Below, in pieces: positions 1-47,833 of a DNA stretch of 47,833 bases. The notes under the pieces are model-generated. The model had not been told where the DNA came from, did no database searches, and saw nothing but the letters and a program-made list of their open reading frames with translations. Numbering within the stretch: the stretch's first letter is position 1; each line of letters begins with the position of its first letter. The translations under genes and the position numbers were made by a program. The stretch is from a virus. The stretch lies in the IMG/VR virus record IMGVR_UViG_3300010885_022472, positions 1 through 47,833 of that record; one strand, 5' to 3'.

Positions 1-762
1 AGAAGTGTTCCGTATCGTCTCTTCTTTCCATATTAAATCACGTCCTGGAACTTGTGACCAGTGAACTTCAAGTGTCTTATATGTCGAACGTTTTTCAATT
101 GCATCTGTCCACATCTTGTAGAATAGATTCAATCCATTAGGAGTTGAAACAATAATTACTTTAGATGTTTGTCCAGATGAGATAACAGGATAGGTTGAAG
201 TGAAGAACTCAACTGCCATATTATGTGGAACGAACGCAAATTCATCAAGGAAGATTAAGTTATATGTACCGCCTCGAACACCTGCTGCTGATGTGGCATA
301 AGCAAATATTTTGGAACCATTCTCTAACTCTAAAGAACCTTTGTTCCATGTCATAATGCCTTGCTGCAACCACGGGGGTAAGTATTCGTATGCTTTCTGA
401 ATACGACCTAGAATGTCTCTTGCTAATTGACCTTTGTTGGCAAGAATACCAATGGTATATTCTTCATTAAAGATTGCTGCCCATAACATATAACCAACAG
501 TCGTGGTTGTTTTACCAACCTGACGAGGCATCTTTGCTATAGTGAATCGATTCTCATGGAAGGTACGAACCATGTCCTCTTGAAAATTCCACATGTCAAA
601 TGGAATAAGGCCACGATCAACGTTTACAATCTTGACATAAGTTTTGATAAAGTATACAGGATCTTCAGTACACTTTATTATTTCTTCAACTTGTTCTTGT
701 GTATAGGATAGTTCAGTGCCTGTTCGTTTCAGGCGAGCATTACCAAGGTATCCGTCATCCAT
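1..762 (-). CDS. 17: Terminase large subunit gp17 (N-terminal part, cut by window edge)
   Basis: This is the packaging ATPase of a T4-type DNA motor, which binds the portal and drives DNA into the prohead. The frame is open from the ATG at 762 to base 1, giving 254 residues; T4 gp17 is about 610, so the rest of the ATPase and the nuclease lie outside. Visible motifs are the Walker-A-like loop MPRQVGKT (residues 78-85), a hydrophobic strand ending in the Walker B and catalytic acids LIFLDEFAF (169-177), and the coupling motif VSTPNGLN (205-212). It lies 3 nt after the stop of the Dps gene, as last known member of a 15-16-dps-17 run. In T4, genes 16 and 17 are direct neighbours, so the intervening gene is unusual. 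The assignment is very secure. Confidence 0.96.
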   Translation of the reverse strand, partial: MDDGYLGNARLKRTGTELSYTQEQVEEIIKCTEDPVYFIKTYVKIVNVDRGLIPFDMWNFQEDMVRTFHENRFTIAKMPRQVGKTTTTVGYMLWAAIFNEEYTIGILANKGQLARDILGRIQKAYEYLPPWLQQGIMTWNKGSLELENGSKIFAYATSAAGVRGGTYNLIFLDEFAFVPHNMAVEFFTSTYPVISSGQTSKVIIVSTPNGLNLFYKMWTDAIEKRSTYKTLEVHWSQVPGRDLIWKEETIRNTS

Positions 763-765
763 AGT

Positions 766-1200
766 TTACTTTATGATGCTTCTCAACATCCATCCTTTTT
801 TCTGATGTGCTGCCAAAAGGTCTTGTAAAAAATTACCAACAGCAGGTTCATTTGCACCATCAGCAGCAACAATACCAGCACGTAAATGCAGAATGTATCG
901 GTCATTATCAGCAGCAAGATCACGCATCATTGATATAGCATCAGGTATGTTTGTTGCTTCTTGAATGTCTGCTAGTTCAAGCATACGAGCAAGTGAACCT
1001 GGTGCGTATGAATTTAATGCACGAAGTTTTTCTGCAATATCATCCGTTTGGTTAAACACCGAAGTATAGAAATCATTCAAAAAATCGTGATATTGTGGGA
1101 AGTTTGGTCCCTCAATGTTCCAATGATATCCGTGTGCCTTTAAATACAAAGCAAAGTTTGTACCTAGAATTGTTTTGAGTTGTTCAATTAGTGTTTCCAT
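766..1200 (-). CDS. dps: Dps-type miniferritin
   Basis: The 144-residue protein matches the Dps/ferritin-like family, which forms dodecameric cages that oxidise and store iron with peroxide and protect DNA. The family ferroxidase pattern H-x11-H-x14-D-x3-E is intact as H26, H38, D53 and E57, with the usual HWN context at 26-28. It is slightly short for Dps and lacks the lysine-rich N-terminal tail used for DNA binding in E. coli Dps, so a cage or iron role is easier to support than direct DNA coating. Its ATG overlaps the gp16 stop as TAATG, and its own stop is 3 nt before the gp17 ATG, so it is probably translationally coupled to the terminase genes and made late. Family assignment is strong; the function in the phage is inference. 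Confidence 0.92.
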   Translation of the reverse strand: METLIEQLKTILGTNFALYLKAHGYHWNIEGPNFPQYHDFLNDFYTSVFNQTDDIAEKLRALNSYAPGSLARMLELADIQEATNIPDAISMMRDLAADNDRYILHLRAGIVAADGANEPAVGNFLQDLLAAHQKKGWMLRSIIK

Positions 1201-1610
1201 TACGTTTCCTGTTTTTGATTTTTAAGCATCTTTACCAATTGTGCAGTAGAACCCACGAACACTGCTTTATCTATGTTCAGGTTATTTTGTGCTTCCGCTT
1301 TTGGTGCTAAATCTTTTTTACGTTTCTGTATCTCAAGCAAGTCTTTGTTCATGTCTGCCAAGTTCTTCATTAGACCAGACAATACTTCAAATGCTCTTGG
1401 GTGTTGACCATCTCTTGCTATGAGCATCAATTCGTTTACCGCTTGATTACCTTGAGTTACCAGTTCACGTATATTGTTTCGTGCAAAGTCTGCATCAGCA
1501 TTTACTGGGTCAGCATAATCTACCACAGCAGGTAAAGTTTCTACTGACTGTGTTTCTTTAATTGGTTCAACATCAAATATTTCTGAAAGATTTGCATTTA
1601 GTTTTTTCAT
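1200..1610 (-). CDS. 16: Terminase small subunit gp16
   Basis: This is the small DNA-recognition and regulatory subunit of the packaging motor, forming a ring that stimulates the gp17 ATPase. It is 136 residues (T4: 164). The diagnostic part is the central helical region, residues about 71-100 (HPRAFEVLSGLMKNL, then NKDLLEIQKRKKDL), which aligns with the T4 oligomerisation coiled coil (SPRHMEVFATLMGQ... in T4). The acidic N-terminal region and the short C-terminus are less conserved. The start ATG overlaps the gp15 stop as ATGA, and the stop overlaps the Dps start as TAATG. The order 15-16 is that of T4. The assignment rests on position plus the helical motif. Confidence 0.85.
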   Translation of the reverse strand: MKKLNANLSEIFDVEPIKETQSVETLPAVVDYADPVNADADFARNNIRELVTQGNQAVNELMLIARDGQHPRAFEVLSGLMKNLADMNKDLLEIQKRKKDLAPKAEAQNNLNIDKAVFVGSTAQLVKMLKNQKQET

Positions 1611-2605
1611 AATGTATTAGGATATTGTTTTATAGTCTCAATAAATCCAAAGTCATCACCTAATGATGCAGTTCCTGGATTAGTAGTAGTTTTTATTTGG
1701 ACAACATTGAGTGAGTTGACATCGGTCACAACAACATTAAATGCTGCACCAGTGTAATCTCCAGTGAGTCTATCACCAACTTTGATAGTTTTGTTTGCAC
1801 CAGTTACAATTAATACACCACTTGAAGAGTTGCTGAAATAATCTACTGTTCCGAACAATTCTGAATTGTTAGCACGAAGAGTCTCACCCTGTGCAAATGT
1901 TCCAAATCCATTCGCATAGTCAACATACACTTTCTGAATATCTTTGGTAGTCAGATCAATGAACGAATTAGTATTTGCAGTTTTAATATATTTACCAGAA
2001 TGGACTGGTGGCCAGATGTAACTCTTAGCAGTAAATGTTAAGTCCCACAGAATCAATCGTGTAGATCCTTCATTCATTGCACCTTCATATTCTACTGTTG
2101 ATGCTACCGAATCGAGTATAATTGGTACATTGTATTTTTGATCCATCTCAGGAATAAAGTCTACGGTAACATTAAAATCTGGTGTAAAGAATGGTAGAAT
2201 TTGTTCGAGAATTTGTGTACCATCTTCTGTGTTGCGAACATAAATCGATAACGAAAACTGAAAGTTGTATGGTATAGGTACGAATTGTGTACTTACCGAA
2301 GTGTTATCTTGTTTAGCAAAATTCATCAGAGTTGAAATTTGCTTACGATTAACATCATATTCCAAACTATCAAGATTAAATGACATGCGTGGTACAACTG
2401 TGTTGATTGACTTGATCAGATTTGGATCAGATGTAATTGCTGTTAAAAAACGTTCTTTAGGTGAGTATGTGAGAGGTACTTTCCATTTTTCTTTTGGAAC
2501 ACCTGCTTGAGTGTATCGTACAATCTCTAAATCGTTAAAGAGTGTACCAAATACAACTACCATCTTGCGAATGGTACGATGATAGAACTGAGCGTTACCT
2601 AACAT
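1607..2605 (-). CDS. 15: Tail sheath stabiliser / tail completion protein gp15
   Basis: gp15 caps the top of the tail tube and sheath and joins the tail to the head neck. The protein has 332 residues against 272 in T4. The N-terminal region shares the family pattern (FYHRTIRKM, FGTLFNDLEIVR, VPLTYSPKERF, VVPRMSFNL), the middle carries EQILPFFTPDFNVTV, and the core ends with the typical WPPV at about residues 200-203. The following 125 residues form an extension rich in Gly, Thr, Asn and Val with beta-domain character (GETLRANNSELFGTV, VGDRLTG), as in other marine T4-like phages. It starts 1 nt inside the gp14 stop region and overlaps gp16 by 4 nt. Confidence 0.9.
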   Translation of the reverse strand: MLGNAQFYHRTIRKMVVVFGTLFNDLEIVRYTQAGVPKEKWKVPLTYSPKERFLTAITSDPNLIKSINTVVPRMSFNLDSLEYDVNRKQISTLMNFAKQDNTSVSTQFVPIPYNFQFSLSIYVRNTEDGTQILEQILPFFTPDFNVTVDFIPEMDQKYNVPIILDSVASTVEYEGAMNEGSTRLILWDLTFTAKSYIWPPVHSGKYIKTANTNSFIDLTTKDIQKVYVDYANGFGTFAQGETLRANNSELFGTVDYFSNSSSGVLIVTGANKTIKVGDRLTGDYTGAAFNVVVTDVNSLNVVQIKTTTNPGTASLGDDFGFIETIKQYPNTL

Positions 2606-3498
2606 TACGGTTCTCCAAACGGATTATGTTCCGTAAAATCTATGATACCATCTGAGGCCGCTTCAATACGAGCATTATCAAAGATATCTTCAAATGCATT
2701 ATTCATTGTAGCATTGTCGGAAATAACATTAATTGTCCAATTTGCACTTGTACTTGTATTACCTTTAAGTAATCCTGTGGTAAAATTACCTTGGACACGA
2801 TACACTTCTACATATTGACCTGGTAAATAATCATGAACAACTGCTTGTGCTGTTGCTGATGATAAACTACTTCCTTGATATACTATCTCATCATTCAAAT
2901 AATTACCGCTACCACCAGCAGACAAAAACAATCTTGTTTTTGGATAGTAATCAACAATTTGTTCGTCAATCATCTTAATTCCAGTATCGATAATCTCATT
3001 AGAGAATACATACTGTTTCATTTTCAATGCATAGACATATACATTACCACCACGACCACGACCTAATGTGTAGAACATGGTCTGTTGATCTTCATGCTCA
3101 ACAAAAGTAATCTCAAAAAAGTTGTTCAGTAATGGCACAAATATTAAATCACCCTCACGTGGACGAGTATAACCATTTACTGTATATCGGAATCGTAAGC
3201 GTGATACCAACAGAGTTGCTTCGTCACGAATTTCTAAACCAAATTTGGAAATGAAGTCTTGCTCACCATCCATACCCGTAACATTCTCAAGATACATTTC
3301 AATTGGATGAGCAGTGCGATATTCTTTGAGTGGATCTTCACCAAATAAATAATCTACTTGATCACGTGTGGTACGTGGCATGTAATAAACATCCATACCA
3401 TAGATTTTTAATGCTTCAATAACCAAATCCTCTACGAGCAGTTGCTCAGAGGTTATCTGATTAGCAGGAAAGTTATTGAAGTAAAAATTAGTTGCCAC
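2605..3498 (-). CDS. 14: Neck protein gp14
   Basis: gp14 forms, with gp13, the head-neck complex to which tails attach. The protein has 297 residues (T4: 256). Typical family features are the opening NFYFNNF, the tract VEDLVIEALKIYGMDVYYMPR and the strand region with GDLIFVPLLNNFFEITFVEHE. Residues about 200-260 form an inserted beta module (DEIVYQGSSLSSATAQ, then GNFTTGL) that recurs in gp8. The start is probably GTG at 3498, because the nearby ATG at 3500 is in another frame, and reading from GTG gives the family N-terminus ATNFYFN. It follows gp13 with 2 nt between them. Confidence 0.9.
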   Translation of the reverse strand: MATNFYFNNFPANQITSEQLLVEDLVIEALKIYGMDVYYMPRTTRDQVDYLFGEDPLKEYRTAHPIEMYLENVTGMDGEQDFISKFGLEIRDEATLLVSRLRFRYTVNGYTRPREGDLIFVPLLNNFFEITFVEHEDQQTMFYTLGRGRGGNVYVYALKMKQYVFSNEIIDTGIKMIDEQIVDYYPKTRLFLSAGGSGNYLNDEIVYQGSSLSSATAQAVVHDYLPGQYVEVYRVQGNFTTGLLKGNTSTSANWTINVISDNATMNNAFEDIFDNARIEAASDGIIDFTEHNPFGEP

Positions 3499-3500
3499 AT

Positions 3501-4454
3501 TTATCCAGTCAGGATTTCCGATGGCAATGAACCCATCATGTATATTTCCTCTTCCATCTTTTCAATCTCTTGTATTGCTTCATCATAAATTCCTTGACCA
3601 TTTAGTGTAACACCACCAGGCATTTGAATACCATTAAATTTTTTAAGATTGGAACCCCACTGACGTTTGATCAGAGCAGTTGCATACTTTTTCAAGAATC
3701 TATCATTCCATACATCTGTAACACCTTCAATTGTTGCAGTTGTATTCGTATAAGTTTGTGCTGTATTACCTATCAGTATTAATTGTGTTGGTGACTTAAT
3801 AGTACCTACTTGTTTTTGTTCCGTTCCAATTGTAATAAAATCAAAATCAACAAGTTCTTGATCAAATATTGTACCAGTACCGGTAACAGTATTGGAACCT
3901 GGAGCACATGATATAGTACCCGTCAATTTAATTGTTTCTGGTTCCAATGCACGATAACATTCAATGATAACGTAATTTCCTGGTTGAACATCACGTGTCC
4001 AATCAATATCTAAAAATACTTTATTTTGATGACGATTAAAACGGAACTGTGGAGTACCAGAAAACAATAAATTTAATGTACGTAAATGTTGCATGGTAAT
4101 TTCATATGACACATACGATACTGATGTAAAGTCATATAAATCATGCAGACGTAATTGATAACGCAAGTCAAACATATTAATTGATGCATTGGATAAATCA
4201 AATGGCATAACACCCGTAACAAATTGCACAGCATCAGGACAATAAATCCACTGCCGATTAATATCTTCAGCAGTAATGCAGTGTTTCATAAACAATTTTT
4301 CAGTGCCATCGTAATGATAGTCACTCCAAAAAGAAAGTGCTTCATCAATACGATCACTTACTTGATCATCATCAACGTTGATTTCGATCACAGGAAAACC
4401 TAACTTACGTAAGCAATAGTCTTTGAATTGTGTTCTTGTTTTTGGGTGTGCCAT
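3501..4454 (-). CDS. 13: Neck protein gp13
   Basis: gp13 is the second head-neck protein, needed before tails can join filled heads. It has 317 residues (T4: 309). The N-terminus (KTRTQFKDYCLRKLGFPVIEINV, read in two parts; DRIDEALSFWSDYHYDGTEK) is the classic family signature, and the C-terminal helices with YATALIKRQWGSNLKKF and DEAIQEIEKMEEEIY also match. Residues about 176-243 are an extra beta module with the pattern GTGTIFDQEL followed by a hydrophobic strand, which is also present in the large gp7-like protein. It lies 6 nt after the glycine-rich adhesin gene. The order 13-14-15-16 is T4-like. Confidence 0.92.
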   Translation of the reverse strand: MAHPKTRTQFKDYCLRKLGFPVIEINVDDDQVSDRIDEALSFWSDYHYDGTEKLFMKHCITAEDINRQWIYCPDAVQFVTGVMPFDLSNASINMFDLRYQLRLHDLYDFTSVSYVSYEITMQHLRTLNLLFSGTPQFRFNRHQNKVFLDIDWTRDVQPGNYVIIECYRALEPETIKLTGTISCAPGSNTVTGTGTIFDQELVDFDFITIGTEQKQVGTIKSPTQLILIGNTAQTYTNTTATIEGVTDVWNDRFLKKYATALIKRQWGSNLKKFNGIQMPGGVTLNGQGIYDEAIQEIEKMEEEIYMMGSLPSEILTG

Positions 4455-4460
4455 TATTGA

Positions 4461-6062
4461 TTACCAGTAAATACTTCCTGAACCCGTAAATTTATAAATT
4501 TTATATCCACCAGCATTATTAAACTCGGGACTTCCAGAAGTTGTAGCATCTCTAAGTGAATTACCGTAACGTAAAATTAAAACTCCACTTCCACCACCAC
4601 CAGCATTACCGCCACCGCCACCGCCAGAACCAGAACGTCCAGAACCATCTCCAGGTACTCTTGCACCATCACTATCTCGATATACATTACCACTATTATT
4701 ACCAGCACCGCCGCCGCCGCGTCCACCTGTACCATTTTGAGAGTTACCGTAATCACTACCACCGCCACCGCCACCAGCATACCATACGGTAGATGTGGTT
4801 ATAGCCGATGATGTACCACTTCCGCCATCACCACCCCAAGTGCTTTGTCCTGCAGGTGCTGGCTCTAACTGTGAGTCTCCCCCCGCAGCACCGCCACCTG
4901 CAGCACCGCCACCGCCGCCACCACCACCACCACGCTGAGGTTCGTTAAATCCAGGAGTGGGTGTAACGCCGCCATTACCACCACCATTGCCTTGTCCAGG
5001 TGTTCCATTTCCTCCAGGTGGTCTTTGACCTGAACCTACAGAAGGATAAGGTCTGGATCCACCACCTCCACCAGAACCACCATCTCTACCTGCGGTTCTT
5101 TCATTACCGCCACCGCCTCCACCAATATACCATCCAAAAATAACACCACCATTTTGCTGATTGTACATAGCAGTGTTGCCACCAGGATCACCGCTCCCAC
5201 CTACAGTAATTACATAACTTGATGGACTTGCAGAAACCCCAACACCACCCGAAGTTCCAAATCCACCAGCACCGCCACCTCCACGACCACCAGCACCATT
5301 TCCACCACCACCAACTGCCAAAGTTTCAACTGATGATGGTGGGGTTTCTCTAGATGTATCATTAATTGTTATCTGGGGACTTTCTCCTACAATAACACCT
5401 GATGCACTTCCAACTCTTAAATAGATAGTAAAAGTTTGAGCGCCTTCGGTCGTAGTATCGGCGGTTGTAGATATTGAAAATGAACCCGAATTACTTGTTA
5501 TGGTAAACGATCCACTAGAAGCACTAAAATCCGCAGCAGCAGTGGTTTGATTATTAATAGTCCAATATAAAGTATTTCCACTTGGAACACCTTCACCACC
5601 AGTTACGACATTATATGTTGTCGTAACACCTTCATTTATAGATGTTGATGGTGAACTGAATGAATACGATCTATCACCTATATTAACACTAGCACTGGTT
5701 GCTCTAACTGGTCCTGATATTGAAGTAGTTCTTATTGATACGGTAAATGTCTCTGTTCCTTCAGTAAACGCATCATTTGCTGCTTGAACGGTAAAAGAAC
5801 CTGTACCTCCCGAAATCGTAAAAGAACCTGATACCGCAACAAAATCCGAATCTGATGAAGTAATATGATTAATTGTCCAGTATAAAGTTGTACTATTAGG
5901 TACTAATGTTGTTCTAACATTAAATGTTCCTGCTGGACTACCTTCATTCAATTGAGTTGGAATCGTATCAAAGTTATAAGATGGTACTGCACCACCAGTC
6001 TTTACACGCAATCCAAAAGAAGTTAAACTTGATGCTCCAAATGTAGATCCAAAAGTTGGCAT
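4461..6062 (-). CDS. Glycine-rich adhesin with two Calx-beta-like domains
   Basis: The 533-residue protein is a probable virion adhesin. After a short N-terminal stretch it has two immunoglobulin-like Calx-beta-type repeats (about residues 30-130 and 132-235), each with an NEG turn, a TLYWTINH/NQT strand and a late TEG(T/A)xTFT strand. Residues 247-500 are extremely rich in glycine with long Gly runs, followed by SGVLILRYG (492-500) and a C-terminal GGYKIYKFTGSGSIYW. This Gly-rich core with a final VLILRY strand and FTGSG end is typical of phage glycine-rich tip or adhesin proteins, compared in general terms with the polyglycine sandwich of S16 gp38. It takes the place of wac next to gp13 and starts 1 nt after the decapeptide fibre gene. 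Its receptor is unknown. Confidence 0.75.
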   Translation of the reverse strand: MPTFGSTFGASSLTSFGLRVKTGGAVPSYNFDTIPTQLNEGSPAGTFNVRTTLVPNSTTLYWTINHITSSDSDFVAVSGSFTISGGTGSFTVQAANDAFTEGTETFTVSIRTTSISGPVRATSASVNIGDRSYSFSSPSTSINEGVTTTYNVVTGGEGVPSGNTLYWTINNQTTAAADFSASSGSFTITSNSGSFSISTTADTTTEGAQTFTIYLRVGSASGVIVGESPQITINDTSRETPPSSVETLAVGGGGNGAGGRGGGGAGGFGTSGGVGVSASPSSYVITVGGSGDPGGNTAMYNQQNGGVIFGWYIGGGGGGNERTAGRDGGSGGGGGSRPYPSVGSGQRPPGGNGTPGQGNGGGNGGVTPTPGFNEPQRGGGGGGGGGAAGGGAAGGDSQLEPAPAGQSTWGGDGGSGTSSAITTSTVWYAGGGGGGSDYGNSQNGTGGRGGGGAGNNSGNVYRDSDGARVPGDGSGRSGSGGGGGGNAGGGGSGVLILRYGNSLRDATTSGSPEFNNAGGYKIYKFTGSGSIYW

Positions 6063-6063
6063 A

Positions 6064-8001
6064 TTACGCTCCTACTCCAAAAGCAGTGTTACTTGCTAAA
6101 ACAATATAAGATGATGCAGTTTCTTTGATAGCAATAATGCTATAAGAATCAATAAAAGAATTAGGTGGGCTAACATTATAAGACGGTTTTGTATTTCCAC
6201 CCCATTTAACAGTTTGTGCTACTCCATCAATTTGAACAGTTTGAATTACATACTGAGTTCCACCAACTGGTATTAATACTGCAATAGATGAAGATTGCCC
6301 AATATCTAAAACTGTACCTAATGCTGCGGTAGAATTTCCTCTTAGATTTACAGTAACATTCGACACAACATTACCTTGATAGTAATGAATGGCTGAGTCT
6401 AAAACATTAACTGTAATTGTTCCAGTTGCTGCAACTGTTGAGGTATTAATTGTCTCAATAATTCTAGAAGTATTAATTGAAACATTAGAAACAATATTAT
6501 TTGAACTAACCGATTTTAATCCTAAATCATTACCTAAAATTGCAAGATCAACGATGTTATTAGAATTAATAACAGCAGTTCCAAGTAAGTTACCTGTGAT
6601 TTGTCCTGCAACAATGTTATTACCGCGAATTGAATTATCAGTAATATTATTACCAGACACTGAACCAAGACCTAAATTGTTACCAGAGACTGAATTGAGA
6701 CCTAGATCATTACCTAAAATCGAGCCATCTACAATATTATTTGAACTGATAATATTTGGTGCTAATAGATTGCCAGTGATCGTACCAGCAACAATGTTAT
6801 TACCACGAATTGAATTGATGCTGATGTTATTACCAGATACCGAATTGATTCCTAAGTTGTTACCAGATACCGAATTGATTCCTAAGTTGTTACCAGAAAC
6901 AGCAAGATCGCCAATATCTACTGCTATGACAGTTCCATTAGCAATGTGATTTGATGTGATTGCACCGTCAGCAATCAAGTTACCAGTAATTGTTCCTAGA
7001 ACAATAGTATTGGAAGCATTGATAGAGTTGATGCTGATGTTATTACCAGAGACTGAATTGAGACCAAATAAATTACCTGTGATTTGTCCTGCAACAATGT
7101 TATTACCGCGAATTGAATTATCAGTAATATTATTACCAGACACTGAACCAAGACCTAAATTGTTGCCTGATACTGAGTTAAGACCTAAATCATTACCTAA
7201 AATTGCAAGATCAACGATGTTATTAGAATTAATAACAGCAGTTCCAAGTAAGTTACCTGTGATTTGACCCGCAACAATGTTATTAGCACGAATTGAATTA
7301 TCAGTAATATTGTTACCAGACACTGAACCAAGACCTAAATTGTTACCAGAGACTGAATTGAGACCTAGATCATTACCTAAAATTGCAAGATCAACGATGT
7401 TATTGGAATTGATAATGGATGTTGCTAACAGATTACCAGTAATCGAATTTACAGCAATATCTACTGATGTTATAGTTCCATTTGCAATTTGATTCGATGT
7501 AATAGCACTATCAGCAATCAAGTTACCAGTGATTGTACCTGCAACAATACTGTTAGATGCATTGATAGAATTAATGCTGATGTTATTACCTGATACAGCA
7601 CCCGAATCTAATTTTGGTCCTGTAACCGAACCATCAGCAATGTCTACTGCTATGACAGTTCCATTGGCGATGTGATTTGATGTGATTGCACCGTCAGCAA
7701 TTAAGTTACCAGTAATTGTACCAGCAACAATGTTATTACCACGAATTGAATTGATGCTGATGTTATTACCAGATACGGCGCCCGAATCTAACTTTGGCCC
7801 CGTAATTGTGCCGTCAGCAATATCTGATGCTACAACTGTTCCAGCAGCAATGTGATTTGATGTAATAGCACCATCAGCAATCAAATTACCTGTAATCGTA
7901 CCCTGAACAATATTATTACCACGAACAGAATCAGCGGCTAATTTTAATCCAATCACCGCAGTATTTGCAATTCTGTTCGATCCTATTCTTTGTGTGGCCA
8001 T
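6064..8001 (-). CDS. Decapeptide-repeat tail fibre
   Basis: The 645-residue protein is built almost entirely of 10-residue repeats from about residue 15 to 505, roughly 49 copies of the form (S/T/R)GNNIxxNSI, including variants TGNLIADGAI and TGPKLDSGAV. Such repeats occur in phage fibres, where they are expected to form a trimeric beta-helical shaft. The last 134 residues (from about 512) form a non-repetitive head, TINTS..., NVTVNLRGNS, IIAIKETASSYIVLASN, clearly related to the end of the protein at 24742-25740. A perfect late-promoter octamer lies 51 nt upstream, and a purine-rich site AAGGAAAA precedes the start. Probably a fibre or whisker; which T4 part it replaces cannot be decided. 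Confidence 0.8.
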   Translation of the reverse strand: MATQRIGSNRIANTAVIGLKLAADSVRGNNIVQGTITGNLIADGAITSNHIAAGTVVASDIADGTITGPKLDSGAVSGNNISINSIRGNNIVAGTITGNLIADGAITSNHIANGTVIAVDIADGSVTGPKLDSGAVSGNNISINSINASNSIVAGTITGNLIADSAITSNQIANGTITSVDIAVNSITGNLLATSIINSNNIVDLAILGNDLGLNSVSGNNLGLGSVSGNNITDNSIRANNIVAGQITGNLLGTAVINSNNIVDLAILGNDLGLNSVSGNNLGLGSVSGNNITDNSIRGNNIVAGQITGNLFGLNSVSGNNISINSINASNTIVLGTITGNLIADGAITSNHIANGTVIAVDIGDLAVSGNNLGINSVSGNNLGINSVSGNNISINSIRGNNIVAGTITGNLLAPNIISSNNIVDGSILGNDLGLNSVSGNNLGLGSVSGNNITDNSIRGNNIVAGQITGNLLGTAVINSNNIVDLAILGNDLGLKSVSSNNIVSNVSINTSRIIETINTSTVAATGTITVNVLDSAIHYYQGNVVSNVTVNLRGNSTAALGTVLDIGQSSSIAVLIPVGGTQYVIQTVQIDGVAQTVKWGGNTKPSYNVSPPNSFIDSYSIIAIKETASSYIVLASNTAFGVGA

Positions 8002-8052
8002 TTGTTATTTTCCTTTTTTATGCAAATGAAATGAATTAGTATTAAGAACACT

Positions 8053-8060
8053 TATTTATA
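8053..8060 (-). promoter_or_regulatory. Late promoter TATAAATA
   Basis: On the minus strand the bases read TATAAATA, identical to the T4 late promoter recognised through gp55 and the sliding clamp. It lies in the 70-bp gap between the peptidase gene and the decapeptide fibre gene, 51 nt before the fibre ATG, a usual distance. It would drive the fibre, the adhesin, 13-14-15-16, dps and 17. Confidence 0.7.
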
Positions 8061-8071
8061 ACAGATAATCC

Positions 8072-9829
8072 TTACCTTCTAGTAATACGTGGGTATGTCG
8101 AACTTGTTCTTGTTCTAAAACCATAATTTGATTTTGGGTAAACATACCCCGTTCGAACCAACTGATAAAGTGCATTTCCTCTTGGTGTTCCCAATCCTGT
8201 ACATGCATCCCATCCAGTATTTGCACCATATCCAACACCATAAAGAACAACATTATTTCCTGATGTTATATCTCTAAAAACATGAGTATTGATATAAAGC
8301 ATGGGGTTCATAAAACCCATTCGTTTTCCAGATAACTGATTTAACCGTGCGACCAAACCAGCCCATAATGGCGAAACCGCACTGGTACCACCTGCTTGTA
8401 TTCCAGAATTATCTCTCCCATAATAAAATGTATATCCTGTTGAGCCATCAGCATTACCAGCAACATCAGGGACACCTCGCACATTAATATTATTAGCACT
8501 AGAAGTCGTGGAACTTATTCCTGCTGAGTTTAGTGTTTGAAGAGCACCTGTTACATTTATCCTCCAATTTCGTATTCTACGTCCTTGCTGATAGGTAGGA
8601 GTTCCCCATAGTTTACTTTTACCACCACCAGATCCAGATCCATCATGATTCCAAACAACTTCAGTTTTAGTTACATTGTTTGCATGTAACAACAAACTTG
8701 TTCCACCACAACCCAAAACATATGGACTCGAAGCAATCATAGAAACTGTGTTGGCATATGCTACACCATAATCATATGGAATTGATCCATAGTCTCCAGA
8801 TGAGTTAGTAATAGTTATTCCTAATACTGCTGCCGATGCCAAAACATCATTTATTCCTGCAAGATATGAAGAGTAAAATATCAACCATCCATCTTCAATA
8901 TATCCCCAACTAACAGAAATAACACTAGGTGCATTGACTGTATCGTAAAGTGCGGCATTAAAAACATCAGCCAAAAATGCATTATTGTTTGGACCAAAAT
9001 ATATAACTTGTTTTGCTTTTGGAACTACTACTCCAACTACAAAACTATCTAGCATGACTTCAGCAGATGAACCAATATCATCTGGATTATTGGTAGCACC
9101 TTGCACATATACATCACTGATATCAGGAATTGTAAATCCTTGATTCGTAAAACTGCTAGTCAAATTATCTTGTGTATAACCACCACCAAATTGTAAAATT
9201 GCAACTGTTTGTCCGTAACCATCTGAATTTGGAAAATTATACGCTTGTGCAACTTGTTTTGGAGTCAATGGTACTGAACCTGCAATCGCTGCTGCTGGAC
9301 GCATTTCTGCAGGTATATTTCCATTTTCATCTAATTGATAACCAGTAAGCATAGGTCGTAATGCACCCTCAAAATAATTATCTTGTCCAGAAATCTGTAA
9401 GATAATATCTTTTAATTCGGCGGGTATGCTTAATTGACCAGAATGACTTCTATATGTTTTTTCACTATTAGTTATTTCATTTAGCGTTGTATCAAATGCA
9501 TTATTGAAAGAACCTATTGTTCCTGTCAATGTTATTGTCGCAGCATCAGCATGACTCTTATCTACGGTAAAATTATAATGTTCCGCAAATTCACAAACTA
9601 AAGCAATATCTTCATCTGATGAAGAAAATCGTTTGCTAAATTCATCTCTTGATAATGGACTTGCAGTTCCATTTAAAATTTGATCGGCATAATCAGAAAC
9701 GGATTCGGGTCGTCTAATAAAAAGTTTTATTGTAATTTCTTGATTGACATCAGATGCAATCATTGATTGAACATCATCTGTTATTACACCAGAACTATCT
9801 TCTAACGTAACTATTGTTGAGAAATCCAT
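8072..9829 (-). CDS. S53 (sedolisin/kumamolisin-type) peptidase with propeptide
   Basis: The 585-residue protein is a complete sedolisin, a serine-carboxyl endopeptidase. Residues about 30-150 match the pro-kumamolisin activation domain (LSRDEFSKRFSSSDEDI, then GTIGSFNNAFDTTL, ending IPAELKDIILQISGQDNY). The catalytic domain starts near 188 (LTPKQVAQAYNFP). The catalytic residues are all present: E257 and D261 in AEVMLD, oxyanion-hole D346 in SSGDYGS, and nucleophile S483 in GGTSAVSP. The calcium site is visible as D520-I521 and GWDACTGLG (539-547). No signal peptide is seen. The last 25 residues are basic. It lies 1 nt after the 992-residue fibre gene, so the two are cotranscribed. The enzyme family is certain; a role in the virion (receptor or envelope proteolysis, or fibre maturation) is inference. 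Confidence 0.95.
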   Translation of the reverse strand: MDFSTIVTLEDSSGVITDDVQSMIASDVNQEITIKLFIRRPESVSDYADQILNGTASPLSRDEFSKRFSSSDEDIALVCEFAEHYNFTVDKSHADAATITLTGTIGSFNNAFDTTLNEITNSEKTYRSHSGQLSIPAELKDIILQISGQDNYFEGALRPMLTGYQLDENGNIPAEMRPAAAIAGSVPLTPKQVAQAYNFPNSDGYGQTVAILQFGGGYTQDNLTSSFTNQGFTIPDISDVYVQGATNNPDDIGSSAEVMLDSFVVGVVVPKAKQVIYFGPNNNAFLADVFNAALYDTVNAPSVISVSWGYIEDGWLIFYSSYLAGINDVLASAAVLGITITNSSGDYGSIPYDYGVAYANTVSMIASSPYVLGCGGTSLLLHANNVTKTEVVWNHDGSGSGGGKSKLWGTPTYQQGRRIRNWRINVTGALQTLNSAGISSTTSSANNINVRGVPDVAGNADGSTGYTFYYGRDNSGIQAGGTSAVSPLWAGLVARLNQLSGKRMGFMNPMLYINTHVFRDITSGNNVVLYGVGYGANTGWDACTGLGTPRGNALYQLVRTGYVYPKSNYGFRTRTSSTYPRITRR

Positions 9830-9830
9830 A

Positions 9831-12809
9831 TTAGACTTCCAATGGTAGATATGTTAAAGTAACTGTAACTGTATTTGTTCCATTACTATTATTATAAATT
9901 TTTAAATATCCATTTGAGTTTACAGATACATCATCATTCATACCATATACTGCAGGTGTAAAGTATGTTACATTAGCAGCAAATCCTGTGGTAATTGATT
10001 CAGCAATAACACCACTTCCTGGATTCGGATCAGTTGTAATACTACGTGTCCAATCTGCATTTGCCAATGCAGTGTTGCTATACAAAGTAACCCATGCACC
10101 AGTGGATACTGCTATCTTATACAGAACATATCCTTTTGCCATAGTTACTATTGCATTTGCTGAAGCATTTACAGCAAGACTTGCAGTAGTAGTTGTTATT
10201 GTAGTTCTAGTAAAGCCAACCAAACTGTTTGCTTTATTGAATGCCGCATTTGCTTGAATAAATGATGCGTTTGCTTGATTACGAACGAAGGTATCAGTAG
10301 CATTATTTGCAGCATTAAATGCGGCATTTGCTTGATTACGAGCCCACAGATCAGTAGCATTATTTGCTGCATCAAATGCTGCATTTGCTTGATTGAATGC
10401 TGAGTTACCAGTATTGAATGCCGCATTTGCTTGATTACGAACAAAGGTATCAGTGGCATTATTTGCTGCATTAAATGCGGCATTTGCAGTAATGAATGCA
10501 GCATTCGCATACTGACCAGTTGCATTCTGTGATTGATAAGCAGAGTTTGCAACAATAAATGCTGCATTTGCTTGTCCACGAACCCACGTGTCTAGTGCAT
10601 TATTAGCAGCAGAGAATGCAGCATTGGCGGTATTGTATATATTATTTGCATATGGAAGTATATCAATATTCTTAATTGTTATAGTTGTTGAATGTAGATT
10701 TGCATTCAGTGTATCAATCTGAAATGTTGGATCATCAATAAGAATATTATTATTGGCTGTTATTTGTGGTACGTAACCTTTGAATAGATGCCATTCTTTT
10801 GTTCCTGCATCACGAATCAAACCAGTATGTGCATTCACACCATCGTTATAATGACCAACAAATCCAATATCAATTAAATCTGTGGTATAGTTATTAAGTG
10901 CAAACACGTACAGCGGTGAAGTGCTTGTTGTACTTCCAGCATTGATAGAATATGTGTTACCAATAACTGTTAAGTTACCCGAAACAACTAAATCTTGAGA
11001 TACTGTAAGATTACCAGATACTACACCACCATTATTTGCATCCAACGAGTTATTAGCACGAATGAATGCTGCATTTGCTTGATTGAATGCTGAGTTACCA
11101 GTATTGAATGCCGCATTTGCTTGATTACGAACGAAGGTATCAGTAGCATTATTTGCAGCATTAAATGCAGCATTTGCGGTGTTCCGTGCAGAATTTGCTT
11201 GGATAAACGATGCAGTTATACTATTGTTTTGTGTTGTATCTATACCAGCAATAGAATTACCTAAAACAAAAGCAGCATTAGCCGTATTCAGTGCAACGGT
11301 GATAGAATTGTTTTGCGTTATATCAACGCCGTTGATTAAATTGGCAGAAGCAAAAGCCGCATTAGCAGTTGTTTCGGAATATGCAATTCTATTATTCTGC
11401 AACAAATCAACGCCGTTGATTAAATTGGCAGAAGCAAAAGCCGCATTAGCAGTTGTTTCCGAATATGCAATCCTATTATTTTGCGTTATATTAACACCGT
11501 TGATTGCATTAGCAGATGCAAAAGCAGAATTAGAAATGTTACGTGCAACAATATCAATAGCATTAGTCGTAGCAACACTATACGCAATATTTGCTGTTAG
11601 ATAAGCAGAACCAGCAAGATCAGAGGAAGAGTTAGCAGTAGTAAAGGCAGCATTAACACGATTACGTGCATATTGATCCGTTGCTGCCGCAGAAGCAGAG
11701 TTGGCAGCATCAAAAGCAGCATTAGTACGATTTTGTGTATCAACAAATCTTGAAGAAAGATTACCATCAAGTTTTATAAAACTAACAGAACTATCGTTTA
11801 TAACATACGCATTCGTTGATGAGTAAAAAGATGTAACATGAACTATATCATCTTCAGCAGGAGCATCATCTAAGAATGTAATTGTTTTAGTGACTGTATT
11901 GACTGTGTATGCGCTAGTAGGTTGTAAAACTCCACCAATAGATACCACTAATGAAGCAACACTTCCAGGATTAAATCCTAAAGAAAATGTTGTTGTTTCA
12001 CCATCTCCGGTTGTTTCAAAAAGTGACGGAGTTACAAGGGTAGGTAATGCTTGATAATAACTTATATTAGCATTACTATAAAAAGAAGCAACACGAACTA
12101 ATTCATCATTCTGAGGAATTTCACTAAAGGTAATAGTATTATCGGATGTATCAACTGTATATGTACTGATAGGTTGTATAATACCAGAAATTGATACCAT
12201 CACTGCTTCTCTTGAAATAGGATTAAATCCTAAAGAAAATGTTGGTACTGTACCATTTGATGTTGTTTCAAATACGACTGGTGCCAATGTAGTGACAGTA
12301 TTTGCTTGAGCAAGAGCAGCATTAGCAGTATTCAGAGCAACAGTGATGGAGTTGTTCTGTGTTAAATTAACTGCTACTGCACCATTAGCAGCAGTAAATG
12401 CTGCATTTGCATGATTGCGAACATACGTATCTGTCGCATTATTAGCGGCATTGAATGCGGCATTAGCAGTAGAGAATGCCCTATTAGAAAAATCATAGAT
12501 GTCAATGCCATCGTCACTAAAAAGATTTGCACGAACATTTCCACTAACAGTCAATTGACCTGTGGTTTTATTGAAAGTTAATTTTTCACTAGAACCAACA
12601 GAACCAGCATCATTGAATTGTATCTCTGTATCTAAACCCGATGGGCCAGTAGAGAATGATGTTACTACTCCTGTGGGCGTTGAATAGAAAAGAACTCCAT
12701 CTCTTGAGTTAATGGCAATTTCACCATTAGCCAAAGAAGATGGTGTATTTCCAGCAACAGTAGAGTGCCTAATCTGAAGCAATGTATTTGGAGAAGATAT
12801 AGTTGACAT
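9831..12809 (-). CDS. ANAAF-repeat long tail fibre, paralogue 1
   Basis: The 992-residue protein is a probable tail fibre. Residues 1-60 resemble the N-termini of the two paralogues at 13390-16164 and 16259-19147 (LLQIRHS..., SLANGEIAINS), probably the virion-attachment part. Two copies of a 70-residue beta module follow (178-246 and 262-331; FETT, TFSLGFNP, SIxGxxQP, YTV, ITF). The shaft consists of ANAAFxx heptads mixed with QNNSI and NNATDTFVRNQ segments. Another beta insert lies around 600-720. The last 120 residues (from about 870) form a distinct domain with GYVLYKIAVSTGAWVTLYS and an end in TLTYLPLEV, a known phage-fibre tip type, likely receptor-binding. Unlike its paralogues it does not end in GGTF. 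Confidence 0.8.
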   Translation of the reverse strand: MSTISSPNTLLQIRHSTVAGNTPSSLANGEIAINSRDGVLFYSTPTGVVTSFSTGPSGLDTEIQFNDAGSVGSSEKLTFNKTTGQLTVSGNVRANLFSDDGIDIYDFSNRAFSTANAAFNAANNATDTYVRNHANAAFTAANGAVAVNLTQNNSITVALNTANAALAQANTVTTLAPVVFETTSNGTVPTFSLGFNPISREAVMVSISGIIQPISTYTVDTSDNTITFSEIPQNDELVRVASFYSNANISYYQALPTLVTPSLFETTGDGETTTFSLGFNPGSVASLVVSIGGVLQPTSAYTVNTVTKTITFLDDAPAEDDIVHVTSFYSSTNAYVINDSSVSFIKLDGNLSSRFVDTQNRTNAAFDAANSASAAATDQYARNRVNAAFTTANSSSDLAGSAYLTANIAYSVATTNAIDIVARNISNSAFASANAINGVNITQNNRIAYSETTANAAFASANLINGVDLLQNNRIAYSETTANAAFASANLINGVDITQNNSITVALNTANAAFVLGNSIAGIDTTQNNSITASFIQANSARNTANAAFNAANNATDTFVRNQANAAFNTGNSAFNQANAAFIRANNSLDANNGGVVSGNLTVSQDLVVSGNLTVIGNTYSINAGSTTSTSPLYVFALNNYTTDLIDIGFVGHYNDGVNAHTGLIRDAGTKEWHLFKGYVPQITANNNILIDDPTFQIDTLNANLHSTTITIKNIDILPYANNIYNTANAAFSAANNALDTWVRGQANAAFIVANSAYQSQNATGQYANAAFITANAAFNAANNATDTFVRNQANAAFNTGNSAFNQANAAFDAANNATDLWARNQANAAFNAANNATDTFVRNQANASFIQANAAFNKANSLVGFTRTTITTTTASLAVNASANAIVTMAKGYVLYKIAVSTGAWVTLYSNTALANADWTRSITTDPNPGSGVIAESITTGFAANVTYFTPAVYGMNDDVSVNSNGYLKIYNNSNGTNTVTVTLTYLPLEV
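11322..11489 (-). repeat. 84-bp tandem repeat inside fibre gene
   Basis: Two adjacent 84-bp units (11322-11405 and 11406-11489) are nearly identical over their first 60 bases and diverge in the last 10. Each encodes 28 residues of the shaft around NLINGVD and ENNRIAYSETTANAAF-like text. It points to growth of the shaft by in-frame tandem duplication. Confidence 0.8.
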
Positions 12810-12815
12810 TTACTT

Positions 12816-13367
12816 TTAAAAAGAACTGCCATCAGCAACATTATCCATATTAGTTTTAGAATTTGTTTTTTTAACTTTAGACATAATAGGTTCTTTTTTT
12901 TCTAAACTACCGCTTAGTTCTTCTATCTGTTCATTCTGTTTTTTCAATTGATTTTCATTATCAACAATTGTTTTAGATTGCGTTTCAATTAAAGCAGACT
13001 GTTCAGTAATTTTTTTATTCTGTTCTTCAATTATAGCAGATTTTTGATTAATCTCTTCTCGTAGAATAACATTCTTCCTCATCTCTTCATTCAAAGCAGA
13101 TTGTATTCGAGTTTTTTCATCATGCAAACTCTGACCCACATTTGCACGTGGTTCTAACTCTGCAATTTTTTTAAGAGCGATATCGTATTCTGCTTTCAAA
13201 CCATTATATTCACCATTCAGTAAATTTAATCTCTCATCTGATTTATTATTTTTTTGCGCCTCCTCAGCCATTTTTAACTGAGTTTGAAACATCATATTCT
13301 GCTTGATAACCGAATTAAAGTTATCAAGCAGAATTTCCTGATACGCATTTGAAAACTCCACACTCAT
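12816..13367 (-). CDS. Coiled-coil protein in fibre cassette
   Basis: The 183-residue protein is not recognised. Residues about 25-165 are charged and heptad-like, rich in Glu, Lys, Gln and Asn (LNLLNGEYNGLKAEYDIALK; EEINQKSAIIEEQNKKITEQ), so a long coiled coil is predicted. The C-terminus (KKTNSKTNMDNVADGSSF) is basic, then flexible, and there is no membrane segment. It lies 6 nt before the 992-residue fibre gene and 22 nt after the 924-residue one, with a good ribosome site (AAGGAG) upstream. A fibre-assembly chaperone or a connector are possibilities suggested only by position. Confidence 0.6.
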   Translation of the reverse strand: MSVEFSNAYQEILLDNFNSVIKQNMMFQTQLKMAEEAQKNNKSDERLNLLNGEYNGLKAEYDIALKKIAELEPRANVGQSLHDEKTRIQSALNEEMRKNVILREEINQKSAIIEEQNKKITEQSALIETQSKTIVDNENQLKKQNEQIEELSGSLEKKEPIMSKVKKTNSKTNMDNVADGSSF

Positions 13368-13389
13368 AACAACTCCTTCACATTAATTA

Positions 13390-16164
13390 TTAAAATGTAC
13401 CACCTTGTATATATCCGAACACTGGAGCGCCTGAACTATTGATAATCAGAACATGACCTTCAGTAGAAGAAGATGCTGTAGTGAAAGCACTTGTACCTTG
13501 ACCAATCAGAACACCATTCGTTGTAAATGTTCCAGCACCAGTACCACCACGGGTTACACCCAATTCACCAGATGTAATCTGACTTGCACCGATTGCGATT
13601 GCTACATTAGAAGCAAATGTTAGTTGACCATTAGCGGCAGTTCTGAATGCAGCAATCGTATTTGCATTACCATAACTTCCAGCAGTTACACCAGTTGCAC
13701 CTAACACATAAGGATTGACTGATGTATAGGCAAGAACACGAATACGTTCACCAGCATCAGGAGCATCACTAAAGTTAATCGAAGTGTTTCCAGTTGTTAT
13801 TGTCCACGTACCTTCGTATTGAATTATACCATCAATCGAAACAACTGATGCGGAACCATCTGAAACTGGAGTAAAACCAAGATTGAAAGACTTAGTTGTA
13901 CCATCACCAACGGTATTGAATACGGATGCTGATGCTGTTGCGTATGTATTTGCTTGTGTAAACGCAGCATTGGCATGTCTGAATGATGCATCACCAGTAT
14001 TTTGTGCGGCAGTAGCAGCACTTGCAGCACCATCAGCAGTTCCTTGTGCGGAACTAGCAGCACTTGCAGCCGAACTAGCAGCACTTGCAGCCGAGTTGGC
14101 ATTAGAGTATGCAGCATTAGCATGATTGAATGCCGAGTTTGCTTGATTGAATGCAAAAGCAGCAGCAGCACCAGTGTTAGCAGCAAGGAACGCAGCGTTT
14201 GCGTGAGCAAAAGAAGCAGTAATACTATTGTTTTGTGTTGCATCAGTTGCAGTAGCAGCATTGGCAGCAAGGAATGCAGCATTCGCAGTGTTGAATGATG
14301 CAGCAAGTGTTGGTACAACGTTGATGCCACCAGCAACAACTGAACCTGATGTGATTCTACCTGGTGCAGTAAACGCATTGTTAGCAAATGTAAATTCATT
14401 TACTACAGTACCAGCATCACCAGTTTGAATCTTAACTGTATCATATCTATTAGATATCAGATTGGTTTCATTGTTTAGTGATAATTTGTTTCCACCAAAC
14501 GAACCACCGAAGATACCTTGATTAGATTCAATACCAGAAGCACCAAACTGGAATGTTTGACCAGCAGAAGAAATTGCTACAATGCCTATATCACTTAGAG
14601 TCAGTTTTGTTGTACCACCAGTAGATGTAAAGGCACCGTTTGCAATAACATTACCAGCATACACATTACCTGTAATACCGACTGTGCCAGAAATCGAACC
14701 ACCGTTGTTGGCATCTAACGAGTTGTTGGCACGTATAAATGCGGCAGCAGCAGCATTCGTTGCAGCAGTGATGTTGGTATTCTGTGTTACACTGACTGCT
14801 TCCGCATATGTGATGTAAGTATTAGAATTAGCAAATGCAGCATTAGCAGAATTAAATGCAGCATTGGCTTGGCTTGCAACTTGTCTGAATGATCCAACTG
14901 CGGCATCAGCAATTTTAATATCTTGAACGCCACCAAGTTGTGCAGTATCAAGAGTATTAACTTTAGTGTTACTGATTGTTAAACCACCAATATCGATAGT
15001 TCCCGCACCAACAAACAACGAATGCCAACGCTTATCTGGAGAACCTAAGTTCCAAGTAACATCAGCAGTTGGTTTCAGAGTACCAGTAAAATCAACATTA
15101 CCAGTAACTACACCACCGTTGTTTGCATCCAACGAATTGTTAGCACGAATAGATGCGGCATTAGCAGTATGGTATGCAGCAGTAAGAGTTGCTTCTGATG
15201 CAACAAAGATTGAAGCGTTACCATTATTGGCTGCCCATTTACCAGCAGATTCTATCCACAGGAAAGAAGAGTTCGGTTGTAGACCACGATCAACTTCAAA
15301 TCCGGAGTCTTGTGTTGGAGTTCCATTTTGTGGTATATCAGCGTTCAGAGTGATGATGTTATCACCGATTAACTGATTTACGGTATTTACATATGTCGTT
15401 GTGCCATTAACAAACAAGTTGGCATTGATGATAACATCACCAGTAATCGTTCCACCATTGTTTGCATCTAACGAATTATTGGCACGTGTATATGCAGCAT
15501 TAGCAGTATTCAGCGCAACAAGGATAGAGTTATTTTGTGTTACATTTACACCATCAATATTATTCGCTGAAGCAAAAGCAGCATTCGCATGAACAAATGC
15601 TGCTATGATACTATTATTCTGTGTTACATCTGTAGCAGTAGCAGCATTAGCAGCAGCAAAGGCAGCAGCAATAGAATTGTTTTGTGTTACACTAACTGCT
15701 TCGGCGTATGTAATATAACTGTTAGAATTAGAATAAGAAGCATTAGCAGTATTCAGAGCAACAGTGATGGAGTTGTTCTGTGTTAAATTAACTGCTACCG
15801 CGCCGTTTGCTGTGTCAAAGGCAGCATTGGCATGGTTACGAACATACGTATCTGTCGCATTGTTAGCGGCATTGAACGCGGCATTCGCATGAAAGAATGC
15901 GGCATTAGCAGTATTAAATGATGGTTGAATCTGCGGGAATACGTTATTCGCAGCAGCAAACGAAGCGTTGGCATGATTCCATGCTAGTTGTTGTTGGTCT
16001 AAGTAAAACTTACCACCAATAGCAATTACGCCATCACCACTTGGCGAACCTATAAAGAATGTATTACTGGCATACGAATATGCTGGTTCTGCTGTCGCCA
16101 GTGTAGTCGGTGCGGCGGTTCCAGTAGAATATTTTAGTTGAATTCTTGTGACTGCTGTTGACAT
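13390..16164 (-). CDS. ANAAF-repeat long tail fibre, paralogue 2
   Basis: The 924-residue fibre starts with the attachment-type region (IQLKYSTGTAAPTTL, AEPAYSYASNTFFIG, IAIGG). ANAAF/QNNSI shaft repeats surround a beta domain near 225-320 (NNGGTITGDVIINANLFVNG, IGDNIITLNADI, DSGFEVDRGL) that is shared with the next fibre, and a second NNGG domain near 480-620. Near 745-822 it has one copy of the FNTVGDGTTKSFNLGF beta module. The last 102 residues are the common fibre tip VTAGSYGNANT..., GELGVTRGGTGAGTF, ending IQGGTF. Such tips are widespread in phage fibres. A late-promoter-like site lies 70 nt upstream and a strong AAAGGA ribosome site precedes the ATG. Confidence 0.8.
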   Translation of the reverse strand: MSTAVTRIQLKYSTGTAAPTTLATAEPAYSYASNTFFIGSPSGDGVIAIGGKFYLDQQQLAWNHANASFAAANNVFPQIQPSFNTANAAFFHANAAFNAANNATDTYVRNHANAAFDTANGAVAVNLTQNNSITVALNTANASYSNSNSYITYAEAVSVTQNNSIAAAFAAANAATATDVTQNNSIIAAFVHANAAFASANNIDGVNVTQNNSILVALNTANAAYTRANNSLDANNGGTITGDVIINANLFVNGTTTYVNTVNQLIGDNIITLNADIPQNGTPTQDSGFEVDRGLQPNSSFLWIESAGKWAANNGNASIFVASEATLTAAYHTANAASIRANNSLDANNGGVVTGNVDFTGTLKPTADVTWNLGSPDKRWHSLFVGAGTIDIGGLTISNTKVNTLDTAQLGGVQDIKIADAAVGSFRQVASQANAAFNSANAAFANSNTYITYAEAVSVTQNTNITAATNAAAAAFIRANNSLDANNGGSISGTVGITGNVYAGNVIANGAFTSTGGTTKLTLSDIGIVAISSAGQTFQFGASGIESNQGIFGGSFGGNKLSLNNETNLISNRYDTVKIQTGDAGTVVNEFTFANNAFTAPGRITSGSVVAGGINVVPTLAASFNTANAAFLAANAATATDATQNNSITASFAHANAAFLAANTGAAAAFAFNQANSAFNHANAAYSNANSAASAASSAASAASSAQGTADGAASAATAAQNTGDASFRHANAAFTQANTYATASASVFNTVGDGTTKSFNLGFTPVSDGSASVVSIDGIIQYEGTWTITTGNTSINFSDAPDAGERIRVLAYTSVNPYVLGATGVTAGSYGNANTIAAFRTAANGQLTFASNVAIAIGASQITSGELGVTRGGTGAGTFTTNGVLIGQGTSAFTTASSSTEGHVLIINSSGAPVFGYIQGGTF

Positions 16165-16234
16165 TATAGGTCCTTTATTATTATTATTGTTAATTGTTAT
16201 TTAATAATAACATTTATTTTGTTGTTTCAGAGAC

Positions 16235-16241
16235 TATTTAG
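16235..16241 (-). promoter_or_regulatory. Late-promoter-like CTAAATA
   Basis: The 94-bp gap before the 924-residue fibre gene contains CTAAATAG on the minus strand, 70 nt upstream of the ATG. The same CTAAATAG occurs in the other 94-bp gap (19777-19783). It differs from the T4 octamer TATAAATA, so it is only a candidate. The gap also contains an AT-only inverted repeat. Confidence 0.35.
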
Positions 16242-16258
16242 CGTTACTTACTTTTCTA

Positions 16259-19147
16259 TTAGAACGTTCCACCAACTATATTTGCTGATAAATTACCAGC
16301 AAAAATAACATCTCCAACTACTATTCCACCATTATTTGCATCTAACGAATTGTTAGCACGAATGAATGCGGCAGTAATTGAATTATTTTGAGTTGCATCA
16401 GTTGCCGTTGCAGCATTAGCAGCAGCAAATGCAGCAGTTATGCTATTGTTTTGTGTTACACTGACCGCTTCGGCGTATGTAATGTATGTGTTAGAATTAG
16501 AATAAGCAGCATTAGCAGTATTCAAAGCAACAATAATGCTGTTGTTTTGTGTAGTATTAACACCATCAATATTATTGGCAGATGCAAAAGCAGCATTTGC
16601 TTGGTCATATGCTCTGCTAGTGTAGATGTATAAGTCTACGTTACCATTTGCAGCAAAGATATAGTTGGTAAAGATGGCATTAGCACCAGTGATACTACCA
16701 TTTGAACCTGTTGTTGTTAATGTGTTAGATGTTAAATTACCTACAATTATTACATCGCCAGTAACTCGACCACCAATGTTTGCATTTAGTGAATTATTAG
16801 CACGAATGAAAGCAGCATTTGCAACGTTGCCAGATGCATTCTGACTTTCATAAGCAGAATTTGCTTGTATGAATGCAGCATTCGCCCAAATGAATGAGGC
16901 ATTAGCGTATTGACCTGTAGCATTCTGCGATCCATAAGCAGAATTGGCATGGATAAACGCAGAGTTTGCATATTGACCTGTAGCGTTTTGACTTTGATAC
17001 GCAGCATTAGCATGATTAAATGCGGCATTTGCCTGTAGTAAAGCAGCATTAGAAATTATAAACGCAGCATTGGCTTGAACAAATGCAGCATTGGCATACT
17101 GACCTGTTGTATTCTGTGCAGAGAAACCAGCATTTGCCTGTAGTAAAGCAGCATTAGAAATTATAAACGCAGCATTGGCTTGAACAAATGCAGCATTGGC
17201 ATACTGACCTGTTGTATTCTGTGCAGAGAAACCAGCATTTGCATGAAGGAAGGCACCGTTAGCAACAATAAAAGCAGCATTGGCATAGGGTGCGGTTGAT
17301 GCAAAACCAACACCTTCATATCCAACGCCATCGTTTGTAAATGTCCAACGATCTTCAGTTTCATTCCACAACATGTACACGTTTGCAGAAGATCCACGAT
17401 CAACTTCAATACCAGCATCCACCATTGGTGCCGATGCCTGATTGATTGCGGCATTGAGTGTGATGATGTTATCACCAATCAATACTTGAGATGTGTTTAC
17501 ATAAGTCGTGTTACCAGTAACGAAAAGATTACCTGTAATGCGAACATCGCCAGTAACTGTACCACCATTGTTTGCGTCTAACGAATTGTTGGCACGAATG
17601 AACGCAGCATTAGCATACTGTCCAGTTGCATTCTGACTCTGATATGCAGAATTAGCATGTAAGAACGAACCATTGGCAATAGTGAATGCAGCATTAGCAT
17701 AAACACCAGCAGAGTTGGCGGAAACAAAAGCCGCATTGGCATATTGACCTGTTGTATTCTGAGCAGAGAAACCAGCATTCGCATGAAGAAATGCTGCAAT
17801 AATAGAATTATTTTGAGTTACATTTACCGCTTCATTGTATGTAATATATGAATTGGAATTTGCAAACGCCGCATTTGTATGAATATATGAACTATTGGCA
17901 TGAATAAATGCGCCATTAGAAACAGTAAACGCAGCGTTAGCATATTGACCTGTAGCATTCTGTGATAAGTATGCAGCATTTGCATGATCAAATGCAGAGT
18001 TTGCTTGGAGTATTCCAGCATTAGCAACTATGAATGATGCATTCGCATAAACGCCAGCAGAGTTAGCAGCAGTGAAAGCAGCATTGGCATAAACACCAGA
18101 AGAGTTAGCGGCGACAAAAGCAGAATTTGCATATACCCCAGCGGAGTTTGCAGCAGTGAAAGCAGCATTGGCATACTGGCCTGTTGTATTCTGTGCAGAG
18201 AATCCAGCATTCGCATGTAAGAACGCACCATTAGCAGCAGCAAAAGCCGCAGTAATGCTGTTGTTCTGAGTAATGTTTATACCATCAATATTGTTGGCAG
18301 AAGCAAAAGCAGCATTAGCAGTATTCAAAGCAACAATAATGCTGTTGTTTTGTGTAGTATTAACACCATCAATATTATTTGCTGATGCAAAAGCAGCATT
18401 GGCATGAATGAATGCCGCAGTAATCGAGTTGTTTTGTGCTGCATCGGTTGCTGTCGCAGCATTTGCAGCAGAGAATGCAGCAGCAATTGAATTGTTTTGT
18501 GTTACACTGACCGCTTCATTATAGGTAATGTAACTGTTGACATTAGAAAATACTGCATTGGCATGAATGAATGCCGAATTGCCAGTATTTAATGCAACTA
18601 TGATACTATTATTCTGTGTTACGTTTACACCATCAATATTATTTGCTGATGCAAAGGCAGCATTGGCATGAATGAACGCCGCAGCAATTGAATTGTTTTG
18701 TGTTAAATTTACTGCTATTGCATCATTGGCAGCAGCAAAAGCAGCATTAGCAGTATTGTACGATGGTTGGATTTGCGGGAATACATTATTCGCAGCAGAA
18801 AACGATGCATTGGCGTGATCAAATGCAGCATTTGCTTTTATAAACGCGGAGTTGGCATACTGACCAGTTACGTTTTGTGAACTAAAAGCAGCATTCGCTT
18901 GTATTACTCCAGCATTAGCAACTATAAAAGCGGCATTTGTTTGAGCAAAAGACGCATTTGAAATATTATATTGAGCAAATAATTGATCAATATACTTTGG
19001 ACCACCAATCTCAATAGCACCATTACTATTAGCCGTGCCAATGAATAGAGTGTTACTTGAATATGAATATGCAGGTTCGCCAACATTTAATGTGCCAGGC
19101 ACATTACTTACTAACGAACGTTTTATTTGAATGAGTGTATTAGCCAT
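16259..19147 (-). CDS. ANAAF-repeat long tail fibre, paralogue 3
   Basis: The 962-residue fibre begins with the same attachment-type region as its paralogues (LIQIKRSLVSNVPGTLNVGE, AYSYSSNTLFIG, IEIGG). It is dominated by shaft repeats ANAAFxx, GQYANAAF, SQNATGQY and DGVNxTQNNSI. A beta domain near 535-630 (NNGGTVTGDVRITGNLFVTG, IGDNIITLNAAI, AGIEVDRGS, LWNETEDRWTF) is shared with paralogue 2 and is a common element of aquatic phage fibres. It ends NIVGGTF. A perfect 105-bp tandem duplication lies inside. It follows the 86-residue gene by 8 nt and likely belongs to the unit starting near 19777. Confidence 0.8.
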   Translation of the reverse strand: MANTLIQIKRSLVSNVPGTLNVGEPAYSYSSNTLFIGTANSNGAIEIGGPKYIDQLFAQYNISNASFAQTNAAFIVANAGVIQANAAFSSQNVTGQYANSAFIKANAAFDHANASFSAANNVFPQIQPSYNTANAAFAAANDAIAVNLTQNNSIAAAFIHANAAFASANNIDGVNVTQNNSIIVALNTGNSAFIHANAVFSNVNSYITYNEAVSVTQNNSIAAAFSAANAATATDAAQNNSITAAFIHANAAFASANNIDGVNTTQNNSIIVALNTANAAFASANNIDGINITQNNSITAAFAAANGAFLHANAGFSAQNTTGQYANAAFTAANSAGVYANSAFVAANSSGVYANAAFTAANSAGVYANASFIVANAGILQANSAFDHANAAYLSQNATGQYANAAFTVSNGAFIHANSSYIHTNAAFANSNSYITYNEAVNVTQNNSIIAAFLHANAGFSAQNTTGQYANAAFVSANSAGVYANAAFTIANGSFLHANSAYQSQNATGQYANAAFIRANNSLDANNGGTVTGDVRITGNLFVTGNTTYVNTSQVLIGDNIITLNAAINQASAPMVDAGIEVDRGSSANVYMLWNETEDRWTFTNDGVGYEGVGFASTAPYANAAFIVANGAFLHANAGFSAQNTTGQYANAAFVQANAAFIISNAALLQANAGFSAQNTTGQYANAAFVQANAAFIISNAALLQANAAFNHANAAYQSQNATGQYANSAFIHANSAYGSQNATGQYANASFIWANAAFIQANSAYESQNASGNVANAAFIRANNSLNANIGGRVTGDVIIVGNLTSNTLTTTGSNGSITGANAIFTNYIFAANGNVDLYIYTSRAYDQANAAFASANNIDGVNTTQNNSIIVALNTANAAYSNSNTYITYAEAVSVTQNNSITAAFAAANAATATDATQNNSITAAFIRANNSLDANNGGIVVGDVIFAGNLSANIVGGTF
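17026..17235 (-). repeat. Perfect 105-bp tandem duplication in fibre gene
   Basis: Two consecutive 105-bp units (17026-17130 and 17131-17235) are identical at every base I compared, including third codon positions. Each adds 35 in-frame residues (AFVQANAAFIISNAALLQAN and neighbours). A third, diverged copy follows. Identity at silent sites means that the duplication, or its homogenisation, is recent. It could also vary in number between reads of the same population. Confidence 0.9.
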
Positions 19148-19155
19148 TTAAAAAC

Positions 19156-19416
19156 TTAAAAAGTTCCACCATCTACATTCGTGACGGTTGCTGATAAATT
19201 TGATGAACTTTTTGTTTCAAATTTACTGTTTGCTGCACTGTATATAATTGTATATCCATCCTGAAGTCCAGTAGTATCTACATCATTAATTTCTGCAAAA
19301 GCAACATTAGGTTTGGGCCGATAATTTGGTGAAGTTATTGTTGTTCTATTCGGTTGCGATATTACAATCTTACCGACACCTTTTTCAGATAACGAAACGT
19401 TTCCAATATCTGCCAT
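19156..19416 (-). CDS. Small fibre-associated protein ending in GGTF
   Basis: The 86-residue protein contains the phage-fibre element EINDVDTTGLQDGYTIIYSA followed by NSKFETKSSS and ends NVDGGTF. That element is common in fibre and structural proteins of T4-like phages, where it is usually followed by a longer shaft. Here it stands alone, with an N-terminal stretch (MADIGNVSLSEKGVGKIVIS) that could bind another virion protein. The shared GGTF end with the two fibres next to it suggests a common packing or trimer-capping role. It lies 3 nt after the 111-residue gene and 8 nt before the fibre. Confidence 0.65.
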   Translation of the reverse strand: MADIGNVSLSEKGVGKIVISQPNRTTITSPNYRPKPNVAFAEINDVDTTGLQDGYTIIYSAANSKFETKSSSNLSATVTNVDGGTF

Positions 19417-19419
19417 GTT

Positions 19420-19755
19420 TTACCTCGTAACGGATGGTAATACAACTGCCGTACCTTCTACGACACGGGTCACAGAATTGTCTACGGAATTACGAATAGT
19501 CAAATCATAGACATAGCGACCTGGAGTAAGATTGGCAGTGTTTGCTGCGGTCATTGTAAGAGTAATCTGCCCATTGGCATTACCAGTAATAATAGCCGAC
19601 ATAGTATTTGCAGATGAGGAATAGTAAGACTTGCGTAACTGAGAAGAGGCAGAGTAATTTGTAAGATTTACAGCATCGCCTTGATTGTCATTAACAGATA
19701 CAGTTGAAACTAAATTTGCACCTTGTTCTATTGTAAGTTCTACATAAGCAGCCAA
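19420..19755 (-). CDS. Small beta-rich structural protein
   Basis: The 111-residue protein (VELTIEQGANLVSTVSVNDN, then NLTNYSASSQLRKSYYSS, ITLTMTAANTANLTPGRYVY) matches a small immunoglobulin-like type often found beside phage tail and baseplate genes, of the general BppU-N/DUF-like kind. It is the first gene after an intrinsic terminator and a promoter-like site, with a strong ribosome site (AAAGGAG) about 7 nt before the ATG. It likely heads the unit 111 aa - 86 aa - 962-aa fibre. A structural role is likely; the precise part is unknown. Confidence 0.6.
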   Translation of the reverse strand: MAAYVELTIEQGANLVSTVSVNDNQGDAVNLTNYSASSQLRKSYYSSSANTMSAIITGNANGQITLTMTAANTANLTPGRYVYDLTIRNSVDNSVTRVVEGTAVVLPSVTR

Positions 19756-19776
19756 GATTTTCTCCTTTTAATGGTC

Positions 19777-19783
19777 TATTTAG
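19777..19783 (-). promoter_or_regulatory. Late-promoter-like CTAAATA
   Basis: On the minus strand CTAAATAG lies 21 nt before the ATG at 19755 and directly after the terminator at 19803-19828, where a new transcription start is expected. It is the same variant as at 16235-16241. Confidence 0.45.
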
Positions 19784-19802
19784 TCAATCATATACCGCTA
19801 AT

Positions 19803-19828
19803 AAAAAACCCCACCGAAGTGGGGTTTT
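19803..19828 (-). terminator. Intrinsic terminator
   Basis: On the minus strand the sequence reads CCCCAC-TTCG-GTGGGG followed by six T, a 6-bp GC-rich stem with a stable UUCG tetraloop. It lies 22-47 nt after the stop of the 128-residue gene. The plus-strand reading also has four T after the stem but weaker, so it mainly ends leftward transcription. Confidence 0.92.
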
Positions 19829-19849
19829 GACAAATATGTTTATGCTATA

Positions 19850-20236
19850 TTATGTTCGAACCCAATTACCAAGTTCTTCGTCCCAATCATAATATACACG
19901 TTCATTAGGATCCATTGAATCCGTATTGGCATCGGATGGTAGGGGCACAGGAGCCTGATAAGATAATGTTGTTGTGTTTAAAACCCATGATGGAAATGGT
20001 TTTGGGGGTATAAAAGCATCATATTGCTCATTATATGTGTAACCTTGAAAGGCATAACGAACACGGAAATTGGCATTATACGATGTTTGTTTCCATTTAC
20101 TTCCAAATAAATTTTCACAAAAAGCAATTCCAAGGGCTTCTTGTTCAATACCATTTTCATCAAGTAGTTCATTATTATGAACAACAATTACTCTTAATAC
20201 TATATTGTTTTCATCTAATTCAGCAAAATGTGCCAT
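19850..20236 (-). CDS. Conserved T4-like structural protein of aquatic phages
   Basis: The 128-residue protein (MAHFAELDENNIVLRVIVVH, GIAFCENLFGSKWKQTSYNA, FIPPKPFPSW, acidic C-terminus with YYDWDEELGNWVRT) belongs to a family I recall as frequent in cyanophages and pelagiphages, normally near fibre genes. No enzymatic motif is visible. The conserved Cys, Trp and aromatic residues suggest a small folded virion or fibre-associated domain. It has its own perfect late promoter 29 nt upstream and its own terminator, so it seems to be a single-gene unit, which hints at high expression. Confidence 0.7.
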   Translation of the reverse strand: MAHFAELDENNIVLRVIVVHNNELLDENGIEQEALGIAFCENLFGSKWKQTSYNANFRVRYAFQGYTYNEQYDAFIPPKPFPSWVLNTTTLSYQAPVPLPSDANTDSMDPNERVYYDWDEELGNWVRT

Positions 20237-20265
20237 TTTTAAAACGCTCCTTCTTTAGTTGCTAT

Positions 20266-20273
20266 TATTTATA
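20266..20273 (-). promoter_or_regulatory. Late promoter TATAAATA
   Basis: A perfect T4-type late octamer on the minus strand lies 29 nt before the ATG of the 128-residue gene and next to the stop of the upstream gene. With the terminator at 19803-19828 it frames a one-gene unit. Confidence 0.7.
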
Positions 20274-20283
20274 AACATAAATT

Positions 20284-20973
20284 TTAATTGGATAAAACAA
20301 TCCAACCTGAACCCGTATGACCTTGAAATTGTGCTCCTGTAGTAACAAATACCATCATTCCCGATTGTGGTGCAGTAATTGTAGAATCTCTTGTGGTATT
20401 ACTTGCAAATACTGGTAATCTAAATGTTGTGTTAGCGGTGAAATTTGTAATTGCTACATTTGAATTCAATGCATTACTTGTAATCGAAGCAGCAACAATA
20501 TTGTTACCCGAAACCGAGTTGAGTCCAATTACATTACCACTAATAGAACGTGTGACAATTTGATTTGCAGTGATGGCACCAACTGGAATCAAATTACCAG
20601 TGATTGCACCAACAGCAATGTGATTACTTGTTATAGTACCAGCAAGAATATTATTACCACGAACAGTATTGGCAGCAAGTTTTCCACTGGTAACAGAACC
20701 ATCAGATGGCACTTGAGTTGCCGAACCGTTACCCATATGATGAACAACGATATTGTTTGTGCCTGACGCTGGTGCTGATGTGAATGAAATCATATCGCCG
20801 TTGAGTGTATAATCAACACCTGGTACTTTATAAACACCTGAAATGAATACAGCAATAGATGCTACACCTGCAGGAGCACGGGTTAGTTGTCCAAATGTTA
20901 TAGCAGAACCTGTGCCACTAAATGTGTCTATAATGAACGGTACTGATGAAACTTGATTGCCAATGTATGCCAT
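20284..20973 (-). CDS. Short decapeptide-repeat fibre
   Basis: The 229-residue protein has three parts: an N-terminal beta module (about residues 12-82; DTFSGTGSAITFGQL, FISGVYKVPGVDYTL, ISFTSAPASG) of the type also found in the long fibres, a middle of decapeptide repeats (GKLAANTVRGNNILAGTITS and further, about 95-175), and a small C-terminal tip (about 176-229) with ITAPQSGMMVFVTTGAQFQG and SGWIVLSN. The tip resembles common short-fibre ends. It lies 11 nt after the 139-residue gene with a GGAAAA ribosome site. Probably a short fibre or a fibre accessory. Confidence 0.7.
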   Translation of the reverse strand: MAYIGNQVSSVPFIIDTFSGTGSAITFGQLTRAPAGVASIAVFISGVYKVPGVDYTLNGDMISFTSAPASGTNNIVVHHMGNGSATQVPSDGSVTSGKLAANTVRGNNILAGTITSNHIAVGAITGNLIPVGAITANQIVTRSISGNVIGLNSVSGNNIVAASITSNALNSNVAITNFTANTTFRLPVFASNTTRDSTITAPQSGMMVFVTTGAQFQGHTGSGWIVLSN

Positions 20974-20984
20974 TTATTTTCCTA

Positions 20985-21404
20985 TTATTCGTGTATCGGT
21001 CTTACTGGTGGTTCATCAATAGGCTTTGGAAAATCTTCATTTACTTTTTTAATTGAATTATAAAACTTTGTTCCTTTTCCTGGAATTTCACGAGAATCCA
21101 TAGCATCCCACAAATCATTAATCAACATAACGATATCTGGATAATTACTCGCACGATCTAAAAAATATTGCCAATGTTTAACAAATTTTTCTTGATACTC
21201 CATCTCTTTAAAAATTTCATTTTTAGTTGGTGGAGTTGATCCCGAAGAATCTTCCCAACGAGTGAATTCAAAATGTCCACCTTGCGCCAACAAATCATAA
21301 TGTGCTGTTGGACGTAATGCTTTAATTGCAGTATCTATTCCACATACAAGTTTATTATTACTACCAATTAAATATTGTGCATAAGAAATTTGCTCATTAT
21401 TCAT
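20985..21404 (-). CDS. XkdW-like protein, possible fibre-assembly factor
   Basis: The 139-residue protein is only tentatively placed. Residues about 22-68 (AIKALRPTAHYDL, RWEDSSGSTPPTKNEIFKEM) resemble XkdW-type domains, short phage proteins near tail-fibre genes with a W and a PPT motif. The remainder is helical, with aromatic residues (KHWQYFLDRASNYPDIVMLI) and a proline-rich end (PKPIDEPPVRPIHE). There is no signal sequence. A late-promoter-like CATAAATA lies 32 nt upstream. Its position between adhesin and fibre genes suits a fibre-assembly chaperone, but that is inference. Confidence 0.5.
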   Translation of the reverse strand: MNNEQISYAQYLIGSNNKLVCGIDTAIKALRPTAHYDLLAQGGHFEFTRWEDSSGSTPPTKNEIFKEMEYQEKFVKHWQYFLDRASNYPDIVMLINDLWDAMDSREIPGKGTKFYNSIKKVNEDFPKPIDEPPVRPIHE

Positions 21405-21436
21405 TCAATTACTCCTATAAAAAAATTATTACTCAG

Positions 21437-21444
21437 TATTTATG
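21437..21444 (-). promoter_or_regulatory. Late-promoter-like CATAAATA
   Basis: CATAAATA on the minus strand, one base off the T4 consensus, lies 32 nt before the ATG at 21404 in a 74-bp gap. The same variant precedes the tube-cap gene at 45220. Confidence 0.55.
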
Positions 21445-21478
21445 ATGGGAAATTAAATGATCCCAATTCTATTTTTAA

Positions 21479-24400
21479 TTATACCGAATTGTACGGTAAA
21501 AACGTTTGATTAATACCTACGGTGTCAAAAATTGCAGTTGGTCCTGGTGAAAAATTTGCAGAATATCGTGGGTAATCTTTTGTTACCCTTATAAATTGCA
21601 TATTACCAATAAGTGATTCACTACTTTCTGATGTACCGTCGGTAAACAAATCTGGTCTAGTCTGTCTAGCAATATAATTATTTGTATCTGTATACGTGTC
21701 ACCTGAACGAACGCCATTTATGTACAAAGATGTTACACCACTTACACGTTCAACTGCTATGTGAACTGGCGTACCTAATGTTATAGGAGCACTGGTAATT
21801 CGAGTTGTATTAACCACAACAAGTAATATACGGTTTGATGTATCTATCTTTATCGCAAATGCAACATCAGTAGTCAATTCTCTAAAATCAATTAATGTTT
21901 TTCTAGATGGAACATAATCAATTGTCCACCATCCATCCACACAAAAATCTGCCGTACCAAAGGCGAAATTTCTTTGATTCTGTGGTCCAACAAATCGAAC
22001 ATAATGTCCATTACCATCAGAATACAGAGAACCATTACCATTATATTGATTAAGAAATTGACTTGATGATGAAAAACGAACAGTCCCCACATTATCGGAT
22101 TGATTTCCTACCGTAACTGTTCCTGGACTACCAGCAAAAGTAAATTGATTTTTCTGTGTTGCATCCCACATTGGAGGACCAATACTTCCACCAGCATATC
22201 CATTAATAAACAAACTAGCACTATCGGCACTCACTGGAGTTGTTGGAACTGTATATGTAGTACCATAACGGGCAAATCTAGAATAACGAAGTTGAGTGGT
22301 ATAACCATTAAAAAATCTACTACCTTCTAAATTATGTCTACCAGAGATTGTTGGATATAATGTAGCATCATTAAAATTATATATTGCTGCACCAGTATCG
22401 GATTGTATATCACCTGCTTGCCCATTCGTATATACTTTGAGTACATTATTTTCTCTTTGAACCGCAAAATGTGTCCAAGTGTTTGAAATTACTCCACCAC
22501 TCGGTCCATATAAAACAGTTGATGGAGTTGCTCTGCTGGCAACAAATGCCAGTCTACGACTTGATGTATTGACATAGATACTAAAATAATCTTCACTCCC
22601 ACTTCCCATTGTAAACACTAATTGTGAATCAGCATTTGTCGTTGGATATATCCAACCATCTACACAAAAATTGCTGGTGTTTGCACAAAACACATATGTT
22701 GGTTGCGTATTAGGTACACCGTTAGGATAATAACCATCCCATGTTATTGATGTGTTGACTGTTGCTGAACCATTCCAATAGATACTAGAAATTTTATCAC
22801 TAGATGGAAAATTAGTAGTAGAATACGTATCTAATGAACCTGTTATAAAACATGAGGGGCGTGGTATACCTCCACCATCACTAAGTCTAGGTATTACTGT
22901 TTGCGGATTCAATACATTTCTAAAGTTATTACTGTTTCTCAGATCAAAAACATTAGTTGTTCCTTTTCTGAAAATTAATCCGCTTATTTGACCAACAAAT
23001 GCACGAACATCCCATGCAGAAGCATACCCGTTCCAACCTATCCAGACTTTAGTTGGGGTACCCGAATAATTTGTAGTGTCGGAACCAATTCCAATTCGAA
23101 CGTCATTGACAAAAACTGAAACTATACCGACACTGCGTTGTATTCTAACTTTATACCAAACTTTATCCGATGCGGCTGTAGTACCTGTAATAGGTGTTCC
23201 TGTTTGTGCAACTCCCATATAACCAAAGTTATTTACACCTGGATCAACAAAATTTCCAAACTCCATGGTGTTACCATTTGCATATTCTAAAAAGAGAATG
23301 GGTTGACTGCGACCAGTTCGACTATCTGCATAATAACCTGTCTTTTTCACATATGCTTGTAGCATGAAATCGCCAGTGCCTATATCGGCAAAGTCTGATA
23401 AATTATATGGATAAGTTAACCAACTGTATGGACCAGTATAACTGTTGTTATTTGAATCTTCATTGAGTGATATACCCCAACCATTTGTACTAAATGGACC
23501 AAATGTCGATGGTACGGGAAGTGCATTTGCATCCCCACCATCCGCTGAACGATTATTTAATCTATGAGGACGACCAGTTAATCCTGTTGCTTGATCAATT
23601 ACGTGATTAAGTCTATGCGGCAAATATAATCTTGCTTTAGCATGAGAAAAATTTCTTCCATCAGGAGTAACTTCTCCACTTTTTGCCCAGAATTTCCAGA
23701 ATCTATGAGTAGCATTTTCATAATACTCCGCTATACATTCATCTCTATCACCACTTTCTGGAAAGCAATAAACAGTAGCATTTGCATGATAAATTGGATA
23801 TCTTATATAAATTACTCCGTTACCACCACGACCACCCCATATTTGTGTAGTTGATGCTCCACCGCCACCGCCAAAACCTGATGCGTTTGCTCCTAATTGA
23901 TTAGTAAACGCCGGTCCAACTCCAATATTTCCTGGTTGAACATAAAAACCACCAGAACCACCATTACCACCACCTGGCGCTCTGCCAGCATTTGTCGTAC
24001 TTGAGTGTGCGCCACCACCTCCACCAGAAATTCCAATGGTGTTTGGATGTCCGGCAAGACCAACTGATATTCCCGCACCACCCGCACCCGCTTGAGTTGA
24101 CAAAGAAGGAGTACTTGGATTAACAGGTGAACCAGCAGAACCAGCACCACCTCCTCCACCACCGATGTAATCTGGATTTGCAAATCGTGACTCACCAGCC
24201 ATATTTCCTTGCCAATAAGTATAGTCATCCGGCGTGGCACCACCACCACCGGAACCTTTCCCATCGTCTCTATCGTAGGGACCTACACGACCTGTTCCTT
24301 GAGGTCCATCACCCGGTGAAGGTGCAGCACCACTGCCACCGCCACCACCATATGCATAAAGACCTCCAACGTCTGTAAATGAGTCTCCACCTCTGAAACC

Positions 24401-24742
24401 AGTCCTGCCTGCTTCGGGTGGACGTGCCATACCAACTTCAAATTCGATGTAGTTACTTGCGGAACCTAGTTGTACACCTGATGCAAACATATATCCACCA
24501 CCACCGCCACCACCATGTCCACCACCAGAACCACCACTTCCACCAGCAGCGACTAAAAGTGCATCGAAAAAAAGATAATCTGTGTGGTTTTGCCGGTTAG
24601 CAGCAGTGACCCATGCCGTGGTGGCATGCCAAAGTGGGTCTTTTCCACTATAACCACTGTTGTTATATGCGAAAAGAACTCTTGATAATTTATTATTATA
24701 AGCGGTTAAACCACTGTTACTGACTAATGATAATATTGGCAT
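21479..24742 (-). CDS. Glycine-rich adhesin with three LamG-like lectin domains
   Basis: The 1087-residue protein combines a Gly-rich region (about 60-316, ending GGNGVIYIRYPI) with three concanavalin-A-like/LamG modules. These lie at about 440-600 (GDFMLQAYVKK, WYKVRIQR), 690-835 (FCVDGWIYPTTN, WTHFAVQRENNVLKVYTNG) and 925-1060 (FCVDGWWTIDYV, VHIAVERVSGVTSLYINGVR). The module family binds carbohydrates, so binding of a cell-surface glycan by the virion is likely. Residues 317-400 form a linker with three Cys and no clear homology. Start and stop overlap or abut the neighbours (TAATG with the 332-residue fibre gene upstream). It is one of the strongest receptor-binding candidates. Confidence 0.8.
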   Translation of the reverse strand: MPILSLVSNSGLTAYNNKLSRVLFAYNNSGYSGKDPLWHATTAWVTAANRQNHTDYLFFDALLVAAGGSGGSGGGHGGGGGGGYMFASGVQLGSASNYIEFEVGMARPPEAGRTGFRGGDSFTDVGGLYAYGGGGGSGAAPSPGDGPQGTGRVGPYDRDDGKGSGGGGATPDDYTYWQGNMAGESRFANPDYIGGGGGGAGSAGSPVNPSTPSLSTQAGAGGAGISVGLAGHPNTIGISGGGGGAHSSTTNAGRAPGGGNGGSGGFYVQPGNIGVGPAFTNQLGANASGFGGGGGASTTQIWGGRGGNGVIYIRYPIYHANATVYCFPESGDRDECIAEYYENATHRFWKFWAKSGEVTPDGRNFSHAKARLYLPHRLNHVIDQATGLTGRPHRLNNRSADGGDANALPVPSTFGPFSTNGWGISLNEDSNNNSYTGPYSWLTYPYNLSDFADIGTGDFMLQAYVKKTGYYADSRTGRSQPILFLEYANGNTMEFGNFVDPGVNNFGYMGVAQTGTPITGTTAASDKVWYKVRIQRSVGIVSVFVNDVRIGIGSDTTNYSGTPTKVWIGWNGYASAWDVRAFVGQISGLIFRKGTTNVFDLRNSNNFRNVLNPQTVIPRLSDGGGIPRPSCFITGSLDTYSTTNFPSSDKISSIYWNGSATVNTSITWDGYYPNGVPNTQPTYVFCANTSNFCVDGWIYPTTNADSQLVFTMGSGSEDYFSIYVNTSSRRLAFVASRATPSTVLYGPSGGVISNTWTHFAVQRENNVLKVYTNGQAGDIQSDTGAAIYNFNDATLYPTISGRHNLEGSRFFNGYTTQLRYSRFARYGTTYTVPTTPVSADSASLFINGYAGGSIGPPMWDATQKNQFTFAGSPGTVTVGNQSDNVGTVRFSSSSQFLNQYNGNGSLYSDGNGHYVRFVGPQNQRNFAFGTADFCVDGWWTIDYVPSRKTLIDFRELTTDVAFAIKIDTSNRILLVVVNTTRITSAPITLGTPVHIAVERVSGVTSLYINGVRSGDTYTDTNNYIARQTRPDLFTDGTSESSESLIGNMQFIRVTKDYPRYSANFSPGPTAIFDTVGINQTFLPYNSV

Positions 24743-25740
24743 TAATAACCTAAACCATAAATTGTATTTGCTTGAATAACTGTATAGGTATTTGCTGCTC
24801 TTTTAAACACTGTAATTGCATACAGATTAAATTCAATACCTTGTCCGTTTTGACCTGCAAGTATACCACCACTAACATATTGCGGTACAGTATTACCTAC
24901 ATAGAAAAGAATATTTGCGGAATCGGGATTAGTTCTATTTGTTGCTATTAAACCACCATCAATATAAACGTTTGCAGTATGACGACCACCTGTTGGACCA
25001 GAAGCAATACCGTGCCGAAGTCCTATAGCAACTGAAACAGTTTGTCCCACATTTACTGTTGAATCAAATGTACTGACATTATTTCCACGAAGATTAAAGG
25101 TTACATTACCCGTAGTATTGGAACTAAAATAGTATAAAGTATTATTTGATACGTCTATCTGTAGATTGCCAGTAGGTGCAGTCGTAAAAATATTTGCTGT
25201 TTCTAAAACTGTAGTGACGGATATTGCAAGATTTTGAGATAAAACATTCGATGTAATTCCTCCACCAGCAAAGTTATTTGCACTAATTGCACCTAAACCA
25301 AGATTATTACCAGAAACGGATTGTATACCAAGATTGTTACCAGATATAATTTTTTGATCTGCAAGTTTATCACCAGTGATTGAATTTGATGCTATCTTTG
25401 AATTTGTAACTGCATTCGGTGCAAGTCCTGTTACAGTTACGGAGTTTGCTAATATTTGCGATGCAGAAATTTGATTATATGCAATTGTTGTACCTGTTCG
25501 ATAAATCACAACCACATTATTTACACCTACAGCAGGAGGTGTTGTAAATGTTAATACACCGTCAGTAACAGTATATGCGTCACTTGGAGTTTGTTGAACA
25601 CCACCAACAACAACTTCAAGATAATTTGGATCATCAATATCTCTGGTCAGAGTAAATGCGGTACAAGCACCAGAACCGTTGAACTTCTCAACGCCAACCG
25701 TAAAGGTATTTAATTCGGGCGAATTGCCAAGATAAGACAT
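24742..25740 (-). CDS. Decapeptide-repeat fibre with conserved C-terminal head
   Basis: The 332-residue protein has an N-terminal beta module (about 15-90; FNGSGACTAFTLTRD, VVVGGVQQTPSDAYTV, LTFTTPPAVGVNNVVVIYR), a short shaft of decapeptides (about 92-170; NSITGDKLADQKIISGNNLG), and a 161-residue head (from about 172) related to the end of the fibre at 6064-8001 (NVTFNLRGNN, LYAITVFKRAANTYTVIQAN). Start and stop both overlap their neighbours by one base (TAATG), so it is translationally coupled to the 110-residue gene and to the LamG adhesin. Confidence 0.75.
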   Translation of the reverse strand: MSYLGNSPELNTFTVGVEKFNGSGACTAFTLTRDIDDPNYLEVVVGGVQQTPSDAYTVTDGVLTFTTPPAVGVNNVVVIYRTGTTIAYNQISASQILANSVTVTGLAPNAVTNSKIASNSITGDKLADQKIISGNNLGIQSVSGNNLGLGAISANNFAGGGITSNVLSQNLAISVTTVLETANIFTTAPTGNLQIDVSNNTLYYFSSNTTGNVTFNLRGNNVSTFDSTVNVGQTVSVAIGLRHGIASGPTGGRHTANVYIDGGLIATNRTNPDSANILFYVGNTVPQYVSGGILAGQNGQGIEFNLYAITVFKRAANTYTVIQANTIYGLGY

Positions 25741-26072
25741 TAAGTGATCTCCAGAATCGAAGTGATAACATCAGCAGAAGATGCAATAGAAGTGTTTACT
25801 TGTAAATAATCACCTGCTTCCAATACAAGTTTTTGATCTCCACCAATAGGAACTAATGCACCACCAGGAGCAATTGTTGCATCTTTTACTAAGAACAAAT
25901 TTCCTGTAATTGTTCCACCGCTTAAAATAACACTAGCGGTAATAGGTGTAGTGATGATATTAGCAATCGACATGCCAATAATTGTTGCTGAAACACCTAC
26001 ACCAGCAACGTAAGCATTCTGTGCTGTAACTCCAGCAGCCTTGAGAGTGTTATTCTTAAACGAATTAGCCAT
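25740..26072 (-). CDS. Small structural protein, aquatic-phage type
   Basis: The 110-residue protein (MANSFKNNTLKAAGVTAQNA, ATIIGMSIANIITTPITASV, LEAGDYLQVNTSIASSADVI) is a small all-beta protein of a type I recall from cyanophage and pelagiphage structural clusters, where it sits beside fibres. No catalytic motif is visible. The GDYLQV strand and the alternating hydrophobic pattern fit a jelly-roll-like decoration or fibre-tip fold. Its gene has an AATAAATA late-promoter-like site 22 nt upstream and overlaps the next fibre gene by one base. Confidence 0.65.
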   Translation of the reverse strand: MANSFKNNTLKAAGVTAQNAYVAGVGVSATIIGMSIANIITTPITASVILSGGTITGNLFLVKDATIAPGGALVPIGGDQKLVLEAGDYLQVNTSIASSADVITSILEIT

Positions 26073-26094
26073 TAAATCCTCTGTTTTGTAAAAT

Positions 26095-26102
26095 TATTTA
26101 TT
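26095..26102 (-). promoter_or_regulatory. Late-promoter-like AATAAATA
   Basis: AATAAATA on the minus strand lies 22 nt before the ATG at 26072 and covers part of the stop codon of the 118-residue gene. Composition in this gap is AT-rich, so chance is possible. Confidence 0.45.
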
Positions 26103-26457
26103 AACCAAGTGCGATTGAAAATGCAATACTCGAATCGATTGCTGAGGTAATCGTACTATAAATTGCATTGTTTGGAGCACCTATAAATGTTCCTGTAATT
26201 GTCACATTACTTAAATACGAATTACCTGAAACGTTTGCAGTAATTACATTCGCAGCGTTTGCGTATAATTGATTTATGGCTCCGCTATTTCGAACATTTA
26301 AACTTGCATTTCTACCAACTATATCAATTTGGCTGTTGGCAAGAAAAGGAGACCCATTTGCACCATCGGTAAGGTTGTTTGCAACGGACACCAAATAAGA
26401 AGTAGTTGTTACCCATTCCGAAAAAGTATTTGATGTGTTTATTTGATTAATTGCCAT
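26101..26457 (-). CDS. Small fibre-type protein
   Basis: The 118-residue protein begins AINQINTSNTFSEWVTTTSY and continues VANNLTDG, the same opening found at the start of longer fibres in aquatic T4-like phages, then has NVTITGTFIGAPNNAIYSTI and a short hydrophobic end. It looks like an isolated fibre attachment domain or a truncated fibre. It overlaps the upstream 78-residue coiled-coil gene by 11 nt. There is no evidence of a frameshift that would join it to the next gene. Confidence 0.6.
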   Translation of the reverse strand: MAINQINTSNTFSEWVTTTSYLVSVANNLTDGANGSPFLANSQIDIVGRNASLNVRNSGAINQLYANAANVITANVSGNSYLSNVTITGTFIGAPNNAIYSTITSAIDSSIAFSIALG

Positions 26458-26683
26458 TTGATGCTTTCATCTGTATAAGTTCACGGAGCATATCTTTGAT
26501 GTCCGTGATATCTTCCTCTAGTTTATTTACTTTATTTTTCATTTCTTCCTGTTCAGCCAACTTCTGCTTTGCCAATTGGCGTTGTGCCAAATAACTTTCT
26601 AGGCCTGCACGATCAGTATTTAGAATTGCTCTATTGGTCGTATCACGAACCAAATGTTTTTCTTCTTCTATACGAACAAACAT
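26447..26683 (-). CDS. Small coiled-coil protein next to the DUF4815 gene
   Basis: The 78-residue protein starts MFVRIEEEKHLVRDTTNRAI, a conserved opening in aquatic T4-like phages, and ends in a coiled coil (about 30-72; EEMKNKVNKLEEDITDIKDM). Its family is usually found just after the large DUF4815-type protein. It could be a small baseplate or assembly protein, with function unknown. A clear ribosome site (AAGGAGAATAA) precedes the ATG. It overlaps the next gene by 11 nt. Confidence 0.7.
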   Translation of the reverse strand: MFVRIEEEKHLVRDTTNRAILNTDRAGLESYLAQRQLAKQKLAEQEEMKNKVNKLEEDITDIKDMLRELIQMKASNGN

Positions 26684-26692
26684 TTATTCTCC

Positions 26693-29600
26693 TTATAGGC
26701 CGTCAGGTAAAGCAATAATACGCAAATCTTTAATCTTGGGAACGTCAACCGTGCTCTGACCAGTCATCACTACTTTAACAGCAAAGGTAGCAAAATCGGT
26801 AAACGTTTGTGAGCCAGTAGAATTCGTATATGTGATTTGATTGGTTACAACACCATTCGTACCAGGAGCAAAAGTCAATTCACGATAATCTGCTTCATCT
26901 GAGGATACAAAGTTGGAGTTATTAATTTGTGTCAACAAATTCCAATTTTTATCATTGAAAGATTCGGCATCACCTGGAGATAAAAACTTACCATACACGT
27001 AAATATTGGATAATCCTGGTTTATATGCAGAGAGATAAACGCGGATATCACCAGCAGTAAAACCAGATGCCAACTGAACTTTACGAGTCAGATAACGAAC
27101 TTTTGCATTACCACCTTCTTTTTTATCTTCACCATTAACTATAACTGACGCACCATTTGCAGAAGTACCCACACAAATTGCACCACTATATCCAGATGCA
27201 GTTATTGCATTTGATGCAAATAAATTGATTGTTGGTGAAGTTGTGTATCCAGAACCAGAAGAAACAATCCATGCACGATTAAGTTTACCACCTACAACAT
27301 TTGCACTTGCTGTTGCGCCTGTACCACCGCCACCCGATAAACTCAATGAGTATATACCATCTTGCATATTCTGACCAACGTTAGCAACAACGATGTCGGA
27401 ATTGGATAATCCTAAGTTATTAATTCTGTTTTCAATCGCTAATAAATTTAAACGAGTGATATCAACCATTGGAGAAATATCTGGATTGCTACTCTGCATT
27501 GCAGTTCTCAGAACAAAAGTAGCATTTCCACTTACCGTGTTGAGAACGCGGCGACCAAATCCATCCACCATCTTATAATCATTATTTGGTATAAATGGTA
27601 AAAACCCGTGCGTTGTTCCAGTTTCATCTTGTTGTGAGATAAATTCATAATCAATCGATGTATTTGATAATACAACATCGGTTGACATAACTTGCATCAA
27701 ATCAAATACTGAATTCGAAGTTCTATTTGACATATCAACTTCAAAATATGCATATCCATAATTGTTGGTATATACTTTCTTTTGTAAACTAAACATCATA
27801 TCGATATTCTGTTCTGCTGTCCAAGTTGAGCCATTTTGCGATTCGAAGAAAGAACCAGTGTATGCTTGTTTAGAAATCTTTGCAGATGATGCCAAATTAA
27901 CTTGATCTTTTTCTGCCACAAATGTCTCATATCCAATACTATTGGATAACAGAACTATACAATGTTCACCTGGTAATAAGAATACAGGAACCTCAAATGT
28001 AAACTGTGTATACTTTGCTGAGTCCTCAATACTTGGTATCACGCAAGTATTAACTTTATCTGGTGTCAATGTTACATCAGCATATGGATAAATGACAGAT
28101 GATGATGGATAACCATTAATCACTGGACGAATCTGTAATCTTACTGGTGCTGTTACATCTTTAGTCTTGAAACAAACACGAACACTCGATAACATAATAC
28201 CTTGTGGGTACTGATCAGAATTTACTAAGAATGTTTCCGCAAGCGGATCAACGTGTTTAATTCTTGTACTTGACGCGGTTTGAATATTTTGAATTCCAGA
28301 TGTTGATGTTGTTCTACTCTCGGTCACATCACTTCTTACTACACTAGGAACAAATACAGAAACGGAAGTTTCTTGTTTTGTTTGAATTAAACCTTGTGAG
28401 AAAAAAGAAACATCCCCGTTTGTCGTTGAACTTTCAACAGTTCCTCTTGGATCATCAATTAAACGGAAAAGTTTTTCTCCAGTACGGAATGTATCTGTTG
28501 GCGCAGCAAATACACCCGCAACTGCACCTTCAATCGATGAAGTTAATGTGCCAATTGAGTATGATGATGTTGCATCCGGAGTTGTTGTCCATGTACCAGT
28601 AATTGTTGCTGTACGAGTTGCAGGAACATAATTTGAAATAACTGCCGATGTACCCGAACCAGTTCCACCAATAATACGAATTGTCTGACCAACATAGTCA
28701 GAAGTATTTGCAGAACCACCAGCGGAGTAATCAAGAACTATTGTAGAAGAAGTTGCACTTACGGCAGTACCGGAGAAATGATCTATTGTTGTTAGAATAT
28801 TGGTCACACCTGAACTTGAACCTACAACACGAACACCACCAGTGGCATTTGACCAAGAACCATATGCTGAACGAGAAACAATATTGGTAACAAATGCATG
28901 ATTATTTGCAGTCAACACCACATTTCCAGATCCCATCAATCCACCTGTAGCAACATCATAGAAGGCTACACTTTCTGGATCACCAATCGTTGTGCGATAA
29001 TTTAATTGATTGTTGACAAACTTAATAAGATTTGCACGATAAACATATTTGTCAACATTTGTATTGTCGAAAAATGTATATAATGTTGTTGATGGTTTAA
29101 ATCCAGTTCCAACTGCAAGAATGTTTATGTTACGCATAAACGAAACAATCGTTACATCAATAACACGATCACCCAATGATTTTGAAAGTTGTTGTGGTAC
29201 AATCTGTGACAGAATACCTGAACGAGATTCATTAGTTGTAGTTGTTACTAAGAAATCTTGTGTTGTGGTTGACGATATTTGTAATTGTTTTTTACTAAGT
29301 CGTGTTTCTTGTGTTGATGTTTTTGCGCTACCAATTGCTTGTTTATCTACACCAGTCCAAGTTGTTTCCCATGCACCCCATGAGGTACTTTGAATTGATG
29401 ACCATGCATCACGGGCAGCATCACCACCAGTCAAGTCAATATTTTGCGCTTCAACTCTAGTATCCGATGTCCAAACATCAGACGATGGATCAAGTTTAAC
29501 CGAACCAATATAGTTAATAACATTAAACGGATTAATATTTACTGATTTGGAAGCAAGATTTTGAGTTATGAATGTCTCATCTGTTCCAGATAACGTCAGT

Positions 29601-32600
29601 AAAGGACCATTATATTCAACACCTGTATCAAAAACACTATTATTCGAGAATATTTTTGTCGATGTTAGATTATATGTGTTACGTGCCAAGTTATTGACAA
29701 TATCAATAGAGGCATTAAAATCACGTGCAACAAAATTCGACACAGTTTTATCAACAAATGAATCTACCATTATGCCATTTTTATAACGTGGTAAGCCAGT
29801 CGAATCAAGAATTGACAAGTCTTGTTTATTAACAGTGGATTGTTCCAACAAAGAAAGCGAAGTATAATATTCAAGATTTTGAATACGTTTTTCCAAACCG
29901 CCAATATCTTTCATAGTATAACGTTTGTTTTTAAACGTTTGAATACTTGTAGATGATGCAAAACCAAGATACGCAGGATACGTCAAAATATACAATGTCA
30001 TCGCTTCATCTGGTTCTGTAGGTGCAACAGGAGTTCTTGATGGAACACCTTGAATAACCTCAAACGTACCTATTCGATTAAGAATAACTCTATCAACACG
30101 TGGCAAATAATAACTATAATCTACAACAATGGCACTACCTACTGAAGGAATCTTAGGACCCGCATTATTTTCTTCAACATCAAATACATAATTATTTGCG
30201 GTAGATGCTTCTGTTGCATCTTTACGAATAGGACGAAAATCCAAATAATCACTCAAAGAATATGATACACCATCTTCGGTAGAATATGTTGGAATATTTT
30301 CGTATGCCAAATTATTTGGACCCAAACGAGTATATGAGTCAACATCAAAGTAACCAGTACCCGATGATTTGAAACGATTGTAACGAACCAATAATGGACC
30401 GGTCGGTGGAGTTTGACCTGGCTTTAATCGAATTGATGCATGATCGTAATAAGAATCTTTTTGTCCATTTGATAGAACATAACGTGATGTTACATTGTAT
30501 GTCGATGATTCAGATTTATCTAATGCATTATAGTTTGCCGTGCTAATTGTTTGACCTTGAAAATCAAAAATAGCGTTAATAGAATGCACATCGGAAACAA
30601 ATAAAGATTGTGGAATACCAGGTGTTCTTACTAAGATTGTATTGCTAGTGATTGCAGTCTGACCATCAAGTGCTGAAACATATACTGAAGTATTACCTGC
30701 ACCAAAAATATTGTTTGTACCACCGCCAGCAGGATCAACTAAAATTGTATTTGCTTTGATGAATGTTTTTGTTTTTGATGTTGGATTTGTACCACTAATT
30801 GTAGCATAAACGTTAGCAGTTATCGATGCTCCAGGCGATCCAAGATCAATTTGACGAGTCGATGTACTAACACTCACAATACCGGTTGCAGGAACAATTG
30901 AACCTGTAGGATAAGTTGCATTACCAGATGTTACAACAATGGTATAATATTGCTGTAATGCTGACGTTGTAGATGCTGCTTGTAATGCTTCACCAACGCC
31001 AATTGGTAATGAAGTTGAAAGACCAGCACCATCAAATGAAACACTCTGATATAATCTAGAATATGAAAAACTAAAATCAGCCAAAGTATTTGGTGCTACA
31101 TTATCTTCACCAACTTTAAGTAATAATGGCTCGGCATCAGTTTCGGAAATGAATACTGGATAGTGCAATACACCACCAGAAGTTGTTACTTGACGTTTAG
31201 AATATGGATGTACATTTGCACTTGCTACCCTTGTTGTACCACTAAAAAAGGCAAAAGACTCTGCTTGACCGATATCAAAATCAATCACAAACTTACTATT
31301 TGATGGAAAATATGGAGTAGTTGCTAAAACATATGGTCCACTATTTGAACCAATAGGTTGTGAAAATGGACGATCAACTGTTACTTGTCGTGACGATCCA
31401 TCATAATATTTAATTGTTCTTGCAGTATCAAAAGTACCATTACCGCCAACCATACGAATTCTTGCGCCAACATAGCAATCATTGTTACCGGAGAATCCTG
31501 TTGGTAACGTAAATGTTGTTGTGTTGCCAGCAGTATTGATAAAATAACCGTTAGCACCAGACGGATCAGTTAAGTTAATAATTGAACGAGTGTTTACATC
31601 CGTTACAAACAGTTTATAAACATACGTATTCGAATCCGATGAATTTGCGGATGAATCGTAACTAATTAGTTTTACTTTTGCAGTACCAATTTTAAGATTT
31701 GCAAGGAAAGAAGTGTTACCTGCATAATTTATTAATTGTCCAGTATCAACACAATATATGTCAACGTTACCAATTTGATTAGTAGCAAAGTTACCGAAAA
31801 AAGAGTTTGCATAAACATAGTAGCCAAAATCGGCACTGATACGTTGATTATTTACATTTAAAACTGTTCTTGGTTTTTGCACAACAATTGTTGTTGGTGC
31901 AATTGTGCTAAACTCATATCCCTTAACATATGCTTTACCTGGACTTAAAGTAACATTTGCATATGCATTATTTGCTAAATTATCCGACATACCAATATCA
32001 AAAGACTTTACAATATAGTCTCCAGATTCATCATAGGTACGGCGAGCCAATTCATCACCTAGTGGACCATAGACTGGAGTTTGAATAACACTCTTTTGAA
32101 TACCATCTTGGAATTCAGACAATTGTATAAATTGTGAAAGATCAATACTGTTGGTTGGACGAGTTGTTAGCGTCAGTGTAATTTTATAACGATCGGCACC
32201 TGGTGCTTGAAAATTAGATGCTGACTGTGCGGGATCCAGCAATGATGTATCTTGAGTGTAGTTTACAAGTTCTTCGGTAATTTGAAAACCAACAAGTGCA
32301 GTTGAATTCGCACGATCATATTTTGAAATTGCTACAGATTGCGGTTGATTTTTTACAAAAAAACCTTCGTAGTAGAAAACTCCACTATTAATTGAGAATG
32401 CTTTTGAGTTACCAAAAGCATCACTTGAAGCAGTGTTTGCATAATAATTAATAGCATTTGCAGCAGTATTTGCAGTAATAATTGTTTCACTGGTGGTAAA
32501 GTTATCACCATACATCGGATTTATGATAAGTGTAATTGGTTGACCTGCGGCAGAGTCCGCAGCATATGCTTTTAGAACATATGCTTTTTTTGTACCAGAA

Positions 32601-32899
32601 ACATTCGTAATATATTCTTGATCAAAATTTGAAGCAGCAATATCATTACCTGAATATGTGGAAGCAAGATTAATATATGCGGTATTCTGAACAAAAATTT
32701 GACCGCCAGTTACAATTGAACCAGACTTAAATACGTGATCACCAAACTTTTTAATTTGGTCTTGTAGAATTGTTTGAGATTGAGTTAGTTCACGGGACTG
32801 TACCGCATATCCTGGTTTATACAGAATACGATGAAAGTTTTTATCTTCATTGAAATCATCATAGTACGGATCAACATTGAAATTTGTGTTTAGTGCCAT
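26693..32899 (-). CDS. Giant DUF4815-type virion protein (baseplate/tail)
   Basis: The 2068-residue protein is the largest in the window. The N-terminus (NFNVDPYYDDFNEDKNFHRI, LYKPGYAVQSRELTQSQTIL) is the hallmark of the DUF4815 group of virion proteins from aquatic T4-like phages. The middle contains a helical section near residues 970-1050 (RIQNLEYYTSLSLLEQSTVN), and the C-terminal part has a DPLAETF segment followed by beta domains and ends KDLRIIALPDGL. It follows gp8 in the place of T4 9/10, so a baseplate-periphery or fibre-holding role is likely. T4 gp10 itself is about 600 residues and I see no direct match. The function is inferred from position. Confidence 0.75.
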   Translation of the reverse strand: MALNTNFNVDPYYDDFNEDKNFHRILYKPGYAVQSRELTQSQTILQDQIKKFGDHVFKSGSIVTGGQIFVQNTAYINLASTYSGNDIAASNFDQEYITNVSGTKKAYVLKAYAADSAAGQPITLIINPMYGDNFTTSETIITANTAANAINYYANTASSDAFGNSKAFSINSGVFYYEGFFVKNQPQSVAISKYDRANSTALVGFQITEELVNYTQDTSLLDPAQSASNFQAPGADRYKITLTLTTRPTNSIDLSQFIQLSEFQDGIQKSVIQTPVYGPLGDELARRTYDESGDYIVKSFDIGMSDNLANNAYANVTLSPGKAYVKGYEFSTIAPTTIVVQKPRTVLNVNNQRISADFGYYVYANSFFGNFATNQIGNVDIYCVDTGQLINYAGNTSFLANLKIGTAKVKLISYDSSANSSDSNTYVYKLFVTDVNTRSIINLTDPSGANGYFINTAGNTTTFTLPTGFSGNNDCYVGARIRMVGGNGTFDTARTIKYYDGSSRQVTVDRPFSQPIGSNSGPYVLATTPYFPSNSKFVIDFDIGQAESFAFFSGTTRVASANVHPYSKRQVTTSGGVLHYPVFISETDAEPLLLKVGEDNVAPNTLADFSFSYSRLYQSVSFDGAGLSTSLPIGVGEALQAASTTSALQQYYTIVVTSGNATYPTGSIVPATGIVSVSTSTRQIDLGSPGASITANVYATISGTNPTSKTKTFIKANTILVDPAGGGTNNIFGAGNTSVYVSALDGQTAITSNTILVRTPGIPQSLFVSDVHSINAIFDFQGQTISTANYNALDKSESSTYNVTSRYVLSNGQKDSYYDHASIRLKPGQTPPTGPLLVRYNRFKSSGTGYFDVDSYTRLGPNNLAYENIPTYSTEDGVSYSLSDYLDFRPIRKDATEASTANNYVFDVEENNAGPKIPSVGSAIVVDYSYYLPRVDRVILNRIGTFEVIQGVPSRTPVAPTEPDEAMTLYILTYPAYLGFASSTSIQTFKNKRYTMKDIGGLEKRIQNLEYYTSLSLLEQSTVNKQDLSILDSTGLPRYKNGIMVDSFVDKTVSNFVARDFNASIDIVNNLARNTYNLTSTKIFSNNSVFDTGVEYNGPLLTLSGTDETFITQNLASKSVNINPFNVINYIGSVKLDPSSDVWTSDTRVEAQNIDLTGGDAARDAWSSIQSTSWGAWETTWTGVDKQAIGSAKTSTQETRLSKKQLQISSTTTQDFLVTTTTNESRSGILSQIVPQQLSKSLGDRVIDVTIVSFMRNINILAVGTGFKPSTTLYTFFDNTNVDKYVYRANLIKFVNNQLNYRTTIGDPESVAFYDVATGGLMGSGNVVLTANNHAFVTNIVSRSAYGSWSNATGGVRVVGSSSGVTNILTTIDHFSGTAVSATSSTIVLDYSAGGSANTSDYVGQTIRIIGGTGSGTSAVISNYVPATRTATITGTWTTTPDATSSYSIGTLTSSIEGAVAGVFAAPTDTFRTGEKLFRLIDDPRGTVESSTTNGDVSFFSQGLIQTKQETSVSVFVPSVVRSDVTESRTTSTSGIQNIQTASSTRIKHVDPLAETFLVNSDQYPQGIMLSSVRVCFKTKDVTAPVRLQIRPVINGYPSSSVIYPYADVTLTPDKVNTCVIPSIEDSAKYTQFTFEVPVFLLPGEHCIVLLSNSIGYETFVAEKDQVNLASSAKISKQAYTGSFFESQNGSTWTAEQNIDMMFSLQKKVYTNNYGYAYFEVDMSNRTSNSVFDLMQVMSTDVVLSNTSIDYEFISQQDETGTTHGFLPFIPNNDYKMVDGFGRRVLNTVSGNATFVLRTAMQSSNPDISPMVDITRLNLLAIENRINNLGLSNSDIVVANVGQNMQDGIYSLSLSGGGGTGATASANVVGGKLNRAWIVSSGSGYTTSPTINLFASNAITASGYSGAICVGTSANGASVIVNGEDKKEGGNAKVRYLTRKVQLASGFTAGDIRVYLSAYKPGLSNIYVYGKFLSPGDAESFNDKNWNLLTQINNSNFVSSDEADYRELTFAPGTNGVVTNQITYTNSTGSQTFTDFATFAVKVVMTGQSTVDVPKIKDLRIIALPDGL

Positions 32900-32909
32900 T
32901 TATTAACCT

Positions 32910-34466
32910 TTAGAATCTAACAATAAGTCTGATGTTTTCTGCTTGACCATCTGCTCTAGTGGTCTTGACTGCGTTTTCTGTATAAAGAATATCGCCAGAA
33001 TATGGCTGAAATCCTGGTGTTGTTGAACCAATAATCAAACGACTTGTACCTGAAGTTGATCCGATCAACGATAAGCCAGTTGTGAACGAGCCTTTTACAT
33101 TAGTCAATTTAATTACACTTGAAGTTTGATCGACAACAAATCCATATGCACTTGCAGTTGTCGGTGATGTTCCTTGATAAACAAATTCATCTAATGTATA
33201 CGAAGCACCAGTATCAACTGAAACATCGGTAGTAAGTGATACAACTGAATTTGCATTTGCTTGAGACACCACATTAGCATCAGCATATTTATGAGGGTCT
33301 ACAAAAATACCATATTGTCTAAATGTTGTATTAGCAGATATCTTCCCATTTTCAGTAGAATCAATCTCACCAATTTTTACGGCAACCATAATATTATTTG
33401 CACCAAGTTCTTTTGCTGGATTATATGCATGTCCATATTTGGGATCAAGAATGCAACGAAGAGTAGCATTACTTCCTGTACCATAAACATAAGCATTTGC
33501 ACGTGAATATCCCGTACCAATTGTAGATACTGTTGCTTTGGTCACATAACCAGCAGCATTTACAAGAGGAGTTGCTGATATACTTGTACCATCACCATCA
33601 ACATAAATTCTAGTAGTTAAAGACAATTGATTTGCTGCTGTTACACCACCGCCAGCAGCAGTTGTTGAAGTAGATAACGTAATTTTATTATTTGGAACAT
33701 CTACAAAAGAAATATATGTGCCAGGTGTAATACCTGTACCTGCTATGGACATATTTGCGGCAACATTAGTTGTATTTGCAAGAGTCAGAACTGTACAACC
33801 AGTTGCAAATGATAATGTGGCAGATACATTATTCTCATAGTATCCTGAACCCGTGTTCGTGACAACAATCGTAGAAAGTTCTCCATCAACAACACCAATG
33901 ACATTAACGCCGTAATCAATCTGTGCAGTAGAAGTTGGTATTGGAATCCAAGTGTTTGTCAAGAACTTGTTGGATGGTTTTACGTTAAACATATACTTCC
34001 AAATGTAACCATCAGAAGTAGCAATGTTACCATTCGAAGATGTGTAGTCACCACTTGGCTCTACAGTGGAATTTGCAGAAGCATTGTTCGACAAACACTT
34101 ATAAACATTTCGAGATGTAGTCATTACATACATCGGTTTAACGTTCAAAGAAGTATTTCCCGTCAGCAATTCGTCAAATGAAACGGCATCATCATATTGT
34201 TTATACTTTGTACTTGATGTCCAACTAACTCTTGGAATAACAAATTCAACATCATTGCCCGTAATTTTTTTGGCGGCAATCATGTTGTCCCAAGAATTTT
34301 TTTCATCAGCAATAGAATCTATGATTGCTGGTGGTGTGTTCTCATTGATATATGCTAAATGATTACCAATGAATACATATCCAACAGTTGGAGATGGTTC
34401 ATAGAATGATTCTCTGAACTGTGATGCCGCAATATATGCTATTTTTTTAGAAGTTGCTGAAGTCAT
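32910..34466 (-). CDS. 8: Baseplate wedge protein gp8
   Basis: gp8 is a wedge subunit of the baseplate. The 518-residue protein (T4: 334) keeps the family core: N-terminal YVFIGNHLAY, IPRVSW, the segment MTTSRNVYKCLSNNASANST and EPSGDYTSS...DGYIWKYMFNV, and a C-terminal region with GEIDSTENGKISANTTFRQY. Extra length comes from inserted beta modules, including one near 430-490 (DEFVYQGTSPTTASA, GSFTTGL) that also occurs in gp14. The intergenic spacer before it is only stop, AATAAATA, 5 nt, ATG, without a close Shine-Dalgarno site. Confidence 0.85.
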   Translation of the reverse strand: MTSATSKKIAYIAASQFRESFYEPSPTVGYVFIGNHLAYINENTPPAIIDSIADEKNSWDNMIAAKKITGNDVEFVIPRVSWTSSTKYKQYDDAVSFDELLTGNTSLNVKPMYVMTTSRNVYKCLSNNASANSTVEPSGDYTSSNGNIATSDGYIWKYMFNVKPSNKFLTNTWIPIPTSTAQIDYGVNVIGVVDGELSTIVVTNTGSGYYENNVSATLSFATGCTVLTLANTTNVAANMSIAGTGITPGTYISFVDVPNNKITLSTSTTAAGGGVTAANQLSLTTRIYVDGDGTSISATPLVNAAGYVTKATVSTIGTGYSRANAYVYGTGSNATLRCILDPKYGHAYNPAKELGANNIMVAVKIGEIDSTENGKISANTTFRQYGIFVDPHKYADANVVSQANANSVVSLTTDVSVDTGASYTLDEFVYQGTSPTTASAYGFVVDQTSSVIKLTNVKGSFTTGLSLIGSTSGTSRLIIGSTTPGFQPYSGDILYTENAVKTTRADGQAENIRLIVRF

Positions 34467-34471
34467 GACTG

Positions 34472-34479
34472 TATTTATT
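34472..34479 (-). promoter_or_regulatory. Late-promoter-like AATAAATA directly before gp8
   Basis: AATAAATA on the minus strand ends 5 nt before the ATG of gp8. With the T4 geometry (initiation about 5-7 nt after the octamer) the transcript would begin at or just inside the ATG. No ribosome site is seen at the usual distance. Confidence 0.4.
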
Positions 34480-34481
34480 TG

Positions 34482-37400
34482 TTATTTCCATATAATCATT
34501 TCCTGACCATTAGCGGTCTGGCTAAATGTTCCTACGCTGTTGACTCTTATAATTGCTCCTGTGCCACCACTATTTGGTGTGACATTTGGAGCATAGAAGT
34601 ATTCACCAGATGTGCTAGTTGTAACTCTACGAATTGCACCATTTGATGAATACACTTCAATTGAACTCTGTGCTGCTGTATTTGTTCCCGTAAAACCTAC
34701 ATCAATAACTGCTATTGTTTCGGTATTCGATACACCAGACATAGTAAAGGTTGCATTCGTTACCACATTACTGTTTGCTGTAATCGTTACATTTGCTGTG
34801 TATCTTGCATTTGAAGATGTTGTAGCAATTAAATTTGCAGCATTACTTGTATTCGCATTATATGAAATGCGAAATGACGCAGGTATTGATGGACTTTGTG
34901 CCAATCCTGTCGCAGGATTTATAACATTTAGAACTGTAATATTATTACCATTTGCATACAATCCAGTTCTATTTATCACCGTTCTTATGATTGCTCCAGT
35001 GGCATTTACCACTGCGGAAACGTTGGCAACTGAGTTTGCACCACCACCAGTGAAAGTTATATAACCGTTGACATATCCAGAACCACCATCGGTAGCAAAT
35101 ACTTCAGTGATTGAAGTCGCTACGGTGTTTGTGGTCACGGTTGGAGTTGTTCGATACAGCCCAACATTTGTAATTGTAATTCTACGAATTACACCATTAG
35201 CAGCATGAACTTCATATGTTCCTGTAGCGTCGATAACTGGATTACCTCCAGTGAATACAAGATTGCCATTTGCAAGTGCTACACCATTGTATGTTACGGT
35301 ATTTGCAGCAACAGTCGCAATCGAAACTGGAGTTGTATTCAATACAGCAGTTGGTGTTGATGAATAAAGACCAGAATCCAAAATCGTATACTTACGAACT
35401 GCGCCATTTGATGAATAAACTTCAATCGCAACTTGTGCTGAACGATTTGCAGTACCACCACCAGAGAAAATAATTATACCGTTGGAATGTGCTCCACCAA
35501 CATTAATTGTGGAAGAGAAAACATTAGCAATTACAACATTTGCATTTGTATTTGGTGTTGCAACAGTTGGATCACTTTCATACAAACCAGAATCATTAAC
35601 GGTAAGTGTTCTAATTGCGCCGTTAGAGTTATATACTTCTACGGACACATTCGCATCACGAAGGGGGGCACCACCAGTAAAACTCAAAAAACCATTAGCA
35701 TAACCAGCACCAGGATTTGTGATAGTAATAGAGTTAGCATAAAGAACTTTATGTGGATTACTTGCTGGCAGTGCAATAGGAACATCAGAATACAATCCAC
35801 CACTTACCAATGTGACACTTTGTAAGTGTCCTGTTCCATTTGCAACTACTGTAGCAACAGCAGGAATCGCTTCATCAGCATTTGACAATACAATATCGCC
35901 ACTTTCATATCCAGAACCAGTATTCAAGATTGAAAGGGTTGTTATTGTTCCACCACCATTTGCAAATATTAAAAACCCATTTGAATAACCCGAACCAGAA
36001 TTTGCAATCCAGATATTGCTGACATTAGATGACACCAACAACGATGTATTGCTTACAACGGAGTTGATTGTACGAATCTCACCATTGACTGCAATTCGTG
36101 AACCTGATGTAATTACACCACGGGAAAGTGCAGAATTGAATTTTGTGTTTGTGCCGGTAACAGCAATTCTACCATTACCAACGTTGACTGTGCCAGCGAT
36201 TGTTAAGAACTGGTCATCAGTTGCAACATTTATCGTAGATACACTTACATCTGTTAAATCAATTGTGTTTGATTTATTGAAGTCTGCATATTTCACAAAA
36301 CCAACAGGATGCAATAAATCTTTTAATATTTGCTTATAACGATAGAATTCAACTTGCGAAGATATAACATATGAATAATCAACGTAGTAATCTTGACCAG
36401 CAAGTTTTCTTTCTGTCGATGATATAATAGAATCGGATGTTGTCCAACGTCCAGGTGAACTCAGATAAGAACGTTCAATTTCTGCATTTGCTGTTGCCGT
36501 TCCTGAACCACCAGAAATAGTTACAATAGGAATATATTCATATCCCGAACCAGGATTTAAAACTTGTATTGAAAGAATTTGTCCTGGTTGACCAGCACCA
36601 GTTGCAAGTAACGATTCACCATCAGAAACAAGAGAATCAATTGAGATATTAGCACCAACACCACCAGCGGATGATATTGTTACTGAAGGAAAACTATTTT
36701 GTGTATAATTGATTCCGCCTTTAGGATGTCTACCAAATACACCAATCTTTTTATTTGCTGCTGAATATGTGAATGGTGAAGTAACAGATAATGTTAAATT
36801 ATCCGAGATAGATGAAACGATCCGTGACTCATTGTTAATATCAATTTTATCACCAATACGCAAATCAGTTAAGAATCTTGTTCCAGTTCCACCAACTGCT
36901 GATGATGTTGCAGTAACAGTTGCAGTTCCAACAATTCGTGTATTTGCCATTCCAATCGTCACAACACCACCAGTCAAATTAATTGCTCCTACTGTAGCAG
37001 CGGCGGCCTCACCATATGTTCCTGGTGGATTTACTCCGAATATAATTTCATCTCCGATTGCATAACCAGAACCAGTGTTACTAACACTAATACGCCCAAC
37101 TGATCTTAAACTTTTTGGTGAACGAAGTGCAGATGGAACTGGACCATAAGGGGCACCAAAAGCATCAAGTGTTGGTGTTGTTGGTGTTGCACCAGATGTC
37201 AATAAAACTTTTACATTTGTGATTGGACCAACAGACAATGTTTGAAAACCAAGAACATCAACAATTCGTGTGTTTAGATTTGGACTTGTTACTGCAATCG
37301 AATTTGCAAAAGCATAATTTGCAGAACTCAACACAGTTGATTCATAAGGGGATACAATATCTGTCGATACAATAAAACTATTAGCAGAATTTACTCCAGT

Positions 37401-38531
37401 TTGATCAATACCATCAACAACAATAGTTAATGTAACATCACCATTTCCAGACACACCTACTGGAGAAAGGTTTGCAAATCCCGCACCACCACGTAAAACG
37501 GAAGAAGTTTCGATTAATCCTTTAAAAATAGACGATACTGAACCAACAGCATTTACCGAAGCATTACCACCAGCAACTATAACTGGATCACCTATTTGAT
37601 AATTAAAACCACCATTAGTGATATTGAATCGTCTAACAATCGAGAATGTTGATGCTTGAATATTGATTGTATTTCCATACGGATCATCAGGATTAATAAT
37701 TGGTATTGTTACAGATTCACCATTAAGAAAATCACCATCTAATGATTTGGTGTTGATCAACAATTCAACAGGTAAACCCAGATTCAACGTGTCTGAAATA
37801 ATACGTCGATTTGCCTGTTCAATAATTGCACTTGCGCCAGATTTAATACCAGTAACTTTACGATTACTTAAAAGATCGGTATCAAAGTTATTATATACGA
37901 CACGAACAATTGAATTGTTTGCTGGTGCTGTTACAAAATTTAATTTACGATATTCTTTATTAATGAAAAACGTTGATGTTTGGAGAGTATCATTTACAAA
38001 CACACTGATATCATCAGACCCAACAATCTGTGCTAAAGTAAATGTTTTTGTTACACCATCACCAGTATAAACTGAAGCAATGTCTTGATTAATACGAAGT
38101 TTATTATCAATTTGCCATTTACTGCTAGATGATTTTAAAACATTATTTTTAGGCAAAAGAACATCGATGTCCACACCAAAAAGCAATTGAAATAATAACT
38201 TGAATGATGCATCACTACCTTTTGACTTATACAAAGGTACAAGATGCTTGAATAAAAGTTCTTTATTTGCTTGAACTTCTAAAGGTATTAGTGGAGCATA
38301 TGTGTTATAAAAGTTTGTTTGAAAATCTTCTAATGACGAATCAACATCACGAATGTCACGAAGTGTTTTAGCGGTTGATACAAGATTATTTGACGTTATA
38401 CCAGTATTTGCGGTTCCCTCAAGAAACTCATAATAGGCTTCTAGAAAAGTAACAAATGTGGGATATTCATCCCTGACGAATTCGGGAACTTGACGATTAA
38501 TGAGTACGGATGTTTTTAAATCTAATGACAT
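34482..38531 (-). CDS. 7: Baseplate wedge protein gp7, with a long repeat extension
   Basis: gp7 links the wedge parts of the baseplate. The 1349-residue protein (T4: 1032) has the family N-terminus (INRQVPEFVRDEYPTFVTFL, EAYYEFLEG; then LFKHLVPLYKSKGSDASFKL) and the conserved tract DYYVDYSYVISSQVEFYRYK with LLHPVGF at about 714-745, which normally lies near the C-terminus in this group. From about 845 to 1335 it continues with tandem 60-80-residue beta repeats (GSGYxNGxLxFTGG; EVYSSNGAIR; GLYxxxPTV). Inserted modules at 150-215, 535-600 and 779-840 are shared with fibres and gp13. It overlaps gp6 by one base. Confidence 0.85.
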   Translation of the reverse strand: MSLDLKTSVLINRQVPEFVRDEYPTFVTFLEAYYEFLEGTANTGITSNNLVSTAKTLRDIRDVDSSLEDFQTNFYNTYAPLIPLEVQANKELLFKHLVPLYKSKGSDASFKLLFQLLFGVDIDVLLPKNNVLKSSSSKWQIDNKLRINQDIASVYTGDGVTKTFTLAQIVGSDDISVFVNDTLQTSTFFINKEYRKLNFVTAPANNSIVRVVYNNFDTDLLSNRKVTGIKSGASAIIEQANRRIISDTLNLGLPVELLINTKSLDGDFLNGESVTIPIINPDDPYGNTINIQASTFSIVRRFNITNGGFNYQIGDPVIVAGGNASVNAVGSVSSIFKGLIETSSVLRGGAGFANLSPVGVSGNGDVTLTIVVDGIDQTGVNSANSFIVSTDIVSPYESTVLSSANYAFANSIAVTSPNLNTRIVDVLGFQTLSVGPITNVKVLLTSGATPTTPTLDAFGAPYGPVPSALRSPKSLRSVGRISVSNTGSGYAIGDEIIFGVNPPGTYGEAAAATVGAINLTGGVVTIGMANTRIVGTATVTATSSAVGGTGTRFLTDLRIGDKIDINNESRIVSSISDNLTLSVTSPFTYSAANKKIGVFGRHPKGGINYTQNSFPSVTISSAGGVGANISIDSLVSDGESLLATGAGQPGQILSIQVLNPGSGYEYIPIVTISGGSGTATANAEIERSYLSSPGRWTTSDSIISSTERKLAGQDYYVDYSYVISSQVEFYRYKQILKDLLHPVGFVKYADFNKSNTIDLTDVSVSTINVATDDQFLTIAGTVNVGNGRIAVTGTNTKFNSALSRGVITSGSRIAVNGEIRTINSVVSNTSLLVSSNVSNIWIANSGSGYSNGFLIFANGGGTITTLSILNTGSGYESGDIVLSNADEAIPAVATVVANGTGHLQSVTLVSGGLYSDVPIALPASNPHKVLYANSITITNPGAGYANGFLSFTGGAPLRDANVSVEVYNSNGAIRTLTVNDSGLYESDPTVATPNTNANVVIANVFSSTINVGGAHSNGIIIFSGGGTANRSAQVAIEVYSSNGAVRKYTILDSGLYSSTPTAVLNTTPVSIATVAANTVTYNGVALANGNLVFTGGNPVIDATGTYEVHAANGVIRRITITNVGLYRTTPTVTTNTVATSITEVFATDGGSGYVNGYITFTGGGANSVANVSAVVNATGAIIRTVINRTGLYANGNNITVLNVINPATGLAQSPSIPASFRISYNANTSNAANLIATTSSNARYTANVTITANSNVVTNATFTMSGVSNTETIAVIDVGFTGTNTAAQSSIEVYSSNGAIRRVTTSTSGEYFYAPNVTPNSGGTGAIIRVNSVGTFSQTANGQEMIIWK
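34527..35999 (-). repeat. Tandem beta repeats in the gp7 extension
   Basis: Residues about 845-1335 of gp7 contain six or more imperfect copies of a 60-80-residue unit marked by (G/S)GYxNGxLxFTGG, a strand ending EVYxxNGxIRxxT, and GLYxxxPTV. Copies are diverged at DNA level. Confidence 0.75.
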
Positions 38532-40588
38532 TATACAGTTTCTAAAGTTGTGCTAATTGCGGTTGGATCATCCACATCTAAGGTAACAATTGTGTTCTTA
38601 GTTGTGCCAATAATGCCCTTTTCAGATTCTATTGACAAACGAATATAATCATCAGTTGAAGATACTGACTTTATGTAGATATCATTAATAGTGACTATGC
38701 CAGCATCATAATCAACTGTACCCGCAGTAGCATCTACAACTTGCCGTTGTGCATTATTATCATAATACACAGTTCTTAATTCACCAGTGCGGGCATCAAT
38801 AACAGCCTCTGCCGTTGCACCATATCCACTACCACCAGAAATTGTTATAGTGGCACGTGTATAATCAATACCACGATTTGTCACTTCAATACTTTGAACT
38901 CTACCATTCACAATAGTTGCGACTGCATTTGCTCCAGTGCCATCACCAGTAATAGTAATAGTTGGTGAACTTGTAAATCCTTGTCCAGGATTAGTCACGC
39001 TTATACCAGAGATACCCGAAAATGATTGTGGAATCTCATCAAACTGAACTATTTGATCCATACCATCAGCATCGACCACTGTGAAAAATGTAGAAGAAAG
39101 TTTGTTACTAATTGTACCACGGCGAAGTGGAACATTAAAGTAAACAGTGTATGGTTTAGATTGTGAGGTTACAGGTTTAAATCTTTTCTGCAAACGAACC
39201 GAAACTTTAGAACCAATAATAGAATTAGAATCAGTAGCATCAATAACATCTTGAACTTTTGATAGAATAAATTTAGAATCAAACTTATCAAGATATGTTG
39301 CTTTGTATGCCAAAATAGCGTTACGAATACCCGTTTTTAATTGATCAGTAGTTAGCACAGTTTTCTTTGGATCATAAGATACAGTAGAAGAAATCAACAA
39401 ATACAAATATTCTGGATCACGAATGATTGTTTGTACAGCAACTACTGCTTTTGGTGCAATAATTTCATCAATAATTCTTTGTTTCTCAACGTCAGACAAA
39501 TAATAATTTTGTTTTGGTTTAAGTGCAATAAACACACGACCATATGTTGGTGGTGTTTCATCCTCACCACCCCACACCGATACCGAATCTATAGCAGGAT
39601 AGTTTTTCTTGATATATGATTCATAATCTTTAAATGTGACCAAACGATTCTGTGTGGTAAACTGAAGGGGTGCTGAGAATTTAATCTCATCTACAGATTC
39701 TCGTTCTGCACCACCAGATGCCTCACCTACAGGACTGATTATAAAGTTTGTCTGCGAATTAAATAACGAGTCTGCTAATGTTCCAGTTGCCACAAAATTA
39801 TTTGCTTTATTGGCGGCAGCACCATTCGTAATCAAATATGTCATCGATACAATATTACCATTCGTTATAGATTTACCAATTACATTATTACCAAAATAAA
39901 TGTCATATCTTTCACCTCTATTTTCTTGTAAATAAAAAACTGGAGAAGATGTTGTGACATTACTAGAATCTGTTGCTAATGTAAAAGTTTCAATAGCAGT
40001 ATTTGTTGAGGATGCTTGTACCGTCAAAGTAAGTGTTGAAGTATCTACTCCAGCATCTGGAACTGAAAATATTTGTTTTGGATTTGTTAATTGATCATAA
40101 GTATAATTATATGTTACCAACTGACCTTCATGTATAGGTAATTCTAAGAATGTAAAATTTGTATTTGATTTTGTTACTAGCGTTTCTTGAAGAGTTACAA
40201 AGTTATAACTAATACCATCAATCTCATCAGACAAGAAAGAAAATCCTTTTGGGATAGTTAATGTTGCTGGCGTGGTAGAATTTGTTACTACAGTAAAATT
40301 CAAAGTTGCACGTGGAGCCTTACGTGAATATGGAACATAACCTAAAACTTTAGCATGAGAAATAACTGAATCACGAAGCAGTGCTGTATCTAAAAACGAT
40401 TCATTAGCAACCATGTTTAGATAATAGGAGTTATAATGAGTATTGTAAGCAAGAATATCCAACAAAATATTCAGACCAGAACCTTCAAAATCATAGTCTG
40501 TAAACTCAGATTGTGCTTGTAAAAATGTTTTTAGATTCTGCTTGATCTGATCAAAATCAAGTTCAGTTACTCTTAGACGGTCTGTCAT
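38531..40588 (-). CDS. 6: Baseplate wedge protein gp6
   Basis: gp6 forms the inner ring that holds the baseplate wedges together. The 685-residue protein (T4: 660) shows the family N-terminus: DFDQIKQNLKTFLQAQSEF, GSGLNILLDILAYNTHYNSY, NMVANESFLDTALLRDSV. It then has AKVLGYVPYSRKAPRATLNF and the later segment FKDYESYIKKNYPAIDSVSVW typical of gp6/J-like proteins. Near the C-terminus, residues about 540-640 add a GFTSSPTITITGDGTGANA beta module that also occurs in gp7 and the giant protein. It overlaps gp7 by one base and starts 1 nt after the gp25 stop. Confidence 0.93.
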   Translation of the reverse strand: MTDRLRVTELDFDQIKQNLKTFLQAQSEFTDYDFEGSGLNILLDILAYNTHYNSYYLNMVANESFLDTALLRDSVISHAKVLGYVPYSRKAPRATLNFTVVTNSTTPATLTIPKGFSFLSDEIDGISYNFVTLQETLVTKSNTNFTFLELPIHEGQLVTYNYTYDQLTNPKQIFSVPDAGVDTSTLTLTVQASSTNTAIETFTLATDSSNVTTSSPVFYLQENRGERYDIYFGNNVIGKSITNGNIVSMTYLITNGAAANKANNFVATGTLADSLFNSQTNFIISPVGEASGGAERESVDEIKFSAPLQFTTQNRLVTFKDYESYIKKNYPAIDSVSVWGGEDETPPTYGRVFIALKPKQNYYLSDVEKQRIIDEIIAPKAVVAVQTIIRDPEYLYLLISSTVSYDPKKTVLTTDQLKTGIRNAILAYKATYLDKFDSKFILSKVQDVIDATDSNSIIGSKVSVRLQKRFKPVTSQSKPYTVYFNVPLRRGTISNKLSSTFFTVVDADGMDQIVQFDEIPQSFSGISGISVTNPGQGFTSSPTITITGDGTGANAVATIVNGRVQSIEVTNRGIDYTRATITISGGSGYGATAEAVIDARTGELRTVYYDNNAQRQVVDATAGTVDYDAGIVTINDIYIKSVSSTDDYIRLSIESEKGIIGTTKNTIVTLDVDDPTAISTTLETV

Positions 40589-40589
40589 G

Positions 40590-41012
40590 TTATCTTATAC
40601 GCTCTAAAAAGAAGTTAATCGTTACTGGATTTGGGGAGTTGACGATGAAAAACACCATTCTAACTTTGTATCCATTCTCATCTGGTGCTGGTATTGCAGT
40701 AATAGATTCAATTGCTACTCTAGGTTCATAGTTGCTTATCGCTTCAGACAATTTGCGTTCAATCGAAGCACCAAAAACGGAATCAACTGGTTCAAATAAT
40801 AAACCTCTAATTCCTGCTCCAAAGTCTGGTTGAAATGGCTTCTCATAAAAATTGGTAGAAACCAAATTCTTGACAGCATTGATTACTGCCTTTTCATTAT
40901 AATGCATACTCACATCTTTTTTAATTGGATGTGGAGTAAAGTTCAGATCAAGGTCTTTAAATGACCTTTCTGTAATAATTCTTGGTTCGTTTGACGTTAT
41001 TGTTGTTGACAT
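40590..41012 (-). CDS. 25: Baseplate wedge protein gp25
   Basis: gp25 is the small wedge protein that nucleates sheath attachment; it is homologous to a core component of contractile injection systems. It has 140 residues (T4: 132), with the family segments FTPHPIKKDVSMHYNEKAVI, NAVKNLVSTNFYEKPFQPDF and GAGIRGLLFEP, and the diagnostic EPR at 96-98 (NYEPRV). The spacer before it is stop, GATAAATA, 4 nt, ATG. No close ribosome site is visible. Confidence 0.95.
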   Translation of the reverse strand: MSTTITSNEPRIITERSFKDLDLNFTPHPIKKDVSMHYNEKAVINAVKNLVSTNFYEKPFQPDFGAGIRGLLFEPVDSVFGASIERKLSEAISNYEPRVAIESITAIPAPDENGYKVRMVFFIVNSPNPVTINFFLERIR

Positions 41013-41016
41013 GTTT

Positions 41017-41024
41017 TATTTATC
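41017..41024 (-). promoter_or_regulatory. Late-promoter-like GATAAATA directly before gp25
   Basis: GATAAATA on the minus strand directly follows the gp5 stop (TAAGATAAATA) and ends 4 nt before the gp25 ATG. The 12-mer CTAAGATAAATA recurs exactly at 45682-45693 on the plus strand, again between a stop and an ATG. Confidence 0.45.
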
Positions 41025-41978
41025 TTAGTCTCCAATGAACACTGTGCCAGAACCAGTCTCAATTACATTAGTTCCTGCCGAGTTCACATCTTTTTCACTT
41101 CCAGTGCCCTGATCACCAGTATCAGCAGTGTCACCAATACGAGCAGCACCCATCGTTCCTTTATTAATGTTGACGGTTTTACCGTTTATTCTAATATCAC
41201 CTGTAACATTCAAATCATAGTCACCATCAACATACATTTTTACCGAACCTTGAACATACACCGAATCAGTTCCAACTACTACGGTAAATTTATTGCGTTG
41301 TATTCTTTCTGAACGATCACCTAGTGGACCATACTCAACATACGAACCTGAACGATGATATAGATGAATTCGTTCAGCACCTTTAGTATCATCAAACTCT
41401 AATGCGTGTCCTGATTCAGATTCATATACATTATTATATGGGTACTTAGCAGCATAGTATGAATCTGGTTCTACCTTGCTTGCCTTTTTTGTTTTCTTTG
41501 CTGCATTAATTGCTGATGGGTAGTCAGAATCATTTCTTGCTAAACGTGATGTAGTTGGTTCATCCAACTTTCGTGGATAATTTGTAGCAGACTCATCAGG
41601 CTTTACAGGTGCTGCCGCAAGTTCAGTAGATGTTCTTGGATCACAAAAACCTTGTTGAGGATTTCCAGCAGACAAAGGAATACCAGGAAGTGTACCTATA
41701 ATAATTGGATCTTGTCCATTATAACCATCAGAAAAAAAACCCACTACCATATCAGACTGTCTTGGTGGATATGGATTAGCATTATTTGTTGGCAGCATCA
41801 CTTGTGCCCACGGTAATGAATCCGTAGGTAGCAACGATTTATTATCTGTATGCCAACCGACACAACGTACACGACACCTACCTAGTTTCAATGGATCATT
41901 GATTGCTTCAACAACACCAACGAACCAAGTGAATCCATTTTTACCAGCAAAGTCTTTATTATCTTCAGTATGATCCAT
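41025..41978 (-). CDS. 5: Baseplate hub/spike protein gp5 without lysozyme domain
   Basis: gp5 makes the membrane-piercing spike base below the hub. The 317-residue protein (T4: 575) has the N-terminal OB-fold (about 12-105; TWFVGVVEAINDPLKLGRCR, WAQVMLPTNN, VVGFFSDGYNGQDPIIIGTL) and a short C-terminal beta-helix (about 190-280; HALEFDDTKGAERIHLYHRS, SVKMYVDGDYDLNVTGDIRI). The T4 lysozyme domain between them is absent; instead there is a 70-residue polar linker. The end has no HxH iron motif. It overlaps the gp27-like gene by 14 nt. Confidence 0.9.
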   Translation of the reverse strand: MDHTEDNKDFAGKNGFTWFVGVVEAINDPLKLGRCRVRCVGWHTDNKSLLPTDSLPWAQVMLPTNNANPYPPRQSDMVVGFFSDGYNGQDPIIIGTLPGIPLSAGNPQQGFCDPRTSTELAAAPVKPDESATNYPRKLDEPTTSRLARNDSDYPSAINAAKKTKKASKVEPDSYYAAKYPYNNVYESESGHALEFDDTKGAERIHLYHRSGSYVEYGPLGDRSERIQRNKFTVVVGTDSVYVQGSVKMYVDGDYDLNVTGDIRINGKTVNINKGTMGAARIGDTADTGDQGTGSEKDVNSAGTNVIETGSGTVFIGD

Positions 41979-43314
41979 AGGTCTTTATTGCTTGATTTTG
42001 ATCTGCCACACCTTGTGGTACAAATCCAAGTTCGTTAGATGTTGTAGCAACTTCCAAAACTGTTTCATGCTTTTCAAATCCAATAATGTGACGAGTAGCA
42101 ACAATCAAATATTTACCACTCAATCCACGATCTTCATTTTCATCATCACCAGATTCTTTTATAGAAAAGTCTGGTACTCTCATGTTTAGATTAAATCCTG
42201 ATGTCAATTGAAAATTGCCAGGCATAACTAACTTGATTCTTTTATTCATCAAATTGGTCATAACTGCTTTACGTTGAAATACAAAATCTTCTTGCGTCTC
42301 AACTTTTGATATTGACGTTGGGTCATACTTCTTCACATATTCACTATATTTCCTATTCGCACCAAAACTACTTACCGTTTTTTTGGAATTGTATGCTTCA
42401 GTTGCCAACTCACCACCACGATTTGTAGACTGTGCCAAGTTAGGAGTTTTATTACCATGCTTCATTGCATTGTAATGATCTTCGAATCCTATCTTTTTTG
42501 TTCCAATCGATCTAGTAATAGGATCAAATCCAATAAATGTACCTGCGTTTACACCAGATCGTGTTTGTTCTATCTTATCAGTCTGATTAATTACCTCATA
42601 ACTTCTTGGACTTAACAAATCATTTACCGCATTCGTATCATTCAAATTCTTTGCAGAAAACCTTATATTAAATAGACTATCTTGCGACAATAGTGTCGAT
42701 AGAGATGCGTAGTTGTAACCAAGATTATTCTCAAAAAACACATAGTTTGGCGACTTCTTTTCATCTATCGATCTTTTAGCACACCATTCAATTGCTTCAA
42801 GAGGTTTTAGATTTGGTATAACAATATCACGAATACCTGAGGTGTTCTCAAATATTCCATTCAGTTTGGTGCTAGGTGCTTTAAGATAATTCACTAATAT
42901 CTTTTGAACAATATCTGTGTAGGTTGTTTTGTATGCTTGATTAATTCTCTGTTGATCTGAGAAAATAAATTCATCAGATACAAATTCTAAGTTGTATGTC
43001 TCACTATTTTGATTTGTGTTCTTACGTTCGGACTGCTTGTATATTCTAAATGCTTTCTTCAAACGGAATGCGGCAGAGTCTGTGTCTTTACCTATATTTA
43101 CTAGCAACACTTCTGAGCCATCAAAAAGAAGTTTACCAGAAAGACCCACAGAATCATTGATACTTATAACACCTGTCATAACAGGAGAAAGAATAGAATC
43201 GAAGATGTTTATTTCCCCATATATTTTGGAGATGTCCAATACACCTTTTTTAGTAACTATAGAAAGTTCGTTTAGGTTAAATCTAGATGCTTGTTCTGGA
43301 AAAGATACCGACAT
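41965..43314 (-). CDS. 27: Baseplate hub protein, gp27-like
   Basis: The 449-residue protein is placed as the central hub that carries the gp5 spike. Supporting features are its position beside gp5, and the pattern of an N-terminal beta barrel (KKGVLDISKIYGEINIFDSI, TGVISINDSVGLSGKLLFDG, ETYNLEFVSDEFIF), followed by YTDIVQKILVNYL, a IEWCAKRSIDE helix, a SPNYVFFEN strand, and a second barrel near the C-terminus with a MPGNFQLTSGFNLNM strand and GKYLIVATRH. This fits gp27/gpD-like hubs. In T4 gene 27 lies elsewhere, but in aquatic relatives a hub gene is found between 53 and 5. Length differs somewhat from T4 (391). Confidence 0.75.
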   Translation of the reverse strand: MSVSFPEQASRFNLNELSIVTKKGVLDISKIYGEINIFDSILSPVMTGVISINDSVGLSGKLLFDGSEVLLVNIGKDTDSAAFRLKKAFRIYKQSERKNTNQNSETYNLEFVSDEFIFSDQQRINQAYKTTYTDIVQKILVNYLKAPSTKLNGIFENTSGIRDIVIPNLKPLEAIEWCAKRSIDEKKSPNYVFFENNLGYNYASLSTLLSQDSLFNIRFSAKNLNDTNAVNDLLSPRSYEVINQTDKIEQTRSGVNAGTFIGFDPITRSIGTKKIGFEDHYNAMKHGNKTPNLAQSTNRGGELATEAYNSKKTVSSFGANRKYSEYVKKYDPTSISKVETQEDFVFQRKAVMTNLMNKRIKLVMPGNFQLTSGFNLNMRVPDFSIKESGDDENEDRGLSGKYLIVATRHIIGFEKHETVLEVATTSNELGFVPQGVADQNQAIKTYGSY

Positions 43315-43982
43315 TATTCACTCAAAGTAATTACACGTTTAAATTCATTCATCAAACCAGATTCAGTAACAAATTCCGATCTTAGTAATCTTATTTTTCG
43401 TTTAGCATCATTCGATTCAACTTCATAATCATAATAAGTCAGAGTTGATTTGGAAATTGTTTGTGTAACCCTACTACCATCATGCAAAGTATAAGTTGCT
43501 GTGGTTACAGGTAAACTTGTATGTGTATTGGCGTCAATTTCAACTTTTTCGATAATTTGATTTTTAGTTGGTTTTGAACTCAAACGAGTAATTGTTTTAT
43601 AATACGCCTTCACATTACCCGCATCCATTGCCCACTGTATTCCTGTTTGGAATGGTGAATGTATTGCACCTTGATGTGCATACTTATCATTAACGTACTT
43701 AATAAGTGTTCGTTGATCTAATGGCCAATCATACTGTGGATCAATTATGTTATTGAACATCAAAACAATCCAATGTTTTTCTGGTGAGCCATAATACTTT
43801 GATGCAATCATTTCGGGAGTATCACCGTCTTGAATCTCATAGGGATAAAATATTGATGAATTTTGTTTTAGACTTTCTTCAAATCCAAATCGAGAAATAA
43901 TATTCGTAACCGTATCATATGCAGACGAATCATTCGAATTTGTATATGGTGTAGTTGGAAAAAAGTTGAAGTATTTTGCCAT
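43314..43982 (-). CDS. 53: Baseplate wedge protein gp53
   Basis: gp53 completes the wedge and holds adjacent wedges together. The 222-residue protein (T4: 196) has the family core at about 45-110: YEIQDGDTPEMIASKYYGSP, EKHWIVLMFNNIIDPQYDWP. This LysM-like segment is the family's hallmark. The C-terminal part (KRKIRLLRSEFVTESGLMNE) also matches the end of the family. It shares one base with each neighbour. Confidence 0.93.
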   Translation of the reverse strand: MAKYFNFFPTTPYTNSNDSSAYDTVTNIISRFGFEESLKQNSSIFYPYEIQDGDTPEMIASKYYGSPEKHWIVLMFNNIIDPQYDWPLDQRTLIKYVNDKYAHQGAIHSPFQTGIQWAMDAGNVKAYYKTITRLSSKPTKNQIIEKVEIDANTHTSLPVTTATYTLHDGSRVTQTISKSTLTYYDYEVESNDAKRKIRLLRSEFVTESGLMNEFKRVITLSE

Positions 43983-45220
43983 TAGTTTTTCTCTGTCATA
44001 CCTTTAAAAGCAGTTTTCAGTTTATCGGCAGCATTGAATGCGGCTCTACCTTTATAACCACCTGGACCTGTTCTGAACGCTTGTTTAGTAACAATGACAG
44101 TTTCTTTAAAGTTTAAAGTCATTTGTATTGCTGTAGGCATACCTGTGCGACCTAAAGCAGGAGTATTTTCACCTGGCATCTCATAAGCAGACCAACCATT
44201 TGGTGCATAATTAACTTGTATGCCAGTCATCACGCAGCGACCAATTGCTGGTATATTTGGATTAGGTTTGCCACCATAGTAAAATTGAATATCAAACTGT
44301 GACGGTGGAATTAATAACAGACCCGAACTACCAGCATCAATTTCGGGTGCTTGATGAAAACGGAATCTTTCAATAATATTTTGAACTTCTAATGCTTCTC
44401 TTTCGTCACGTGGATAGAACATAAATTCATAAGAAAACTCACGGAATGATGGTGATTGGTAAATCAATTCCAACATAGGATTATTAACACCACCAAGTGC
44501 TAAGAATGCTCCCGCTGTTGCCGAGCCTTGTCCAATAAATTTACCTGCTTTTTCTTGTAGTGCTTGGGCAGCAGCAATAATTGCAGTATCGGCCGCTTTA
44601 TTTGCAACGCTACCTTCTTTAGAACCTTCAATTAGAGATTTACCTGCCGTGGCCAATTTACCACCCAACTCATTTCCAAGTTGTAAATCACCATATCCTT
44701 GAGAATGATCAAAACTTATCGTATCTGGCATGTACAGAACAATAGAGTCTGAGGTTACTTTCGTTGTTTGTAAAAGAGATTTATTTTCAATATCTTTAAC
44801 ACTTTCCACATATTGATCTTTACTAAAAGATTGTTTGGAAACAGATGCAGATGAACTACCAAATGATGTTGAAATTTCTTTACCAAATAGAGTTTTACCT
44901 TTAGTAAAATCATTGACGGCAGAATCAATTTTACTATTAATTTGTGATGCAAAACTTGTACTTGGCTTGGAAGCACCCTTGTAGTTCTTTAAGGTTTCTT
45001 GTTCTGGACTTCTTTTTATACCCTCAAATTGAGAATTGTTTTGCTGGAAAATATGAAAAATCATGTAGTGACCTTTATCATAATTTCCAACATCAAGGGG
45101 ATATCTAAACGTATTAGCAAGTTTGCCTGTTTTTTTGCCTTCTTCGTAGAGTACCGCTAAAGGTCCTCGTCTATTTTCTTCTTGGGAAATTGTTATATCA
45201 GATAAACCGAAAAATGCCAT
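43982..45220 (-). CDS. 48: Baseplate tail-tube cap, gp48-like
   Basis: The 412-residue protein fits the gp48/gp54 type, which caps the hub and starts tube polymerisation. The N-terminus gives the pattern LANTFRYPLDVGNYDKGHYM and IFHIFQQN; a flexible, Ser/Lys-rich region follows (about 75-135); then LYMPDTISFDHSQGYGDLQL, a helical Ala-rich part, and the tube-like half (LIYQSPSFREFSYEFMFYPR, IIERFRFHQAPE, MTGIQVNYAPNGW, AIQMTLNFKETVIVTK). It starts the leftward baseplate unit, divergent from gene 4, with a CATAAATA box 28 nt before the ATG. Confidence 0.8.
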   Translation of the reverse strand: MAFFGLSDITISQEENRRGPLAVLYEEGKKTGKLANTFRYPLDVGNYDKGHYMIFHIFQQNNSQFEGIKRSPEQETLKNYKGASKPSTSFASQINSKIDSAVNDFTKGKTLFGKEISTSFGSSSASVSKQSFSKDQYVESVKDIENKSLLQTTKVTSDSIVLYMPDTISFDHSQGYGDLQLGNELGGKLATAGKSLIEGSKEGSVANKAADTAIIAAAQALQEKAGKFIGQGSATAGAFLALGGVNNPMLELIYQSPSFREFSYEFMFYPRDEREALEVQNIIERFRFHQAPEIDAGSSGLLLIPPSQFDIQFYYGGKPNPNIPAIGRCVMTGIQVNYAPNGWSAYEMPGENTPALGRTGMPTAIQMTLNFKETVIVTKQAFRTGPGGYKGRAAFNAADKLKTAFKGMTEKN

Positions 45221-45248
45221 GGTTGTCCTAAGTAGGTTGACTAGATAG

Positions 45249-45256
45249 TATTTATG
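45249..45256 (-). promoter_or_regulatory. Late-promoter-like CATAAATA in divergent region
   Basis: CATAAATA on the minus strand lies 28 nt before the gp48-like ATG at 45220. It overlaps the gene 4 ATG on the other strand. It is the same variant as at 21437-21444 and the best candidate for starting the leftward baseplate unit. No clear plus-strand late box was found upstream of gene 4. Confidence 0.55.
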
Positions 45257-45685
45257 TCATATAAAGGTAAATTTACTCCCAAAAACCCACAAAAATATAA
45301 AGGGGATGCGACCAACATTATCTATCGATCGTCATGGGAAGTAAAAGTCATGAAATATTTAGATGACCATCCAGATGTCATTTGGTGGGGTTCTGAAGAA
45401 CTTGTTATACCATATTGGAGTCCAGTTGACAATAAAAAACATCGATACTTCCCAGATTTCGTTGCTAAGATAAAGCAGAAGAACGGTATAGTCAAAACGT
45501 TTGTCATTGAAGTCAAACCAGAGGCTCAAACTAAACCCCCAACTCAAAAACGTAAAACTAAACGCTACATTCAAGAAGCGGCAACTTATGTTATCAATCA
45601 ATCTAAGTGGAAAGCGGCAACAGAGTTCTGCAAAGATCACGGATGGGAATTTCAAGTCATCACAGAAAAACATCTAGGAATCTAA
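45254..45685 (+). CDS. 4: Head completion protein gp4 (PD-(D/E)XK nuclease-like)
   Basis: gp4 (also called 50/65) completes filled heads before tail joining. The 143-residue protein aligns with T4 gp4 from its start (SYKGKFTPKNPQKYKGD against AYSGKWVPKNISKYRGD in T4), which supports the ATG at 45254. It has a nuclease-like core: E29 in RSSWE, PD at 67-68 and EVK at 86-88, then PEAQTKPP. The C-terminal part (NQSKWKAATEFCKDHGWEFQ) is also conserved. It is the first plus-strand gene, divergent from the gp48-like gene with only 33 nt between. Confidence 0.94.
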   Translation: MSYKGKFTPKNPQKYKGDATNIIYRSSWEVKVMKYLDDHPDVIWWGSEELVIPYWSPVDNKKHRYFPDFVAKIKQKNGIVKTFVIEVKPEAQTKPPTQKRKTKRYIQEAATYVINQSKWKAATEFCKDHGWEFQVITEKHLGI

Positions 45686-45693
45686 GATAAATA
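45686..45693 (+). promoter_or_regulatory. Late-promoter-like GATAAATA directly before next gene
   Basis: GATAAATA directly follows the gene 4 stop and ends 4 nt before the ATG at 45698. With the preceding bases it repeats the 12-mer found before gp25. No Shine-Dalgarno site lies at the usual distance from this ATG. Confidence 0.45.
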
Positions 45694-45697
45694 CTAG

Positions 45698-46282
45698 ATG
45701 GCTACCAGAACACTCATAGACAGAATCAAAGATTCTCTTGCAAAGCAGGGATTTGAAATGCGATCCCGTGAGGCAAGAAATTGGCTCAAAGCAAAAACGG
45801 GCGCACTTAAACCCACCAAGGCCGACTTGATGCGTGACAAACAAAGACTTAAAGAAAGGTCTTTTATTGGTAGAATGTACTTCTATTTCTATGATCCAAA
45901 AACGAAAGATTCGTTGCCATACTACGATAAGTTCCCATTGGTTATACCAATAGAACGATATCCAGACGGGTTTTTAGGACTCAATCTACATTACATTAGT
46001 CCAAAGCAACGTATACTTCTTTTAGATAAATTGAGTACATTACTCACTGACGATAACTACGATGAGAAAACTAGACTCAGAATTAGTTATGATTACCTAG
46101 CAAAAGCATCAAAAATGTATCAGGCTAAACCATGTATTAAACGATATTTGTTTAGTCAAATTCAATCTAGATTTTTAGAAATAACAGCAGATGAGTGGGA
46201 CATTGCAGTAATGTTGCCTGTTGAATCATTTGCCAAAGCAAAGAAAAACAAAGTATGGTCAGAATCAGAGGATAAATTCTAA
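45698..46282 (+). CDS. Conserved T4-like protein next to gene 4, unassigned
   Basis: The 194-residue protein is not assigned. It is basic at the N-terminus (RIKDSLAKQGFEMRSREARN, WLKAKTGALKPTKADLMRDK) and has a core RMYFYFYDPKTKDSLPYYDK, FPLVIPIERYPDGFLGLNLH, YISPKQRILLLDKL that I recall as conserved in many T4-like phages. No transmembrane segment or catalytic motif is visible. It sits between gene 4 and the tube-like gene, and its stop overlaps the next ATG (TAATG). In T4, genes 3 and 2 neighbour gene 4, but I see no convincing match to either. A virion or tail-assembly role is likely from position only. Confidence 0.7.
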   Translation: MATRTLIDRIKDSLAKQGFEMRSREARNWLKAKTGALKPTKADLMRDKQRLKERSFIGRMYFYFYDPKTKDSLPYYDKFPLVIPIERYPDGFLGLNLHYISPKQRILLLDKLSTLLTDDNYDEKTRLRISYDYLAKASKMYQAKPCIKRYLFSQIQSRFLEITADEWDIAVMLPVESFAKAKKNKVWSESEDKF

Positions 46283-47010
46283 TGTCGTTTTCACCCAATC
46301 TATTTCTATCAAACATCAATGGCAAAGGTGGCCCTGCTCGTTCTTGTAGATTTGAAGTTGTATTACCTATACCCCTTTATATTGGACAATCAATAGGAAA
46401 TTCGTTTTTGGAAAAAGTGTTAAACTTTCCGAATTCAATATTTACTGACGTATCTGATGCAATCAATAATGCTATGGGTAGTGAATCGGATGGAATGAAA
46501 TCATCAAATCCTTCCGTATCTAGATATCTTGCTCTTCAATGTGAAGCAGCAGAATTGCCTGGTCGCACACTAGAAACCGCAGACGCACGAATATATGGTC
46601 CATCATTCAAAGTGCCTTATCGAATGCAGTATTCGGAAACTACATTAACATTTATATGTACCAATGAATTTTATGAACGTAAATTATTTGAACGCTGGAT
46701 GGATGCTATCATTCCATCTGATACAAACAATCCTCGTTTTCCAAAAAGTGCAGCATCAAGATATTTAACGGATATTCGTATTATACAATATGACGATATA
46801 GTTCGTCAAATTTATGCAGTTGATTTGATTGATGCATTTCCAACTGGCATTTCACCTCAAGCATTAAGTTGGGGTGATGATGCGTTTCATCGTTTATCGG
46901 TTCAATTCAGTTATCAGAAGTATCGTTCTATCTTTGAAGGTAAATACGATATAGGACAAACACTTGCCTCTTTAGGTGGCAGTGCAGCAACAAGATTATT
47001 ATCATTCTAA
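46282..47010 (+). CDS. 54: Tail-tube-fold protein, gp54/gp19-like
   Basis: The 242-residue protein has the tail-tube fold signature: ARSCRFEVVLPIPLYI, YLALQCEAAELPGRTLETAD, GPSFKVPYRMQYSETTLTFI, CTNEFYERKLFERWMDAIIP, then DIRIIQYDDIVRQIYAVDLI, DAFPTGISPQALSW. These are typical of gp19-like tube and gp54-like tube-initiator proteins. Its place in a hub and baseplate-assembly cluster with gene 26, and not beside a sheath gene 18, favours gp54. Start overlaps the upstream stop by one base. The precise role, initiator or minor tube protein, cannot be fixed here. Confidence 0.75.
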   Translation: MSFSPNLFLSNINGKGGPARSCRFEVVLPIPLYIGQSIGNSFLEKVLNFPNSIFTDVSDAINNAMGSESDGMKSSNPSVSRYLALQCEAAELPGRTLETADARIYGPSFKVPYRMQYSETTLTFICTNEFYERKLFERWMDAIIPSDTNNPRFPKSAASRYLTDIRIIQYDDIVRQIYAVDLIDAFPTGISPQALSWGDDAFHRLSVQFSYQKYRSIFEGKYDIGQTLASLGGSAATRLLSF

Positions 47011-47023
47011 TTGAGAGGAAATT

Positions 47024-47755
47024 ATGTTACCAAAACTTGATGTACCAATCTATACTATCAAACTCATTTCAAATGGTCAGGATGTTCGCATTCGTCCATT
47101 CCTAGTAAAAGAACAAAAGTTGTTTCTGATGGCGGCAGAATCAGAGGACCCAAAAGAGACAATCAATACCATTCGTCAAGTTTTAAAGAACTGTGTAATC
47201 GATGAACTTGATATTGATAACTTGCCTACATTTGATCTCGAATATTTGTTTATGAATCTTCGTGCTCGATCAGTGGAAGAAGTTGTTGAACTGAAGTATA
47301 AGTGTAACAATGATATTACCGATGATAAAGGTGAGACAAAGAAGTGTGCTGGTTCAGTAGATTTCAGTTTGAACTTGTTAGAAATTGAACCAACAAAACA
47401 TGAAGATCATGAAACAAAGTTTATGTTAAATGAAAAAGTTGGTATCTGTTTGAAATATCCAACATTTGAGATGATTCAGAACTATGAGAACATGGACGAG
47501 AATCAAATTCTGGTAAATGTACTGATTGATTGTATCGATTATTTGTACGATGATGAACAAGTATACTACGCTAAAGATACACCCAAAGAGGAGTTGATGG
47601 AATTCATCGATTCTATGCAACAGAAAGACCTTGAGAAAATTAAAAAGTTCTTTGATACGATGCCTGAAATTAAAAAAGATGTTCACTTCAAATGCGGCAA
47701 GTGTGGATACGAGGAAGACATTGAGATTAAAGGTCTACAAAATTTTTTCGTTTAA
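47024..47755 (+). CDS. 26: Baseplate hub assembly protein gp26
   Basis: gp26 acts in hub assembly; the family is known as T4 baseplate protein. The 243-residue protein (T4: 208) has the N-terminal VPIYTIKLISNGQDVRIRPF, LVKEQKLFLMAAE and the segment DLEYLFMNLRARSVEEVVEL typical of the family. Four cysteines C94, C108, C224 and C227 (CGKC) could form a zinc ribbon. It has a strong ribosome site (GAGAGG). The last codons contain the slippery heptamer A AAT TTT at 47740-47746, from which a -1 shift enters a conserved frame, so a fusion product is likely in addition to the 243-residue form. Confidence 0.9.
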   Translation: MLPKLDVPIYTIKLISNGQDVRIRPFLVKEQKLFLMAAESEDPKETINTIRQVLKNCVIDELDIDNLPTFDLEYLFMNLRARSVEEVVELKYKCNNDITDDKGETKKCAGSVDFSLNLLEIEPTKHEDHETKFMLNEKVGICLKYPTFEMIQNYENMDENQILVNVLIDCIDYLYDDEQVYYAKDTPKEELMEFIDSMQQKDLEKIKKFFDTMPEIKKDVHFKCGKCGYEEDIEIKGLQNFFV

Positions 47756-47833
47756 TATTTCGTCATGAATCACTAGGTAATTACTATCAGACAAACTTTG
47801 CGATGATGCAACATCACAAATACAGTTTGTCTG
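47731..47833 (+). CDS. 51: gp51-like chaperone frame, -1 to gp26 (partial, cut by window edge)
   Basis: In the -1 frame a stop (TAA) lies at 47728-47730, and from 47731 the frame stays open to the window end. It reads SLGNYYQTNFAMMQHH (from about 47770), a motif I recall from a conserved T4-like hub-assembly protein of gp51 type that directly follows gp26. The frame has no ATG, GTG or TTG before the ATG at 47803, which lies inside the motif. A start there would lose the conserved part, so expression by -1 frameshift from gp26 is the simplest explanation, as in lambda gpG-gpGT. The identity of the domain beyond the window cannot be seen. Confidence 0.65.
47740..47746 (+). promoter_or_regulatory. 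Slippery heptamer for -1 frameshift
   Basis: A AAT TTT in the gp26 reading frame fits the X XXY YYZ rule and is followed by three more T or C. It lies 2 codons before the gp26 stop, as usual for phage tail-chaperone pairs. Confidence 0.7.
47788..47833 (+). repeat. Inverted repeat able to form a hairpin
   Basis: CAGACAAACT (47788-47797) and AGTTTGTCTG (47824-47833) are perfect 10-bp inverted arms. Inside, TTGCGATG and CATCACAA can pair over 8 positions with one C-A mismatch around a 6-nt loop, leaving a 4-nt bulge. It begins 41 nt after the slippery site and lies within the gp51-like frame. The right arm ends exactly at the window edge. Confidence 0.7.

Follow-up and report, generated by a model that had tools for sequence, protein, structure and literature searches.

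Some T4-like phages probably carry a protease on a tail fiber, perhaps clearing proteins from the host surface

A complete sedolisin protease encoded directly behind a tail fiber gene of a T4-like phage that infects aquatic bacteria is part of a module in which one fiber domain is followed by a protease of either of two families, S53 or S8, with a common C-terminal tail. These T4-like phages probably carry a protease on a fiber, and this protease perhaps clears proteins from the host surface. In specific terms, we consider it rather probable that the sedolisin is an exchangeable protease, docked by its tail on the fiber domain, carried on the virion, and cutting a host-surface protein. The enzymes of phage tails are mostly known for cutting polysaccharide or peptidoglycan. 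According to a preliminary description of this DNA, no virion-associated sedolisin is known to have been described, and the open-license papers searched likewise contained no account of phage sedolisins or fiber-tip proteases; the module as a whole (one fiber domain, either of two protease families, a common tail) also appears to be undescribed in the open-license literature searched.

An intact sedolisin in the adhesin cassette

The DNA analyzed here (the window, 47,833 nucleotides) is a 47.8-kb IMG/VR contig. On its minus strand, positions 8072..9829 (ATG at 9829, stop codon at 8072-8074) encode a 585-amino acid S53 sedolisin of the kumamolisin type. The preliminary description had given the same coordinates while remaining silent on the strand, and the S53 hallmarks it listed (propeptide, E257/D261, D346, S483, and calcium site) were all confirmed, the four residues exactly where it had placed them. 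The Pro-kumamolisin activation domain (Pfam PF09286), which scores 59.1 bits where 23.5 is the cut-off (E = 7.7e-16), spans residues 29-151 (9377..9745, minus), and the catalytic domain spans residues 187-557 (8159..9271, minus). The Glu/Asp/Ser catalytic set is present as E257 (9059-9061), D261 (9047-9049), and S483 (8381-8383), together with the oxyanion Asp, D346 (8792-8794), and sequence alignment places the calcium site at D520 and D541.

The phmmer match in the PDB is pro-kumamolisin (1t1e; E = 2.6e-89 over 500 residues, 57-557), and the likeness to kumamolisin and its precursor (MEROPS S53; 1t1e, 1gt9, and 1sio) extends over the propeptide, the catalytic residues, and the DIT..GWD calcium-site stretch. 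The predicted structure, built from 8 sequences, is a weak model (pLDDT 52), with 1t1e as its best Foldseek match (E = 1.3e-30). At an E-value threshold of 0.01, the S8 profile PF00082 did not match the protein, which has the Glu-Asp-Ser set instead. Taken alone, the window enzyme is an ordinary member of the S53 family; it differs from kumamolisin in having no signal peptide, in its phage C-terminal tail, in its location behind a tail fiber gene, and in the replacement of Glu32 by Gln213. The last difference affects the Glu32-Trp129 extension to the catalytic Glu, which is not universal in S53: the Trp is kept (W308), and Ser takes the place of Glu32 in the relatives from contigs L001, L003, and L004. 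In line with the preliminary description, inspection of the N-terminus (MDFSTIVTLEDSSGVITDD) gave no evident signal peptide. Kumamolisins are acid enzymes, so the activity of the window sedolisin at lake pH is uncertain. A head-maturation protease of the T4 gp21 type was ruled out, given that the protein matches S53 only and its gene sits among fiber genes. A tblastn search of 50,697 phage records with the window sedolisin gave zero matches, meaning that the S53 form was not detected among those deposited phages, and no PHROGs family matched it.

As the preliminary description had it, the gene lies 1 nt downstream of a long fiber gene, inside the adhesin cassette of a T4-like phage. The upstream fiber (992 amino acids with ANAAFNAANN repeats; 9831..12809, minus) has its stop codon 1 nt before the sedolisin ATG, and the GGAAG within its last codons (CTACCATTGGAAGTCTAATATG; 9834..9850, minus) could serve the protease gene as a ribosome-binding site. 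The C-terminal 126 residues of this fiber (9834..10211, minus) form a domain, hereafter the platform, that matches phrog_15343 and phrog_9627, families of unknown function. Downstream of the sedolisin are a 645-amino acid fiber with SGNNLGLNS-type repeats (6064..8001, minus; phrog_892 tail fiber, E = 4.8e-33), which occupies the same position in L001, then a Gly-rich fiber or adhesin with a Calx-beta domain (4461..6062, minus), and finally the neck/head-tail adaptor gene that bounds the cassette (3501..4454, minus; identified by tblastn to annotated neck proteins). The T4-like assignment is borne out by a gp14-type neck protein (E = 3e-30), gp15 (E = 8e-64), and a baseplate wedge protein best matching Methylophilales phage Melnitz and Pelagibacter phage HTVC008M (37-41%). 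A search of 16 records with PF07068 (gp23) gave no match, as was also the case for the controls, and is therefore uninformative. In the Melnitz paper, 'subtilisin' is the name of the sheath domain.

The gp5 protein (41025-41978) contains Gp5_OB only and no lysozyme domain, as previously observed; nothing was found to favor the accompanying suggestion that the sedolisin compensates for the lost lysozyme, a protease being no replacement for a muramidase. A ferritin-like (Dps-type) protein (766-1200; PF00210, E = 3.7e-22) is encoded beside the neck genes and is found in L001 too, there adjoining the terminase.

One fiber domain, two protease families, and a common tail

We examined 81 viral loci that encode the platform, namely the best 80 of at least 598 matches in a scan of viral contigs, and one from a second scan. 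Among these best-matching loci, a protease is encoded directly downstream of the platform in 75 of 81, 56 of these proteases being S8 subtilases and 19 being S53 sedolisins; ranking by platform similarity favors close relatives, so that the protease fraction is not an unbiased frequency. The two genes are separated by exactly +1 nt in 59 of the 75 linked loci, and cores resembling ribosome-binding sites precede 50 of the 75 proteases, against 26% in shuffled sequence. The 1-nt spacing, together with such a core in the last fiber codons, suggests coupled translation.

Among deposited phage records, 48 carry the platform, and cyanophages account for nearly all of them. In S-H9-1 and S-H38, the gene after the platform starts 1 nt later or with a one-base overlap, and its annotation reads subtilisin-like protease; the corresponding genes of ACG-2014j, S-CAM1, and S-MbCM7 are named hypothetical or fiber. 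Pfam Peptidase_S8 matches this gene in all five phages and in S-CREM1, and tblastn places S8 coordinates just behind the platform in additional records, for example S-RSM4, S-WAM2, S-CAM4, and ACG-2014e/i. The cyanophage proteases (for example, those of S-H38, S-CREM1, and S-RSM4, and T4-GC_292 of S-MbCM7) thus resemble the window sedolisin in their position directly behind the same fiber domain, although they belong to another peptidase family, are labeled peptidase or hypothetical, and have no role stated in the records and papers examined. Sullivan 2010, for instance, mentions an S8 peptidase in P-HM1 and P-HM2 and gives no role (PMC3037559).

Six of the 81 platform loci (L244, L245, L247, L251, L307, and L293) have no identified downstream protease, and the downstream reading frame of L293 starts like the S8 protease of L276 before the contig ends. 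The protein that follows the platform in S-SCSM1 and Sf-CH1b has no Pfam protease match, and in S-CRES2 it is a short hypothetical protein. Leaving L293 aside, these exceptions imply that linkage of the platform is not confined to proteases.

Prediction from window and viral contig sequences yields an all-beta sandwich for the platform (pLDDT 94.8). Its close matches in BFVD are only cyanophage fibers that carry the same domain, sequence comparison with solved structures found no relatives, and Foldseek matches in the PDB are weak (best 4e-4, TM 0.43). VIA-align Z scores reach 7.7 at most, with 7.2 for the jelly-roll of the Thermococcus subtilase Tk-SP; such values are common, and we therefore claim no relation.

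The two protease families share a C-terminal tail of the type YPKxNYxxRPxxGxxYPR. In the window sedolisin, it comprises residues 563-585 (VYPKSNYGFRTRTSSTYPRITRR; 8075..8143, minus), which we propose to be a docking peptide; other linked S53 proteins end alike (e.g., TYPKQNYGFRPSTGLAYPRKTTGAR), as do many linked S8 proteins (e.g., TFPKINYKPRPTTGAVYPRLRIRRT), including that of S-H38, some S8 proteins having a further domain beyond the motif. By pattern, a YPR-type ending occurs in all 21 distinct linked S53 proteins and 36 of the 41 distinct S8 proteins, compared with none of 75 cellular S53 proteins and 31 of 1624 other viral reading frames. A hidden Markov model built from the S53 tails alone matches S8 C-termini with E-values down to 2e-8, whereas the best-scoring background protein stands at 0.032. 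S8 and S53 belong to one fold clan; the tail, however, lies outside the S8/S53 fold and is missing from cellular S53, and so belongs to the module. Both the exchange of the two families on one fiber domain and the shared tail had escaped the preliminary description.

The linkage of sedolisin and fiber is conserved. Sedolisins with roughly 50% identity to that of the window occur in contigs L001, L003, and L004, each behind the same fiber domain, so that the window gene is not an assembly join, a concern voiced in the preliminary description along with a possible lack of fiber linkage in relatives. L001 preserves the full order fiber, sedolisin, fiber, Gly-rich protein, and neck, and in more distant contigs (L005, L006-L008, L010, and L092-L095) the sedolisin directly follows a fiber with alike last ~126 residues; across the syntenic contigs, 1-4 nt separate the end of the fiber domain from the sedolisin start. 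Searching by the neck gene brought in 80 loci, with neck identities to the window of up to 94%; neither a sedolisin nor such a fiber domain was found in them, and those with a visible cassette have other adhesins in place of the module, which accordingly is cargo of a variable cassette.

Some sedolisins are covalently joined to fiber parts. In L011 (1327 amino acids) and L098 (1430 amino acids), the protease is fused to repeats and to a C-terminal domain, the latter also found at the end of separate fiber-like proteins of very large size (L009, 12593-19297; in part, L005, 908-3811), and in L096 the protease is joined to other repeats. These fusion proteins have no YPR-type tail, and a search of the gene preceding them found no platform domain; it looks as if tail plus platform, or covalent fusion, are two routes to the same end.

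All 26 distinct phage S53 proteins checked retain the four catalytic residues (E/D/D/S), and all 45 S8 proteins checked retain the triad and oxyanion Asn, except that Glu stands in for Asp in one subfamily. In phylogenetic trees, the platform-linked sedolisins group with the fusions in a single clade (27 rows, 100% SH-aLRT), separate from cellular enzymes and from other sedolisins of phage contigs. The first tree placed this clade beside Proteobacterial S53 (96% SH-aLRT), a placement not resolved in the second, which had fewer cellular rows. Nested inside the clade are the linked S53 proteins of L243, L260, L272, and L302, which have just 408-425 amino acids and no propeptide, and whose C-terminus carries the tail or a variant form.

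Proposed role and alternatives

Several steps can be envisaged for the action of the module. The fiber, ending in the conserved beta-sandwich platform, and the protease, translated next from the neighboring gene in zymogen form, would meet in the cytoplasm, as the protease has no signal peptide. The tail (YPKxNYGxR..YPR) would then bind the platform, with the result that the particle bears the enzyme on its exterior. The propeptide may hold the enzyme inactive until release and be removed once it is outside the cell or docked. At the cell surface, the protease would cut a host protein, such as an S-layer, pilus, outer-membrane, or matrix protein, allowing the phage to reach its receptor or leave debris. 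Collagen-like fibers were set aside as a substrate, the window fiber not being collagen-like.

The working principle would be that of tailspike polysaccharide depolymerases, tail enzymes that open a path through the host surface layer, but applied to protein rather than polysaccharide. The module differs from them in being a protease, not a glycan lyase or hydrolase, and in usually being a separate gene product that apparently docks by its C-terminal tail, not a trimeric beta-helix spike. Both arrangements expected of a virion-borne tail enzyme, a gene adjoining fiber genes or a fusion to fiber parts, occur among the sedolisins.

Indirect evidence from virions comes from an S8 relative in S-SCSM1. 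Mass spectrometry identified 45 virion proteins in S-SCSM1 (PMC9602691) and 14 in S-CREM1 (PMC9964418). Both S-SCSM1 records carry the flag '(virion protein)', which presumably denotes mass-spectrometric detection, on the platform fiber, on the protein after it, and on ORF228 (1411 amino acids), an S8 protease with two laminin-G domains. ORF228 resembles the module as a protease in an adhesin-type protein, but is fused to lectin-like domains and is not encoded directly behind the platform fiber. Taken with the conserved fiber linkage and the fusions, this deposited S8 relative favors a virion-borne rather than a secreted sedolisin, as the preliminary description had proposed.

It is unlikely that the sedolisin is instead a free enzyme, made late, freed at lysis, and digesting receptors or debris without being part of the particle. 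The missing signal peptide, the acid-activated zymogens typical of the S53 family, and the many phage contigs whose sedolisins lack a propeptide and sit in diverse settings, at times close to lysis-type genes, fit such an enzyme, but the tail common to S8 proteases, the adjacency to one fiber domain, the fusions, and the S-SCSM1 virion protein do not. We regard it as quite improbable that the enzyme cuts the fiber or another virion protein during assembly, fiber maturation having been raised in the preliminary description. Proteases do serve in phage head maturation, and the fiber and protease genes lie next to each other, with possible translational coupling; the prohead protease, however, belongs to an unrelated family, near relatives of the window make fibers without such a protease, and one cleavage site common to S53 and S8 is not expected. 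That the same fiber domain is kept with S8, with S53, or with neither weakens this reading further.

A protease fold that mainly binds a peptide or protein, with catalysis unimportant, would be in keeping with the coupling of S8 to lectin-like domains in S-SCSM1, but is very improbable given that the catalytic residues are kept in 71 of 71 proteins checked from two families. We give practically no credence to a chance host gene or assembly join without phage function: cellular S53 genes are common and the closest relatives of the window by neck gene have no sedolisin, yet the same arrangement recurs in many independent contigs and the proteins form one phage clade.

A tentative extension of the fiber-docked reading, plausible to us although we would not count on it, is that aquatic T4-like phages share a fiber-tip socket (the jelly-roll-like domain) and a C-terminal plug, by which proteases of two families, and possibly tip proteins of other kinds, are swapped, surface proteolysis being a common unrecognized entry step in marine and freshwater environments. 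If such a widespread class exists, many aquatic phages would cut cell-surface protein, and protein layers would be a barrier or a receptor; the phrog_15343 and phrog_9627 fiber families and the cyanophage S8 'peptidases' would gain a role, and the socket and plug, if real, would offer a ready means of attaching enzymes to phage fibers.

Variation in the cassette and among phage proteases

The cassette of adhesins that lies upstream of the neck gene (window 4461-25740; L014 and L017-L020) is hypervariable, and phages whose neck proteins are 92-94% identical have differing fiber sets. L307 (4398-5942) and L092 (7366-12319) encode the same fiber domain and the same following gene of ~205 amino acids, with a sedolisin in L092 and not in L307, a natural presence/absence pair.

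A second set of sedolisins, separate in the tree from the fiber-linked clade, occurs on phage-like contigs (L100, L103, L105-L107, L110, L111, L115, L117, L118, L124, L127, L129, L130, L133, and L135-L137). Its members are diverse, mostly 340-470 amino acids long, without propeptides or evident signal peptides, and found in varied contexts. The sedolisin of L009 (9992-12571) has an insertion of ~200 residues that separates the calcium-site DVISGNN from GWDAATG, and then an Ig-like repeat.

Among the S8 proteases, the subfamily with the Asp to Glu replacement has GTSCATP around the serine (L227, 6353-8605; also L262, L276, L283, L306, L311, and L312). Three fiber-linked cyanophage S8 proteins (L224, 6329-8374; L225, 6350-8353; L228, 6350-9271) have a C-terminal plastocyanin-like domain with a His...Cys..His...Met pattern resembling a copper site and, in two of them, a weak match to Pfam Copper-bind. 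In L228, an esterase-like region with a weak AXE1 match lies between the protease and this cupredoxin-like domain.
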